From NCBI RefSeq assembly GCF_021155765.1, contig NC_060116.1:14074001-14138000 (forward strand): a stretch of 64,000 bases of DNA, in the 5' to 3' direction. The position numbers were made by a program, and so were the translations under genes. The notes beneath the pieces are model-generated. The model was not told the DNA's origin. It searched no databases and saw nothing but the letters and a program-made list of their open reading frames with translations. The first letter of the stretch is position 1. The number at the start of each line of letters is the position of its first letter. The stretch comes from Diprion similis. Lineage: Eukaryota; Arthropoda; Insecta; Hymenoptera; Diprionidae. Below, one piece after another: positions 1-64,000 of the stretch.

Positions 1-334
1 AAACTACTTGAATATAAATATACGTTTTTTTCAATTTTAGTGGATATTTGTAGGAAATATTCTTTCATGCAAAAAAAAAGAAGCCGAAGACCCGCATTAG
101 GTGTATTATATATATATATGTATATATTGTATATGTATATATAACACATTCTGCGATTTAATTTCATCTAAAAAATATATGCACGCTGCTGAAGGAGGTC
201 GACGTTATGTATACTTAAGTATATATCATAATACATACGCGGAGTAGGCGTAATTATTTTCATTATGCATACATATACAATATATAGGTATATGTATGTG
301 TATGTGTACGTATGCGCACGTGCATTGTGCATGG

Positions 335-368
335 ATATATATATATATATATGGTATATATGTGTGTG

Positions 369-399
<31 letters not shown>

Positions 400-414
400 G
401 TATATATGTGTGTG

Positions 415-470
<56 letters not shown>
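335..470. repeat. (TA)n block with 46-bp tandem duplication
   Basis: Long alternating TA tract. A unit starting GGTATATATGTGTGTGTATT begins at 353 and again at 399, so a 46-bp unit (short GT stretch plus TA run) is duplicated head to tail. Confidence 0.9.
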
Positions 471-474
<4 letters not shown>

Positions 475-569
475 CCATGCATAAGCATACAGAGGTAGGT
501 ACAAAGTAGTGGACGCAAAACGTACGTAACTCGAGGACTCGTTACGCTCTATTCTCCTCGCGCGAAGGC

Positions 570-676
570 TGAAAGACGGAGAAAAGAAGACGACAAAGAA
601 GACGACAAAGAAGACAACGACGACGAAGAAGAAGAAGAAGAAGAAGAAGAAGAAAAAGAAGAAGAGGAAAAGAAAA
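570..676 (+). repeat. purine-rich GAA/GAC tract
   Basis: About 100 bases of almost only A and G on the + strand with interspersed C, built from GAA, GAC and AAAGAA units. It is an imperfect trinucleotide microsatellite; the frames through it are low complexity. Confidence 0.85.
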
Positions 677-810
677 GCAGCTGGAAAACGAGTGAGTTGG
701 ACCACTCCTTGGATTCACTCAGCCGCCATCTTTCCTTTCCTCCCCAACGAGAGATAATTTACTGGGCTTATCTGCAAGGGGACGTCGCGTTGTCGTTTGT
801 ACTGGTTTTC

Positions 811-859
811 ATTCCTTCCTTACTTCCTTACTTCCTACCTTCCTTCCTTCCTTCCTTCA
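811..859. repeat. (CCTT)n-type microsatellite
   Basis: Imperfect TTCC/TTAC tetranucleotide units, ending in four regular TTCC copies. Confidence 0.85.
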
Positions 860-3800
860 TTTCTTAATCCTTACAAGGAAACTAACGACGAGGAGCTAGA
901 AGTTTTCTTTGAAAACGTTTGTACAGCTGCATGATCGTCGTTTTGCTGGTGACCTCTCACTCCGCGGAGTATAAAGTTATAAAAGAGGAGGGGGTAGTAG
1001 TGGTGGTGGTGATGGTGATGGTGGTGGTTGTAGTTGTAGCTGCTGCTTCCCTTCAGGAAGTAGAGGTTGTCAAGTATGTGTCGTCTATAAGGTCAACGAC
1101 TTTTATAGTTTGCCTAAGCTTGACATCTTTGTTGCTTCATTTCGATTTCTTTACTTTTTTGTTTTCTTTATTTTCTTTTTTCTTTTTTCACCTCCTTTTT
1201 CGTTTCAACTGCCTTATTTTTGTCCCCCTTTCATTCCACCCGGAATTAAACACTCGCTTCTCGCAGCGCGCGTGAAACCAAATTTCAACCATATATACCC
1301 TATTACACGTGTAGCTACTCCTCGAGTACTGGATGCCAGGAACGAAAAGTCTATTATGGTTCAGTGCCGCACTTACGTACGATATGAATCGCCTTACAAC
1401 GAAGTTGATAAAAGAATCTTCGAAGAAAGAAGAAAAATTCACATCTTCTACATGTAGTATATAAATTGTTGCTGTGACGATGCTTTGGCCCGTTGTTGTT
1501 GTTATTATTACTATTATTATTATTATTAAACGCATATACATAGCCGAAATTAATCCTCTAATTAAAACGGAATAAAAATTTTTCAACGCCGTACAACGGT
1601 TACATCTACGAAAAGTAAGGGGAGAAAAAAAAAGGGATGAAGGAAAGCCATAGAGGGAGTGAAAACCGCGCGTCAAGTGTGGTATAAAAGGGCTTCTAAA
1701 ATAAGCTTGCCGCGATATACATGTATTGTAAACATATACGTATAAGACGGGGGTGGTATAAGGGGATGAATGAAAAGCCGAAGACGAATAGGGAGAATAA
1801 GGAAGAAAAAAAAACAAGGAGCTCAAGGAAGGGTGCTCGCTTCTTCATTCGCTTCCGACCGACGCCTGCAATTAACGAATTATACATGTATATATAATAC
1901 AGATTGCCGGAACAACAATTATACCGACGCACATAATCGCGAATTAATTAGCACCGCGCATGTTAAGCTGTATAGAAAAAAAAAATTCCCTGAACCTCTG
2001 AAAACGTGAGAATTTCATCTTTCCTCGCTCTCTCAATTGTCAATATAAAAACATAGTAGATTAAAAGAATAATTATTCTCATACAATAGAAATTAGTAAA
2101 ATTCCACGCACCTAACAAGGGCGAATGTAGAACAGAAAGACAAGAGAAACGCATATATCTTGAAACACTAAAGTAGGTCCAAAAAGAAAAAGGAAAAAAA
2201 AAGAGATAAAAAATAGGAAATTAATTAAAATCTGAAAGCTTGAACTTTAAAAAAAAGAATTTAACCAACCCCCCCCCCCCCCCCTTTCACCCCTTCTTTT
2301 TGTTATACACGTATGTAACATATTACATGTATAATACGTGCAGCTCATGCGTTTACAACAACCTATCCTGATACAGGATAGAATGAGATGTTTCGTCTCC
2401 TTGGGGAAGGAAGATGATCGAGGGAGGATCATCGATCGAGTTTCGGTTGACTAATTGTAAATCAGGCATCCCTCTGTGTATAGGTCGATATATATGTATA
2501 TATACGTACGTACAAGGTAGCTGGTTAATTGAGGCTGCCCTGAACGGCAGTTTCCCATATAATATTCTCAATCCGAGAGTGATTCTCCAGAGGCTAATCA
2601 AGTTAGCTGAAAATTTACAGTGGCTAGTTGTTGCCCAGCTCGGCCGCCGGTCGGCTACTTACGTTAATGAGTTAGTAGTTAACTTAGCCACCCTGGTTGC
2701 TTGATTTCTACCCCCCAATACACTCAACCTCGTAAGAAGAAGGTGTGTGTTTATGTTTGTGTTTGTATGTGTATATACACATATATCTATAATATATATA
2801 TTTAATACTTCGTGTAAAAACTCCCGCGCATTGACAAAACCCACACAAAGTAATGCGTGGATGAAACTGCCCTCCGACGACCATTACATTGAACATAAAG
2901 GTGACCGTAGGTTGTTGGTTGAAGTTGACGCTCTCAGGGTACTCGTTAGCACAAGATTATATCCCCCGCAGAAAATTACTCGGGGCTTTCAAATTCTCCT
3001 TGGAGGGGTTGGTACGAGAGTGAAAAAAAAAAAAAGAAGAAAGAAAATTAAACAAAAACAAAATTAAAAAATATAGAAACTTTTTTTTTTTTTTCACATA
3101 TGAAAGAGAATTTTTCTACTTTTTGTCTCTCTTCGCGCAACGCCACGTCATAAAGAATGTCAAAATACGGCGGAGACGCCGCAACGTTTAGCTATACATA
3201 TTACACATGGTATACATACATTATATACATACGTGAATGCATGTATGCGTACGCATGCACATACACAATGTTTACATAGGTAAACATACATAGGTGTATA
3301 CTAGCGCTTCGGTAAAGGGTTGTGGGGGAAGGAAATTCACCGAACCCTACACCTTTCGATACACGTATACCTATATATACATATATACCATACCTACTTG
3401 TATTATACCTGTACACATATAAACATATAAGTATGCGGTAAAACGATGTTCATCTCGATTTTTCTCCGCCAATTTTGAGGCGGAAGGAAAAACCCGTTCA
3501 AGTAAATTATTGGGAGTATTTGTTAGTTTTTTTTTTTTCGATAATTCCGACGGTTTTCCGTTTTCATTCATTTATTTATCTCATTTTCTTGTTGTTGTTA
3601 TTGTTTTTTTCTTTATACTTTGTAGTTATATCGTTGCCGTAGTTTTGTTTTTTTTTTATTTTTACGCTTAATTAAAAGGACGGTACAATCATGACGGGAA
3701 GTGTATAATATTTCTATCGCTAATTAGTCATTATACGTGAGTGTTACATACATACATACATACACATAATATGTGTAACCGGTTGACAAATAACTGTGTA

Positions 3801-4073
3801 TATACATGCAGAAATACACGCTGCAGGAAAATATTTATCTTAATTTCAACATTAAAGTGTGTAACAAATCATTACGCGATATTCACTCGAAACAACTTCT
3901 TCAAGTGTTACAAATCAAATTCGCATGTAATAAAATATTTCGCAAAATTTATAACCGCACATAACAAACACAATACATGTAATACACGTCCATCTGCATA
4001 CAAATGATATTGCGTAAGGAAGAAAAAAAAAGAAAACAATTATTAAAATTTAAATATGCAAATGAATAAATGA

Positions 4074-4103
4074 CTGAATGAATGAATGAATGAATGAATG
4101 ATT
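4074..4103. repeat. (GAAT)n microsatellite
   Basis: About seven GAAT units in a row, with one-base variation at the left edge. Confidence 0.85.
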
Positions 4104-4384
4104 GAATTACCGACGCTTGGCAGGTATATTAACAATTAATGTAATTACGGTTAAACAGCGTGTAATATATATATATATATAATGTATACATACGACCAAC
4201 GAAATAAATACACCTATACATACTGTATATCGATTATCGAATGAAAAAACGACTCTTCCGGTCGGTCAGTCATACGACGGGGTTCGTAGTAAGAAAAGAA
4301 TGCGTGACGTCACCGCGCGTTAACGTGTCCCCCCCTCATCCCCCTCTACCTTTCTAGTCCTACAGTATGGAGAAGTGACTGAGT

Positions 4385-4411
<27 letters not shown>
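4385..4411. repeat. (CAG)9 microsatellite
   Basis: Nine perfect CAG units followed by CAA. No long open frame runs through it, so it is not evidently a coding polyglutamine tract. Confidence 0.9.
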
Positions 4412-4415
<4 letters not shown>

Positions 4416-4600
4416 GCGGTAGTTCGTGATGTTTTACCAAGAAATAAAACTTTGCGTCACATTGCACACCGCGGTGACAGAGAGGATATCCGAACTCGTA
4501 CGGTGAGACACCGATGATTAGTAAGTCGTGTTGTGACACATACTACGATATTCTTATCACGAGGTATATGTACGTACGTATACCTATTACCCATGTAAAA

Positions 4601-4622
4601 AGAGAGAGAGAGAGAGAGAGAG
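4601..4622. repeat. (AG)11 microsatellite
   Basis: Perfect dinucleotide run; an opposite-polarity CT run follows at about 4763-4780. Confidence 0.9.
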
Positions 4623-4937
4623 GCATTCTTGACCGATGCAACGGTAGAGATATGAAGCCTTATCAAACGAGCAAAGAAGACTGTCGTCTTGCCTAGATCC
4701 CTTTTATCTTTAAAAGTCGTATGTAAAATGCCTCCTCACCTTGGATCTGTCCTGTCCGCATGCTCTCTCTCTCTCTCTCTTTCTATACGCCCGCCCGACA
4801 GTATATAAGGTATGTAAAATATTATGTACATGCATTTGTAGATTATAGTTCAGGTGAACCCTCCTTGTCAGCTCTTTGCTTGCTATATGGGTTTGCCTAG
4901 GTCTAGTCGAGGCTGCTAGTGCTAATGGTAGTTGTAG

Positions 4938-4965
4938 TGGTGGTGGTGGTGGTGGTGGTGGTGGT
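4938..4965. repeat. (GGT)9 microsatellite
   Basis: Perfect or near-perfect GGT run in non-coding sequence. Confidence 0.85.
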
Positions 4966-6631
4966 CGCACACGTAGCCGAGTGACCAGCCACGCCCACTC
5001 TAATTACACGAATCGACTAGACCACGCTGCTGGCTAGTCGTCGTATTATGCTAGGTAAGGTAGGTACGACGTGTGGACATACACATAAGATAGAGCTATA
5101 GTACGTGAAACAAATGTCAATGGATAAATATTCTTGTAACTTCCGTTAGTTGTACAACAATTTATTAACCATGCCGCGCTGAATTTTCAAGCAGCAACAA
5201 TTTACGTTAGGTTGAAAGTCGGTGTAACGCGTTGGGTACTTTAACGACGTACATCTTTAAGAAAATCGCCATTTTACAACCTTAGGATTGTGTCAGAAAT
5301 TCAGCTAGATTGAATCGTAACAAAGAAAACAAAAAATGTTTCGTTACTAACTTCAGCCTTAAAAATTTACGACGAAACGTCGTTTTATTATTTATTTTTA
5401 TTTCTTTGTTTATAATAATTCTGCGATCTTTGAACTATACCATAAATATGTACGTATATTATGTCATGCACGGAACAACGACGTGTATCCTTATGTTTTG
5501 AAAACTTGATATCATGCTCGAGCTGCATCCGGTTTTGATAACGCATAATCCTAGATTTTAAATTTTCGTTAGCGACAGAGTCATATTATTATATCTGAGA
5601 CACGTTTGATCAATGCGTGATGAGAGATCGAAGTTTCTTCACAAGACAGTGCAATAAAAAAGAGAAAATTTCAAAATCAATGATTTCAACTATCGAGGGA
5701 CTGTTCGCGAATTGGTATATAGAAAAATTAAGCAATCACCACAATGCCGTCAACTAATAAAAGTAAACTTCTGCACAAGCATATCATATATCCACATATG
5801 CATAGATACGGCATTAGATAATGCGTACAATATATTTCTTCGAAATCAACACGCAACCGTCATGCATAAACAATAAGGTATAGAATAGCATCTAAAATAT
5901 TGTACATATACGATAGTGGATCAGATAAGTGCACCATATAACAAGTAATTAGAACCGAGCGATGTTTTCCTATAAAGAGTTTTATCGACGGAAGCGAGGA
6001 CCTTATCCTGTCACGGTATTAATATAATCGTGCGGTAATTACTTTTTCTTCATCTTCTTCTTCTTCTTTTTCTTCTTCTTTTTGTTCCCCTCCGCAATAT
6101 ATTATCAGCCTGTACTTCCTCCTCAAATGATTGTTTATAATTCATTTCTTTTACCTGCTCCCTCTTCTTCCAGAGACAGTAATAGACCGTTGACTTGACG
6201 GACAACGACTGCCGACCGGGGCAAATTTTTCATCCCCCGTCAGATTGTAAGACTGAGAAACGAACCGGGCGAGTCTAATGTAATACGAGATGCAGGACTG
6301 AAAACACGGTCAGGGTTAAGTAGACGGAAGGTGCCTTATTGTTAGAGTTACGTACGTAAACCATATCGAGGACAGGGTCTGAGGATGAGCTAGTCTGGTC
6401 GTGTGCGTAAGTACGTCTGTCACATCACGTTGTGGAACGTGAACGTATGCTGAAGCTTGTTACGTATGTACCGGGTGGGACGCAGCAGCACAGTATGACT
6501 AGAAAAAAGCAGCAGCAGCATCATCCATTACTATTCTACTCCCTGCAGGCTGCACTAGCTACCAATAAATTTCAAACGTGTGTTGTGGTACATACACGTT
6601 GGTATAACGTACGAGTGAAAAAAATCACCTT

Positions 6632-6632
6632 G

Positions 6633-6661
<29 letters not shown>
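6632..6661. repeat. (TA)n microsatellite
   Basis: About 15 TA units. Confidence 0.9.
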
Positions 6662-6664
<3 letters not shown>

Positions 6665-7379
6665 GTGGCTGTACAAAAATAACGTCAAGAAGTATACGGG
6701 GTCCAATATCCTGTGCACTCTAGCTGACTGCAGCTACTTATGTATCTACGGTATTACACACATAAGACGGTGGCGTCGTACCCTAGTGAATAGAGAAAAC
6801 GACGACGAAACTACGAAACGATCCAGTTGCCGGAAAGAGGAAAATGTACCTACATCATCCATACGTACATACATAGACGTACGTAGGTATATTGGATGCA
6901 GTGGAGGTTGATTTTTTGTTTCATCTATTTTTCAATACATATCAAGTCATCTCTACTTCCCTGCATTTATTTTCCTCCTTTTTTTTCTCTCTCTCCCTTC
7001 CATCTATAATTTCGTTCAATTTCGTGTTTCCATCTCAAAACCTGCTTTGTCATGTGCCATATTTATAAAAATAATTTTTAAAAAATCATTATAAAACCAT
7101 GCATCACGATCTCGGTAAAAAATTATAAAAAAAAAAATTTTCTTCCTTATCTCTCATATTGTACACGAATGTGTAGTTTACTGCCTAATTCCGTCTCGAC
7201 CGATGTTTCCGATCAGTTCCCGTCCCGTGGTTGTTGATCAACAAATATGTACCTGAGCATATAATTCGGTGTAGTATATACGCGCGTATATACTGTACTA
7301 TACACATTACATAGGGTGTACATAGGTACAGTATGATATACCTATACGTTGACACACGCTTTCCTCAAGCTTGATGAGT

Positions 7380-7403
7380 TAGGTAGGTAGGTAGGTAGGT
7401 AGG
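7380..7403. repeat. (TAGG)6 microsatellite
   Basis: Six TAGG units in a row. Confidence 0.9.
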
Positions 7404-9849
7404 CACGGGTATCGCCGGGCAGTAATTCCCTATTGGCGTAACACGAAGTGTAAGGTTATACCCAACACCATTCCGTGTGTTCCCAGAGACCAACACGACT
7501 CCAAAGTGGTGTGTAATTGGAATAAGCTGACATATTCTACTCGGTCCTACCTACCGTTGTCGGCGATGTTGCCAAGAGCAGCGGCACCAGCAACGACCCA
7601 ACAGTTGTTGAGACCCGCATTCGCTTCTCGCGCAACGTCTCGCACGACAGACACCCTCGCCTCGCTTCGCCTCGACTAGCTTCTTCTGGAGGAGAACTAA
7701 ACGAGGAGAGGCTAACCGAGCCTGCCCGGCTGCCTCCGCGTAATCTCTACAAACAACAACGTGTTTCAAAAATTCTTCCCTTTGACACAATGCCGGAGGT
7801 CCTGTCCCTGTCCCAGCCCCTCTCCCTCTCCCTCTCTCCTCTTTCGGTTTGCGTTGTTCTTAGGGGATGCTAATCCCAGAACATCCAATAAGCGCTTCTC
7901 TTCCTCTCTCTTCCCTCGGTCACTTTTTCTATTTTTCTCGACACGGAAAACGACCCGAGCAGCAAAAGCGAGGTTGCCTTGGCCTCGGTGTTATTCAGGA
8001 CATAAACACGAGTATTACAGTTATTTGTTAGTTTCTTTGAAAGTTTATCACCGACAGATCCTGCAGGGATAATAATTAAAATTACACACCCTGAACTGAC
8101 CTCATTGCATCATTTACTGCAGTTATGTTATAAATACCGTAGAAAGGATCAGCAGATTACTTAAAAAGGATAACCGATCCATTGTACTCCTCGAGCATTT
8201 ATAGTTTTCGACTAATTTTAGTTTGCTGCGCAATGTTTTTTCACTTAAAAAGTAACATCAAAAAGATATATTTATTTTTCCCAGAACAATTACTAACTAC
8301 CGATACTGCCGAACTAATCTCGTGTAACCACTTTCCCCTACCAGCAATTCTGACAACGGCTACACTCTCTCACAATCAGCGTGTATAACCGATTCCCTGA
8401 ATTCGTCGCTACTGTGCTGTTGCTGTTGGATGATTTACCGTTACAGAGTAAAATTTCATTCATATGATAAACCTGTACAACAATATATAGGTATACGTAT
8501 ATGTGATAGTATGCTACAACAAGTCATATAATTTTCCTGTGGCAAGTAGATATAATTTGTGGATAAGAGAAACAAAAAATGCTAAGAATATTATAAGCAA
8601 ACATAAGTGTGTCATTTTAAGAACCACTTTTCCTCGGGTTTTTTCTCTTCCTACTTTCAAAGAAATTCTGCGATGCGATACAATGGTTGTACTATCGCAT
8701 TTTATTATAGCAACGATTGTGCGTTTATTGCCGCAAATAATCTCCAAGCGAATGAAATTTCCCAACAGTTACGGGTGTGTGTATCGCCTTCGTCAACGAA
8801 CAAGAAACCTTGCCAAATGATAACGCAAGATAATGCAGGAAGGTACGCACATGTGGATGAACACACGTACATGATATATATACAGTTGCGTGTATGCTGT
8901 ATGTACGTTCACGCACGTAAGTATACCTACACGACCAGCTGTGCACATACTATATCTACGTTCATACGTGAGAGTCGAGAGTCGTGCGGTCGAGTAATTC
9001 TGAATGGGATATAATGATGAAGCAAGCGACACTTCACCATACCGGGAACGATAAGGGAAAATCTTCCCACCGCACTCCAGAGCTGCAAACGTTTTACCTT
9101 GTGGTACAGACTGCTTACACACCACAAAGTATCTCATCATCCTTCAGGAGAATTCTGAGCATTATAGACCGAAGAGCTGCAAAGACCGCAGAGAAGCCGC
9201 CAACGTTCACACTTCCGATGTAGCACCGAAGAGAAGGAAGGAGTCGAAAAGGTAAAAATTAAAACGTTCACGAATGATTATTGCAAAGCTTGAGAGAAAA
9301 TGTTACGCGGGTCGTCGGAGGGGGAGTGTAAGGAAGGAACATGGCCACCTGCTTTAAAGCATTCATAGTAAACCCTGGTCTCCGCAGTAGTGCGACTCGT
9401 TTCACGTCCATACCTACAAGCTCGTGAGTAGGTCCGTAGTAGAATTTACTACATTCGATGCTATCCTCTTTCGACAGCAGCTGCAGCGAAAATCCAGGGA
9501 CGAACCACGGCTGGGTGGCTGGCTGGCTGGCTGCAGGATCGCACAACAACACTCATTTTGTGTCTACTTCCGCCCAATGCATTCTTTCAAATCCCTATAC
9601 ACAGCAACGAATGTCGATGAATATCCTCTAGGCTCCAGCACATCGAGGGTAAACCCGTTGCCAGTTTTCCTATTTTTGACCATGGTCGAAACAAACGGTA
9701 ATAAACGAATACGATTTTAACGACTGATTACTCGTGAGGTTTATTATAGGTATGCGCACATCCCTGCACGCTTAAGATTAGCTGTATTGTTGTGCATAAT
9801 AGGTATATGTGCATACATACAACAGAGAGCGTGTAGTAGGCATGGTTGT

Positions 9850-9855
<6 letters not shown>

Positions 9856-9881
<26 letters not shown>

Positions 9882-9882
9882 A
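9856..9882. repeat. (GGAT)n microsatellite
   Basis: About seven GGAT/TGGA units in a row. Confidence 0.9.
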
Positions 9883-11011
9883 GGTGTGTAGGGGTGAGCA
9901 GGAAATTTGACCGGGCCTTTATTTAAGAGGACTGTAAGGACTACGGCCTGGTCCCTCTCTGCCACTCATGGTTCTCTTGAGAGATCTAAACACTCGAATA
10001 GAGCAAAGCAAAGCAAGCAAGCCAAGCTGCGAGGAGAAAGAGAGAGTAGGAAAAGAGAGAAAAAGGAATGTAAGAGGAGTAGGAGAAGGAGGGGGAGAAA
10101 AATAGAGGAGAACGAAACTCAGAAGCGGGACGGGGGGCGCTCTCGCTGAGCGGACTATAGGAATGGTGGATGGATGACGGTGGTGTGTAGAGTGTAGAGT
10201 GTAGTACGTATACCTCGGACGACCGACTCGAATGGCTGGTTTAACAGCAATGCGCTTCGAGCGACTACCTGCTGAAAATGTATGTTGAAAACCTGATTTA
10301 AACTTGGCTGTAAGCTCGTTTTATCGTTATAAGCCGACCGGCACGACGAGAAGGAAAATTAGCCGGTCCGAGTTAGTAGCCTTTCGTCTTCCTAGTCTTA
10401 TGGGTGTTGTTAGTAATTCAAAAGGTGGTTGGAAAATTCCCTCATGTGCGCCATGGAAGAGTGGAATCAAAGCGTTGCTGCACGCGTCGCACTTAGTTCG
10501 AAAACCTGCGGACGACAAGTTTCGTTGCACTGACCACAGACAGACCAACGAACATCGCAACGTTTTACCCGGAAATTTATCAATGTTTATACAGTATACC
10601 CACGGTATAGACTAATTGTAAATAAAGAAAAGACTGTTCAAACGGCTTCTAAGAAAGTAAATTTATCGCCGTGAACGAATCTCGAAGCGATTATCTCTCT
10701 GACAGTGAAACGCGTGATCCGTAATGCTCAATTATGAGGATATACGTATACTCGTTTACCTATGACACTGACTATACCTTATAGATAGTAGATTGTCATT
10801 AGAATCGTTGACCATTGCAGAAGGTGTGATGTGTGTTGTATTACAACTTTTATGTGTGCCGCTTATCATCCGGTCAGAGTATGAACAGATAAATGCAATA
10901 CGATAATGATAATAGAAAATACTTGAATCGATTCCGAGTAAAACGAATTCCTGGGACCTTGAACGGATTACTCGATACATCATCGCCGTCGCTCTGGAAT
11001 AAATTAATCAG

Positions 11012-11046
11012 AACGACGACGACGACGACGACGACGACGATGATGA
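11012..11046. repeat. (ACG)n/(ATG)n microsatellite
   Basis: About ten ACG units passing into a short GAT run. Confidence 0.85.
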
Positions 11047-11625
11047 TACGCTCTGTTAAGTATGCGTAATCCGTTAATGTAATTCGGGAGGCCCGACACA
11101 AAGTTGTGATTCCTCTGTGCCCTGTTCTTGATTCTCTCTCTGTCCCTCTCTCTCTATATCACCGCTTGACTCAACGATGATTGCGTCAATTGGCCGACTT
11201 GGAGAGCGCCGTTAGCGGTGCAGCAGCCCGAAGAATAATAGACGGGACAATAAATAATGTTCTTCGAAATGCCAATGAATCAGAGAATTAAGGAGTGCAT
11301 AGAAAAATCACGCAGCTGTTCTCTCGAGCATAAAGACTAGGTACATTCTATCTCCTTCTCCAGCTGCAGTGTTTCTCTTTCTCTCGCATCGGGGCCACGT
11401 TTACAACATTAACCCGGAATAAGTATAACGCGCATGCGGTAGACACCTCTTAGGTACGTACGTACGTAGGGTCTATACCTGACCGTAATGAACAAGGAAG
11501 GTCTAATTCCGTAAGCAAACATTCCACAGGAGAGACAGACCAGCGGTATCGGTTTATTTCCATCTCTCGCCGCGAGAAAGGTTATGGAAAGTGGTGGTGG
11601 TGGAATATTACGAGAACCGCCGCCG

Positions 11626-11659
11626 CGATACGATACGATACGATACGATACGATACGAT
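11626..11659. repeat. (CGATA)n pentanucleotide repeat
   Basis: Six full CGATA units plus a partial one. Confidence 0.9.
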
Positions 11660-12973
11660 GCTCCTTCTTACTCACGTGAAAGGCCTTACGCACCTTCGTG
11701 ATGCGCCGTATTGCACCATTTACACCGTAGTTACCGTGCATTACACACACACGGCCGAGTAAAAATGGTCGACCTCGCGTAGGCCGAGCGGATTAGTCAC
11801 GGGGAACCGTTGCTTTCCGAGAAGATAAAAATCAATTCAAGTTTAAAAAGGTGAAACGGAAGAGCGGGTGACGCGGCTGGTCTCGGAGCTTGGGGCCCGG
11901 GCGAACAACGGGCCCCGATCCGGCCCTGAGCCGAGATATAGCGCACCTACAACGGTCGGACGGCGACCTCAACTCTCTTCTTTGTCCCAGCTCCAGGTCT
12001 CTCGGGGTTTACCTTATTGTCTCGATTTATTTCCAGTGGCGGGCGCGTCGGGCGTACCTCGAAAATTGAAAATATCACCTCGGCTGGGATCGTCGTTTAA
12101 GGGCGAGAAAATACGACCGAAGAAAATAAGCGGTTATGTATACGAATGACGCGCGAAGACGTGGGAAAATGTCGAGCTAATTACCTACTCCCGGATTCAT
12201 TGGTAGCCCGAAGAAAGGAGAATGTTTCGAACATCGTTAGGCCCAAAACCGATCTCTCCTCTTTTCTGTGGTTCGAGTATATGATTCTCGATTTAGCGAC
12301 GCTGTAACGACTTTTCGAACGTGTTTTGCCGTTAGCATAATATTCCGGGGATTCGAAGCGCTCCTATCGCGGCGCGATACGACGACTATCGCAACCGTCA
12401 ACTGTCCCCGAGATTTGAAAAAGGAACGACGCGAAGTGCGCCGCGTCGGTAGGTGGGTACCTGCTCGCACCTTTGTTGCAAAGAAGAAGAAGAAGAAGAA
12501 GAATAATAATAATAAGAACGCGCTGCGGTTCGTAACGACGACGTTCTTTTGAGAAGAATTCAAATTTCCATTCACTCTCGTTATGACGTTCGTAACGATA
12601 ATTGTTATTACCACAGAGTTACCGCGTGTATTCCTCTCTATTCTCTTTCTTCTCTCCATCACTTTTTCACGGCGTTCAAAGCCGGCCTCCCCCCCTCCTC
12701 TGCTCCACCATTGCTTCAAAGTGGTTTCAACAACGCGGCTTACATCGACGTGTTTCCCACGTTAAAAACAAGCGGTCGCAACGACAAGATCGACCTGGAG
12801 AAGAAGCTGATCATACAACGTCACCGTCGACCGTCGTCGATCTAATCAACGTTTCAAATAAATCAATTCCACTTGAATTTCCCAACGCGAACGACGACGA
12901 CGACGACGCCGTCTCTCGGCACAAAGCCGTGGGCCTTAGGCCCAGATCCACACGCCTCGACACTCCGACGCAA

Positions 12974-13000
12974 CACATACACACACACACACACATACAC
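12974..13000. repeat. (CA)n microsatellite
   Basis: CA run with one ACAT interruption at its right end. Confidence 0.85.
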
Positions 13001-13253
13001 AAAGAAAGAGACCCCGGGTGTACGGTTCACTCACCTAGCGTTCCGCGCAGGAGTAACACTAACAATACGAGCACGAGGGGCCTCGCCCGTCGGGCAACAG
13101 CCGTTCCGTCGTGGGCCGGTGTCCTCCTGGGCCTCGTCGCCTCTTGCATTTTGCTGCCGTCGTCGGAGTCCTGTCGCACAGTAGTCACGCACCGCGTAAG
13201 CATCATCATCTCTCACCGCACACGATTCACACTCAGGTATTATCGAATCCCTA

Positions 13254-13283
13254 TCCTCCTCCTCCTCCTTCTCCTCCTCCTCT
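13254..13283. repeat. (CCT)n microsatellite
   Basis: Near-perfect CCT run inside the GC-rich block. Confidence 0.85.
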
Positions 13284-13497
13284 GCCACGCACTATTCCTC
13301 GCCTATTTCACGTTTATCACAGTTGTGAGTGAACTCTTCGCCGTCGGTTACGACGACGCCGAACGGCCACGAACTCCCATTCTGGACACGAGGAAGTATT
13401 CACACAGTGCACTGATTGTCGGCAATGCGAGGTTCGCTGAATCGCCTGCCGCTCAGCCCCCGTCGCTCACTATCGCCAAGACTCGAGCCGCAAGCCC

Positions 13498-13517
13498 AAC
13501 TGACTGACTGACTGACT
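13498..13517. repeat. (ACTG)n microsatellite
   Basis: Four to five ACTG units. Confidence 0.85.
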
Positions 13518-13759
13518 CGCCCGCTCCTCTACCGCCGCTTCCTCGCTCCACGGGCACCGCGTCTCTCGACCTCCCCCCCCTCCACCCGCCCAACGCGGCA
13601 CACCGCGCGACAACTACTTGTTGAGTTTCCCAGGGGCGAACGAGCCGACGTCGGGCCCCTTCCTTGGTGCCACGCATTTTTTTTGTAATCTCTCCCTTTC
13701 GCGAGGAAATTATTATATCGTTGTTGTTCAACCGCAACGGGAGAGTAGGTCGTGATTAG

Positions 13760-16700
13760 CGAGAACTAGGTTGACGTTTTCCCAATTCAAGTAACGTTCG
13801 CTTATCGCTCGCCGACTTTGGAGGGAGATTCCGTACGACGATGATAAGAATTTGTATTGTAAAATAGCTGCGTCTATTTTTTATTTTCTTTTTTTTATTT
13901 GCTTAAAGCACGTATGGCGGATCCAACTGCCCCGTGAAATTGCCACGAATTCTCCTGCACGCCTCGAGCACAGTGACTCATGCTCGTTGCATCATGCTCG
14001 GTGCATGATAGGCCGCTGAAGCTTTTAACGGCGAAGATGTTCCTTGCAACGGCAGCGTGTGAGTTAAACTCGCATTCCTTGAAGGCGATTCTGGAACTCG
14101 GAGTAACACCTAGAGCGATATCGCGAGTAGAGATTCGAGGGGCGTCCTGCGTCGACCTTGAAATTGACTAGTTCTTGGGAAAACGTGTCGTGAGTCACGC
14201 GGAAACTTGAGTAGAAATCTTTAAGTCTAGGACCCAGTGGTAGGGTAATAATCGCAATGACGCATCCGGTGAGAGCAGTTTCGATGAAATTTCGAGTAGC
14301 GTCTGCGAAACCGTTTGAAACAAAAGGAAAATAATTATTCGGCGTAGGTATATTACGGGTGTTTGGAGAAGGAAACGAAGAAAGAGATTCTTGTCATCTC
14401 GAATATTCGTGTATGTCGCTCACTCTCTGCTTCTGTAGAAAATGATCAAAAGACTGGGTCCGAAATTGCAATAAGACGGGTTTAATTGCTTGCAGAGTTA
14501 CTCTCAGGAGCTCGTTTCTTCCTAGTCTTTGAAAAGTTTGCAAGGAAACTCGGTATTATTATGTACCTATTTGCAAAACGGTGAAAGTAATCTTCTAGAT
14601 GTACAGGTTCTTCGCCCACACTTGAGCCTTGTATTAAACTTGGAAAGAGGAAGGTAATCGTAAATAAATGATAAGTTGTTATACGTATACGTTAAACGTT
14701 GAGTTGATAACAAAGTTCAGTCGCGAGAACTTGTGACAAAGGGTGAAGTGGCTCGATACGTTTGAATAATTCGATACGAATACAGAGATACAGAAGGAGC
14801 GAGAATTCATAAGATTCAATATCAACTTTGCAACCTTGGATCTACCGCGGTTGAACTCGTTTCACAAACAACGATGTTATCTGGTGTCGCTCAGAAATAT
14901 AGACGCTTTAGGTACACCCACGCATGTGCCTCGAGCTCTGGGCTTTGCGGGGGATCCGTTTGGACGACGTTAATTATAAATCCGCTTCTCTTCTCACCTG
15001 CGAAGCGACATGTATGAAACACAAGTCTGAAGTGAGAATGTGTCATGACCGGAAGCTGCCTCTCGGCTAATTGGAAGAGTACACCGTACATGTATTGTAA
15101 TTCTCGACAAATGACGAGTAATTGCGTGTACGAACACTCGAGACTGCTGTAAGAAGCCGAAAATTCAGTTCATTCTCCTCATGTACTCTTGCATGCACTT
15201 ATATCAATCAGCCGTACTCTCGATTGTAAGTATAACAAGCGTGTAATACGTCTATCAGATTCGACGTAGGCAATTACGTGTTCTTGCCTTGTTTTTAGCT
15301 ACCGAAAACGTGTAGGTATACGAAGATAGTGACGACGGTGAATCGGATGTCATCCATGAGTGTAGATACATATGGATGTACAATGTACATATATTTTGTG
15401 TACGTACGTAGAACAAAGTGAAATGTTACGGGCTCTCGGCTATAAGTTTACCTCCTTAACTATTCGAAACAGTGTTATAGGTATATGTATATTCCGGGTT
15501 ATAACAAAAACCAAAATTCGTTGGAGGCCTGAATCTGAACTTTGACCAGAGGATACGGATAAGTTGGAAAAGGCAAGTTAGATAAGACTGTAATCATTTT
15601 CCGGGAAACCCTATATTTCTCAGACATTTTCAGGCCTTCAAAAATAGGTCTTGTCTATTATTCATAGGTCATAGATTCGACGATAACTACTATGCAAATA
15701 TGAGGGTGGGTAAATTTTTCAGCAGAATTACTCGGCGTTTTCCTATTTCAGTTTACGATCGTCGGCCCTGATGTCGCTTAGGTTAATTAGGGTCTCTTGT
15801 TCGTCAGAAATAAAACTGCCCATGCATATAGGTATACAATATACATACATACCTACAACGATCCTCGGAGGGGTGAAAATTTCAACGAAAAAAAGAAAAC
15901 GTGAAAGCGTCAAAGTCAAAAAAAAAACACCGTCCTTTTTGGTAATAACAAACGCATTAGTGTAACTTCGTCCCAGTCGAAGTGATAAAAATTCAATTTT
16001 TCGCAGACAGCAATTAATACGCAGAGCGAGGTGTGAGTGCTCGGCAAATCGGTATTTCAGCCCATTTGTCAAATCGAACCCATGCCGGTCCCCTCAAAAC
16101 AATTTAACTTTTCCTCCCCCCGCGTGCAGGCTAATTTTGTAACATTCGTGCAGAGCCCGTGGTGTGTAATTACGCGCTCGGGCCTTTACATTCTACGGTC
16201 GTTCAATTGACGCGTCGTCGTCATTTGGCCGGCGCTCGCCGCCATTGGTCGATAGAAGTAGTATGTACGTAGCTATTCGGTGTACGCGTATCAACGTGAA
16301 ATAAGTTGTATACTATGAAAGCCGGAATGCGACGGCAGAGATAAGAAATTCATAAAGTGGGTTTGGCGCTGAGCCTAGCGACCCGTGACACGCTTCACTC
16401 AATGGCTTCGGTAGTTGCGGTCGTGTCAGGCGGTCCCACAATGGCTGACCATACGCTGATTATTACCACTGGCCATGGCTGCGTCGCGGATTAGCCGATC
16501 ATAACGATTACATACACTGGTCATAAAAAATTTTTGTAACAAGGAAGGTGTTTACTGATTTTTAAATACCTATCTACCCTCATTATAATAGCATATTTAT
16601 TTTGATTCGATCCGGTTTATCGTTTTGACTTATATTACGTGAGTCACGGTATTTTGATATTTATTTTGAGTAGTTAAATGGTATTTATAATAACGAACAA

Positions 16701-19700
16701 ACAGGTGAGTCAAAGTAGTCGTAACACAAAAATTAGACGTACTCGAATTGAAATAAGTATGGTTTTAGAATGAGGATAGAGGGTAGATGGGTATTTCAAG
16801 ATTAGTAAGTACTTTTCTTGTTGCAAAATTCTGTTGACCAGTGTACGGTAACACTATATACCTATAACCTCATTTTTGTTCGTAAAAACTGTATGTTTGG
16901 AAAAACTAAAAAATCATATTACAATAAAACTATTCGTACGTAAGATATTCCTATATCAATTCTATCATGCTAAACCTTGTTCCCAACATAATTAGTTAAA
17001 AGTTGGCATGTTACACACAAAAAGCGAATTCTTGTTGATCAGTGTTATCCTATTGAATTACATAGATTAGCGTAGTTGGAACGTGAATTTGAAATTCAAA
17101 TTTCAAAGTGCCATAATTTTCTTGTTCTAAGCATCGAGGAAAGGGAGGGTCGTTGGTAGTCTAAATCCAGAATTTCGACCAGATTCTGCAGTACCTTCAT
17201 CCGCCATCTTGAATTTAAGGGGAAATTAGTTTTGTCAAATAACTCAGCCGATTGCATTTGGGTTAATAATTAAAATTCTGAGAAAAACAACCGAATATTG
17301 TTAGATAATTTACGTTATAGACAAGCTCTTCTATACACTCTTTCGTTTTACGGGCCTCATGATGTAAGCACTTTCGTTACCACCCAAGATTAAGATGATT
17401 TATAAGATTCAATTAAGTTTCTATAAGGGCTTATTTCACCAGGTTATACACCGACTTTCAGAACTTTTCTACACAGGGCTGTAACAGCCTCCAGCTCGAC
17501 TATAACACTCTGCATAATTATATAAATTATAGCGAGTTACAGTGATTAAAAACATTGCTTGTTTTTTCTTCATCTTCTCGCACGTGTTTTTCCCCTCCTT
17601 TTCTTATTCTTTTTTCAGTGACTTTTCATCACGGCGATCAGCTGAGTGTCAAGTTCAGTTTCGAAACTTTCAAGACCTGGGCTCCAGGCCAAAATTTTAT
17701 AAGTGATACCTTATAGCTGCCCTGTGATCGCGACTTATCGGTTTCCCATTTGAATACGAGACGCGTGAAACCCCAACACGGTTTATTTTTATCCAGTTTA
17801 ACTTTGGGATGAAAAGAAAATTGCCCAAACTTTTCATGCGAAACACCGCGCGAGATTCAATCTCGGTAAGAAAAACAACAGGCGGGAGGGAACGAAAATA
17901 ACGCCGATGTTTCTTTTCTATATACGATTATTGAAATTTCGACTTTTCATCTGCACCAATAAATAATGTTGTCACTCTATGGATTCGAAAATCAAAAAAT
18001 CAATCTCACAGATGTTATCGTCAGCTTATCGTTAAAAGTTAACCGTATAATGAGGTGTAACTACTGTGTGGCAATCAAAATCCAATTCAAGTCAACCTCC
18101 GGCGTGGCGTTCGGTTCAGAATCGCTTTGAACTGTAGAATTACCCCGAAACGGCGGTCAGATCCATTTTCATTTGCATAATACGCGCCGCAACCACATGC
18201 AGTGACAGCGGCTATTTACCGGAGCATTGACGCATGCTGGGACATAGGTCCATGTATACCTAGGTATAAAATGGATTCCCATGAGATCGAATCGTGCTCG
18301 CCCCCACATGTGCCGATTTCGCATTACCGGCATACGTATGCGGCCGCGTTACGGGTATCCTATATAGCACATGGGTATAGGTAACGCCCGTTTGCAAAGC
18401 CATGAATCGGCTTTATCGCTCCACATAGCGACGTAGACTCGGTTGACCGTTCAAATGCCGGACGAACACCGTGACAATAATCTCTCAGGTCCTGTGAGTG
18501 AATTTCGACCCCTGCGGCATCAGACGGAAATGGATTGCACACGTGTCGATTTTTCTTTTTCCCCGCAAGTTGAGTCCTTGCAGCTTCTTTTTCCTCCTTT
18601 TCTTCATGTCGCTGCAGCGTGCAGAGTTCGGAAATGCAACTGCAGGTGAAATTCAAATTAGTGTCGAACCGGGCAGGGTGTACCTACTTGTTATACGTAC
18701 ACGTACGTAACGAAAGACGGCGGAAGCGATAACTCTGAGTCGACGGAATTCATGCAGATGTAATTACATTTTATTACCTCCGCCACGTTGTCCTCTTAAA
18801 GGCAACGGATTACAGAAATAAGGTTTCGCGTTAATTATACGCTTGGTAAAGCCCGCGAAGCACACGTTCATGGGATGTTTCAGTTGATTGAGATTTAGTA
18901 CGACCGAAAGTATTCCACGTGGACGAGTATATACGAGGAGTGTCGGTAAGCCCCGTAAAACTGGCGACTACAGTGCAGCTCCGTCGTATTTATACAATCA
19001 GTATAAACCTGCCAAAAGGTGTACAACCTACACCGGGAATTCTCTGGCTTGGCGCTAATCAATTAACGGAGCGTAACTTATCCTTTTTCTCTGAAACGTC
19101 GAGCTTTGGTCGTTTTCTTCAGTCACCGCATTATCAGGCATCGAAAACAGTTCGCAAAAAATTTCTGCACAGGACTGGACGATTTCAGGACGCTAGTCTG
19201 AAATGCTGCAGTTGAAATATTTGGGAAGGAAAAATTATATTTTCCTTCTTGTGCTTAATTAGCGCAAAATTTATGTAGGCGCGTCGGGGATGGAAAGAAC
19301 GAGTTGTCTGCAGAGCGTGCAAAATACACAACGAGAATAAACTCGACTTTATTTCACGGGCTGTGTTCATACGTCAAGGCGTTGCAAGATTTTTCCGTAA
19401 AAATTGTGCAAGGCATAAGCTACCTTGTTCTACGCAATTTGGAATGAAATTATGAATTTGCGCTACCTAAGCGTCGGCGAAAATTACGCCCCTTCGTTTT
19501 TCGACATCCAGAAACCGGAAGCCGTCCTGTAGCAGCTGGGGAACTCGGACGGGTCAAAATCTAGACTTAGCCGGATTGGCCCCGATTTTGCGAAGCCCTG
19601 TAGAATCTGAATTCGCATAACCTGCCAGCTATTGTTAGCGATAGATTACACCGATATCCGTAACCTTCCGGCACCCGCAGACCGCTTTGCCCCAGGGAAC

Positions 19701-22700
19701 GCTCGCAAGCTCGGACATATTTCGACCTCAGGGGAACATCCGGGAAATCGCTGTCCAACTGTCGCGGTCAGGAATCTCTCGAGTACTTAATCGTGGAACA
19801 AATCATCTTGAATTACACGCGGAGAAACGATTTTTAATACGGATGGAATAATCCAGTGTTCTTATGCTGCTTGTAAGATAGATTCAACACCGTTTAACCA
19901 GAGACGATAATAATTAGTCAGCAATAGAAACGAACGAATTTCCATTTCTTGCCCAACATGATAAACTCGGTTCCTAACCGCGCGATGCCGCTTTGCATGT
20001 GTATAGAAACGTACATTTCAAATTCCGGCTAATGGAAATACACTGATAAATAAAATGAACGCGGCAATTTTCCATCTCGAAGATACAATATACATCGCAG
20101 TTTTTATCCAACAGGTACACCGATGCAACGACTTCATACAGGCACAAGTATACTCTCGTACAATATAAATATACACCAATGTGCCTATATATCAATTATT
20201 CGAAGCGTGTAGAAAATAACGCGTGCAAATGAAAGGAAAACAGTAATTTATATATAGAAGATATCGGCCCTGTGCATGCACAGCGTCGATACCACAGCGA
20301 GCTTCGGTATTATTCAAATTGATGCAAATTTAATATTGTATACCTTGTTACAGTCCGGCGATATATTTGCTTACTCTTGCCGAGGTATAGACAGAGCTAA
20401 AAAGTACGAAGAAAAGACCTGCAGGCGTTGAGAATTCACCGTAGCGATTTTACACATCTCGGATTTGCGATAAATTTATTAATCGACTTATTTCTATTGG
20501 CGGAAAGCTCGGCTCTCCGATGTCTGGCTCATACATTATCTCTCGTCTTATTTCAAACCAGACTGTACAAATCCGAGCTATTCACGTATCGATATCCACC
20601 ACGCTTACGTCGGAATACCGAACACACTCTCTTGCACGTTCTGCATGCTTGCTGATATTTCATATGATATATGCATTCGAATCGACGGTACCTTGTTCGT
20701 CTTCAATATTCCGTTTGTTCCCCACGTGGCGTTGTCACTGTCGACAGGAGAATGCCGAGTACTTAATTGCCATACGGTGTATGAAATTCGCTCTGCAACG
20801 TTTCCATGCATTTTTTAAAGAGTTCTCTTCTTCAACGCGGTATAATATACGCAGCTATTACACCTCGTGCGGTACGATTCCACGAAGATAATATGAAAAT
20901 CCATATTCCATCGAGCGACGCAAAGCCCTACAACAAAGTTTTAGCACGCATTAAATTATGAAGGTTCTACTAACTAAAGCAGCTGCTCCTTGGTGAGGGC
21001 AAAATGGATATTCAGTTCACCTTTTTAGCTACATAAGTGGACACTTTTTCTCTGCGCCCCCGCACGGAAAACGATTTGATGGGACGAAAAGATACGGTTT
21101 AGGTGCTTTTGTAATTCCTGCAGAGGTGCTTAATATTAGCCAATTAGCCTAACGAGGTCACGCTTCTGACTGTACCTGTACGTGATATTTTCAAGAGTCA
21201 TTTTAAACACTAATTTGTCAGGCAGGAAACGTCACCCTTGAACCTGCGTATAACGGAGAAAAAGCTCATGTTTAGCAAACTGGGACGAGTGCCTGCATCG
21301 GGATTTTCTTCACTCCGAGACGACGATACGTTGAACAGTTTGAACTCAATGAAGAATGGATTTTGGGGGAAATCCTGTTACAATACCGTGTCGCCCGTTT
21401 AATTTCGCCATCATCGCGAATCCCGGATTTCTCTAACAAAGTTTATCCCGCTGCCTAGCAGTCGAGAAGGGATCCTCGCATTTCGCTGAGAAACTTTTAG
21501 GGAGTAATTTAAATTTGGCAACGATACGCGATAATCACTTTTTGGCCCAGGCTATTAATTTCAATTTCGCTAACGAAGAGCGAATATATATATATGAAAA
21601 CAAAATGTATATTCGTAGGTAGGTGTACGTATTAAGAAATTCCTATACCCTCTTATCCAGAACCCATAATTATATTATAAATAGAATTGAAAATTAATAC
21701 ATGTTAATTGTAATACGTGCTCGCATTTCATACCTTGCGCGTTAATATAATGAGAAATGGCTACAGGATATACGATATACGGTCATAATTTCGCAAGAGC
21801 CGATTCTAGACGATGCGGGTAAATTAATACTCGTACAAGGAAAATTCGTTCCGCCTAAAGATATGCAGCAACGCGTTCGTCTTTTAGTGGGGTATACAGA
21901 ACACGAAACGATTTCTTTTTTTCAGTCAATTTAACGTTCAGCTTTTACATGCAAAACGTCAGTCTGCCCTGGAACAGAATAAGAGCTTTTCTTTTTGTAT
22001 ATTTTATTTTCACGTCATGTCTCGTAGTACATTTTCTACATGGATATCGCAAACTGTGATCGACGTAGGAAACTTCTCTGTTTTTCGTGCCAGTTCTGAT
22101 TGTGAGCTTTCTTTCCCCCCCAACCGCTGTGCCTCGCCGACACGCTCGACCTTCTCTCTTCCCCTCCCTCATGGGAATAAACGCGAAAATGAAATATTGG
22201 ATTTTCCGCCCCTGCACAATGGAGACACGAACACACTGCATACGCCGCGTATTATTGGAGCCTGTTTATTTATTTATCAGTTGATGAATAGACGCTTTGG
22301 CTGACAGGTAATTGACGTGTCGAGTTTTTCTAAAGGGATTTTTTAATTTCCTTTGCCCACTAATTGAATTACATTCAGCCCGAAAACGAGCGTTGCAAAA
22401 AGCCTGCTGTAATTAGTAACTACACGAAACGACGTACTACATACATACCTGCTGTTTTATCCCACCTCTTGCATTAATTATCATTCAAAATTATAACGCC
22501 ACTACAAAGCCTGCATAGCTGATATTGTGACAGACGATAAAACATGAGAAATAAAATTTTATACTAGTTTATTATACGAAGAAAATTTTATAGAAATCGA
22601 ATATTATCAACTAAAGTCTAAATTAACACGCAGTTGTAAATCTTGATATTACACATTTCAAAGGCACAGAAATTACCGCGCTCGCCGAATGGCGGCGCCA

Positions 22701-22780
22701 CTTTACCCGAGCCGATATAGCAGACGGAAAAACAAAAATCGATCGCTGGGACGCGCCGGCTAAGGTAAACGTCAAATTGG
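13760..22780. other. gene-free stretch
   Basis: No recognisable gene. Only short overlapping frames are present, none with a known domain or convincing splice partners. The one structured item is the inverted-repeat element at 16515-16843. The stretch has fewer microsatellites than the first 11 kb. Confidence 0.55.
16515..16843. mobile_element. non-autonomous TA-flanked inverted-repeat element (Tc1/mariner-type MITE)
   Basis: A 329-bp element begins CACTGGTCA and ends with its exact reverse complement TGACCAGTG. It is flanked by TA on both sides (16513-16514 and 16844-16845). The inverted arms stay similar for roughly 100 bp inward, with substitutions and small gaps. TA flanks are the target-site duplication used by Tc1/mariner transposases. 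There is no transposase frame, so this would be a non-autonomous derivative. The family assignment is inferred from the TA flank and terminal inverted repeat only. Confidence 0.65.
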
Positions 22781-22794
22781 CAAAAGCATCAGCG

Positions 22795-25011
22795 ATGTTT
22801 ATCGTCACGAAAGAGATTGACAGCGAGAATATTAGCAAATTATGTCGCACGTGCCTCAGAGAAGACGGGGAGAAAATGGTCTGCCTATTCGTCGGGCCGG
22901 CCGGCTCGTCCCTCGCTGCAAAACTGCGATCACTGTCCTGCTTGGAGGTTATGATCCCATGCTTTTCTTTCCTATTTTGACAAGCTGCTCAAAATGCGCT
23001 CGAATTTGTAACACAATCTGTAAATCGTGATTGAAGGTATGGCAAGGTGATGGTCTACCAGAGAAAATGTGCGATCGGTGCGTTACCAGGGCTGAATCTG
23101 CGCTGCTCTATAGGGAACAATGTCGCGCTGCGGATATTGCGCTTAGACAAGCCGCCGATAAGGTATCGATCAAGAAAAATTGAGGAATTCTTCATTAACG
23201 ATGTACAAATATGTACAGCATCCAAAAGCTGAAGATGCTTGTCTCTTGAAGAATATAAGACAACGACATAGATTTTCCAAGCAAAAGCATATTTATCCAG
23301 TTTACAAAAGCCTTACAAATCCATATGCTGTATTAGCAAATTGCATAACGATCCAGCAACTATTTAACAATGTCGTTGCAACCTAATCTTCGTCATTTTC
23401 TTAATGTTTCTAATCCATAAATTTGTAACGCAGGTGTCAGGATTAACATCATACTCGACAGTAGCTGGCTGCAAGTTGTATCAACAGAACCAGGGTTACA
23501 TGCCAAATGAAACTTATCGCAAGATATTGAAATGCCTCGAATGCAGCGCAGTTTTTGTAAATTACGAAGAGTTGTGCGCGCACAATAGACTGCACGTCTC
23601 TTCAGTCCACAACACGACCCCAGTGCAGCACATGCACATAGTCGAGCCTCGGAATACATATTTCAACATGAATAATTTGAATGGTAATTTGGCTGCAGAC
23701 GATGAAAACGGTGTGTCATCTATACTGAGGTCCAACTTAATGCATGTGACACAAGTCAACGACGAGGAACCGAGTAGAGCAGCGTGCGCCTTGCATTGTT
23801 CGCTTTGTAATCACACATTCACAAACAGGACCCAATTAATCAGTCACAACTTTACTCACAGCTCCGACAACATCGATATGTCTTCTGGCGATAATACAAA
23901 CATAGAAGTTAGCGAAGATTCGAACCAAATAGCACAGAACTTGAGCTACGATAGAACGGTGAATCAAACGGCTGACAATTCGATACAGAATTTATCCTTC
24001 TCCAGGCAGGTTGTAGACAGTTCTAGGAAACTTGGGAATGTCGATTTTTCCAGCAGTGAACCTCTCGTCGATGTACAGGAGAACACAGAGCAAGTGGGGA
24101 ACTCATCGATGCGCGGATCTTTTCAATGTCTTGATGCTGCAACGATTCCACTTCCTGAAAATCTTGTATTTTCCGGTAAAGTATCTGAAAACGAGACAGT
24201 GAACGCGATGCCTAAGTATAAAAAGCACAAATGCCTTCTGTGCCCAAAGTCCTTTGCACAGAAGTCAAAATTGTTGACTCATCAGTTGTCTCACACCGGT
24301 GTGAGACCCTTCAAGTGCTCGATATGTGACAAAGCTTACACCTCCAAAAGCAAATTGAACGCCCATGTGAGATTGCATACAAAGACGAACGTGCATGTGT
24401 GCACAATATGTAGCAAACCATTTGCTTTTGCTTCTTATCTGGAGGATCATTTGAGGAGTCACAAATTTGGTACGGAAAAGGTGAACCCTGAAAAGGCAGG
24501 TCCGTTTGAGTGCAACGTCTGCAAGAAGAAGTTTCGTTTCCTCAAAAACTTCAAGGCTCACTTACGGCTGCATACGGGTGAAAATTTAGTCCAGTGCGAG
24601 TATTGCGACAAGCGTTTCAGTCAGAAGTACAACTTGAAAGTACATCTGGAATCGCACAAAGATCTGAAAGCACATAAGTGCGAATTTTGCGAAAAAAGCT
24701 TCAATCAACACGGTAACTTGGTCGAGCATTTGAGAATCCACAAAAAACTTAAGCCTTACAAGTGCGATTTATGTAGCAAATCCTTCTCGCAGTCGAGTCA
24801 CCTGAAAAATCATAAAGCATCCCACAACTCCGAAAGAGATCATTCTTGCAGATTATGCGGGAAGAAATTTAAACTGTCTAGTCATCTCAAGAGGCATTTG
24901 GACCTGCACAGTGGTAGGAAATCATTCAAGTGTGGTGAGTGCAATCAGATGTTTTCCCAAGCGTTCAGTCTAAAGAGACACTTGAAGAGACACGCCGAGA
25001 CCCATAGCTGA
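22795..25011 (+). CDS. ZAD-domain C2H2 zinc-finger protein
   Basis: Predicted sequence-specific DNA-binding transcription factor of the arthropod ZAD zinc-finger family. Three exons: 22795-22947, 23037-23162 and 23434-25011 (618 aa); both introns are GT-AG and phase 0. The N-terminal ZAD has its four metal ligands as two CxxC pairs (C17/C20 and C63/C66), split by intron 1 as is common in this family. The first ATG of the frame at 22795 gives the usual short leader before the first ligand. Two isolated C2H2 fingers follow in the middle, then a run of nine fingers at about residues 359-615 ending close to the C-terminus. ZADs generally mediate dimerisation; the DNA target is unknown. Family membership is certain, orthology is not: this family expands lineage by lineage. 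Confidence 0.93.
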
Positions 25012-25499
25012 ACTCCACGAAAAGACTAGTAAATATAACGCGACTGTTTTACCGAATCAATCGAATACTGTGATTAATATATATATATACATACGCAAGC
25101 TGTGGCAATATATCTATATATGATCTTTTTATTTGCATTATTTTTAATTGTACGTGAATATGTAATTACGGAAGTTACGTATGTATCCCGTTTGGCATAT
25201 TTGTAAAGTATTGATTGTTATTAAGTCAGTCTCTTTGGAGATTCGAATATTTTATGTTGATTCATATTATAAACAACCTGCCAGCATATCTTGTAATTAT
25301 TGTTAATTTCATACACGTATAATTTGAATAGTCATGCTCGTCGTCTTTAGTCATTGTTTCGAAACGATTGAAACTTTAATTGAACGCTGCATTTCTTATC
25401 AAAGAGAATGTATTAATAACTATACGCGCTTCGCGTAATATTATATACTTGATTCGCGAAGTGTTGTGTAAATATTAAACTCAATCAACCAACGACGAG

Positions 25500-25505
25500 A
25501 ATAAA
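25500..25505 (+). promoter_or_regulatory. polyadenylation signal for the zinc-finger gene
   Basis: AATAAA about 490 nt after the stop, at the end of an AT-rich presumed 3' UTR (25012 to about 25530). An ATTAAA variant lies slightly upstream at about 25474. Confidence 0.5.
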
Positions 25506-26142
25506 CGTTGATTACTGATAACAGTATCGATATATATTTTTCACCCCTTTAAATTTATGACTTTAATTACTTATAATATAGTATCTACTGTACGATTGCA
25601 TGTAGTTCGACGACGTGATGTATGCGCGTGTCGCGTTATCGTCGACGACAGTGTTTGAAATTTCTTTATTTTTCTGACGTAAATGCCTAAAAGAGCGTAA
25701 AATAAACTGATGAAACTTTCGTCTTCGGTTGACAGTCGATTTCTGGTACTCACTGTAGGTTTGACATCGAAATTGTGTGTTACATTAAAAGGCACGACGA
25801 AAATATTGACTCCGGAATCTACCATGTATTTTCCTGATTGTTGAGGAAGAAAAAAAATATGGTCAAGTAAACGTCGTAGATATGTTATTTGCTCATTCAA
25901 GTAATTGGAAAGCGATAAAGTGAATAAAAATAAGAGAAGGCGATATAAGAAAAAAAGAAATACGTACACCGAGTATTTTTCCGATCGTAATGTATAAATA
26001 TAGACACAGGCTGATAATATCTATGTTAAACGGAGTAATAAAATTCCATAAAGTAAACTTATAAGTTTGAAGAATTCCGTGGAATAGACGCAGTTAAGCC
26101 GTGTACAATCACGTCGTACATTTTTCTGGATAGCAACTTACG

Positions 26143-29100
26143 TTAATAACTGAGTAAGGTGGTCGTCAGAATGTGGATTCCTTCTCTTAATTGATCCTCA
26201 GTTATCGTCAGAGGAGGTGATATTCGAATTATTTGTCCATGCGCTGGCCTGCTCAACAATCCAGCATCTCTGAGCCTCAAGCAGATGTCCCATCCGTCGG
26301 CGATCTCTGTAAATTTATTAATTAATTAGATATAATTATACAAGATTGAAAAATGTTAGACGATTCTAACTATACACAAACCGCGGAAAGCTGAGGGAAA
26401 CAATTAATCACGCGTGGTAAAAATGATAAAATTACTATAATTACGTGATTAAAATTTCGCCCGCACGCGGTGATATTATGTATTCCTAATAGTTAATCTT
26501 AATCTTCTTCCCGCGGATAAGATTGATCGACTCGGTTATTTGCGCGTACAACACACGTTAATTCTAATTCTGGTCGCGTTGGTATAGGAGGGAGGGTTCG
26601 AACCCAGTCTAACACTTGGTTCTTCCGAAAGATTTAATTTCCATCAGAGAATGAATCACGATAGATTGCATTGGCTCGAGTGCGAACATCTGCCGATTAG
26701 TCAGAGGTCCACCAATTTCGAGGGTGTGCAGGGATTTCCGCAGGATCACCGGCTGGGCTGCGTGATATCGGAGAAGAAGACGCGAAAATGCATTGCCAAC
26801 TTGAAACTGTCCTGCTCGACGAAGCGTGTATAAGCGGAAAAATTACAGGCCTCTATGGGTATAATAATAACGCACTACGCTTGTGGATGTGTATTTTCCG
26901 CGCCGCTGGAGAAAGAAGAAGCGCGTAAAAGTTTTTTTTTTTTTTTAAGGGGTGGAGGATGGTTTATTAAGTATGACGCACCCTTGTTGACCAAAACCCC
27001 AGCGAGCAGCCCTCGGCCTCGAATTTCCGTGGCGATGTCTTTGGGCAATTTTTCCAGCTCCACCCTCAAGATTTTCCCCAAATTCTTGGCGTTCTCCGCG
27101 AGCTTTTCCTCCTCTAGAATTTTCACAGCCTCCAGGGCAACGGCAGCGCCGATTGGACTTCCGGCAAAAGTACTTCCGTGCGATCCGGTCTCGAGTCCAA
27201 AGACGATCTGGAAATGGTTGAATACATCAAGGAAAAGAATTATTATCCTATCCCACAGATACGTTGATCCCCATTTTCCTAGTGTTCGTGTATAATGTTA
27301 ACAACATCCCTTCACGCGCATATAAATAAAGAAATCTTGTGCCAACTTTCTTTCGCCTTAACACGGATATAAATTCATATTCAAGAAAGTATATAAACGT
27401 AACAGTCAAACACGTATATACAGGCATGTCAGAACAAACGCATGTTTATGTTTCACCTCCTTTTACAATAACTGCCTGTAAACTGCGGTAAGGAGAAAAG
27501 AATTTAAATCACCAAATGCGACCCCAAATTGCGAATATTAGTCCCGTTCGAAAAAAGAAAAAAAAAACAGAAATATTCTTCAAATAATGACGTTTGCCGA
27601 TATTAATAGGACAAAATCGAGCACCTCCTCATCGGCCAGAACACCGGATACCGGATACATTCCACCGGACAGGGCTTTTCCCAGAATTAGAATATCCGGG
27701 CGTTGTTTCTCGTGATCGACTGCCAGTCTGTCGCCGGTCCTTCCAAGTCCTGTTTGAACCTCGTCAGCAATCCACAGAATATTGTATTTTGTGCAGAGTT
27801 CTCTGACACCGCGTAAATATCCGTCCTGCGGGATAATACAGATAACATATCTTTAAGATGTAACTTATTTATCTTTCAGCAAGATAGCGTGCAGTAAACA
27901 ATATATTTCAACAGGGATTACTTTTTCACAAACAACGCAATCTGCAAGCTCTAAAGTATAATAAATTCGTTTTTTATTTTTTTTATTTTCATAAAAATTT
28001 TCATTCCTTGACACGGCAACGACTTTATACTGAATTTTATCAGAGCCTTGTGGACGGTGAAGAAGAGGGGATATAAAATTTCGTCGGAGTACCTTGTGGG
28101 GAATTGTTTTGTATATATAGGTATAACACGTGGGAATAAATGTTTCAATGGCATTAAAAGTTGGGACTCGCGATGCAGAACGTCGTTGATAATAAGTTTG
28201 GATTGACAGCTATGAGACACCTCTATATACACACACCAGACCATAAATATAATCCCTATGGACAGGGGAGCGTAGCCGTCAAACCAATTTACAAATCGTT
28301 TGAAACACTCCCCCTTTATAATACCGGCGACCGCACGATACATTGTTCCAAAAATCTTCAGCTACACGTTACTTTCCCCAATGATGACGAACACAAATTC
28401 AACATCCTTACGCTATTTATTAGAATAATAAATCTGAGGAAATTTGGAATGGCAATTCCACTAGCAATGTGAAGTTTGCTGAATATTGTCAAAAAATTTA
28501 GCAAGCAAGATTAGCTCAGAGTAATCGGATCAAAACCACGAGATTTGAATAATTTTGAACGTTCTAATTAAAAATCCTGTTCTCAAATTGTTAATATTTT
28601 AGCTTATTATATATTTTTTTTTTTTGAATTTTTAAACGACTTTCTCACTCTTTCAAACTTTTGATTCGATATTTTTTCACCGATAAACACGAAATATTTA
28701 AATGGAAGGACAAAAGCGAGACGCAGCTCACCGTCGGAACGACGACACCAGCTTCACCTTGGATCGGCTCCATCATAAACGCACAGATATTCGGATCCGC
28801 TTCGAATTTCGACTCGAGAGCTTTCAAGTCATTGTAAGGCACAGTATCGAACAGCGGCATGTAGGGACCAAAGTCCGTGAAACAGTTCGGATCGGTAGAC
28901 GACGAAACTGCGGCTAATGATCTGCCCCAAAAGTTACCTTTTGCGAACAGTATCGACGCCCTGTTGCTGGGTACCTTCTTCGTTCTGTAAGCCCATCGTC
29001 TCGCCATCTTCAACGCCGTGTCTCCGGCCTCGACTCCTGCATTGATAAAACAATTTTTTTTCAGCAACTTGCAAGCTGCACATTTATTTTAAATTCAAAA

Positions 29101-29960
29101 TATCATTCTCGAGCGTTTCACTGACAAGGAAGGTATCCCAGGTAGATCTCTCCGATTTAATTTCGTTTGTAATATGTTATAGTAGACTAAAAACTAAGCG
29201 AAAAGTACTTTTTTTATCTGCCAATAAACACTTTAAGGGAGTGAAACCGGTCCTCCAAAATAAGGCATGTCAAGGGATGATTTGGCAGTTTTTTTTTAAA
29301 TGAGGCAAATACATTTCTCATTTCTCGTTATGACGAAACTTTTCCAGTTGGAACGGTTAAAAAATATCATGTTTTTTTGGATGAAACTGCCAAATCGTCC
29401 CTTGACATGCCTTACTTTGGAGGGTGGTTTCACCCCCTTAAAGTGTTTAATGGCTGTTAAAAAAAATACGTGTCGCTTAGATTTTAGTCTACTATAACAT
29501 ATTACAAAAGAAATTAAATCGTAGAGATCGACCCGGGATACCTTCCTTGTGAGAGTTCTTCCGAATATCCGTTCGATTCTTTACCTGTATTCATTGGGAC
29601 GAAACGGTCCCAGCCAAAAAGATTGGTCAAATACTCGGACAGGGCACCCAAGGGTTCAGTGTAGTACGCCCTGGAGGTGTGAGTGAGTTTCTCGGCCTGA
29701 TCCTGCATCGTTTTTACGAGTCGAGGGTGGCAGTGTCCTTGATTGACGGCCGCAAAACCGGCCAAGAAGTCGAGGTACTTTTTACCCTCGACATCCCAGA
29801 GGAAGGCGCCTTGTCCTCGTGTCAGAACGACCGGAAGTGGCTTAAAGTGTCGACCCCCGAACCGATCGTCCCGATCGATGATCTCCTGGGCAGTCAATAA
29901 ACGCTTGACTTCCGGCTTCTGAACGATGGAAGCTACTCTCTGCCTTATCGGAGTTTGCAT
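26143..29960 (-). CDS. ornithine aminotransferase-like paralogue with altered pocket
   Basis: PLP-dependent class III aminotransferase, 423 aa, from five exons: 29585-29960, 28732-29036, 27625-27825, 26982-27207 and 26143-26306. All introns are GT-AG and the frame closes. The overall match to ornithine delta-aminotransferase (mitochondrial, ornithine plus 2-oxoglutarate to glutamate semialdehyde plus glutamate) is strong. The PLP lysine is K277 in [10 protein letters not shown], and E220, R164 and R397 match human E235, R180 and R413. The two substrate-contacting tyrosines of human OAT (Y55, Y85) are Phe here (F39, F69), and the conserved [10 protein letters not shown] segment reads [10 protein letters not shown]. 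The N-terminus is basic but shorter than in the neighbouring copy. A splice acceptor lies 6 nt before the ATG, so a 5' UTR intron is likely. Intron 1 carries a fold-back element. Possibly a changed amino-acid preference. Confidence 0.9.
29124..29550. mobile_element. fold-back (inverted-repeat) element in intron 1 of the OAT paralogue
   Basis: Two arms of about 168 bp (29124-29291 and 29384-29550) are near-perfect reverse complements with scattered mismatches, around a loop of about 90 bp. The ends read ACAAGGAAGGTATCCC and its complement. No clear target-site duplication is visible and there is no transposase frame. The whole unit lies inside the 548-bp first coding intron. The arrangement fits a MITE or fold-back transposon; an in-place inverted duplication is the alternative. 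Confidence 0.75.
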
Positions 29961-29967
29961 TCTTTTT

Positions 29968-31170
29968 CTAGCAGAAGAGGAATGAAAAAATGATCAATCT
30001 TCCCGTGGGTGCAATTTCTCCTTTATATACAGGTATTCAACTTCGGGTGGATAAAGTTCCGGCAGAAACTTTCTTCGACACTGTGTTACTTAAGGGGAGG
30101 AAAATCACATCCAGAAAAGAGGGACGAGAATAACTTCTAAACAGCTCCGAGTAACGCGAGTTTCTGTTAATCTTTGATGAAGCTGGAGGCTGGACGCGTT
30201 AATTTATACCACCGATGTGATAGCCGGCCTATCTTTAGGATTATACGACTGCACCAACATCGCACAATATTTGCAAACGATAAGAGAGTTGCAACGTTGT
30301 GCCAACTATCTTGTTGTATTCATTTCGAGTGACGTATCTTAGATATATGTATGTACTGTGTATAAAAACAGAATTTTTTATATCTCGAATTGGGAAAACT
30401 GCAGATAATTCTATATTTATGTATTGCCCTCTAGACGATTAACGTTGTTGTCACTTGACAGGCGCCACAATTGTTGATAGCACTCGTTCTCAGTTCAGTA
30501 AATGATAGGCAGCTTGAAAACACTGGGGATAAAATGTTATGGTTGTGAGTAAACATGCGTGTGTACTGTGTAGTTACTTTGAAGTGAATTTTTACTCTCT
30601 TGTAAATGAGACTAAAGTCGACGGATAATTTGATCAGTCAAGTATTGTTTTTTCACCATCGTATTACCGATCATCATTTATGTTTCTCAATGTGATAATA
30701 ATGCACCAACTGTGAAATTTACTTTTTAAAAAATATGTATATCACAAAAAGTAAAATAATGAACCAAATCTATGGAACGTTTGCACAGTTTGTACACATG
30801 AACTTTATATAAATTTGACAATAAAATCTCGGAATCATTCTCGAGACTTTCATGCGTGATATAATATACTTTAAATACAACTATTATACAATTTGAAAAT
30901 GTACAATTTTCAATTTTTTCGAGCAAGTCTTTCAGGATTCATATTTATATCGATAATATCTTATAAGTGGAGGTGAGATATCACACGAAATATTGAGCCG
31001 TCAATGCCGACCGCAGTACAAAAATTATTATGAAAATGTAGTATTTCATTAATATAAAACCAACATACATACATATACATAATGTACCTACATTTGCATG
31101 AATTGAATAAGTTAAATATTATAATTCAGTCGTTCAGGCGAGTATATATTGTATAATAGTCGAAGTTGTA
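29968..31170. other. spacer between the two OAT genes
   Basis: About 1.2 kb of AT-rich sequence without a supportable frame. It should hold the 5' UTR or promoter of the downstream OAT paralogue and the 3' UTR of the upstream one. I could not pick a convincing upstream noncoding exon. Confidence 0.4.
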
Positions 31171-33316
31171 TTATTTCTGATATTGTTTGATCACTTTGGA
31201 TATAATACCGATCGACTCCTCGAGTTGTTCTTCGTTTATAACCAGTGGCGGAGCCAGCCTGATTATTTGACGATGTGTGGGTTTGGCGAGAAGGCCTTCA
31301 TCCCGGAATTTCAAGCAAATCTCCATCGCGTCGTATCCTGCAGGATAAAAAATAATTACATCAAATGCGTAATCGTATTATTCGAGTATGAGAATTTTTT
31401 AAGTAATCGCATCCACCGTTTCGTGGCTGACATTAAATTACCATCTGCGACAACGATCGCGTTGAGTAGCCCCTTCCCGCGGACCAGCTTGACGATTTCT
31501 TTCGGCAGCTGGCCCAGCTTCTTTCTCAGTATTTCGCCGAGCCTCTGCGCGTTTTCGGCTAGTTTTTCATCCTCCAGGACACGAAGCGCAGCCATGGCGA
31601 TCCTACAACCCAAAGGATTACCGCCGTAGGTCGATCCGTGCTCGCCGGGCTTAATAGTGAGCATTACTTGGTCGTCGGCGAGAACTCCGGACACCGGGTA
31701 AAATCCCCCGGACAAGGCTTTGCCCAAGATAACGATGTCCGGTCGCACTCCCTCGTGATCGACCGCCAATCGTTTGCCGGTCCTCGCCAGTCCGGTCTGA
31801 ACCTCGTCGGCGATCCAGAGCACGTTGTGTTTCGTGCAAAGTTCCCTGACACTCTTCAGGTAGCCTTCCTGCGAATAAACAAGAGCACGGTGATAGACCG
31901 CGGTCGCCTTATTGTTAATCCACGCTGCAAATTGGCAGTGATCAACGCAGACCGTTGAAGGATCTTCACCTGGGGAACGACGACACCAGCCTCCCCCTGG
32001 ATCGGCTCCACCATGAAAGCGCACACGTTGGGATCGGCTAGGGCCTCGTCCAGAGCCTTCAGGTCGTCGTAGGGGATGACCTGGAACCCAGGCATGTAGG
32101 GGCCGAATCCTTTGTAGCTTGTAGGGTCCGTGCTTGACGAGATCGCGCTCATGGTCCTGCCCCAAAAGTTCCCCTCGGCGAATACGATCTTCGCTGAATT
32201 CTCGGGAATTCCTTTGCTGGAGTAACCCCATTTCCGGGCCAACTTGCAGGCTGTCTCTCCACCCTCCACTCCCGTGTTCATTGGCAACCATTTGTCGTAG
32301 CTGGCAAGCAGGAGAAAAACGTGTTTATCAACCCTGTTCCTTAGTTATTACGGTCAAACTAGTAGCGCCAGCAAAGCACTGATCGAATTCTCCGATTGAT
32401 AATTGGATTCTCGAGATACCCGGGCAGATAATCAGCTCGTGTTCATAACCCGTACAATATTGCATGATAAAGAGAGATGTAGTAATAACACGTTTCGTCG
32501 TCAAGTAAGATAAGACTGACGTATAATAATCCAAACAGATATAGTTTAGAGCAGGAATCTGCAACTGATATACAATATACATATACACATACACATGTAC
32601 ATGTACATGTGATGAAAAAATTAATATAGGTAGTTACTATTTTCGCAATATTTGAAAATATTGCAATTGCTGTACAACTTGCCGATCTCACGTCACTAAG
32701 ACGAACTCCTACTAACGATAAAACATCGAGTGGGGTGATTCGATTCACCGAATATACCCACACATACCGGGACTATCCGCACATACGAATATCTAAATTA
32801 TTACCGCGAGTGCCTATCACAGTCGGGCACGTGCTATGACCATATTGAAAATTCATTATACACGCGCCGGCAAGCTGCTTATCAAACGCTTCATATTATC
32901 CGATTATCGATGTAGAAAAACGGGAAACTCTTGCGGAATCATTACCCGAACAGGCTCGTGATGTATTCCTCAAATTCACCCAACGCGTCTGAGTAAAATG
33001 CGCGAGATGTGAGGGTCAGAGTTTTCGCCTGGTCGACCATCGCCTTGTAGATCTTGGGGTGACAGTGTCCCTGATTGACGGCTGAATAGGCGCTCAGAAA
33101 ATCGTAATATCGTTTCCCTTCGACGTCCCACATGCAGACCCCTTCCGCCTTCGTAAGGGCGACGGGCAACGGGGCGTAGTTGTGGGCCCCGTGCTTGGAT
33201 TCTCGAGTGAAAACCTCCTGCGAACTAAGGCCCCTCGAATACTGCTGGAGACAATTTTTTCTCCCATTTTGCTGACTACCGAAGGTCCGCAGGGCGAATC
33301 TGGCCAGGGGTCTCAT
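31171..33316 (-). CDS. Oat: ornithine aminotransferase, mitochondrial
   Basis: Canonical ornithine delta-aminotransferase, 431 aa, from four exons: 32946-33316, 31970-32300, 31442-31868 and 31171-31337, all GT-AG and in frame. It converts ornithine and 2-oxoglutarate to glutamate-5-semialdehyde and glutamate in the mitochondrial matrix, linking arginine and proline metabolism. The first 30 residues are rich in R, S and Q with few acidic residues, fitting a targeting presequence. Diagnostic residues match the human enzyme: Y47 (human Y55), Y77 (Y85), R172 (R180), K284 (PLP lysine K292), R403 (R413), and the intact [12 protein letters not shown] segment. It is tandem to the diverged paralogue at 26.1-30.0 kb. 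Two coding introns share position and phase with it (after GVVVP and before the last exon); the first intron lies elsewhere and one intron is absent here. Confidence 0.96.
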
Positions 33317-33789
33317 ACTTTTTCTGTATTTATAAAAAAGAAAGATATCGGCAGTTAGAAATTATATTATACGGGAAACATAATAACGGATTCGAATTGC
33401 TAAATATTCATTTACGAGCCAACAGCGTCTTGCATTCGTGCTATAATAATAATTAGCAGCAACTTGAAGTCTGCAGTTAACACTTGAGTAAATTTATATT
33501 GCAAATATAACAATACAATTTATATTTATAAGTATAGGTATGCTGTGATACTGACTTGTGTGATATAAAAGAAAAACACAACGGACATAATATCCGGGCA
33601 GGTTTAATTAAAACTTGACGAGCTCTTGAAATATTCCGTCGTTTAAAAATTAAAATTATCACTGTATGAAAAACACGGTGATTAATTACGGTGCAACGGA
33701 TATTAGCACGGCGTGGATTGTAATTTATTCAATTTATCCATGTTTCGAGTGATTGAATGTTACATCGTTAATATAGATTAGATACTCAC

Positions 33790-33980
33790 CGTCGGTATAA
33801 AGTCTTGCAGGGATGGAGTGTAGAGACGTTTTGACGAACCAAACTGCATGCGAACACAACCAAACGTTATACTCCACCTGCCGAAATGAAACTGAGAGTC
33901 GTGCGGTGGCGAACGCACGTTATATGGTCCAAGAACCTCCGGGGTCTCGCTATAATAATGATGGAAGTGGAAAAGCACGG
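33790..33980 (-). other. candidate 5' UTR exon of Oat (right end approximate)
   Basis: On the minus strand a good donor (ACG|GTGAGT) lies at 33790/33789, and an acceptor (AATACAG|AA) lies 7 nt before the Oat start codon at 33324/33323. Together they imply a noncoding first exon and a 466-bp intron. The upstream limit of the exon is a guess. No cDNA evidence. Confidence 0.4.
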
Positions 33981-33984
33981 CAGC

Positions 33985-36575
33985 TGCCTAGATATGATCG
34001 AATACTACTGTTCTCCGCATCCCCTGTATATTAGGATATTTTTTGTAAAATAAGCCCGCCAAGGTTGAATTTTTATTATACCAATGCTGAAATCTTGCCT
34101 CGTAGCTCATTGCGGCAGCACGTCGCGATTGCAATTCAAAGTTTAACTCATTTCCCTTCCCAATTCGTATGAACTGCACGATTATTTTGTATATATATAT
34201 ATTCGACGGTATTACTGGTCGTGTAGAAAGTTTAGGCGCAGGGGAAATTGCAGATTCTGGATACAGAGAGAACGGGAGCGAAAACAGAGGAAAGATAGAC
34301 AAAGAACGGCGAGAAATTGCTATTAATAAATTATATTATACAGTGTATATTGTACACTGATTATACGGAGAGTGACAATTCAATATAAGTACACATAAAT
34401 ATTATTCTCTGCAATACAATCCCAGTGACGGAGAAAAACCGGACTGGGAAATTAAAGCAGAGAGAATTATTACGTAGCGCGTAATCGTTATCAACGATCA
34501 TTTACCGATAGCGTAACCCCTCGGATATACTATTTCGATATCACGATATGATGAAAACGTTGCGTGGCGCGGGTCAGTGACGCTTTATGGTTAACGGAAA
34601 ATTCCATTTATTGCCGCCCGACCATCATTTGCGAACTTTAACCTACGGGAGTAACTTATATAAATCTAATTGTAGCTCTGTCGACTAATTTCTGTAGTCG
34701 AAGTATATATAAATGACCTTTAAGATCGACAGAATTTTAAACTTTGTATAAAACACACAATTATGTCGACTCTGCCGCAGTGTAATGTGCAGTCCGTTGT
34801 GCGCTGCTGTTTATTCATGCACTAATTATATCTGGCCTATTACCATCAATATTGGCTCTGTCTGTACTTTGATTCACACCTATGTACACAGCGTGTGAAA
34901 TGAAAATGCGATAAAAGCTGGTCTCTTCGTCGAAAACAACTAATACGTGATTGTAAATAAAGAGAGAAATTTCATCTCTTTGAAATGATCAGCTGTGAAT
35001 TATCATTCGCGATTATCATAATCGTATGAATTTGCGTATACTATGTAGAATTTCTTGAAGCGCTTCTGCATGATGCATGCGATAAACTGTTACAGTCAAC
35101 TTACACTGAAATCAATTCAATTTTTTTTTTCATGTCACGAACAGTTTCGAAGCAATATAATAACGAAGTGACGAAGAAGGCGAGATTATGGTGCTATAAA
35201 TAACCGCGTAAATATGTGTGTAACTAATCATTCCAATGGAGCGAACAAATTGATCGTAAGTGGAGTTTAAATTCTTGCACAACACGTGTCATCCAAATTC
35301 CACACATGAGAATCAATAGATCGCGTCAATGCAGTAAGTTTTAGTCGTCCCGGAAATCTCGAGTCATATTGACTAATCGATAACGTTTTTCACTTTATCA
35401 GTACATGTATAGGTATGAGTTCTTAACAAAAGAATTCGGTAGCGGTTCCCTGATATATTTTAATTATACCTATATACCTTTATTGCAGGTATCTATGTAA
35501 TAGACAAAGTAATACCGATGGATATACATCGTGGAGATATTACACATAATAGCGATTCTCAGCTGACGTGAGAATGTGAGAGAATTATCGTATGAAAATT
35601 ACCGATATAATGTTACGTGCTCAAAACGTGATGTATATAACTAAAGTTAGCGACCAATAGCACTATAATGTTGATTTCAAAAGGCCAGCGAGGCTGAACG
35701 ATTAAGAATTCGTTGAATTCCATCAGAATATGTATAATTCTTCGATAAAATCGTATTAAGCGCAGAGTGATACTTGATTCGAAAGGAGTTCGCGACATTC
35801 GGCTACTAACCGTGACCGGTTCAGCTTCGCAACTTGATTTTAAACCCGTCCGTATAAAAATCTGCGAAGCAACTGCATGTTATGTGAAAAGAGAAAAAAG
35901 ATGCAAAAGATTCGATCGGGATTCCGAAATAGGAATTATTCCACGTATGCCCGCGGTACTTATAATTTCTCATCAGTTATTGAAATAGACGTTATAATAT
36001 TATAATAATAATACAATTTTGAATACCTGCAGCAGGATGGGGAGACTTGGAGAGGAATGAAAGGGCGAATTTTCATGTCGACATGAACATGATCGGCTCG
36101 AATGTTGCAGCTGCTACGAATTTCACGGGGGCTTGTATCGATCGGGCATCGGGAAATGTATCGCTGTATTCATGTGTTACGCTCCACACGCTCGTTGTCG
36201 AAACTCGGCGAAAATTATTTACAGATATTTAGATATTTCGGGTGTTCCGAATGAAGATAAAAGTTCGCATCAACTGTTGCTAATAAAATTATTCTTGACC
36301 TATCCCTTGACCTACGCTGCCTTGAAGTTACAACGGTTAGAAATTTCTGGTGTCAATGTCAGACGCATTTCTTTTGTTTTTCTCGATTCTCTTCCTTCCA
36401 ACCGTATCGCGCATGCGTCAACGTTCGCGCCAAATTATAGTCACTTGTGGACGCTGTGATCAAACCTGTTGTATATTTGGAGTTAGGCTTTTAATTTAGA
36501 CACTTGCAAAGATTATATTACTGTTGGTTTTATCATTTTCTTGTACTGTTCGGAATTGAATACTGCAAGCGAAAA
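33985..36575. other. spacer between Oat and CDCA7
   Basis: About 2.6 kb, AT-rich, between two divergent genes. Short frames only, none recognisable. It presumably holds both promoters. Confidence 0.4.
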
Positions 36576-37740
36576 ATGGAAGAAGACGATTACGATGCTA
36601 TTCGTCAGAAAAATATCGCCGAAAGAGACGCATTCGTAAGTAAAACGTTTCTAACCTCTAATGCTTAGGTCGATAAGACGCCGGTTATGTATCGAATGAC
36701 GAAAATCAACTTGTTTTTTCGCAGTTTGCAGAGTTCTTCCAGGACTTGAAAAAAGATACGGCTGATTTAAAGCCGCTGGACATATCGCGGCGGAGAAGTT
36801 TGGAAGATTCTGACGACGGGGTGGAGATCGATGAGCCGCCAAAGAAAAGACGTAAACCGAATGCAAAGAGGACTGAGCGTTGGGGCAAAGGGAAAGTACA
36901 ACTTGAATTTCGTAGGAAGTACAACACACGTAACAGTGCTAAGAAGAATGTCTCTGGCTCCAATTCGGACGATACAGACGAGGTGGAAGATAGTGATAAA
37001 AAGAGAAAAGGTCCGAGACTCAAGGTCCTCTTTCCTTGGGCTATACCTTTTGAACGAGAGATCAGTTTAATGAGACTAGATTTATATGGCGACGAAGATG
37101 AGGAGAATGACGACGAATCTTTAGCCTCGACTTCGGAAGATGAGGAAGAGGATGTACGGAAGAAACGAGTATTCCATAAAGTACTCAAGTCTGAGTACGA
37201 TCCGGACAGCATACCTTCTCCCGATGAAATTACTGAGGAACAGTTGTTGAATATTGCCGATAGAAGTTCGGGGAAAACTTACTGCAAAGTAAACGGGACC
37301 AGCTGCCATCAGTGCAGGCAAAAAACTTTGGACACCAAAACCGTGTGCAGATCTGGAGAATGCATAGGAGTGAGGGGTCAATTTTGCGGGCCTTGCTTGC
37401 GGGGTAGATATGGGGAAGATGCGGCTGTTGCATTGAAGGATCCTGTAAGATTCCAAACATTGTATTCAATACCCACTAGACAATCTCTACTCATTGAAAC
37501 CTTCTTAAAGCTGCCACAAAGCAAAGCACTTATCTTCCGCAAAGGTATTCTAAATTTCTTTTCTCTTTTCGTTTATTTTAGAATTGGGTTTGTCCACCTT
37601 GTCGAGGTCTGTGCAATTGCAGCATTTGTAGAACGCGAAATGGTCAAAGACCAACTGGAATTCTGGCTCCTGTTGTACAGGAAGAAGGATTTTCCTCAGT
37701 TATGGATTACTTGGAGTCTGCCAAAACTGAAGAGTTCTAG
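36576..37740 (+). CDS. Cdca7: CDCA7-like zf-4CXXC_R1 protein
   Basis: Homologue of vertebrate CDCA7/CDCA7L, a chromatin protein that recruits the HELLS/LSH remodeller and supports maintenance DNA methylation. Three exons: 36576-36635, 36725-37444 and 37582-37740 (312 aa), GT-AG, both introns phase 0. The N-terminal two thirds are acidic and basic low complexity with a short nuclear-type KKRRK stretch. The zf-4CXXC_R1 domain occupies about residues 225-300, with cysteine pairs CHQC, CGPC and CPPC and a CNCSIC cluster. Residues mutated in human ICF3 (R274, G294, R304 in CRQK, GQFCGPC and RYGE contexts) are all present. The third exon supplies the last cysteines; reading through the second intron would lose them, so the intron call is firm. 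Confidence 0.95.
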
Positions 37741-38058
37741 TCACTTGCATGACCAGTATTCATAGGAATATGTACAATATTAAGATTATAGACAAACTCT
37801 CGACTGTGAAATGTTAACTATTATTTCAATAATTTGCCATTTGCTACTTAAATCAAAGTTACTCTACGTTATAAGATCTTTATAGAATTGTTGTATTGCA
37901 GTTTAGATAAGAATGACGAAGTTCATTGCTAAATATAAGTATTTCTAGTAATTTGCAATTTTTATTTTTTCTTCATACTTGTATAAATATAAGTTATCAA
38001 TGTTTACATCTTCAAACATCTATTCAATAGAAGGATAAAATGGCATGTAAGAAATTCA

Positions 38059-39595
38059 TTACTTTATGGCAATTATTCCATAACACCTCGGGGATATCAA
38101 GGGATCAAATAGTCGCACCAGAGCAAAGTTTGAGCAAATATTACTTTCCTCTAAATAAATAATTCTGTCCAATAGAATCGCAGATTCGACAACGGATCCA
38201 AGTTGAATTCTCAAGGTTTGAAAAAGTTCCATTTTTGCCTTGAAACTTTCATGGGAACAGTACAATTCTTCAATGATATTGTCGGCAGGAATCTGAAAAG
38301 TGGCCATGTATCATATTCAGTTTCAGTGTTCTGTATGGTAAAATTTTCCAATTTAATTGCCACTGGTCGAGTGAGCAAAAAATGTCACCTCTTTCGGATC
38401 CAACCCAATTTTCTTCAATGCCCACTTGGCGTAAGTTACGAAATTGTCCAATGGCGCACCTCGTCCCACTTTAACATCCTCCATGCCTAATAAAAATTCT
38501 TAAAATTACTTGTACAGATACTTTCAAAGAAAATTATGTCTAGGAGATAATTTTTCTAACCCAGTGAATGAAGGAGGACTTGAAAAACTGCTCTGTAGTG
38601 AAGTGTTGGTGATAGGGAATGCTCATTTTGGCACGAACGCTGAACCGACTGCTGCGCAAGCATTTTGGCATTTTTGGAAACGTTCAGCTTCCCGCTGAGT
38701 GAGGTCTCGGCTAAATGGTAACAACACGTGACTAAACAGAGAGATTTTATGCAATCAGTTTTTAAAAATGCCTTTATAACCGAATGACCCAAAGAACCAC
38801 AAGTATGGAGGCCTGTTAGCGTTAAGTTTTGACTCAAACTCCAGGTAGGAAAATGTTTCTCTGCTAATTCTGCAAACTCTGTACATTCATCTATGCGCTG
38901 TGCCAAGTGATGGACCTGCAAAAAGAGTGGTTCAGTTGACATATTCTGAATACATCAATCAGTTAAAGTACAAGTCGGAGCTTGAAGTCCAAAAATCGTA
39001 CCAAATGAGAACTTTGGTTGGGTTTTTTCCTTAATATGTTTTGTCTTCTGATAGCACCTCTGTGAGCGATGTCCGATGAATCTATGGCTAAGACAGGAAT
39101 TTTGTATTTCTTCGAAATATGCTGAGAAAGATAGCCTTTTCCTGCTCCAGCGTCAATAACAGCGCTTGAATGAATTTTGGCCAAAGATGAAGTGATTCTG
39201 GCAACAATATCCACTTCATAGGATTTTTTCTCATTCATAAATTCAAGTCTACCTTTGTGATTCTTCGACTTCAAATTCTCTACATCGATTCCCCATTCCG
39301 AGAAAAGGTCTGGTATGTTTCTGAGATCGTATACCAAGTTACATTTGTCCAAAGACAGCGCATCAATAAGTTTGTAGAACTTATACAGCTCTGGTGTAGC
39401 GGATTCTTGGCCATACCAATGAGCGTCAATGATTGGATTGGAAATCAGTGTTTCTAGCTCGTTTCGCAGTGATTCTGGTAAGCACTGATCCCACAAATTT
39501 TCAGTTATGAAATCGACAAGATGAGAATCTACCAAAGATTGATATGTAGCTAAAACTTTGGCTACCTTCTCCAAGTGCTCACTAAACAAAGACAT
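38059..39595 (-). CDS. METTL25B/RRNAD1-like methyltransferase
   Basis: SAM-dependent methyltransferase-like protein of the METTL25/RRNAD1 family, 426 aa. Four exons: 39002-39595, 38561-38915, 38389-38486 and 38059-38292, GT-AG and in frame throughout. A Rossmann motif I (VIDAGAGKGYL, about residues 146-156) binds the cofactor. A later CGSLG segment and a CCYHL segment match the family's conserved CxD/CCY region, and the C-terminal LLDRIIYLEE helix matches the family. Substrate not known from sequence. The coding start follows the LTO1 stop by 45 nt on the same strand, with no room for a separate promoter between them. A TTTATT (AATAAA on this strand) at 37961-37966 is a plausible poly(A) signal; the 3' end converges with CDCA7. 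Confidence 0.92.
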
Positions 39596-39640
39596 TTTCA
39601 ACTTCAAAGTTGAAACTAGTGTTGATACTTGCAACACATG

Positions 39641-40045
39641 TTAAAAATCGAGTTTTTCTTGTTCAGGATAAGTAAATTTGATCTTTGCCAGTGAGCAGAT
39701 GCGGCTGTACTTTAGCTTTATGTCCTCAAGCAGTTTAAGTATGTCGATCGAGTCCGAGTTGTGTTTCGGGAAGTTTTCTATATCGCTTTGCAATTTATTT
39801 GCCAAGTCAATAACTTTTTCAGGAAACAAATTGGCTTTGAGGTTATACTCCAAAACCCCGCTGTAAAATCCCAGCTGCGCTGCCACCTGACTTGCTCTGT
39901 GATACCCCAAGTGGTAAGGCTCTGACATTTGAGTCCTGCCGGCTCTGTAGCCTTCCGCAAACCCAGTTTTTTCCGCTATTTCTTCGCCGAAGAGTATATC
40001 GTCAAACGCCTCATTTATATCCACGTCTTCATTCACCGCAGACAT
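39641..40045 (-). CDS. LTO1: LTO1 homologue (ORAOV1, Yae1-domain adaptor)
   Basis: Intronless 134-aa frame, close to the 137 aa of human LTO1. It carries the deca-GX3 repeat typical of Yae1/LTO1 proteins: glycines at regular spacing through GFAEGYRAG, HLGYHRA and LGFYSGV. LTO1 and YAE1 form an adaptor that delivers an Fe-S cluster to ABCE1, needed for ribosome recycling and biogenesis. The N-terminus (DINEAFDDILFGEE) also matches the family. It is immediately followed on the same strand by the METTL25B-like gene, and its start lies 420 bp head-to-head from SMARCC. Confidence 0.9.
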   Translation of the reverse strand: MSAVNEDVDINEAFDDILFGEEIAEKTGFAEGYRAGRTQMSEPYHLGYHRASQVAAQLGFYSGVLEYNLKANLFPEKVIDLANKLQSDIENFPKHNSDSIDILKLLEDIKLKYSRICSLAKIKFTYPEQEKLDF

Positions 40046-40465
40046 TTTGAAAGTTCACAGTGAACTTAGCCGCAGGCTATTCCAGCGAGGCGGGAGCATT
40101 CCAGTTATTCGAGAACAAGAGATCGCGGCCGTAGTGAGAGATCGCAGAGATGAGACGTTCGCGTGGAATACATATTCAGTGTCTGATACTTCGCTCGTGA
40201 TCAAACGGCTGTGACCGATAATTGTCTCCACTAACTGAAATACTTCGCTGTACTTTTTTTTGAGGATAGTATTGGAGATAAAATTGGAGTAAATCGTGAA
40301 TTAGAGTTAACTTGCAAGTGCATTAGCCGCACAGGGTTGTCAAGTTTCCACGCGGAGGACTTGCAGCAAACTTCGGACTCTCATGTTGTATGTGTGATGT
40401 TCGCGGGTGGCGAAGCGTTGTTTTCCTCAAGTGTCGGTGGTTTTTGAGTGAAAATAAATTGGAAA
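40046..40465. promoter_or_regulatory. probable bidirectional promoter LTO1 / SMARCC
   Basis: 420 bp separate the two divergent start codons. The half near LTO1 is relatively GC-rich. No canonical TATA box stands out. It must contain both 5' UTRs and, unless there are distant first exons, both promoters. The role is inferred from arrangement. Confidence 0.55.
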
Positions 40466-43400
40466 ATGCTCTCTCTGGGGCCTAAAAAGGACGGCGGTCC
40501 AAATGCGAAATTCTTCGAGTCTCCAGACATACTGGGCCAACTGGATGGAGTCAAACAGTGGCTTCTAAAAAATTCTAAAAAGGTGAGGCCGGCGTCTCCC
40601 AAGCGCGCCGAGTTATCTTCGCTCTAATTTTTCATCGCTAATATTTCTCTCTAATCGAATTTAACCGCTTTTTTCACAGTATGTTCAAACCGATCCACCC
40701 ACGAATAAAAGTCTCGCGACTTTGGTCGTCCAATTGTTGCAATTCCAGGAAGATAACCTCGGAAAAAATGTGTCAAAACCGCCAATGACAAGACTTCCTG
40801 TAAGTAGCATTTGCGTTCAAACATTGCTCAGTGTACAGCGTCATATTAATTTGTTTTCATAAGTCTCTATGAAATTATTTCATACTAGACCCACTTGTCT
40901 GCCAGTCAGACACAATTTTGATGTTACATAATTATCTCACTACGACGATGTGTAACCGATACATACTCAACGTTACAAACTAAGAATCATCATCATGTCT
41001 CAAACATAACTAATTCTCCCTTCCAGATGAAGTGTTTCTTAGATTTTAAGCCTGGCGGTGGTCTTTGTCAAATATTAGCTACCGCGTTCAGATTTAAACA
41101 GGAACAAGGATGGCGACGTTTCGACTTTCAAGTCGGCAAGGTAATGCATTCATATATGTGACAAAATTTCTGATATTTCGCATCTCTATCAAGATGACTT
41201 GATATTCTATTACAAAAATGCAAGAAATATCCTTGATCTGAATATTTTCAATAAACTTTGTAGTCCGGTTCTCGCATGGATCGTGCGGTGGAGATGTTAG
41301 TGGCAGCGGAACGGGCATTGGTACAAAATCGATGCATGACAATACCCTGTGTGTATGTGAGACCAGATGTAGACAAAAATACAGCGTCCAAAGTCAAGGA
41401 AGTTGTTAGACGTCATCAGGGAACAATTGCCGAAGCTGAGGCTGATGCAACACACATTGTTTATCCAGTAGCCGATCCCCTCGAGGAAGAATACGCTCGT
41501 CCTTACTTGAGGCGTGAACGCTCAGTTCTATTGCACTGGTACTACTTTCCCGACAGTTACGACTCATGGACAACATTAGATCTGCCTTGGGATTTTCCTG
41601 AAGGTCCTCTGGGGATAGGAAATACAAGTGGAAGGTATGATATTACTTACTTATAAGCTATTTCATATCTCGAGTAAGATATAATTTACTTATTCGGTAT
41701 AACCAAGGAAAAGTGATGAAATTATTGATTCCAGACCTCAGTATCGTGTGTCGGCTACTTGGGCTCTTGATCTTGACCAGTACAATGAGTGGATGAACGA
41801 AGAGGACTACGATGTTGATGAAAATGGACAGAAGAGAGTTCACAAGTACCGGCTTTCCGTCGAAGACTTGATGGCTCAACCGTCTCATCCTCCACCTTCG
41901 TCTGCCAAAAAACAGAAACGAAAACGTTCCCCCAGTCCACCTCCAAAAATTGGAAAGCGTAAAAGGTGTACATTTTGTATAAAAAAAAAATGGCAGCTAT
42001 TACAGCAATATGTTGTGCTGAAGAAAAGTGATAAATAATTGCCAATAGATTGTAATTCTCGTTTTGTTACATTAGTGTGAAAACAGATTCTTATGGATAT
42101 TGGTATTTTTCAAACAGTGGTCGCGGACCAGCAGGACTCCAAGGCTCGTCCACTTCATTGGCTACTCCGAAAAAGTCTCGAGGTGGCGTCGACGAAGAAG
42201 AAGATCTGACACAGGGGATGGAAGATCCTCCAGCTGAACCCAGGATAATAGAAGTGGTAGCAAGTCCAGCTAATCCACCTTCAGTTGGATCTGGTGGTGG
42301 ATCTACGGCTGGTAGTGGAAGTTTGTCGACAACAGGAAACAAAAAACAGGATAATGAATTACAACCGCTAAAATCTGGCAATATGGCTGATTTGGATGAG
42401 CCTATAGACGGTGTGTAATGCACAGTACCAATTAAGTTGATTGTCTTTATGAATATATCGTAAGTAAATGCTCTAGTGATGGATTCAATGATCTTAGGTG
42501 ACAAAGGAAGTACTCAAGGGGCTCAGGAGAGAGAGGAACGTGACGCAAGTAAGGAAAGAGGAGAGGGTGGGAAGGGAGATGAGCCGGAAGATAATGTTAC
42601 TGAGCAAACGCACCATATTGTTGTACCTAGCTACTCAGCTTGGTTTGATTACAACTCAATCCATACGATTGAAAAACGTGCTTTGTCCGAATTTTTTAAC
42701 GGAAAAAATAAATCGAAAACACCCGAGATCTACCTTGCCTATCGCAATTTTATGATCGATACTTACCGACTAAATCCAACGGAATATATCACCTCTACTG
42801 CCTGCAGGTACGGTCAAAACTTTTACCCCTTCAAAATCCGTTTCGACCAAGCTCTTGTATACCAGAATATCATTTTAGTACTAACCACTTCGTATGACTT
42901 GGATGATGCCAAAAAATCAATATAACGGCATAATTGTTTTCAGACGTAATTTAGCAGGAGACGTGTGTGCCATTATGCGTGTTCATGCGTTTCTGGAGCA
43001 GTGGGGTCTCATTAATTACCAAGTTGACGCAGAATCTAGACCAACCCCAATGGGTCCACCACCTACATCTCACTTCCACGTTCTCTCAGACACTCCATCT
43101 GGACTGGCGCCTGTTAATCCGAATCCTCCCAAGACTCCGCAGCCTTCCAGCGCTGCAAAATCCCTGTTGGATTTGGAAAAGAAACCTATTGTCGTAGGCC
43201 TGGGACCAGAAGAAAAGAGCGGACTTGGAGTTATGACTAACTTTGGTCTGAAGGTGGATCAGTATTCCAGAAAGCCTGCGGTTTTAAAAAGCAAACAAGC
43301 TGCTGGTGCCACTCGCGATTGGACCGAGCAGGAAACGCTATTGTTATTAGAAGGGTTGGAGCTCCATAAAGATGACTGGAACAAAGTTTGCGAACATGTT

Positions 43401-44710
43401 GGATCTCGCACTCAAGATGAGTGCATACTTCACTTCTTACGGCTACCTATCGAAGATCCGTACCTCGAAGAAGGAGGCCCTGAAGGTCTGGGACCGCTTG
43501 CCTATCAGCCTGTTCCTTTTTCAAAGGCTGGTAACCCGGTCATGAGCACGGTCGCTTTCTTAGCTTCGGTTGTGGATCCAAGAGTGGCTGCTAGTGCTGC
43601 TAAAGCCGCTATGGAAGAATTTGCAGCTATCAAAGATCAAGTGCCTGCTGCCCTACTCGATCAGCATCTTCGTAATGTTCAAGCAAGTGCTAATCCAGAT
43701 GGTGAGTTTTTGGGAAAACAGCTTGACAGGACTGGTATTGAGTACAAAAATGATTTTTATCTATTTTAAAAATAATCACTCATCTGTATATTTAGGCAAA
43801 TTTGATCCATCGGCAGGACTCGCGCAGTCCGGTATTGCAGGAACTGGACCCCCAGAACCTCCCGAAGATCCTGCTGTCTCAGCTAATAGTGCAACTTCCT
43901 CATCTGCAAGTGTTACTTCTCCTCATGCTTCGACTGCGGAAAGTAAAAAGGAGGAGCTTCAGGATATTAAAGTCAAGGAGGGAGTGGATGCTACGCAGGT
44001 GCCACCCCAATCTATGAAAAAGGAAGAGTCAGTGGAGAGTGAACGTGACCAGCCTGAAAAAATAGAAGTCGATCCAAAGGAGAATGATGATGAAGCTAAG
44101 TCTAAAGGAGACCCTGAAGAAATTGAAGCTAAAGAAAAGAGAGATAAGGTAATTTTGAGTGCATTGAGCACTCTATTCTATTAATGGCTAAGATTATGTT
44201 AGTCTGTCATGTGAACAAGGTTTAAAGCTATTTTTAATTCCTTTGACGCAGGTGGTTAGAGATGCGCAACTACAATCTGCTGCGGCGGCCGCGTTAGCAG
44301 CTGCAGCTGTCAAAGCAAAACACTTAGCAGCGGTAGAGGAAAGAAAAATCAAATCATTAGTGGCACTGCTGGTTGAAACTCAGATGAAAAAACTTGAAAT
44401 AAAATTGCGGCATTTCGAAGAGCTCGAAACAACAATGGAACGGGAACGAGAGGGCCTGGAGTATCAGCGCCAGCAATTAATTACAGAACGGCAGCAATTT
44501 CACTTGGAACAATTAAAAGCAGCGGAATTTCGTGCGCGACAGCAAGCACACCAGCGGCTGGCTCAGGAACAACAGCAACAACAGCAGAGTCAGCATCCAC
44601 CATGGCAAGCATCCAATACTCAGCAACAACAGCAACAGCAACAACAGCCACCTAGTCCGCAGCCACAGGTGGCGCAACCGCCTCCGCACACCCCACCTCA
44701 ACAAGCGTAA
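40466..44710 (+). CDS. mor: SWI/SNF (BAP) core subunit SMARCC, moira homologue
   Basis: Scaffold subunit of SWI/SNF chromatin remodellers, 1041 aa. Ten exons: 40466-40582, 40680-40799, 41027-41140, 41264-41634, 41735-41965, 42118-42410, 42498-42807, 42944-43701, 43796-44148 and 44252-44710; all GT-AG and the frame closes. Domains in order: N-terminal SMARCC module (about residues 1-300, ends with a [10 protein letters not shown] basic stretch), SWIRM (about 455-545), SANT (about 642-690, starting [14 protein letters not shown]), an acidic lysine/glutamate-rich linker, then an alanine-rich stretch and long charged coiled coil (about 890-990). The C-terminal tail is rich in glutamine and proline with two polyglutamine runs. 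Length and order match insect Moira and vertebrate BAF155/170. Nuclear. Confidence 0.97.
44585..44646 (+). repeat. coding CAA/CAG (polyglutamine) runs in SMARCC
   Basis: Two mixed CAA/CAG tracts in the last exon (about 44568-44590 and 44620-44648) encode Gln runs separated by a short non-repetitive segment. Mixed codons suggest selection or age rather than recent pure-repeat expansion. Confidence 0.7.
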
Positions 44711-44729
44711 TTCACAGTACTTTCTATGA

Positions 44730-44748
44730 AATAAACCAGTATAATAAA
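44730..44748 (+). promoter_or_regulatory. polyadenylation signals of SMARCC
   Basis: Two AATAAA hexamers, 44730-44735 and 44743-44748, lie 20-40 nt after the stop, which would give an unusually short 3' UTR. Longer isoforms are possible in the AT-rich DNA up to about 45.7 kb, where no gene is visible. Confidence 0.55.
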
Positions 44749-45694
44749 CAAACACGCAATTTAGTGGTTGTCATACAAGACGGGAGTAGTGACTGATAAA
44801 TTTACTATAGTTTGATATTTGAAATACCCATTCATTGAAGTGTGTGTTGGTATATATCCAAAATTCATAAAGCATGTTGGACGTGTATTCTCTATGTGAT
44901 TTCCTTTATTTTTTTCTCTTACATTGTCTTCATTTCCTGATCATCGCTGTAAAACTTGTTTAGTTTGGCTAGTAAGACCATTTTATTGGAAATATTTTAT
45001 TTTTTATCTATTTATTACCAGCTAGAAATGTGGTTGCATTATATAATGTGAAAAGCTATTCGTTTCAAGATATTGTCAAGGCCTAATCAACGATGTACAG
45101 TTGACTTTGCTGTAACCTAAGTTATTAGACAACCACTAATAGTTTTAAAATGCCGATGTACCGGGCCAACCGATTATTCCAATACAATAACAACTACCGT
45201 TAGAATTTGATTTCATCCCGAATAAATGAGTAATGTTTAAGCTATATATTGCGGACCACCCACAATGGTTAATTTCGTGCATACCAGTTCTTTGTTCTAT
45301 GCAGAATGCTTTGAGAGTAATTATTGAATCAGGGAGCATGAAACGCTGTTTTGATTATTACATCATTTTGCAAGAAGGTATGAACGAATTTTAAAATGCA
45401 TTCACGGACTTCATACCTATATTATAATAATTCATAATATAATCAACTCATGATCTTCGTGTACAATACACTGCTACATACATATACATAGTATATATAT
45501 ATATATAATTATTTGAAATCAATTATTGTGCACCATTATCATCTTGTAATATAAGATCTTACTGAATTTAGTAAATAGATAATAAGATTAAACACGATGT
45601 CACTATACTAAAATAGTATAACGCAAAACTGCTATAGGGAGAACATAAATGAATTAAAACAATTGGGTACCAGTAATCAAGGTTAAAGTGATAT

Positions 45695-45700
45695 TTTATT
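45695..45700 (-). promoter_or_regulatory. polyadenylation signal of the CHK kinase-like gene
   Basis: TTTATT on the + strand (AATAAA on the gene strand), 120 nt beyond the stop codon. Confidence 0.5.
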
Positions 45701-45819
45701 CACATATGTATTGAAAAAAACCTGTTACGTTTAAAAACGTTTTAGGTTAATTAAGATTGGATAATTTGTGTTTTCTACTCTACATTGAGAAGTTATGTTA
45801 CAATAATGGTCTAACCAAT

Positions 45820-47826
45820 TCATAGAGCCTGGTTATCTATTAGCTCCAATACTAGATCAGTCATCAGACGTGCACACTCCACACCTCCTGGTGGAGGCCC
45901 TTGTGCTCCTTCCACTTTTTCACTTTGTTCTTCATCCTCGTATAAATCTGGAGCTTCGTCGCTGGCACAAGTACTTATTGGAAGCATATCCAATGCTATA
46001 CCCAACCCAAAGCGTCCACATCTCCGCAGCTCTTCAGTTAAACTATTATAAATTTCGATATAAACATTAATATTTTCTAATACTTGTATATGTATATAAC
46101 TTAACATTATAACGTTTTAGGTATGTATCTGTTAACTTGGCTTTTGGTGTCATGCAACAACCCATACATAGATATTCATTTGTGAGGATATCTGCAGCTG
46201 TTGTCAAATGCTGTGACCTGTTTATATCGCACTGTAAATCACGGCGCAGAGTGCTTTGATTTCGAGTTAGAAATCACCCTACATTTAAATGTCCTTTTCA
46301 CTTACATGTCCCACATAATTTCAGGATCTCTTGAAGCCTCTTGAACATTCAGCATCTTGAGAGCAAAAATTAAGTTATGGTGGTAATGACGCAAAAGTGA
46401 TGTCATATGGGCATGTCTGACTTCTCCGCTGGTGCAGCAATAGAGAAGTGTTGCCAAATCAAGGGCTAATGAACCAACCCGAGACAGTTGGAAATCAACA
46501 AAGCATACAACCTGCTCAAAGGTAAGTAGAACAAATCAAATCTTGAGTTATAATTATTATATATAAATATTGAGTTATATATATATATATGCGACTTAAA
46601 AGAGTTAGAAGTTTTACATTGTGTTGGAAAATCCATAATTATCATCACATCAATTACATGTATTGATGAACAAACAAAACTGAAGATAATTTTACAAGAC
46701 ATCTCAGTGTGCACAAACCTTTGTGTCAGATTCTACTTCTTTACGAAACAAGATATTGTTGGTCCAACAATCACCGTGACAAAAAACTGTTAGTGGCCCT
46801 TCAGCAGCAGCCAGATTGCACATTGTATGAAAGAAAGTTTCTTCTTGTAAAAACAGTTTCATTCTACGCATTACATCTTCCCTTTTCTCATGTGACATGG
46901 GGGGTAGAGCTTCAGATACCATTGCAATTGCATTACTGGCAGCGACTCTGTAGTACTGCCTATACCAATCTGCGTTCTCTTCGCAGAACATTGCTTCCGC
47001 TATACCTTTTCCTCCTTTTCTGCTCAACTCTTGAAACTCTTCTGGCCTTCGAATTAAAACCATTATCAATATTATTACTGCTTTTGACTTGGCAAATTTA
47101 CTCTGGATGGGACAGTGGTGGTTGACTTTAAATGTTGACTAAGATTTTTATTACTCTATTCAGTTGAAACTTGCCTTGCTTCTTTTAATGCAAGGCTAAG
47201 CGCATGAAAGCCTGCTAAAGCTGCTAGCGTTTGCCGCAGCTGCTCAACTTGGAGACCAGCCCTTCTATCGCCCATCCGAAACCCCAGCTCTCTTAAATCT
47301 TCCATCGCGATAAGATCTTCGCGTGCATCATATATTTTGGCCACTCCATCGAATACGTGATGCCCCGATGTCTGCAGAACATTTAGAGCTGGCCACACTT
47401 TAGTATAAAATGCTACCTCATTCCTGAACAGAGTTTCACTTTTGAAGGCCTCGCGTCGTTCCCGTGAGTCTGGCAATACCTTAATATTCGTAAAGATATG
47501 AGGAAAATTTAATTTCGAATAACCAACCTTTTGGCGCAGTTCATTAGGACAATAATTGAAGTGAGAATCATAGTACTTTATAAAAATTAATTCTTTGAAA
47601 CTACCTTGTATATGATAGTTCGTTCCCATTTCACCCTTTCACCACCGTTCTTTTGTTGTTTTAAACCAATAACACGCAGGCGATAAAGCATTGACGTGTA
47701 ATTATCGCCCCTTCCTGAACCAGGTTCTTCTTCCAAGCTAATAATTTCAACTTCTGGTTCATCTTTAGCAATAATTTCCTTAATTGAATCTAAGGTCAGG
47801 CGCACACTTTCGTTTTTACACTCCAT
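45820..47826 (-). CDS. CHK kinase-like (EcKinase) protein
   Basis: Member of the insect ecdysteroid-kinase-like/CHK family of small-molecule kinases, 427 aa. Five exons: 47605-47826, 47175-47479, 46719-47046, 46306-46511 and 45820-46042. A GxGRGDNYTSMLYR glycine-rich segment near residue 37 is the nucleotide loop. IIYK is followed across the intron by VLPDS, as in the family. The catalytic loop is FCHGDCWTNN (D268) and the metal-binding motif is VDFQ (D291). Intron 2 is best explained as GC-AG (AG|GCAAGT), since only that donor joins the frame. The last junction (at 46042) was chosen among weak acceptors because it restores family-like sequence. Members phosphorylate ecdysteroids or xenobiotic conjugates; the substrate here is unknown. 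Confidence 0.88.
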
Positions 47827-48435
47827 AGTTTTTTATTAATACAAGCAAATTTTAAGTCATTAGATTTCTGCAGATCAAAGTTATCTCTTCAATGTTTGAA
47901 AACACTTGTTTCTCTCAAATTCAAAATATTGCACTTTGTAGTGCCAAACATCGACTGTCAGAATAAAATTCAGGAGCACTACGCTGGACTCCTCACAGCG
48001 CACAGGAAGAAGGTATTTTGCTGAAAGGGGTCTTCCCCCTGTTCTGTAGTACATTAATCAGTTAGGATCAAATTGAGGGAGCAAGAATGTTCCTGGATGT
48101 CAATTACGTTATTATAATCTGCACCATCCAAGTTCTAATTGGGAAATACTCTGGTTTGATACTTCTCAATGGACCAGACAATTTTCAGACAGCTAGAAAA
48201 AACTAATTGTTATACAATATGCAAGTATAAAAATCATTTCTAACAAAACACTATCTTCTCAATCTACAATTGTGTCATTGTTTTAAATGAGATGGAGCCA
48301 TTGAAAAAAAACTGAAACAAGGATTTTATTGAATTTTTATTTTATTTACAAATATGGTTCACGACAAGTGAAATCCAACAAATAGCGAAAGAATTATTAA
48401 ATACTCTAATACTTGAGTAGATCTTACAATAGTGA
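47827..48435. other. spacer CHK kinase-like / PTCD3
   Basis: About 600 bp between two genes on the same strand. It holds the CHK promoter side and the PTCD3 3' UTR; TTTATT at 48325-48330 is a likely PTCD3 poly(A) signal, about 105 nt past its stop. No other gene seen. Confidence 0.45.
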
Positions 48436-51400
48436 TTATGCAAGATGAAGTTGAAGAACTTCTTTACCCACTAGATTAATTAATTTTGCTTCTTGTGCAG
48501 AGTCTAGAGATAACGTGTTTATCAATTTGTATCCCATTTGACCAGCACCATCGATGCCATTGTTTGCAACATATGATATTACACTCTGCAATTAAAATCG
48601 TGTAATTAACTATAACGTAACCATCTAAATACATCAAATCAAATAGTTATGGTGTTTATAAAAATGTATCCTTGTGTGCAAATTCGCACAGTTGATCTAA
48701 TACTCATCATATCGGTACTTACGAAAGCTGCACTTGCATGACCATTTTCAAGACACGCATTTAAAATACTATCTAACTGCTCTTTCGAGAGTACTCCAGT
48801 ATAAATGCCCTGCTTCTCTATGAGATGTGCTAGTACAGTGAGCATTTTGTCAAAATATCCTCCACGGATTAACAAACCAGCCACATTTCCAAGCATTTCT
48901 GCATTCCATTTAATTACCGTCGAGTGGGCAGGTTTTTCACACTGTGAAATAGAAGTAGCAACATATTCTTGGATCGGAAAATAATTTATCTATCTAATAT
49001 CAGATTACCTCTATACGATTCCAAATATCCCAAGCAATGTCCGCATAATGCGTATTCCCGACCGAGTCAGAGGAGGGTTTGCAAGTCGTGTGCATAATGT
49101 TGAGTAAGTGAGTTATAAGATTCTCTCGTTGCGTGTGCTCAAACATCACCATATGCGACCATAATTGGGGAATCAAACTTTCCGCGACTGATGGACCAGC
49201 TATCTCGACAGCTAGTAATATTTCAGTCATCACATCTGGCTCCGGGATGTAAATATTCGGCACAACCGTATTGTACAATTCCATGAATGAGTCAATCGAC
49301 TCTGATCGTACCACTAATGTCAAGTATTGGCGAAAATATACACTTTCCTATAAAAGTGAATCAATGATTTTTTTCATCAAAGTTCAAAAGATGCTGCATT
49401 TTTACCAATTTAATAGAATGATCTTGTAATATGTTACATCAGTTACTGTAGAATCGATAACACAGGACCAAAAATTGAAGAGAAAAATTGCGGGGGATAA
49501 ATGGATGTCCCCTGTACATATTTTGGGATGCTGAATTCGAATCCGTTGAGCTTTTATTTCCAACACGACAGAATTTTCCTGCGATTGCACAAAACGTGCA
49601 AAAATGGATTTTTCTCAATTCTATCTTATTTGTAAAAAGTCTGACATGTCTACATCAATTAAATTCTCATTCCCCAAGCCCCCAAATCTAAAAACCCACA
49701 ATCTCTAACTTATGAATCTTGAAACCACAAACCCTAGACCTAAACCCATCAACCTCAAACCCACATCCAGAAAAATCCATTTTTACCACAAAAAATCCAT
49801 TTTTGGAGATAAAAGCTCAATGGATTCAAATTCAGCATCCCAAAATACGTATAGAAGACTAAGGATTTATCCCCTGCAAATTTTTTTTCAATTTGTGGTC
49901 CTGTGTAATCACTTAACTGTTGATTATCATTAATTTTGTAAGTGCAGTGGTGATATGTCAGAAATACGAAATTCAGTTGAAGTGAAAATATTTAATCATT
50001 TTGCAATTAGTCATTGACTCACCATATAATTATCACCAATCAAGTTGTAGTTCTTGCCAGTAAGTAGAAGTTTGTGTATCCTATGGCCTACATCAATATT
50101 GTTCAAGTGATTCTTAGCAACATCCATAGCTTTTAAAAAGAATAATATATCTTCAAAATCCGTAACTTCCAATTCTTTTCCCTCGAGTTTATCCAAAATG
50201 TCTATCAAAATTTCACTCTGTGGTCCACCTGTAAATGTCAACATCAGAAGAGTCAATTTTATTCTTAACTATCAGGAAGCTAAGACTTGTTTAATCTATT
50301 TAATTAGACGGTAATAACATGTTCTGTGAATCCTTAAATTTAATGCACAGCATTTATTAGTGCTTACTGTTGCGACAGAAAATAGTGAGTAAATAATAGT
50401 AAGTTCCAGGCGATGGCTCCACACCGGCATTTGTCATTTCTTTGTAAATAGAAAGAGCAACACTTCTTCCAGGCTCGGGGCATTGTACCGAGGCTGCAAG
50501 TTTTAAAGCGACATTGAAAGTTCCAATGTTTGGTCGAACGTTGTTTCGAGACATTACTTCCAGTATTTCTGTCATGAATTTAATTCTTTGAGTTCCAGCA
50601 TTGTTAGCAAATTGAACCAGTTTCAAGATGTTATTAAAACTTTGTATATGTATCGGCAATCCTTTGTTCAAACATTCTTCATATAAATGCCAGGCTTTGT
50701 CCACCTATAATGAAATTTCTTTCAATTAGATTATTCCACACAATTAATGAGGGATATGAAATGAAGTCAAGAAAATGCACCTTCAAGTACTTTGCAGTAC
50801 CACAAATCAAAGCATTGTAGGCTGTAGTTGCAGTTGCATTGTCTTCATTAGTTAATGATGTAAACAGTTCGTCCACTATGTCATTCGATCTGAAATAATA
50901 AGTGACGATATTTGTTTGAAATCAAAATCTTAGGTGCATGTGATTCTTTCTAAGTTGCTAATTGAATGACTAAATGATGTGAAAATTGAAAATTGTGGAT
51001 ATATCACTCACGCCCATTTAGGTCTTATTTGTTGTAAAGATCTTTTAAACCAACGTTCCTCTGGGAACTGATCGCTGGTGGGTTCTTCGTCGTTGCAGTA
51101 GCACAACAATTCTAACAAATCTTGTTTTGTCTTAAGACTAACACCATCCTTTTTTAACAATCGATATATGGTTATTGCATCGGATGGTTGTGCATGACGT
51201 ATTGCATCACGTAGTGTTTGTTCCGTTACTTTGCTGCTTTCATCATAAACTGCTCGTGGCAAAAAATCCTGTAATTACGTTGACGAAATATTATTGTTAA
51301 CATCTTTGAATCGGACCACCCAAATTCTAAAACAGCTGCGAGTTTCGTTTATATTTTACATCTTGTGAATTGATGTTTTATATGCATTATACGAAAACTT

Positions 51401-52141
51401 GGGCCCTAATAAATATTACTTTATATTCAATAAAATCTCAACAACCTTAATGATGGGATCAGCAGTTCTCTGTTCAAAAAGATCAGCATGCTCCTTTCTG
51501 ATCCATATAGCAGCCTTTCTTCCAGCTTCTTGAGACAAAGCATAAGCTCGTTTTGTTCTGTTCGATAATGGAATGAAATATGGATCATCGTGATATTTGT
51601 AGTGAGCTGCGGTCAGATCTTTTCCTACTGTGCTTGCAAGAGCCTCAAAAACAAACAGTAAAAGTAAGACATCTTTCAGAGATTCTCACTAAGCTTTAAT
51701 TTTTAAGAAATTATTATTTTCGAAGTGGAAAACTTTTGATGATTACCCGCAGAATATCAGTAGGACCTCGGTCTATTCTTTTTGGTATTTCAATGCTCTG
51801 AGTATTAGCCGCATCTCTGGTTGATTGGAGTCTCGCTAATAATTTCTGTGCTACTTTTCTGTAAAAATAAATTTCCACGTAATTATTGGGAAATGGTAAT
51901 AAAAAAACCTACTTATACTTTATGGGTGCATTAATGAGATAAATAATAACTCAATAAATAAAATCATCGATGAATAAATCGTTGCCGTTAAATTTGGTAA
52001 AAAGAACACAACTTTCCAGAGGTTATTGAACATACACGGGTTATTTAACATTCTCTGAATAAAAGTAGAGCTTTAATCGCCTAAAACCGAATTATTTAGA
52101 GCAAATTACCTGCTTCCCAGTCGTCCATTCAGGGTGAGCAT
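48436..52141 (-). CDS. PTCD3: PTCD3 (mS39), mitochondrial small-subunit PPR protein
   Basis: Pentatricopeptide-repeat protein of the mitochondrial ribosome small subunit, needed for mitochondrial translation; 652 aa against about 690 in vertebrates. Ten exons: 52110-52141, 51747-51858, 51446-51643, 51012-51268, 50781-50889, 50368-50704, 50023-50228, 49009-49347, 48723-48941 and 48436-48585; all GT-AG and in frame. The N-terminus is basic with no acidic residue before the DAANTQ segment, fitting import into mitochondria. The conserved segment IEIPKRIDRGPTDIL and the following YKYHDDPYFIP match PTCD3. Helical PPR-type repeats fill the centre, for example TAYNALICG, QSFNNILKL and GTFNVALKL. The ATG exon is only 32 nt long. 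Intron 7 contains a fold-back element. Confidence 0.92.
49461..49905. mobile_element. fold-back element in PTCD3 intron 7
   Basis: Arms of about 103 bp (49461-49563 and 49803-49905) are reverse complements with moderate divergence. They begin CACAGGACCA and end with the complementary TGGTCCTGTG, around a loop of about 240 bp. The loop has further short direct and inverted repeats (AAAATCCATTTTT units). No transposase frame. Flanking similarity extends a little beyond the arms, so exact ends and target duplication are unclear. Probably a MITE-like insertion. Confidence 0.65.
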
Positions 52142-55100
52142 ATTTATTCACGAAAATATGAAATTGTCATAAATCGCTGGAAAATGAAACCTCACATGTA
52201 TAAATTGCTCGCACTTTCGGTGCGGCGAGGAAATTCGTGGTGCGGTAAGTAAGCGGTTCAAGTGATAGACTTATACAGCTACGAATTATGCTCAACAGAA
52301 TAATTTGTCTTCTTCGGTAAGGCAGACTTCTCCCTCGATAATCACGCCGTTGTAACAGCAGGGATCTTACTTACCGGCTGCAATGCCAATTGCATACTCA
52401 TAGGCTTAATTCGAATGGTTCATCGATGCCACGATAACGCGAAAGAGCTCACCTCGACGAATGTATTTGCTTATGTATTTTGTTATTTCATCTCTCAACT
52501 GCAGGTTGTTAAATGCATGATCACATTATTTTTCTTCTACTCTTAAAGTCCAGGGTGTCGGTTAAATTTCTCGTAAGCACGAAGCTATGATTCGAAACTC
52601 AATTTTTCTAAGAATCTTTTGGATGTAAAAAAAAAGAACACACGGTTTATGAATAATTCTACTCTCTTCTATCCTGGAAACGTCTTCGAGAATGACATAA
52701 TATCGCAGTGAAAACTTGTCGAAAGGTGTCATGCGCGGTAAATGAGTTTGTTTATACTCCACGTGCTGTAGAAATGTATAGGAACCTATTGTCTAAATCC
52801 AGTATCGCAGTCGGCTTTTAATATACGAACTAATGTACGTGTTCAATACGCACCTAGGAAGAGAAAAAATATGTCAAGGAATTTGAAATGACCGTTACCT
52901 ACTGCATCTGATTGACCGACCACCCGGTGTCTCATTGTTATGCGCCGTTTTTCAGATAAATCTATACATTCAATTCGTATAACATGAATCCAGGCCCGAT
53001 ACTCTCAGTCGGGAATTAAGAAATGCAAAAAAAGAAAAGAGAGATGTGATTCAATCGTGAGATTTGTGGAGAAAAGTATTGGAACTGCTTGGACTTGGTA
53101 TACATAACTACATTATAGGTGTGGTGTATATAGTTTTTATGATAGGCGACACAACGCAGCTGGAGAGCAAACTTATGGATTTATTTCTTTCGGTTAATTT
53201 ATTGTTTTGCATATGAATGGTAGTTGTATATACCTAATGGTGAACCCTTTGCTATAATATAAAGAATTGAATAAAGTTTATAAGGAAACCAAAACCAGTC
53301 CCTGCAGACGCGAGCGTGTAGTAAGGAGCCAGGTGTTTTTATTTTATATGTACCGTGAGACTCTTTAAGGGGATGTCTAGATGGATGCTCGGTCGTGTAT
53401 TATGTATGTGTATGCACCAGGAGTCTGTACCAACGTGTATTATACATATACACGTGTGAATCCTTCGCGAATGAATGGAAAACAGGATCCAATTTCTATG
53501 GAGCAACTATTTTTATTGTGTTTTCTTATTCAATCGAACGCAACGTATTATTCTTTCCTTCAAGTTTTTTTTCCTTCCATCATGTTTTTTTCTTCTTCAC
53601 TATTATCCGTTATTTATGTACACAGCATATTATAATATATACATCTCACACGTACACACAGTTGAATCGAATTATAATATTTTCTTACTGCGGTACGTTC
53701 ACATAATGGTGTAATATACTTATATACCACATATATATACATAGGATATCGTAAGAAGAGTTCGCATCGAATGCTCGGTGACAAACGATGGTTTCTTTGT
53801 AACTGATAACCGTCATGGGAAACCTATTCAAAAGAAGGGACCAACAAGAGCTTTGATACACTTTCACACGTTCTTTATTCAAGCCTGCACCCAAAACACA
53901 ACTTATGAGCGAAAAAAAGAAACATATTATTCTTTCGTGTAGAAAATGTCTTACATAGGTATTGTATGTACATAAATTTTTTCATTTGCACTATATCCTA
54001 TAGAGTATAGACGAACGGTACTGCAATATAAATATACCTAGTAATCGTAGTCATGTACAGAGTCTGATCGACTGAAAAGTCAGTATTTGCAGATTTGAAT
54101 ACCTCCTATCGATACAATCTCGAAATTTAAATATATGACCCATTTCCAGTTGAGACTATGTCGGGCGTATTCACAGATACGAGAAATTTAAACAATACGT
54201 GCCAGACATACATCACGTACATTTTTCTCTTTTTTTTTCATTTTCTCTTAATTTTTTTATTTTTTTATGTTCTATCAATCAATATACGTTCATCGACTCT
54301 GTATTGTATTTCAATTCAGAGCATTTATCACTGAACATTACTACTGCCTTGAGTGATATGAATCATCTTCGTTAATGAGTTCTGAAGACATTGCGACAAC
54401 CCAGCAGGCCGGGACGAGTGCAATTTGATTTAACCATACAAATAATGCCCACATCCCTGCCTACTTGACTGTCACTCGTACGTAATTCCTTACAGACGCG
54501 GCGTAAATATTTTACGCGTAAATCCGTTGTCGATTTTATTGTTAGTCTAACAATATCTCCCGCATGCCACTGCGAGTGATCGAGTGCAGATATTGGTTGC
54601 ATTCCGATAGGCCGGGACAAGTGCAATATTAGAGAAATAAGTGTACGAAACATTGACACAAATCTCGACCTATCTTTTATGCAATTACGGAGTTCAGAGT
54701 TCAACGATGATCACCTACGCGTATTTTTTATACGTTGCGTATGCAATATTGGACTGCGGGGACCCAGGCCGAAGAAAATGCGATTAATCCTCCTGACTTA
54801 GAATAATTCACATATTCACGTCTCTCCAATGTGGTCTTAACATTTTGTTTCCAAATTAGAGAGTTTTATATTTCAATAACAGATCTCGTTCAACGCGATT
54901 GCGCACTAAGATATATTAGAAAGAGACGGACTTCCTTTTGCAGATAAAGAACGAACGACGTGCTGCGTCGTTTATGGTGAAGCCACGCTACGCGTCTCGA
55001 AAAAAACGGTGAAAAAAGGTTTACAGAAGAGTCGGCTTCTCAGAGACGATACAAATTATTGCAATAAATTACACTGACAAATGCTGTTACCACACTAAAT

Positions 55101-58100
55101 ATACTGCATAATTCAACAGCGACGTCGAATGATTTCTGATTCTTAGTGAGATAAAATTCGAAAAATGTGAAACACCAACGACGCAATTTTTTCCGTGGAA
55201 CGTTCCACCGTTCTTTCTATTTTTATTTGTAATTCATTTTCCCAATTTCCCGTTTTAATTCTCTTAGGTGCTACTTATCTCAGCGAACGCTGTAACGTAT
55301 AATCCACAACCACTATATGCACAGAAACGTTTTTTTTTGTCTTTCTCTTCTTGTTCACTGATATCTTGTGTACGATTATATTTTTATCTCGTACTTCCGT
55401 TGGTCCTGGAGAGTGCTAACGTGCGAAGCTGCATCCGTAGAACCCGCACGGCTGACGACTGCTAGCGAACTGATGCCAATGGCCAGGTGCCCGGGCCCTT
55501 TATTTCTTTTGGGCCCAACTGTATTTACCATGTACTATATACCCGGCCCGTGGTGTAAAAAGGTGGGAGAACTTATTCTTTTTTAACAGCCAAGGACCTG
55601 GTAGGACCCAAAGGACCCAAAGAATCTCTTCTTTTCTTTTCATACGGTCTTATTTCTTTGTTGCGCTCCGAGCCCGCCAAAAATTATATCAGCTGTCCTG
55701 AATTTCATCCTGTATACTTTTTTGTATCTCTTTCTCTCTTTCTTTCTCGTTCTCTGCGTAAATATGTGTACGTTCATGCGGTGGTAATTCGTGTATGTAT
55801 GCTCACAGCTTCGCTTCTAACTGCAGCTGAAATTTTTTCAGCCCAAGCTTATACAGATCGCATTCGAAACCAGAGCGTAATACAATGATGATGGATCATT
55901 GAATATTCTTTATTTCGCGAACTCAGCTAAGGAGGGTGACGAAAATATGCGTTGAAAAATTCAAATCTCTTAGATTATCGTTCTCAGATTTTTTAAATTC
56001 GTATTTTTTTATTCACTTACTGAAAATCTGGCTGTTGCGATTCGGGAATGATCTGAGAAACGTTTCAGCGTCTACCAAGTGCATATCCGTTAAAATTTAA
56101 CGTATGAATCGATTAGTGTTGACCGTTTTCTCACGTCATCAAGTGGGTTCACATATTAGTGTACATGGTTGATGTATAAACGGTGCAGCTTGGCATGTAA
56201 TTATTTCCGAGTTTACTTCACCTCAATTTCTTTTATTTTCCTCATAACAAATTCGTGGTTGCCAAGTTTATTTCACCAACAGTTTGAACTTGCTCTCGCT
56301 ACAGTTGATTATTCTACACCTTGTCATCGTGTATGCGTATACCTCCAATGTATCGCAATCTAACGCACGAATGAGCAATGTATCAGAGAACCACCACCTG
56401 GTTCTCAATGAAATCTCGAATGTTCGTGACCACTTTTATTATAGCCGTTGTAGCATGCAAGTTATTCAGTTGGAATTATATTTTTTCAGTGAGCCTCATT
56501 GCTCGACGAATATATGTAGGTGTATGTTTGTTAACACTTCATGATATACTTTTTTCAGGCGATTACTGCTCCTCTGTATCAAAATATATAAAATAATGAT
56601 CAGGGTACAATAAAGGGTAAAATTTTTAGCCAAGACTTGCAGCGTGCCAACCTATCAGACGAATATTTATAATTTAAATGGCTCCAAAACAATTTTTTAA
56701 ATTTCTTGTTTTCAGGATTGATGTTTGACATATAATACATAACATATTTCATTTTTTCGCTTTATAATATGGACAATTTTCTCCGAAGTATGTAATGATA
56801 ATCACCGAACGAGGTAACACAAACAGATTTACATTTAATCCTGCAATCTGAATAGTAAGTATATTAGGACTCTTACTTATATAATATGTTTCTATTTTTT
56901 AATATTTAGCACCACCAACTTGTCCAACAAGTCCTATCGCTATTTAATTAGTGCAATTGATTGATCTTCAGTCTGTGGTTTCGATTTCACAGACCATTTT
57001 TAGAGATTTCGCTATTAGTCTTGAAATTTCGTCTGAGATCTTCAGTTTTCATCAGATTTCGGTCGAAAGGACAATATTTCTTAATAAGAAAACAAGTTTT
57101 CTTTTCTATTTGAACGGACTCTAATTTCTTTCGATACAAAGAAATTTCTCTATACTTGGCAACGCTGAAGACTTGTAGTCAATATATAGGTAGGTATACC
57201 TAATTTTCTGATGCTTGCGTGTCACCAGTCGTAAGCCAATTAGTTTGAAATACGATTATATAGGTATAATTTCGTTATATGCATATATGTGTATAAATAC
57301 GAATACGTATATATTCTGCTACCTGCTCAGTCCATCGCAGTAAAATTTCCCGAAATTTGAATGTACCTAGAGAAACTTGTCAGTGCGGCATAGAGCGATG
57401 TTTCAAGTACAAGAACGCGGCAATATTTCTGACCATTTCGGATTAAAATTCACAGCTAATCCGATTTTGTTCCCATCGTTGGATTTCCGTTACTGAAACG
57501 AACCCAAGTCTCTGCCTATAAATCCTTAGCTCAATTTCAAATCATGGGAAGAAAAATGAAACACATACAAGTTTTGACATTGTTCGAAATCTTCACTCGA
57601 AGGCCACGCGTTAATTGTGATTGCGAGTGGATTCGGATTCCGGTTGAATATCAAAATAATTGGCGAAACTCTTTCTGCAAATATAAAGGTGTAAGAATAT
57701 CGATTGAGAACCACTTCGAGGAGGACAGCTGCAGCGTACGCTGCCCAGAGCATCTGCTGTCGGGTGGGCACGCGCTTATGTCTTCCCTTATTTCGAACTT
57801 TATGTTTCATTCTCTCTCCTCTCTCCTCTCCTTTTCTATCTTTCTCTCCTTTTCGGTCACTTTAGCCGCTTTTCATCGAATCGTTCCCTTTAAAAGCACC
57901 CTTACGGCTGCAGGCGCAGCCTAGACCCTATACTAGGTATATACCCGGTGTGTAATACCCGTGCACCCGTAGCCGAGGACTTTGTACTTTTACGCAGCCG
58001 GCTGCGTAGACCGAAAATTCTCTTTGTCCCATTGTCGGAATTTCTTCCGACGAGCTAACATTTCCAAGAAAACTTCCAGTGTTATACCTACTTGTAAGCT

Positions 58101-60762
58101 GCACGACGGTGAAAATTTACGCCGTACACCCGCAGTACCTGAATCCGTGCCGCGAAATATACATTATACGAATGAATATTCCACGCAAGCGAATATTATA
58201 TTTTCACGCCGGTATCTATTTCTAGCGTTTGTTTCATACAGGAATCCCCGAAATTCGTGAGTGTTATTCGACACTTTCAAACCGGACACCTCAGACACGC
58301 AGTTATAGTCATATTCGAGCTTCACCGCGATTCCGGCGTACTTCCGTTCGAACGCTGAAAACACATGTTTGCATCCATCACGTGACGAGGGGGTGAAAGT
58401 TACGTCTTCTTCCCCTTTAGTGATCACCTCGTTCCTATCCACATACGCATAACGCAATTGCCAAAGAAATGTATAAACATTTTTTTCGCCAGTCGAAATG
58501 CCTCACCGTCTTAATTTTGCGTCACTTATTCGCTTGGAAAAACTTTTTTCATGAGTTTTAGCCATCAACGACGATCTCTGATTGTCTAATTGTTTATATC
58601 CATCCTTGTAATCGAATGAAATCAGGGTGGATTTTGGTCTGCTGAAGCGCTGTTTACTACCGGTCAAATGGATGCTCCAACGCGATAGTTGTGCCTGCGT
58701 TTTGGAGCAGGTGGCACAAGGCCCATCGCCTGTATATCGTATTTAAAATTTAACCAAGGGACCATCGCTTGCCATCTGGGCCTTAGGACGACGTTAGCTA
58801 TACATGCGGTACGTTGAATCGGTTTCGACAGCGCGGTTGCTTCTATTCGTAGTGTATTATGTTATATGTTTAGGTATATTGCGATTGTTTTTCCACTTGA
58901 AAAATGTTATACGTGAAAAGGTATTCGACAAATTAAACAAAAAAATAAACACAACGAACTGTCTATAACTGTGTTTTACTCCGGAAAACACTTTCTGTAC
59001 TTTTATACCCATATTTTCTCCGAATTATAACTCATACTACACACTCGACTAAGTCGAGTTTACAGTAGAATTTAATAACGATGGACCGCTTTAAAACTAT
59101 CAGAAAACCGAATTAGTAACATGCCAACCAACTGAGATACCCAAAGTTTTCGAACCGAAATAAAATGATTAACAATCTTGGGGAGGGTATAATATTATGG
59201 ACTCGATATAGGGTAAAATTTTTCACGTCTGGATCATTGAAAAACACCTTGATTTCATATCTACGCGTATACGTATTATAACGTGATTCAGAATGAGTAC
59301 ATCTGTATTTGCATAAAGGCCGTAATCTGAATCGTGAATTGCAGTAGCTGGTAGCAGCTCCTCGTCGTTATCGTTTAGACGGGTTAGCCGCGAGGATGAG
59401 AATCAATTTGAAAAGATCTTTGTTCAACGAGGAAGTGAACCTGAATAAATGATGTGTATGTTGAACGGTACCGGAAGCAGGCATACATAATGCCTTTAGG
59501 GTGCGCCTGCTCGAGCTATTTCTCGCTTCACTGGCAAATAAAAACAATAATAAAGCATAACTTGGCAAAGGACGTATTTTATAATTATATTACGTGATAT
59601 CGCGATCGAAATTGCAAATTTACGATTAAAATCTATGCCTTAAATTGCATTTGCTTAAAATTATATGATTTTCTATAAACAATTATGTGCATTAAAGTGA
59701 AAGGCATTAATGAATATTATTGTACGTAGTATGAAGAGTAGTCAACGTATACGGCATGAGTAACAACTTTCAAAAATAACCCGGGTCAAGCGATAAGGAA
59801 AATCAATATCCACAAATAGAAAATACGTATCGATAAAGTCTAAATGACCGTCTATGTATCCGTATATTATCCGTAATTAATGCATTTTACGGATATTATA
59901 CGTATTTTAGACGGTCATTTAGGCTTTGACATCTATACGTGAGTTTTATCTGGGTATGTAGTTGAATTTGATAAATCCTGACTCTTTTTTATCTTGGAAA
60001 TCACAGAATTAAATAGAAGCCCTTCAACGTCGAATTACGTGCTTACGTGTTACGGATTACCGGTTTTAAAAGGCACCGGACTTTCGCGTCGTTGGCTCAG
60101 CCAATCAGAGCCATCTTTCTTCTTGACGCGATATTTTCCTTAATCAAAAGCGAGCTCGCGTTCTGATAAAGCCCTTTAGTTCGTGCTTCGTGGTTTGTTA
60201 AAAAATACGCCCGACTGCCATCTGACAGTTGTCAAATTTGCAATCATGAAGAAGAATAGGTTAGGACTTTCTCTCTTGACATTAACAACAGGTTTTCGTC
60301 GGGCAACCTCATGTGACGTGGAGGTGCCCTCGATAGAAAGTATTTCACTTAGTATCATTTTTCACTGTGAAATGGTTAGTTAGTTGCGGACCACAAAGCC
60401 GGAAACGTGACGATCGGCATGCCGCACATTTTTTGTACAACCCTACTTGGTCATTGAGATAAGGCTATCATTTTTATCCTCAAGTACCGCAATCAGAGTG
60501 TAGATCGTTGAATTAGTTTTTAATCGGTTTTACTTTATTTTATCATTTCGATCATTCTTCGTACAATTCACGGCAATCAAACGTAGTTGGAAATTCGTCA
60601 AACTTAAGGTGCGGTCGAAAATCGTCTTCCCAGTTTACATTGTAAACAAAACTCAAGAAATCACATCGTATCTAGCCATAAGAATTCTATTTTTAAAACT
60701 CGCGTCAACTAACTGGCTCGCTGAAGTAATTTTTAACCATAAAACATAAAACCTTCATCAAA
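52142..60762. other. gene-free spacer PTCD3 to MFSD10
   Basis: About 8.6 kb with only short frames. The longest with an ATG (57544-57924, 126 codons, +) has a hydrophobic C-terminal half, but no domain, splice support or family resemblance I recognise. AT-rich, few microsatellites. The one structured item is the hairpin at 59835-59927. The right end should hold the MFSD10 promoter and the left end the PTCD3 promoter. Confidence 0.5.
59835..59927. repeat. near-perfect inverted repeat (hairpin)
   Basis: Arms 59835-59876 and 59887-59927 are reverse complements over about 41 bp with few mismatches, around a 10-nt loop that is itself close to palindromic (TTAATGCATT). Weaker complementarity continues about 25 bp outward on both sides. 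It is too regular for chance. It could be a very small fold-back transposon remnant or a transcribed hairpin; nothing indicates which. Confidence 0.75.
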
Positions 60763-62942
60763 ATGAAGCCGGATAACAATTTCAATGTTAAGAGTACAAA
60801 TGAGAATGAAGAGAATACCAAAGTCGTACGTGTTGTTTTCGTCTCGTTGCTACTCGATCTCCTCGCATTCACCATGATCCTGCCGTTACTGCCTGCTCTA
60901 CTGGATCACTATGAGCAGAATGACAATAACCAAGGGCTGTACTCGAATATATTGAGTTACGTGCAAAGGGTTCAAGTGTATCTCAAGGTACCGGCAAGAT
61001 TCAACTCTGTCTTGTTCGGAGGTAAGGTGTTACCGTCTCTAAAGTGCATCTGAGACTTTTAAATTTGCTACAACGCATATATTGAAGAAAATATGCATTA
61101 AACAGTTTTTAAAACTTCATTTTATTTTTCCAGGTTTCTTGGGATCCATGTATTCATTTCTACAATTTTTATCCTCACCAATCGTTGGGGCTTTATCCGA
61201 TGTTTATGGACGTAGACCATTAATGCTATTATGTCTGATTGGTATCGCAGTTTCCTATCTTTTATGGGCATTATCCCATAACTTCGCCATATTCGTCTTT
61301 GCCAGATTTATCGGGGGTCTTAGCAAGGGTAATGTTAGCTTGTCCATGGCAATTATTAGCGATGTCACTTCGCCAAAATCCAGAGGAAAGGCCATGGTAA
61401 GTAACTACACTAATTTTTATCAATTCAAGATTATTGCACATTGAGTATAACGCTTTGGTCGTAAAATATCAAGTGTACAACCTTTTTATGCAATCTCTAA
61501 TAAATCAAGAGTGATTCAGTGAAATAAAAATTAAGATAATATTCTAAATACTTAATTAACCATTCTCCATCATTTTCAGGCACTGGTGGGAATTGCTTTT
61601 TCAGTAGGTTTTGTTATCGGTCCAATGATAGGTGCCACATTTGCTCGTTTATCTACTGGACACAGAGAGGGACAATGGTACGCAATACCTGCATTGTTCG
61701 CCCTCTTCTTAGCCCTCAGCGATTTGCTTTATGTTGTATGTAACTTGAAAGAAAGTTTACCAGCAAAATACAGAGCGAAATCTCTTGCTATGGGAATATC
61801 AGAAGCATTAGCTTACATCAACCCTGTTGACTTGTTCCAATTCAACGGAATATCTGGCTTGTCTTCACAAGGTAAACACATAAACTCCTACTGCCTGATG
61901 TAAGAATATTTTTTCATTATTGTAGGTATTTAAATTTGATGAAGTATATATTCTAATTAATTTTCATGCAGTTTCATAAATAACTGGGCTTTACAACGGA
62001 TTAAATTTTTTACATCGATCTTGTTCAGAATTACAGAGTCTTCGAAGGCTGGGTCGATCATACTTTCTGTACCTGTTCGTCTACAGTGGGCTGGAATTTA
62101 CGTTAACATTTTTAACACATCATTTACTTGGATTCACTAGCATGCAGCAAGGTTGGATGTTCCTAGGGATTGGTTTGACTATGGCGATTTTACAAGGGGG
62201 TTGGGTGCGCAGAATCCCTGCTCACAAAACGAAATCCATCGCTGAATTAGTGCGTAGAATCTTATCATCTATTCTTCCTAATTATTAGATGCTTGATGTG
62301 TCGTATAATAATAGAATGTGCATGAAGGGGGCAAAATAGGTTTTTTATGCTGAACATAAGTTTGTAATATAAAAGTCACATTTTTGTTCTAGGGCTTATG
62401 GTTGGTTATCCCATCCTTTGTTTGCATTGGCATAGCTAGAGGCACTGCAATGCTGTACTTTGGAGTATTCTTATTCGCAGTTTGTAAGTTTTAATGAACA
62501 CAAATGCATGATTGTTCACCACAAAGTATATTTTCCTTCAGTTATAAGCCAATTAATATTCGTATACCTGAAAACTATAAAGAGAAGTTGATGATTTCAT
62601 CCGTAATATTCTAGCAACAGCCATGGTGGTAACCTGCATGATGACTCTGGTGACAAGACTGGGACCAGATAGTCAAAAGGGTTCGATAACTGGCATATTC
62701 CGTTCACTAGGAGCACTTGCCCGAGCCTGTGGTCCCATAGTGACTTCTATCGGTAACTGATAGAAAATTTATCATTAAATTCATATATTAAGGTATACAA
62801 GATACATCATGACTATGTGAAATACACTGACATCTAAATCGTTTCAGCATTCTGGAGCATTGGTAGTACCACCACATATCTAACCGGCGCACTGGCTCTG
62901 GTCGTTCCACCACTTATACTTCGGTACACTGAAACGTCCTAA
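60763..62942 (+). CDS. rtet: MFSD10-like major facilitator (rtet homologue)
   Basis: Membrane transporter of the major facilitator superfamily, 452 aa. Seven exons: 60763-61021, 61134-61396, 61580-61871, 62029-62249, 62393-62483, 62615-62752 and 62848-62942; GT-AG, frame closes. About 12 hydrophobic helices. The first (VVFVSLLLDLLAFTMILPLL) follows a 20-residue polar N-terminus. The MFS signature between helices 2 and 3 is present as GALSDVYGRRP. It matches animal MFSD10 (tetracycline-transporter-like; Drosophila rtet) in order and length. Vertebrate MFSD10 has been linked to organic-anion efflux; the insect substrate is not established. It stands alone with no same-strand neighbour nearby. 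Confidence 0.93.
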
Positions 62943-64000
62943 ACTAATTTCTTCTTATAGAGAGATCTATGGTACTTTTTGCCATCTATGTATATATTCA
63001 TATACCTATATTTATTTACAACTTATTGTTAGGAAGTATCGTTAAGTTTTTCTACATCATATTTTATCAACTTATATCTACATTATATTTATACAAAAAC
63101 AAGCATATGGAGCATTCCATGCTAGATCAATCTGCTGCTTTCCCATAGCTATGTTCAATATTTTCTCTTATTTTTTTTCAATTGATGTGCAACTTATCAC
63201 ATGTTGAATCCAGACTTTTAGTTTGTAAGTAAATGCATAACTCACACAGACTAATCGGAGAAAAAATTGCGAGTGGTAAGGATCAGCAGCAGGTCGATTT
63301 GGCGTGGCATATTTTTACATACTATATTATTAAGTAAACTATTTTTATACCAAGGTATAAATTTAGCCTGATGTATGTTTGTACGTTTTAAAATATAACG
63401 TTATTTTAACCAATGCGAAATCGTCAGACTTCTCGCGCTAAGCGATGGACTAAACCTAAATTCACATCTTATTGAAATTTTTTTCATTAGTCTTTGTCGT
63501 TACATTTTCATTCAATTCTACAGATTTATCATTATCGCACGTAAATTATATTTGTTAAATTTTATCCTAACATTTGCATGTAAACCTTATAACCGTCATA
63601 GAGTAATTTAATTTTTTTTCAACTGATTCAAACAAATTTAACCTATTCTCATAGATGTGGTTGAATTTTATTCATATAATTGGATAAAGTTATTTGGCAA
63701 GTCGAAAAGAAACAATTGAGAAAAACCAGAAGTGATGAATCCGTAAAATTAGTCATACTGCAACGAAAAATCCTGTCCGGCACCACTTCTGCACATGTAG
63801 AATTTCAGCACCTATATAGCAATTGGCCTCATTATAATTTCTTGATAAGAAGAAAAAATACGTTAACGTGATAACTAGAATATTATGCTTATTTTCAAAT
63901 AATAAGCTACCCATTCTACTCCCCGAATGCGAATTGTCGGGTTTTACTAGAATAGAAAAAGTCGAAGTTATCATTCTCAATATGAATGAATCTTATTAGA
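62943..64000. other. 3' UTR of MFSD10 and right flank
   Basis: AT-rich sequence with no further gene. No perfect AATAAA is visible soon after the stop, so the 3' end of the transporter mRNA cannot be placed. Confidence 0.4.

Follow-up and report, generated by a model that had tools for sequence, protein, structure and literature searches.

A tandem paralogue of ornithine aminotransferase in Diprion similis with both substrate-pocket tyrosines replaced by phenylalanine: a candidate for a changed amino donor

The locus examined here raises the question of what an ornithine aminotransferase (OAT) becomes when a second gene copy has lost both tyrosines of the substrate pocket. OAT connects the metabolism of arginine, proline and glutamate, and these two tyrosines are known determinants of its specificity. 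An earlier note on this DNA had proposed a tandem OAT pair, and gene models substantiate it: on the minus strand of the 64-kb window (the whole stretch of DNA analysed) lie two complete OAT-family genes in tandem, copy A with 431 amino acids in 4 exons and copy B with 423 amino acids in 5 exons (Table 1). Position 26143 is the final base of the copy B stop codon and 33316 the first base of the copy A ATG. All 7 introns of the two genes are GT-AG, and neither reading frame contains an internal stop. One intron position is exactly common to both copies (phase 0, after ...VVP[QT]). Exon 3 of copy A holds the strongest PF00202 match of the genome among the matches listed, and a published gene cluster conserved in Hymenoptera (LTO1-METTL25-CDCA7-OAT-ZNF) matches the OAT locus here. 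A foldback repeat lies inside intron 1 of copy B.

Table 1. Positions of the exons of copies A and B and of promoter-like elements, counted along the window
Feature	Position	Strand	Content and basis
Copy A exon 1	32946..33316	-	ATG, N-terminal leader, Tyr55 and Tyr85 equivalents; gene model and alignment
Copy A exon 2	31970..32300	-	Arg180 and Glu235 equivalents; gene model and alignment
Copy A exon 3	31442..31868	-	PLP lysine; gene model
Copy A exon 4	31171..31337	-	Arg413 equivalent, runs to stop codon; gene model and alignment
Core-promoter-like elements upstream of copy B	29989..30029	-	TATATAAA starts at 30029, TCATT (Inr-like) starts at 29993; consensus match only
Copy B exon 1	29585..29960	-	ATG at 29960; F39 (Tyr55), F69 (Tyr85); gene model and human OAT alignment
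Copy B exon 2	28732..29036	-	R164 = Arg180, E220 = Glu235; gene model and alignment
Copy B exon 3	27625..27825	-	Asp263 and Gln266 equivalents, K277 = PLP lysine 292; gene model and alignment
Copy B exon 4	26982..27207	-	G324A, N326S; gene model and alignment
Copy B exon 5	26143..26306	-	R397 = Arg413, human 404-407 AKPT to SRPA, runs to stop; gene model and alignment

Alignment to human OAT places F39 of copy B opposite Tyr55 and F69 opposite Tyr85, with tyrosine at both positions in copy A. The central observation of the earlier note is thus confirmed, as is its statement that copy B retains the PLP lysine K277, E220, R164 and R397 (human K292, E235, R180 and R413). Both positions are tyrosine in 80/80 bacterial OATs retained from a scan that used copy B as query; in an enlarged bacterial set Tyr55 is found in 120/120 rows and Tyr85 in 119/120, these rows being related rather than independent, with L147 the same gene as L063. 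Phenylalanine is the mildest replacement for tyrosine, preserving the aromatic ring together with most of the side-chain bulk and not opening the pocket as isoleucine does.

Our statements on the pocket derive from aligning the copies with human OAT and from a review, as far as its available text goes (PMC13327489). According to that text, Tyr55 of human OAT contacts the alpha-amino group of ornithine and Arg180 its alpha-carboxylate, residue 85 sets the choice between ornithine and GABA, and catalytic efficiency is about 1/1000 in Y85I and under 1/100 in Y55H, Y55A and Y55G; these are the human variants studied, and the table in the available part gives no Tyr-to-Phe change at 55 or 85 (PMC13327489). 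Copy B keeps 10 of the 12 active-site residues named there (human G142, F177, R180, E235, D263, Q266, K292, S321, T322 and R413), the two lost being Tyr55 and Tyr85. If the 22 changes that copy B carries at 122 conserved columns (see below) fell at random, exactly these two residues would be changed with a chance of 0.005, in a post hoc test, and the other ten would all be kept with a chance of 0.12. The earlier note had further pointed to a changed segment near human 323-328, and this was right in part: G324A and N326S are unusual, with G at 324 in 120/120 bacterial rows and N at 326 in 118 (the remaining two have F and S), but phenylalanine at 323 (51/80 bacterial OATs) and isoleucine at 328 (10/80) are ordinary or not rare.

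A column was counted as conserved when at least 79 of the 80 bacterial OATs agreed there and human OAT had the same residue (n=122). Copy A breaks 2 of them and copy B 22. Within human 148-315 copy B changes 0/49 conserved columns, compared to 22/73 elsewhere (Fisher p 4e-6, with boundaries picked post hoc), and an unchanged run of 49 columns, a measure independent of the choice of boundaries, was reached by 9 in 200,000 shuffles. In a stricter set of 83 columns over 120 bacterial rows, copy A breaks none and copy B breaks 11 (54, 55, 85, 86, 115, 147, 316, 324, 326, 405 and 407), nine of which fall in four short stretches, 54-55, 85-86, 316-326 and 405-407. The counts inside and outside 148-315 and the shuffles support the view that copy B, where it departs from conserved columns, leaves the catalytic core untouched.

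The two genes also differ at their 5' ends. The 150 bases before the copy B ATG contain a TATA match 69 bases upstream and, by what we take to be the Inr consensus, an Inr-like match 33 bases upstream, and no other ATG lies between these elements and the ATG at 29960. The corresponding 150 bases of copy A lack an Inr match and hold a single TATA-like one, 18 bases before the ATG. Since the element sets differ, regulation of the two genes may differ. Likewise, targeting may differ, since the first acidic residue stands at 17 in copy B vs 34 in copy A and the largest N-terminal amphipathic moment is 0.36 vs 0.48.

How old the pair is was approached through codon comparisons, which omit the first 21 codons of copy B, and a tree. 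Between copies A and B, pN is 0.264 and pS 0.778, and synonymous sites are saturated; on a grid of dS values, only dS 10 and 20 (omega 0.03 or less) came within 3.84 of the best. The tree, with a hand-picked 28 of the 80 bacterial OATs, joins copies A and B weakly (76/41), and neither alternative is formally rejected (A with human, p-AU 0.476; B with human, p-AU 0.079). Polarised site patterns hardly decide between the groupings, with 7 for A+B, 6 for A+human and 2 for B+human. A duplication in the insect line is tentatively favoured by the tandem arrangement and by the intron position that both copies have exactly in common. Orthologues of copy B are expected across Hymenoptera or beyond if the duplication dates back as far as the saturated synonymous sites suggest. 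A paralogue like copy B was not found in those parts of the literature on insect and Hymenoptera OAT that were available (including PMC12419136, PMC6444547, PMC10538959 and PMC9309667), and a scan of viral contigs with copy B recovered no relative, just 1 stretch that matched a pattern. Gene conversion was considered for exon 3, where amino acid identity is 81%, and set aside: the difference at fourfold sites there is 0.50 (n=28) vs 0.61 overall (n=115), no clear drop.

Copy B belongs to the OAT family by several tests. On TIGR01885, the OAT model, it scores 605.6 bits and copy A 678.1, both above the cut-off of 378.4, and among its best 25 of 69 models this is the only one whose cut-off it passes; identity to human OAT in the alignment is 57% for copy B and 70% for copy A. 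The cofactor residues and the Arg180/Glu235/Arg413 set agree with this placement. Since the ornithine-specific enzyme (EC 2.6.1.13) is marked by Tyr55 and Tyr85, and copy B lacks both, we file it as an OAT-family paralogue and not under that number. Nor does it carry the isoleucine at position 85 that marks GABA aminotransferase. Relative to copy A, copy B gains bits on PRK05093 (from 285.6 to 304.5) and TIGR03246 (from 272.7 to 283.3, below the cut-off of 609.95). A drift toward ArgD/AstC was rejected as the explanation, the residues of copy A and human showing the same tendency: the mean frequency of derived residues in 21 non-OAT class III proteins is 0.133 for copy B, 0.131 for copy A and 0.118 for human, and all three exceed their own shuffles (the 21 come from 30 fetched loci, of which 8 others were OATs and L117 scored too low). 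Judged by these frequencies, the derived residues of copy B give no hint of a different class III activity. The same genome carries what we take, from their motifs, to be GABA aminotransferase, AGXT2-like and ETNPPL-like genes, so that copy B fills no obvious gap.

These findings bear on four other accounts of copy B. It might be a duplicate under relaxed selection heading to loss: its end branch in the tree is long (1.35, vs 0.30 for copy A and 0.40 for human), it breaks 22/122 conserved columns, its GC3 is lower (0.571 vs 0.671 in copy A), and intron 1 bears the foldback repeat. Faster change overall together with the broken columns does mean that part of the change could reflect looser constraint. 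However, 423 codons stand without a stop, frameshift or broken splice site despite time enough to saturate synonymous sites, and among columns where copy A equals human the share changed in copy B is 18% for the most conserved class and climbs to 50% for the most variable one (chi-square p 0.0035). In addition, omega = 1 was rejected (2dlnL about 260) as an average over the A-B pair. Copy B is no recent duplicate and shows no visible decay; a broken frame, lost splice sites or an omega near 1, the last as an average over the pair, were not found. The earlier note's interpretation is supported in part: its description of copy B as intact rather than decaying holds up on these grounds, its competent enzyme with a retuned pocket is a candidate reading taken up below, and we are confident that it is an intact gene under selection, loss through relaxed selection being highly improbable. 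Membership in a long-known separate aminotransferase family, which the earlier note had named as a placement that would speak against it, could be read from the scores on other class III models, e.g. 352.5 bits on TIGR00707 and 220.2 on TIGR00700 (GABA aminotransferase). Both scores are below the cut-offs (410.05 and 506.65), and copy A scores about the same (355.2 and 219.1). Moreover, within the libraries used, the tree groups copy B with copy A and human OAT on a starred branch (97/98), with the 28 bacterial OATs apart, and the exactly shared intron links the two copies. We give a separate family hardly any credence.

The remaining two accounts concern function. Copy B may be a second ornithine aminotransferase isozyme, of lower efficiency or under different regulation (tissue, stage or compartment), with the donor unchanged and both phenylalanines tolerated. 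Arg180, Glu235 and Arg413 are all present, phenylalanine is a mild change, the OAT model score is high in bits (605.6), and the promoter matches and N-terminal features noted above would fit separate regulation or targeting. Set against this are the retention of both tyrosines in 119/120 bacterial rows and in human, and the clustering of nine of the 11 strictest breaks in four short stretches, seemingly more than an unchanged isozyme needs; we judge the isozyme plausible, yet on balance unlikely. An improbable account is that copy B was retained as a weak or inactive paralogue, a pseudoenzyme or subunit partner with a non-catalytic or heteromeric role, for which the yeast ALT1/ALT2 pair, where inactive aminotransferase paralogues are reportedly retained, would be a precedent. 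In OAT, both subunits contribute residues to active sites situated at their interface, according to the available text of the review (PMC13327489), so that an A/B heterodimer is conceivable. Copy B retains every one of the remaining ten named residues for cofactor and charge, which argues against inactivity, although weakly given the chance of 0.12, and the core 148-315 is unchanged in 49/49 conserved columns.

The reading we favour, with belief and doubt evenly balanced, is that copy B, a tandem OAT paralogue of long standing and still functional, has retained the cofactor chemistry while its substrate side was rebuilt, so that its preferred amino donor has probably shifted. Such an enzyme would still run the PLP ping-pong reaction, dock the alpha-carboxylate on its Arg180 equivalent and use 2-oxoglutarate via the Glu235/Arg413 switch. 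It would bind L-ornithine more weakly, because the hydroxyls of Tyr55 (near the ornithine alpha-amino group) and Tyr85 are gone, and would accept other omega-amino acids relatively better, candidate donors being 5-aminovalerate, GABA, lysine or an N-acylated ornithine. More speculatively, and in our estimate rather doubtful, copy B could belong to a long-established subfamily of arthropod OATs, a transaminase dedicated to a different omega-amino acid in which both tyrosines became phenylalanine and their surroundings were rebuilt around a retained carboxylate and cofactor machinery. With both tyrosines changed, the cofactor machinery kept and the gene under selection, copy B offers a natural test of what the two hydroxyls do. 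It could reveal an unassigned insect transaminase, and it illustrates that calling every TIGR01885 match ornithine aminotransferase can mislead.

Among known systems, copy B resembles human OAT and bacterial RocD (EC 2.6.1.13; TIGR01885) in family, length, PLP lysine, cofactor residues, Arg180, Glu235 and Arg413, but differs in having phenylalanine for Tyr55 and Tyr85 and in N54H, S86A, F115Y, E147D, P316T, G324A, N326S, K405R and T407A at otherwise nearly invariant columns. GABA aminotransferase, ArgD and AstC have the class III fold and chemistry in common with copy B, but copy B does not reach the TIGR00700, TIGR00707 or TIGR03246 cut-off. The OAT of Toxoplasma gondii, which has valine at the Tyr85 position and acts on N-acetylornithine and GABA, is a natural replacement there with a changed donor, as is proposed for copy B; in contrast to phenylalanine, however, valine opens the pocket, and the lineage is another. 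A bacterial OAT (L161, 600 bits on TIGR01885), from a genome with a second TIGR01885 match over the cut-off (G082), also shows a natural Tyr85 replacement, but it is isoleucine and Tyr55 is kept. The human variants Y85I, Y55A/G and Y55H alter the same two positions as in copy B, which govern ornithine binding and the choice between ornithine and GABA in the available text of PMC13327489. Whereas each of those variants replaces one tyrosine, by Ile, Ala, Gly or His, copy B carries phenylalanine at both positions together with further changes.

By alignment to human OAT (ornithine aminotransferase), whose numbering is used for Tyr55, Tyr85 and all conserved columns, Tyr55 corresponds to F39 and Tyr85 to F69 of the diverged copy B; the earlier note was thus correct in describing a tandem OAT pair with phenylalanine at both tyrosine positions of one copy. 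Copy B and the canonical copy A belong to one family and are arranged head to tail, both on the minus strand, with 57% identity over the family alignment (239/420) and 59% by BLAST (240/410). All 7 introns of the two genes are GT-AG, and neither gene contains an internal stop. One intron position is exactly common to both (phase 0, after ...GVVVP[QT]) and a second pair, in phase 1, is at almost the same position. The first introns are placed differently, following LF in A and MNT in B, and an extra intron of B comes after ADEE. The A introns of the shared and nearly shared positions (31338-31441, 31869-31969) span 104 and 101 bases, and their B counterparts (26307-26981, 27826-28731) 675 and 906; GC3 is lower in B (0.571) than in A (0.671). 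B intron 1 holds a foldback element resembling a non-coding inverted-repeat transposon. The element recurs in the genome: of 337 candidates, 40 were scored, giving 80 strand-wise matches including itself (~40 places); identity of the matches other than itself was 71-84%.

Features of the OAT pair and its surroundings (window positions)
Feature	Position	Strand	Remark
C2H2 zinc-finger gene	23368-25011	+	beside B; order: zinc finger, B, A
Copy B exons	29960-29585, 29036-28732, 27825-27625, 27207-26982, 26306-26143	-	423 aa
Foldback element, B intron 1	29121-29553		inverted arms 128 nt, 90% complementary; inner arms 40 nt, 95%
Copy A exons	33316-32946, 32300-31970, 31868-31442, 31337-31171	-	431 aa
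zf-4CXXC_R1 frame	36677-37765	+	next after A; presumably CDCA7, from its domain
Two Methyltransf_32 frames	38556-39640	-	presumably METTL25-like
Frame without Pfam match	39641-40054	-	taken to be LTO1-like
SWIRM/Myb frames	41264-43769	+	
Two ecdysteroid kinase-like (EcKL, PF02958) frames	46704-47638	-	

Both copies scored above the cut-off (378.4) of the OAT equivalog model TIGR01885 (A 678.1, B 605.6), and no other model reached its cut-off among the 25 shown per protein, of 69 matched. Human OAT is the best solved relative of each (70.0% identity for A and 57.3% for B over the aligned part), and mean identity to 80 bacterial OATs was 64.3% for A, 66.3% for human OAT and 53.3% for B. In the tree, a starred branch (97/98) separates A, B and human OAT from 28 bacterial OATs; grouping of A with B is weak (76/41), and the end branch of B measures 1.35 vs 0.30 and 0.40 for A and human. 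In kind, B represents a divergent paralogue of an already known enzyme. Searching the 269-Mb genome for PF00202 yielded 19 exon matches, grouped as at least 5 genes: A, B and three more on contigs C9, C4 and C1, which we take from their motifs to be GABA-AT, AGXT2-like and ETNPPL-like. TTAGG-type arrays were present at 6 of 8 contig ends examined (L120 and L122-L126, on C12, C4, C1 and C9; none in L119 or L121), and several contigs therefore extend to telomeres; L122 is N at 5000 of 6000 bases.

According to the available text of PMC10538959, a cluster of LTO1, MET25, OAT and ZN808 is conserved in all Hymenoptera analysed there and not in other groups; CDCA7 separates MET25 from OAT in Orussus, two bees and Polistes, but does not do so in the parasitoid wasps that were examined. 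The order across window 23368-43769 (zinc finger, OAT pair, CDCA7-like, METTL25-like, LTO1-like) agrees with this cluster, which makes it very probable that the host belongs to the Hymenoptera, outside the parasitoid groups just named. That text makes no mention of an additional OAT gene in the interval from OAT to the zinc finger.

The two copies differ at 61% of 115 fourfold sites (pS 0.778, pN 0.264), and in a codon model dS lies beyond the measurable range: 2dlnL below the best was 6.3 at dS 6 and 2.3 at dS 10, with omega at most 0.03 from dS 10 on. The same model rejected omega = 1 for the pair by ~260. Together with the uninterrupted frame and splice sites, this supports well the earlier reading of B as intact rather than decaying. 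Where A equals human, B changed at 22/121 columns of the most conserved class and 8/16 of the most variable; where B equals human, A changed at 1/100 and 12/20, respectively. These counts show that B is under constraint, yet clearly less or differently than A.

Changes extend beyond the tyrosines. At 122 columns, human OAT agrees with a residue conserved in no fewer than 79 of the 80 bacterial OATs; here A has 2 breaks and B 22, several of which (378, 379, 404) fall at columns that lack conservation in the wider bacterial set. None of the B breaks lies among the 49 columns of the large-domain core (148-315) vs 22 of 73 elsewhere (p 4e-6, with the boundary set after data inspection); because of that boundary, run length was assessed by shuffling, and an unchanged run of at least 49 arose from 22 random hits in 9 of 200,000 shuffles. 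Over all 120 bacterial rows the conserved set is 83 columns, with no break in A and 11 in B (54, 55, 85, 86, 115, 147, 316, 324, 326, 405, 407). Over every column at which A and human agree, however, B departs from them at 32/132 in the core and 53/155 outside, a small difference (p 0.07). At 41 missense sites taken from the table in the available text of a review of human OAT (PMC13327489), B departs from the human residue at nine, three of them (54, 55, 326) also among its 22 breaks, and A at 3. Within the motif quoted in the earlier note, F323 and I328 are not unusual residues among bacterial OATs.

Of twelve active-site residues named in that review, B has only the two tyrosines changed, a pattern with a chance of 0.005 when 22 random hits fall on the 122 columns; retention of the other ten, however, is by itself only a 0.12 event. 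Judged solely by position-specific conservation, a retuned pocket is the most likely reading for B. The available review text describes a substrate site bounded by Tyr55, Tyr85, Arg180, Glu235 and Arg413, in which Tyr55 contacts the alpha-amino group of ornithine and Arg180 the alpha-carboxylate; Tyr or Ile at 85 sets the choice between ornithine and GABA, and catalytic efficiency falls below 1/100 in Y55H/A/G and to ~1/1000 in Y85I (PMC13327489). Its variant table, as available, holds no Tyr-to-Phe change at 55 or 85. B would retain PLP chemistry, carboxylate docking and the Glu235/Arg413 switch, and on these grounds is predicted to be a 2-oxoglutarate-dependent omega-aminotransferase. It would lack a polar contact at the side where the substrate carries its alpha-amino group, along with part of the ornithine-selecting gate, such that ornithine may bind more weakly and omega-amino acids without an alpha-amino group, or with a blocked one, may be used relatively better. 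Simple conversion to a GABA aminotransferase is not expected, because Phe retains most of the bulk of Tyr. Demonstration of insect-wide orthologues together with a new donor would make B notable.

Bacterial and archaeal genomes were searched with B as query, a choice that, if anything, biases the set toward B-like residues. At least 574 relatives were confirmed, and Tyr occupied both positions in all of the best 80. To these were added 11 plasmid OATs (Deinococcota, Synergistota, Cyanobacteriota, Bacillota, Actinomycetota, Pseudomonadota) and 29 loci from a search by phylum; 46 of the 144 genomes covered by that search showed a match above cut-off. Of the resulting 120 rows (L147 duplicates L063), every one has Tyr55 and 119 have Tyr85. 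The sole exception is the bacterial OAT L161 (G082:C410:3496-4680; DFLSGICAVGQ), from a genome with a second above-cut-off match (G082:C179); it carries Ile at the Tyr85 position, a naturally occurring equivalent of the Y85I variant of human OAT.
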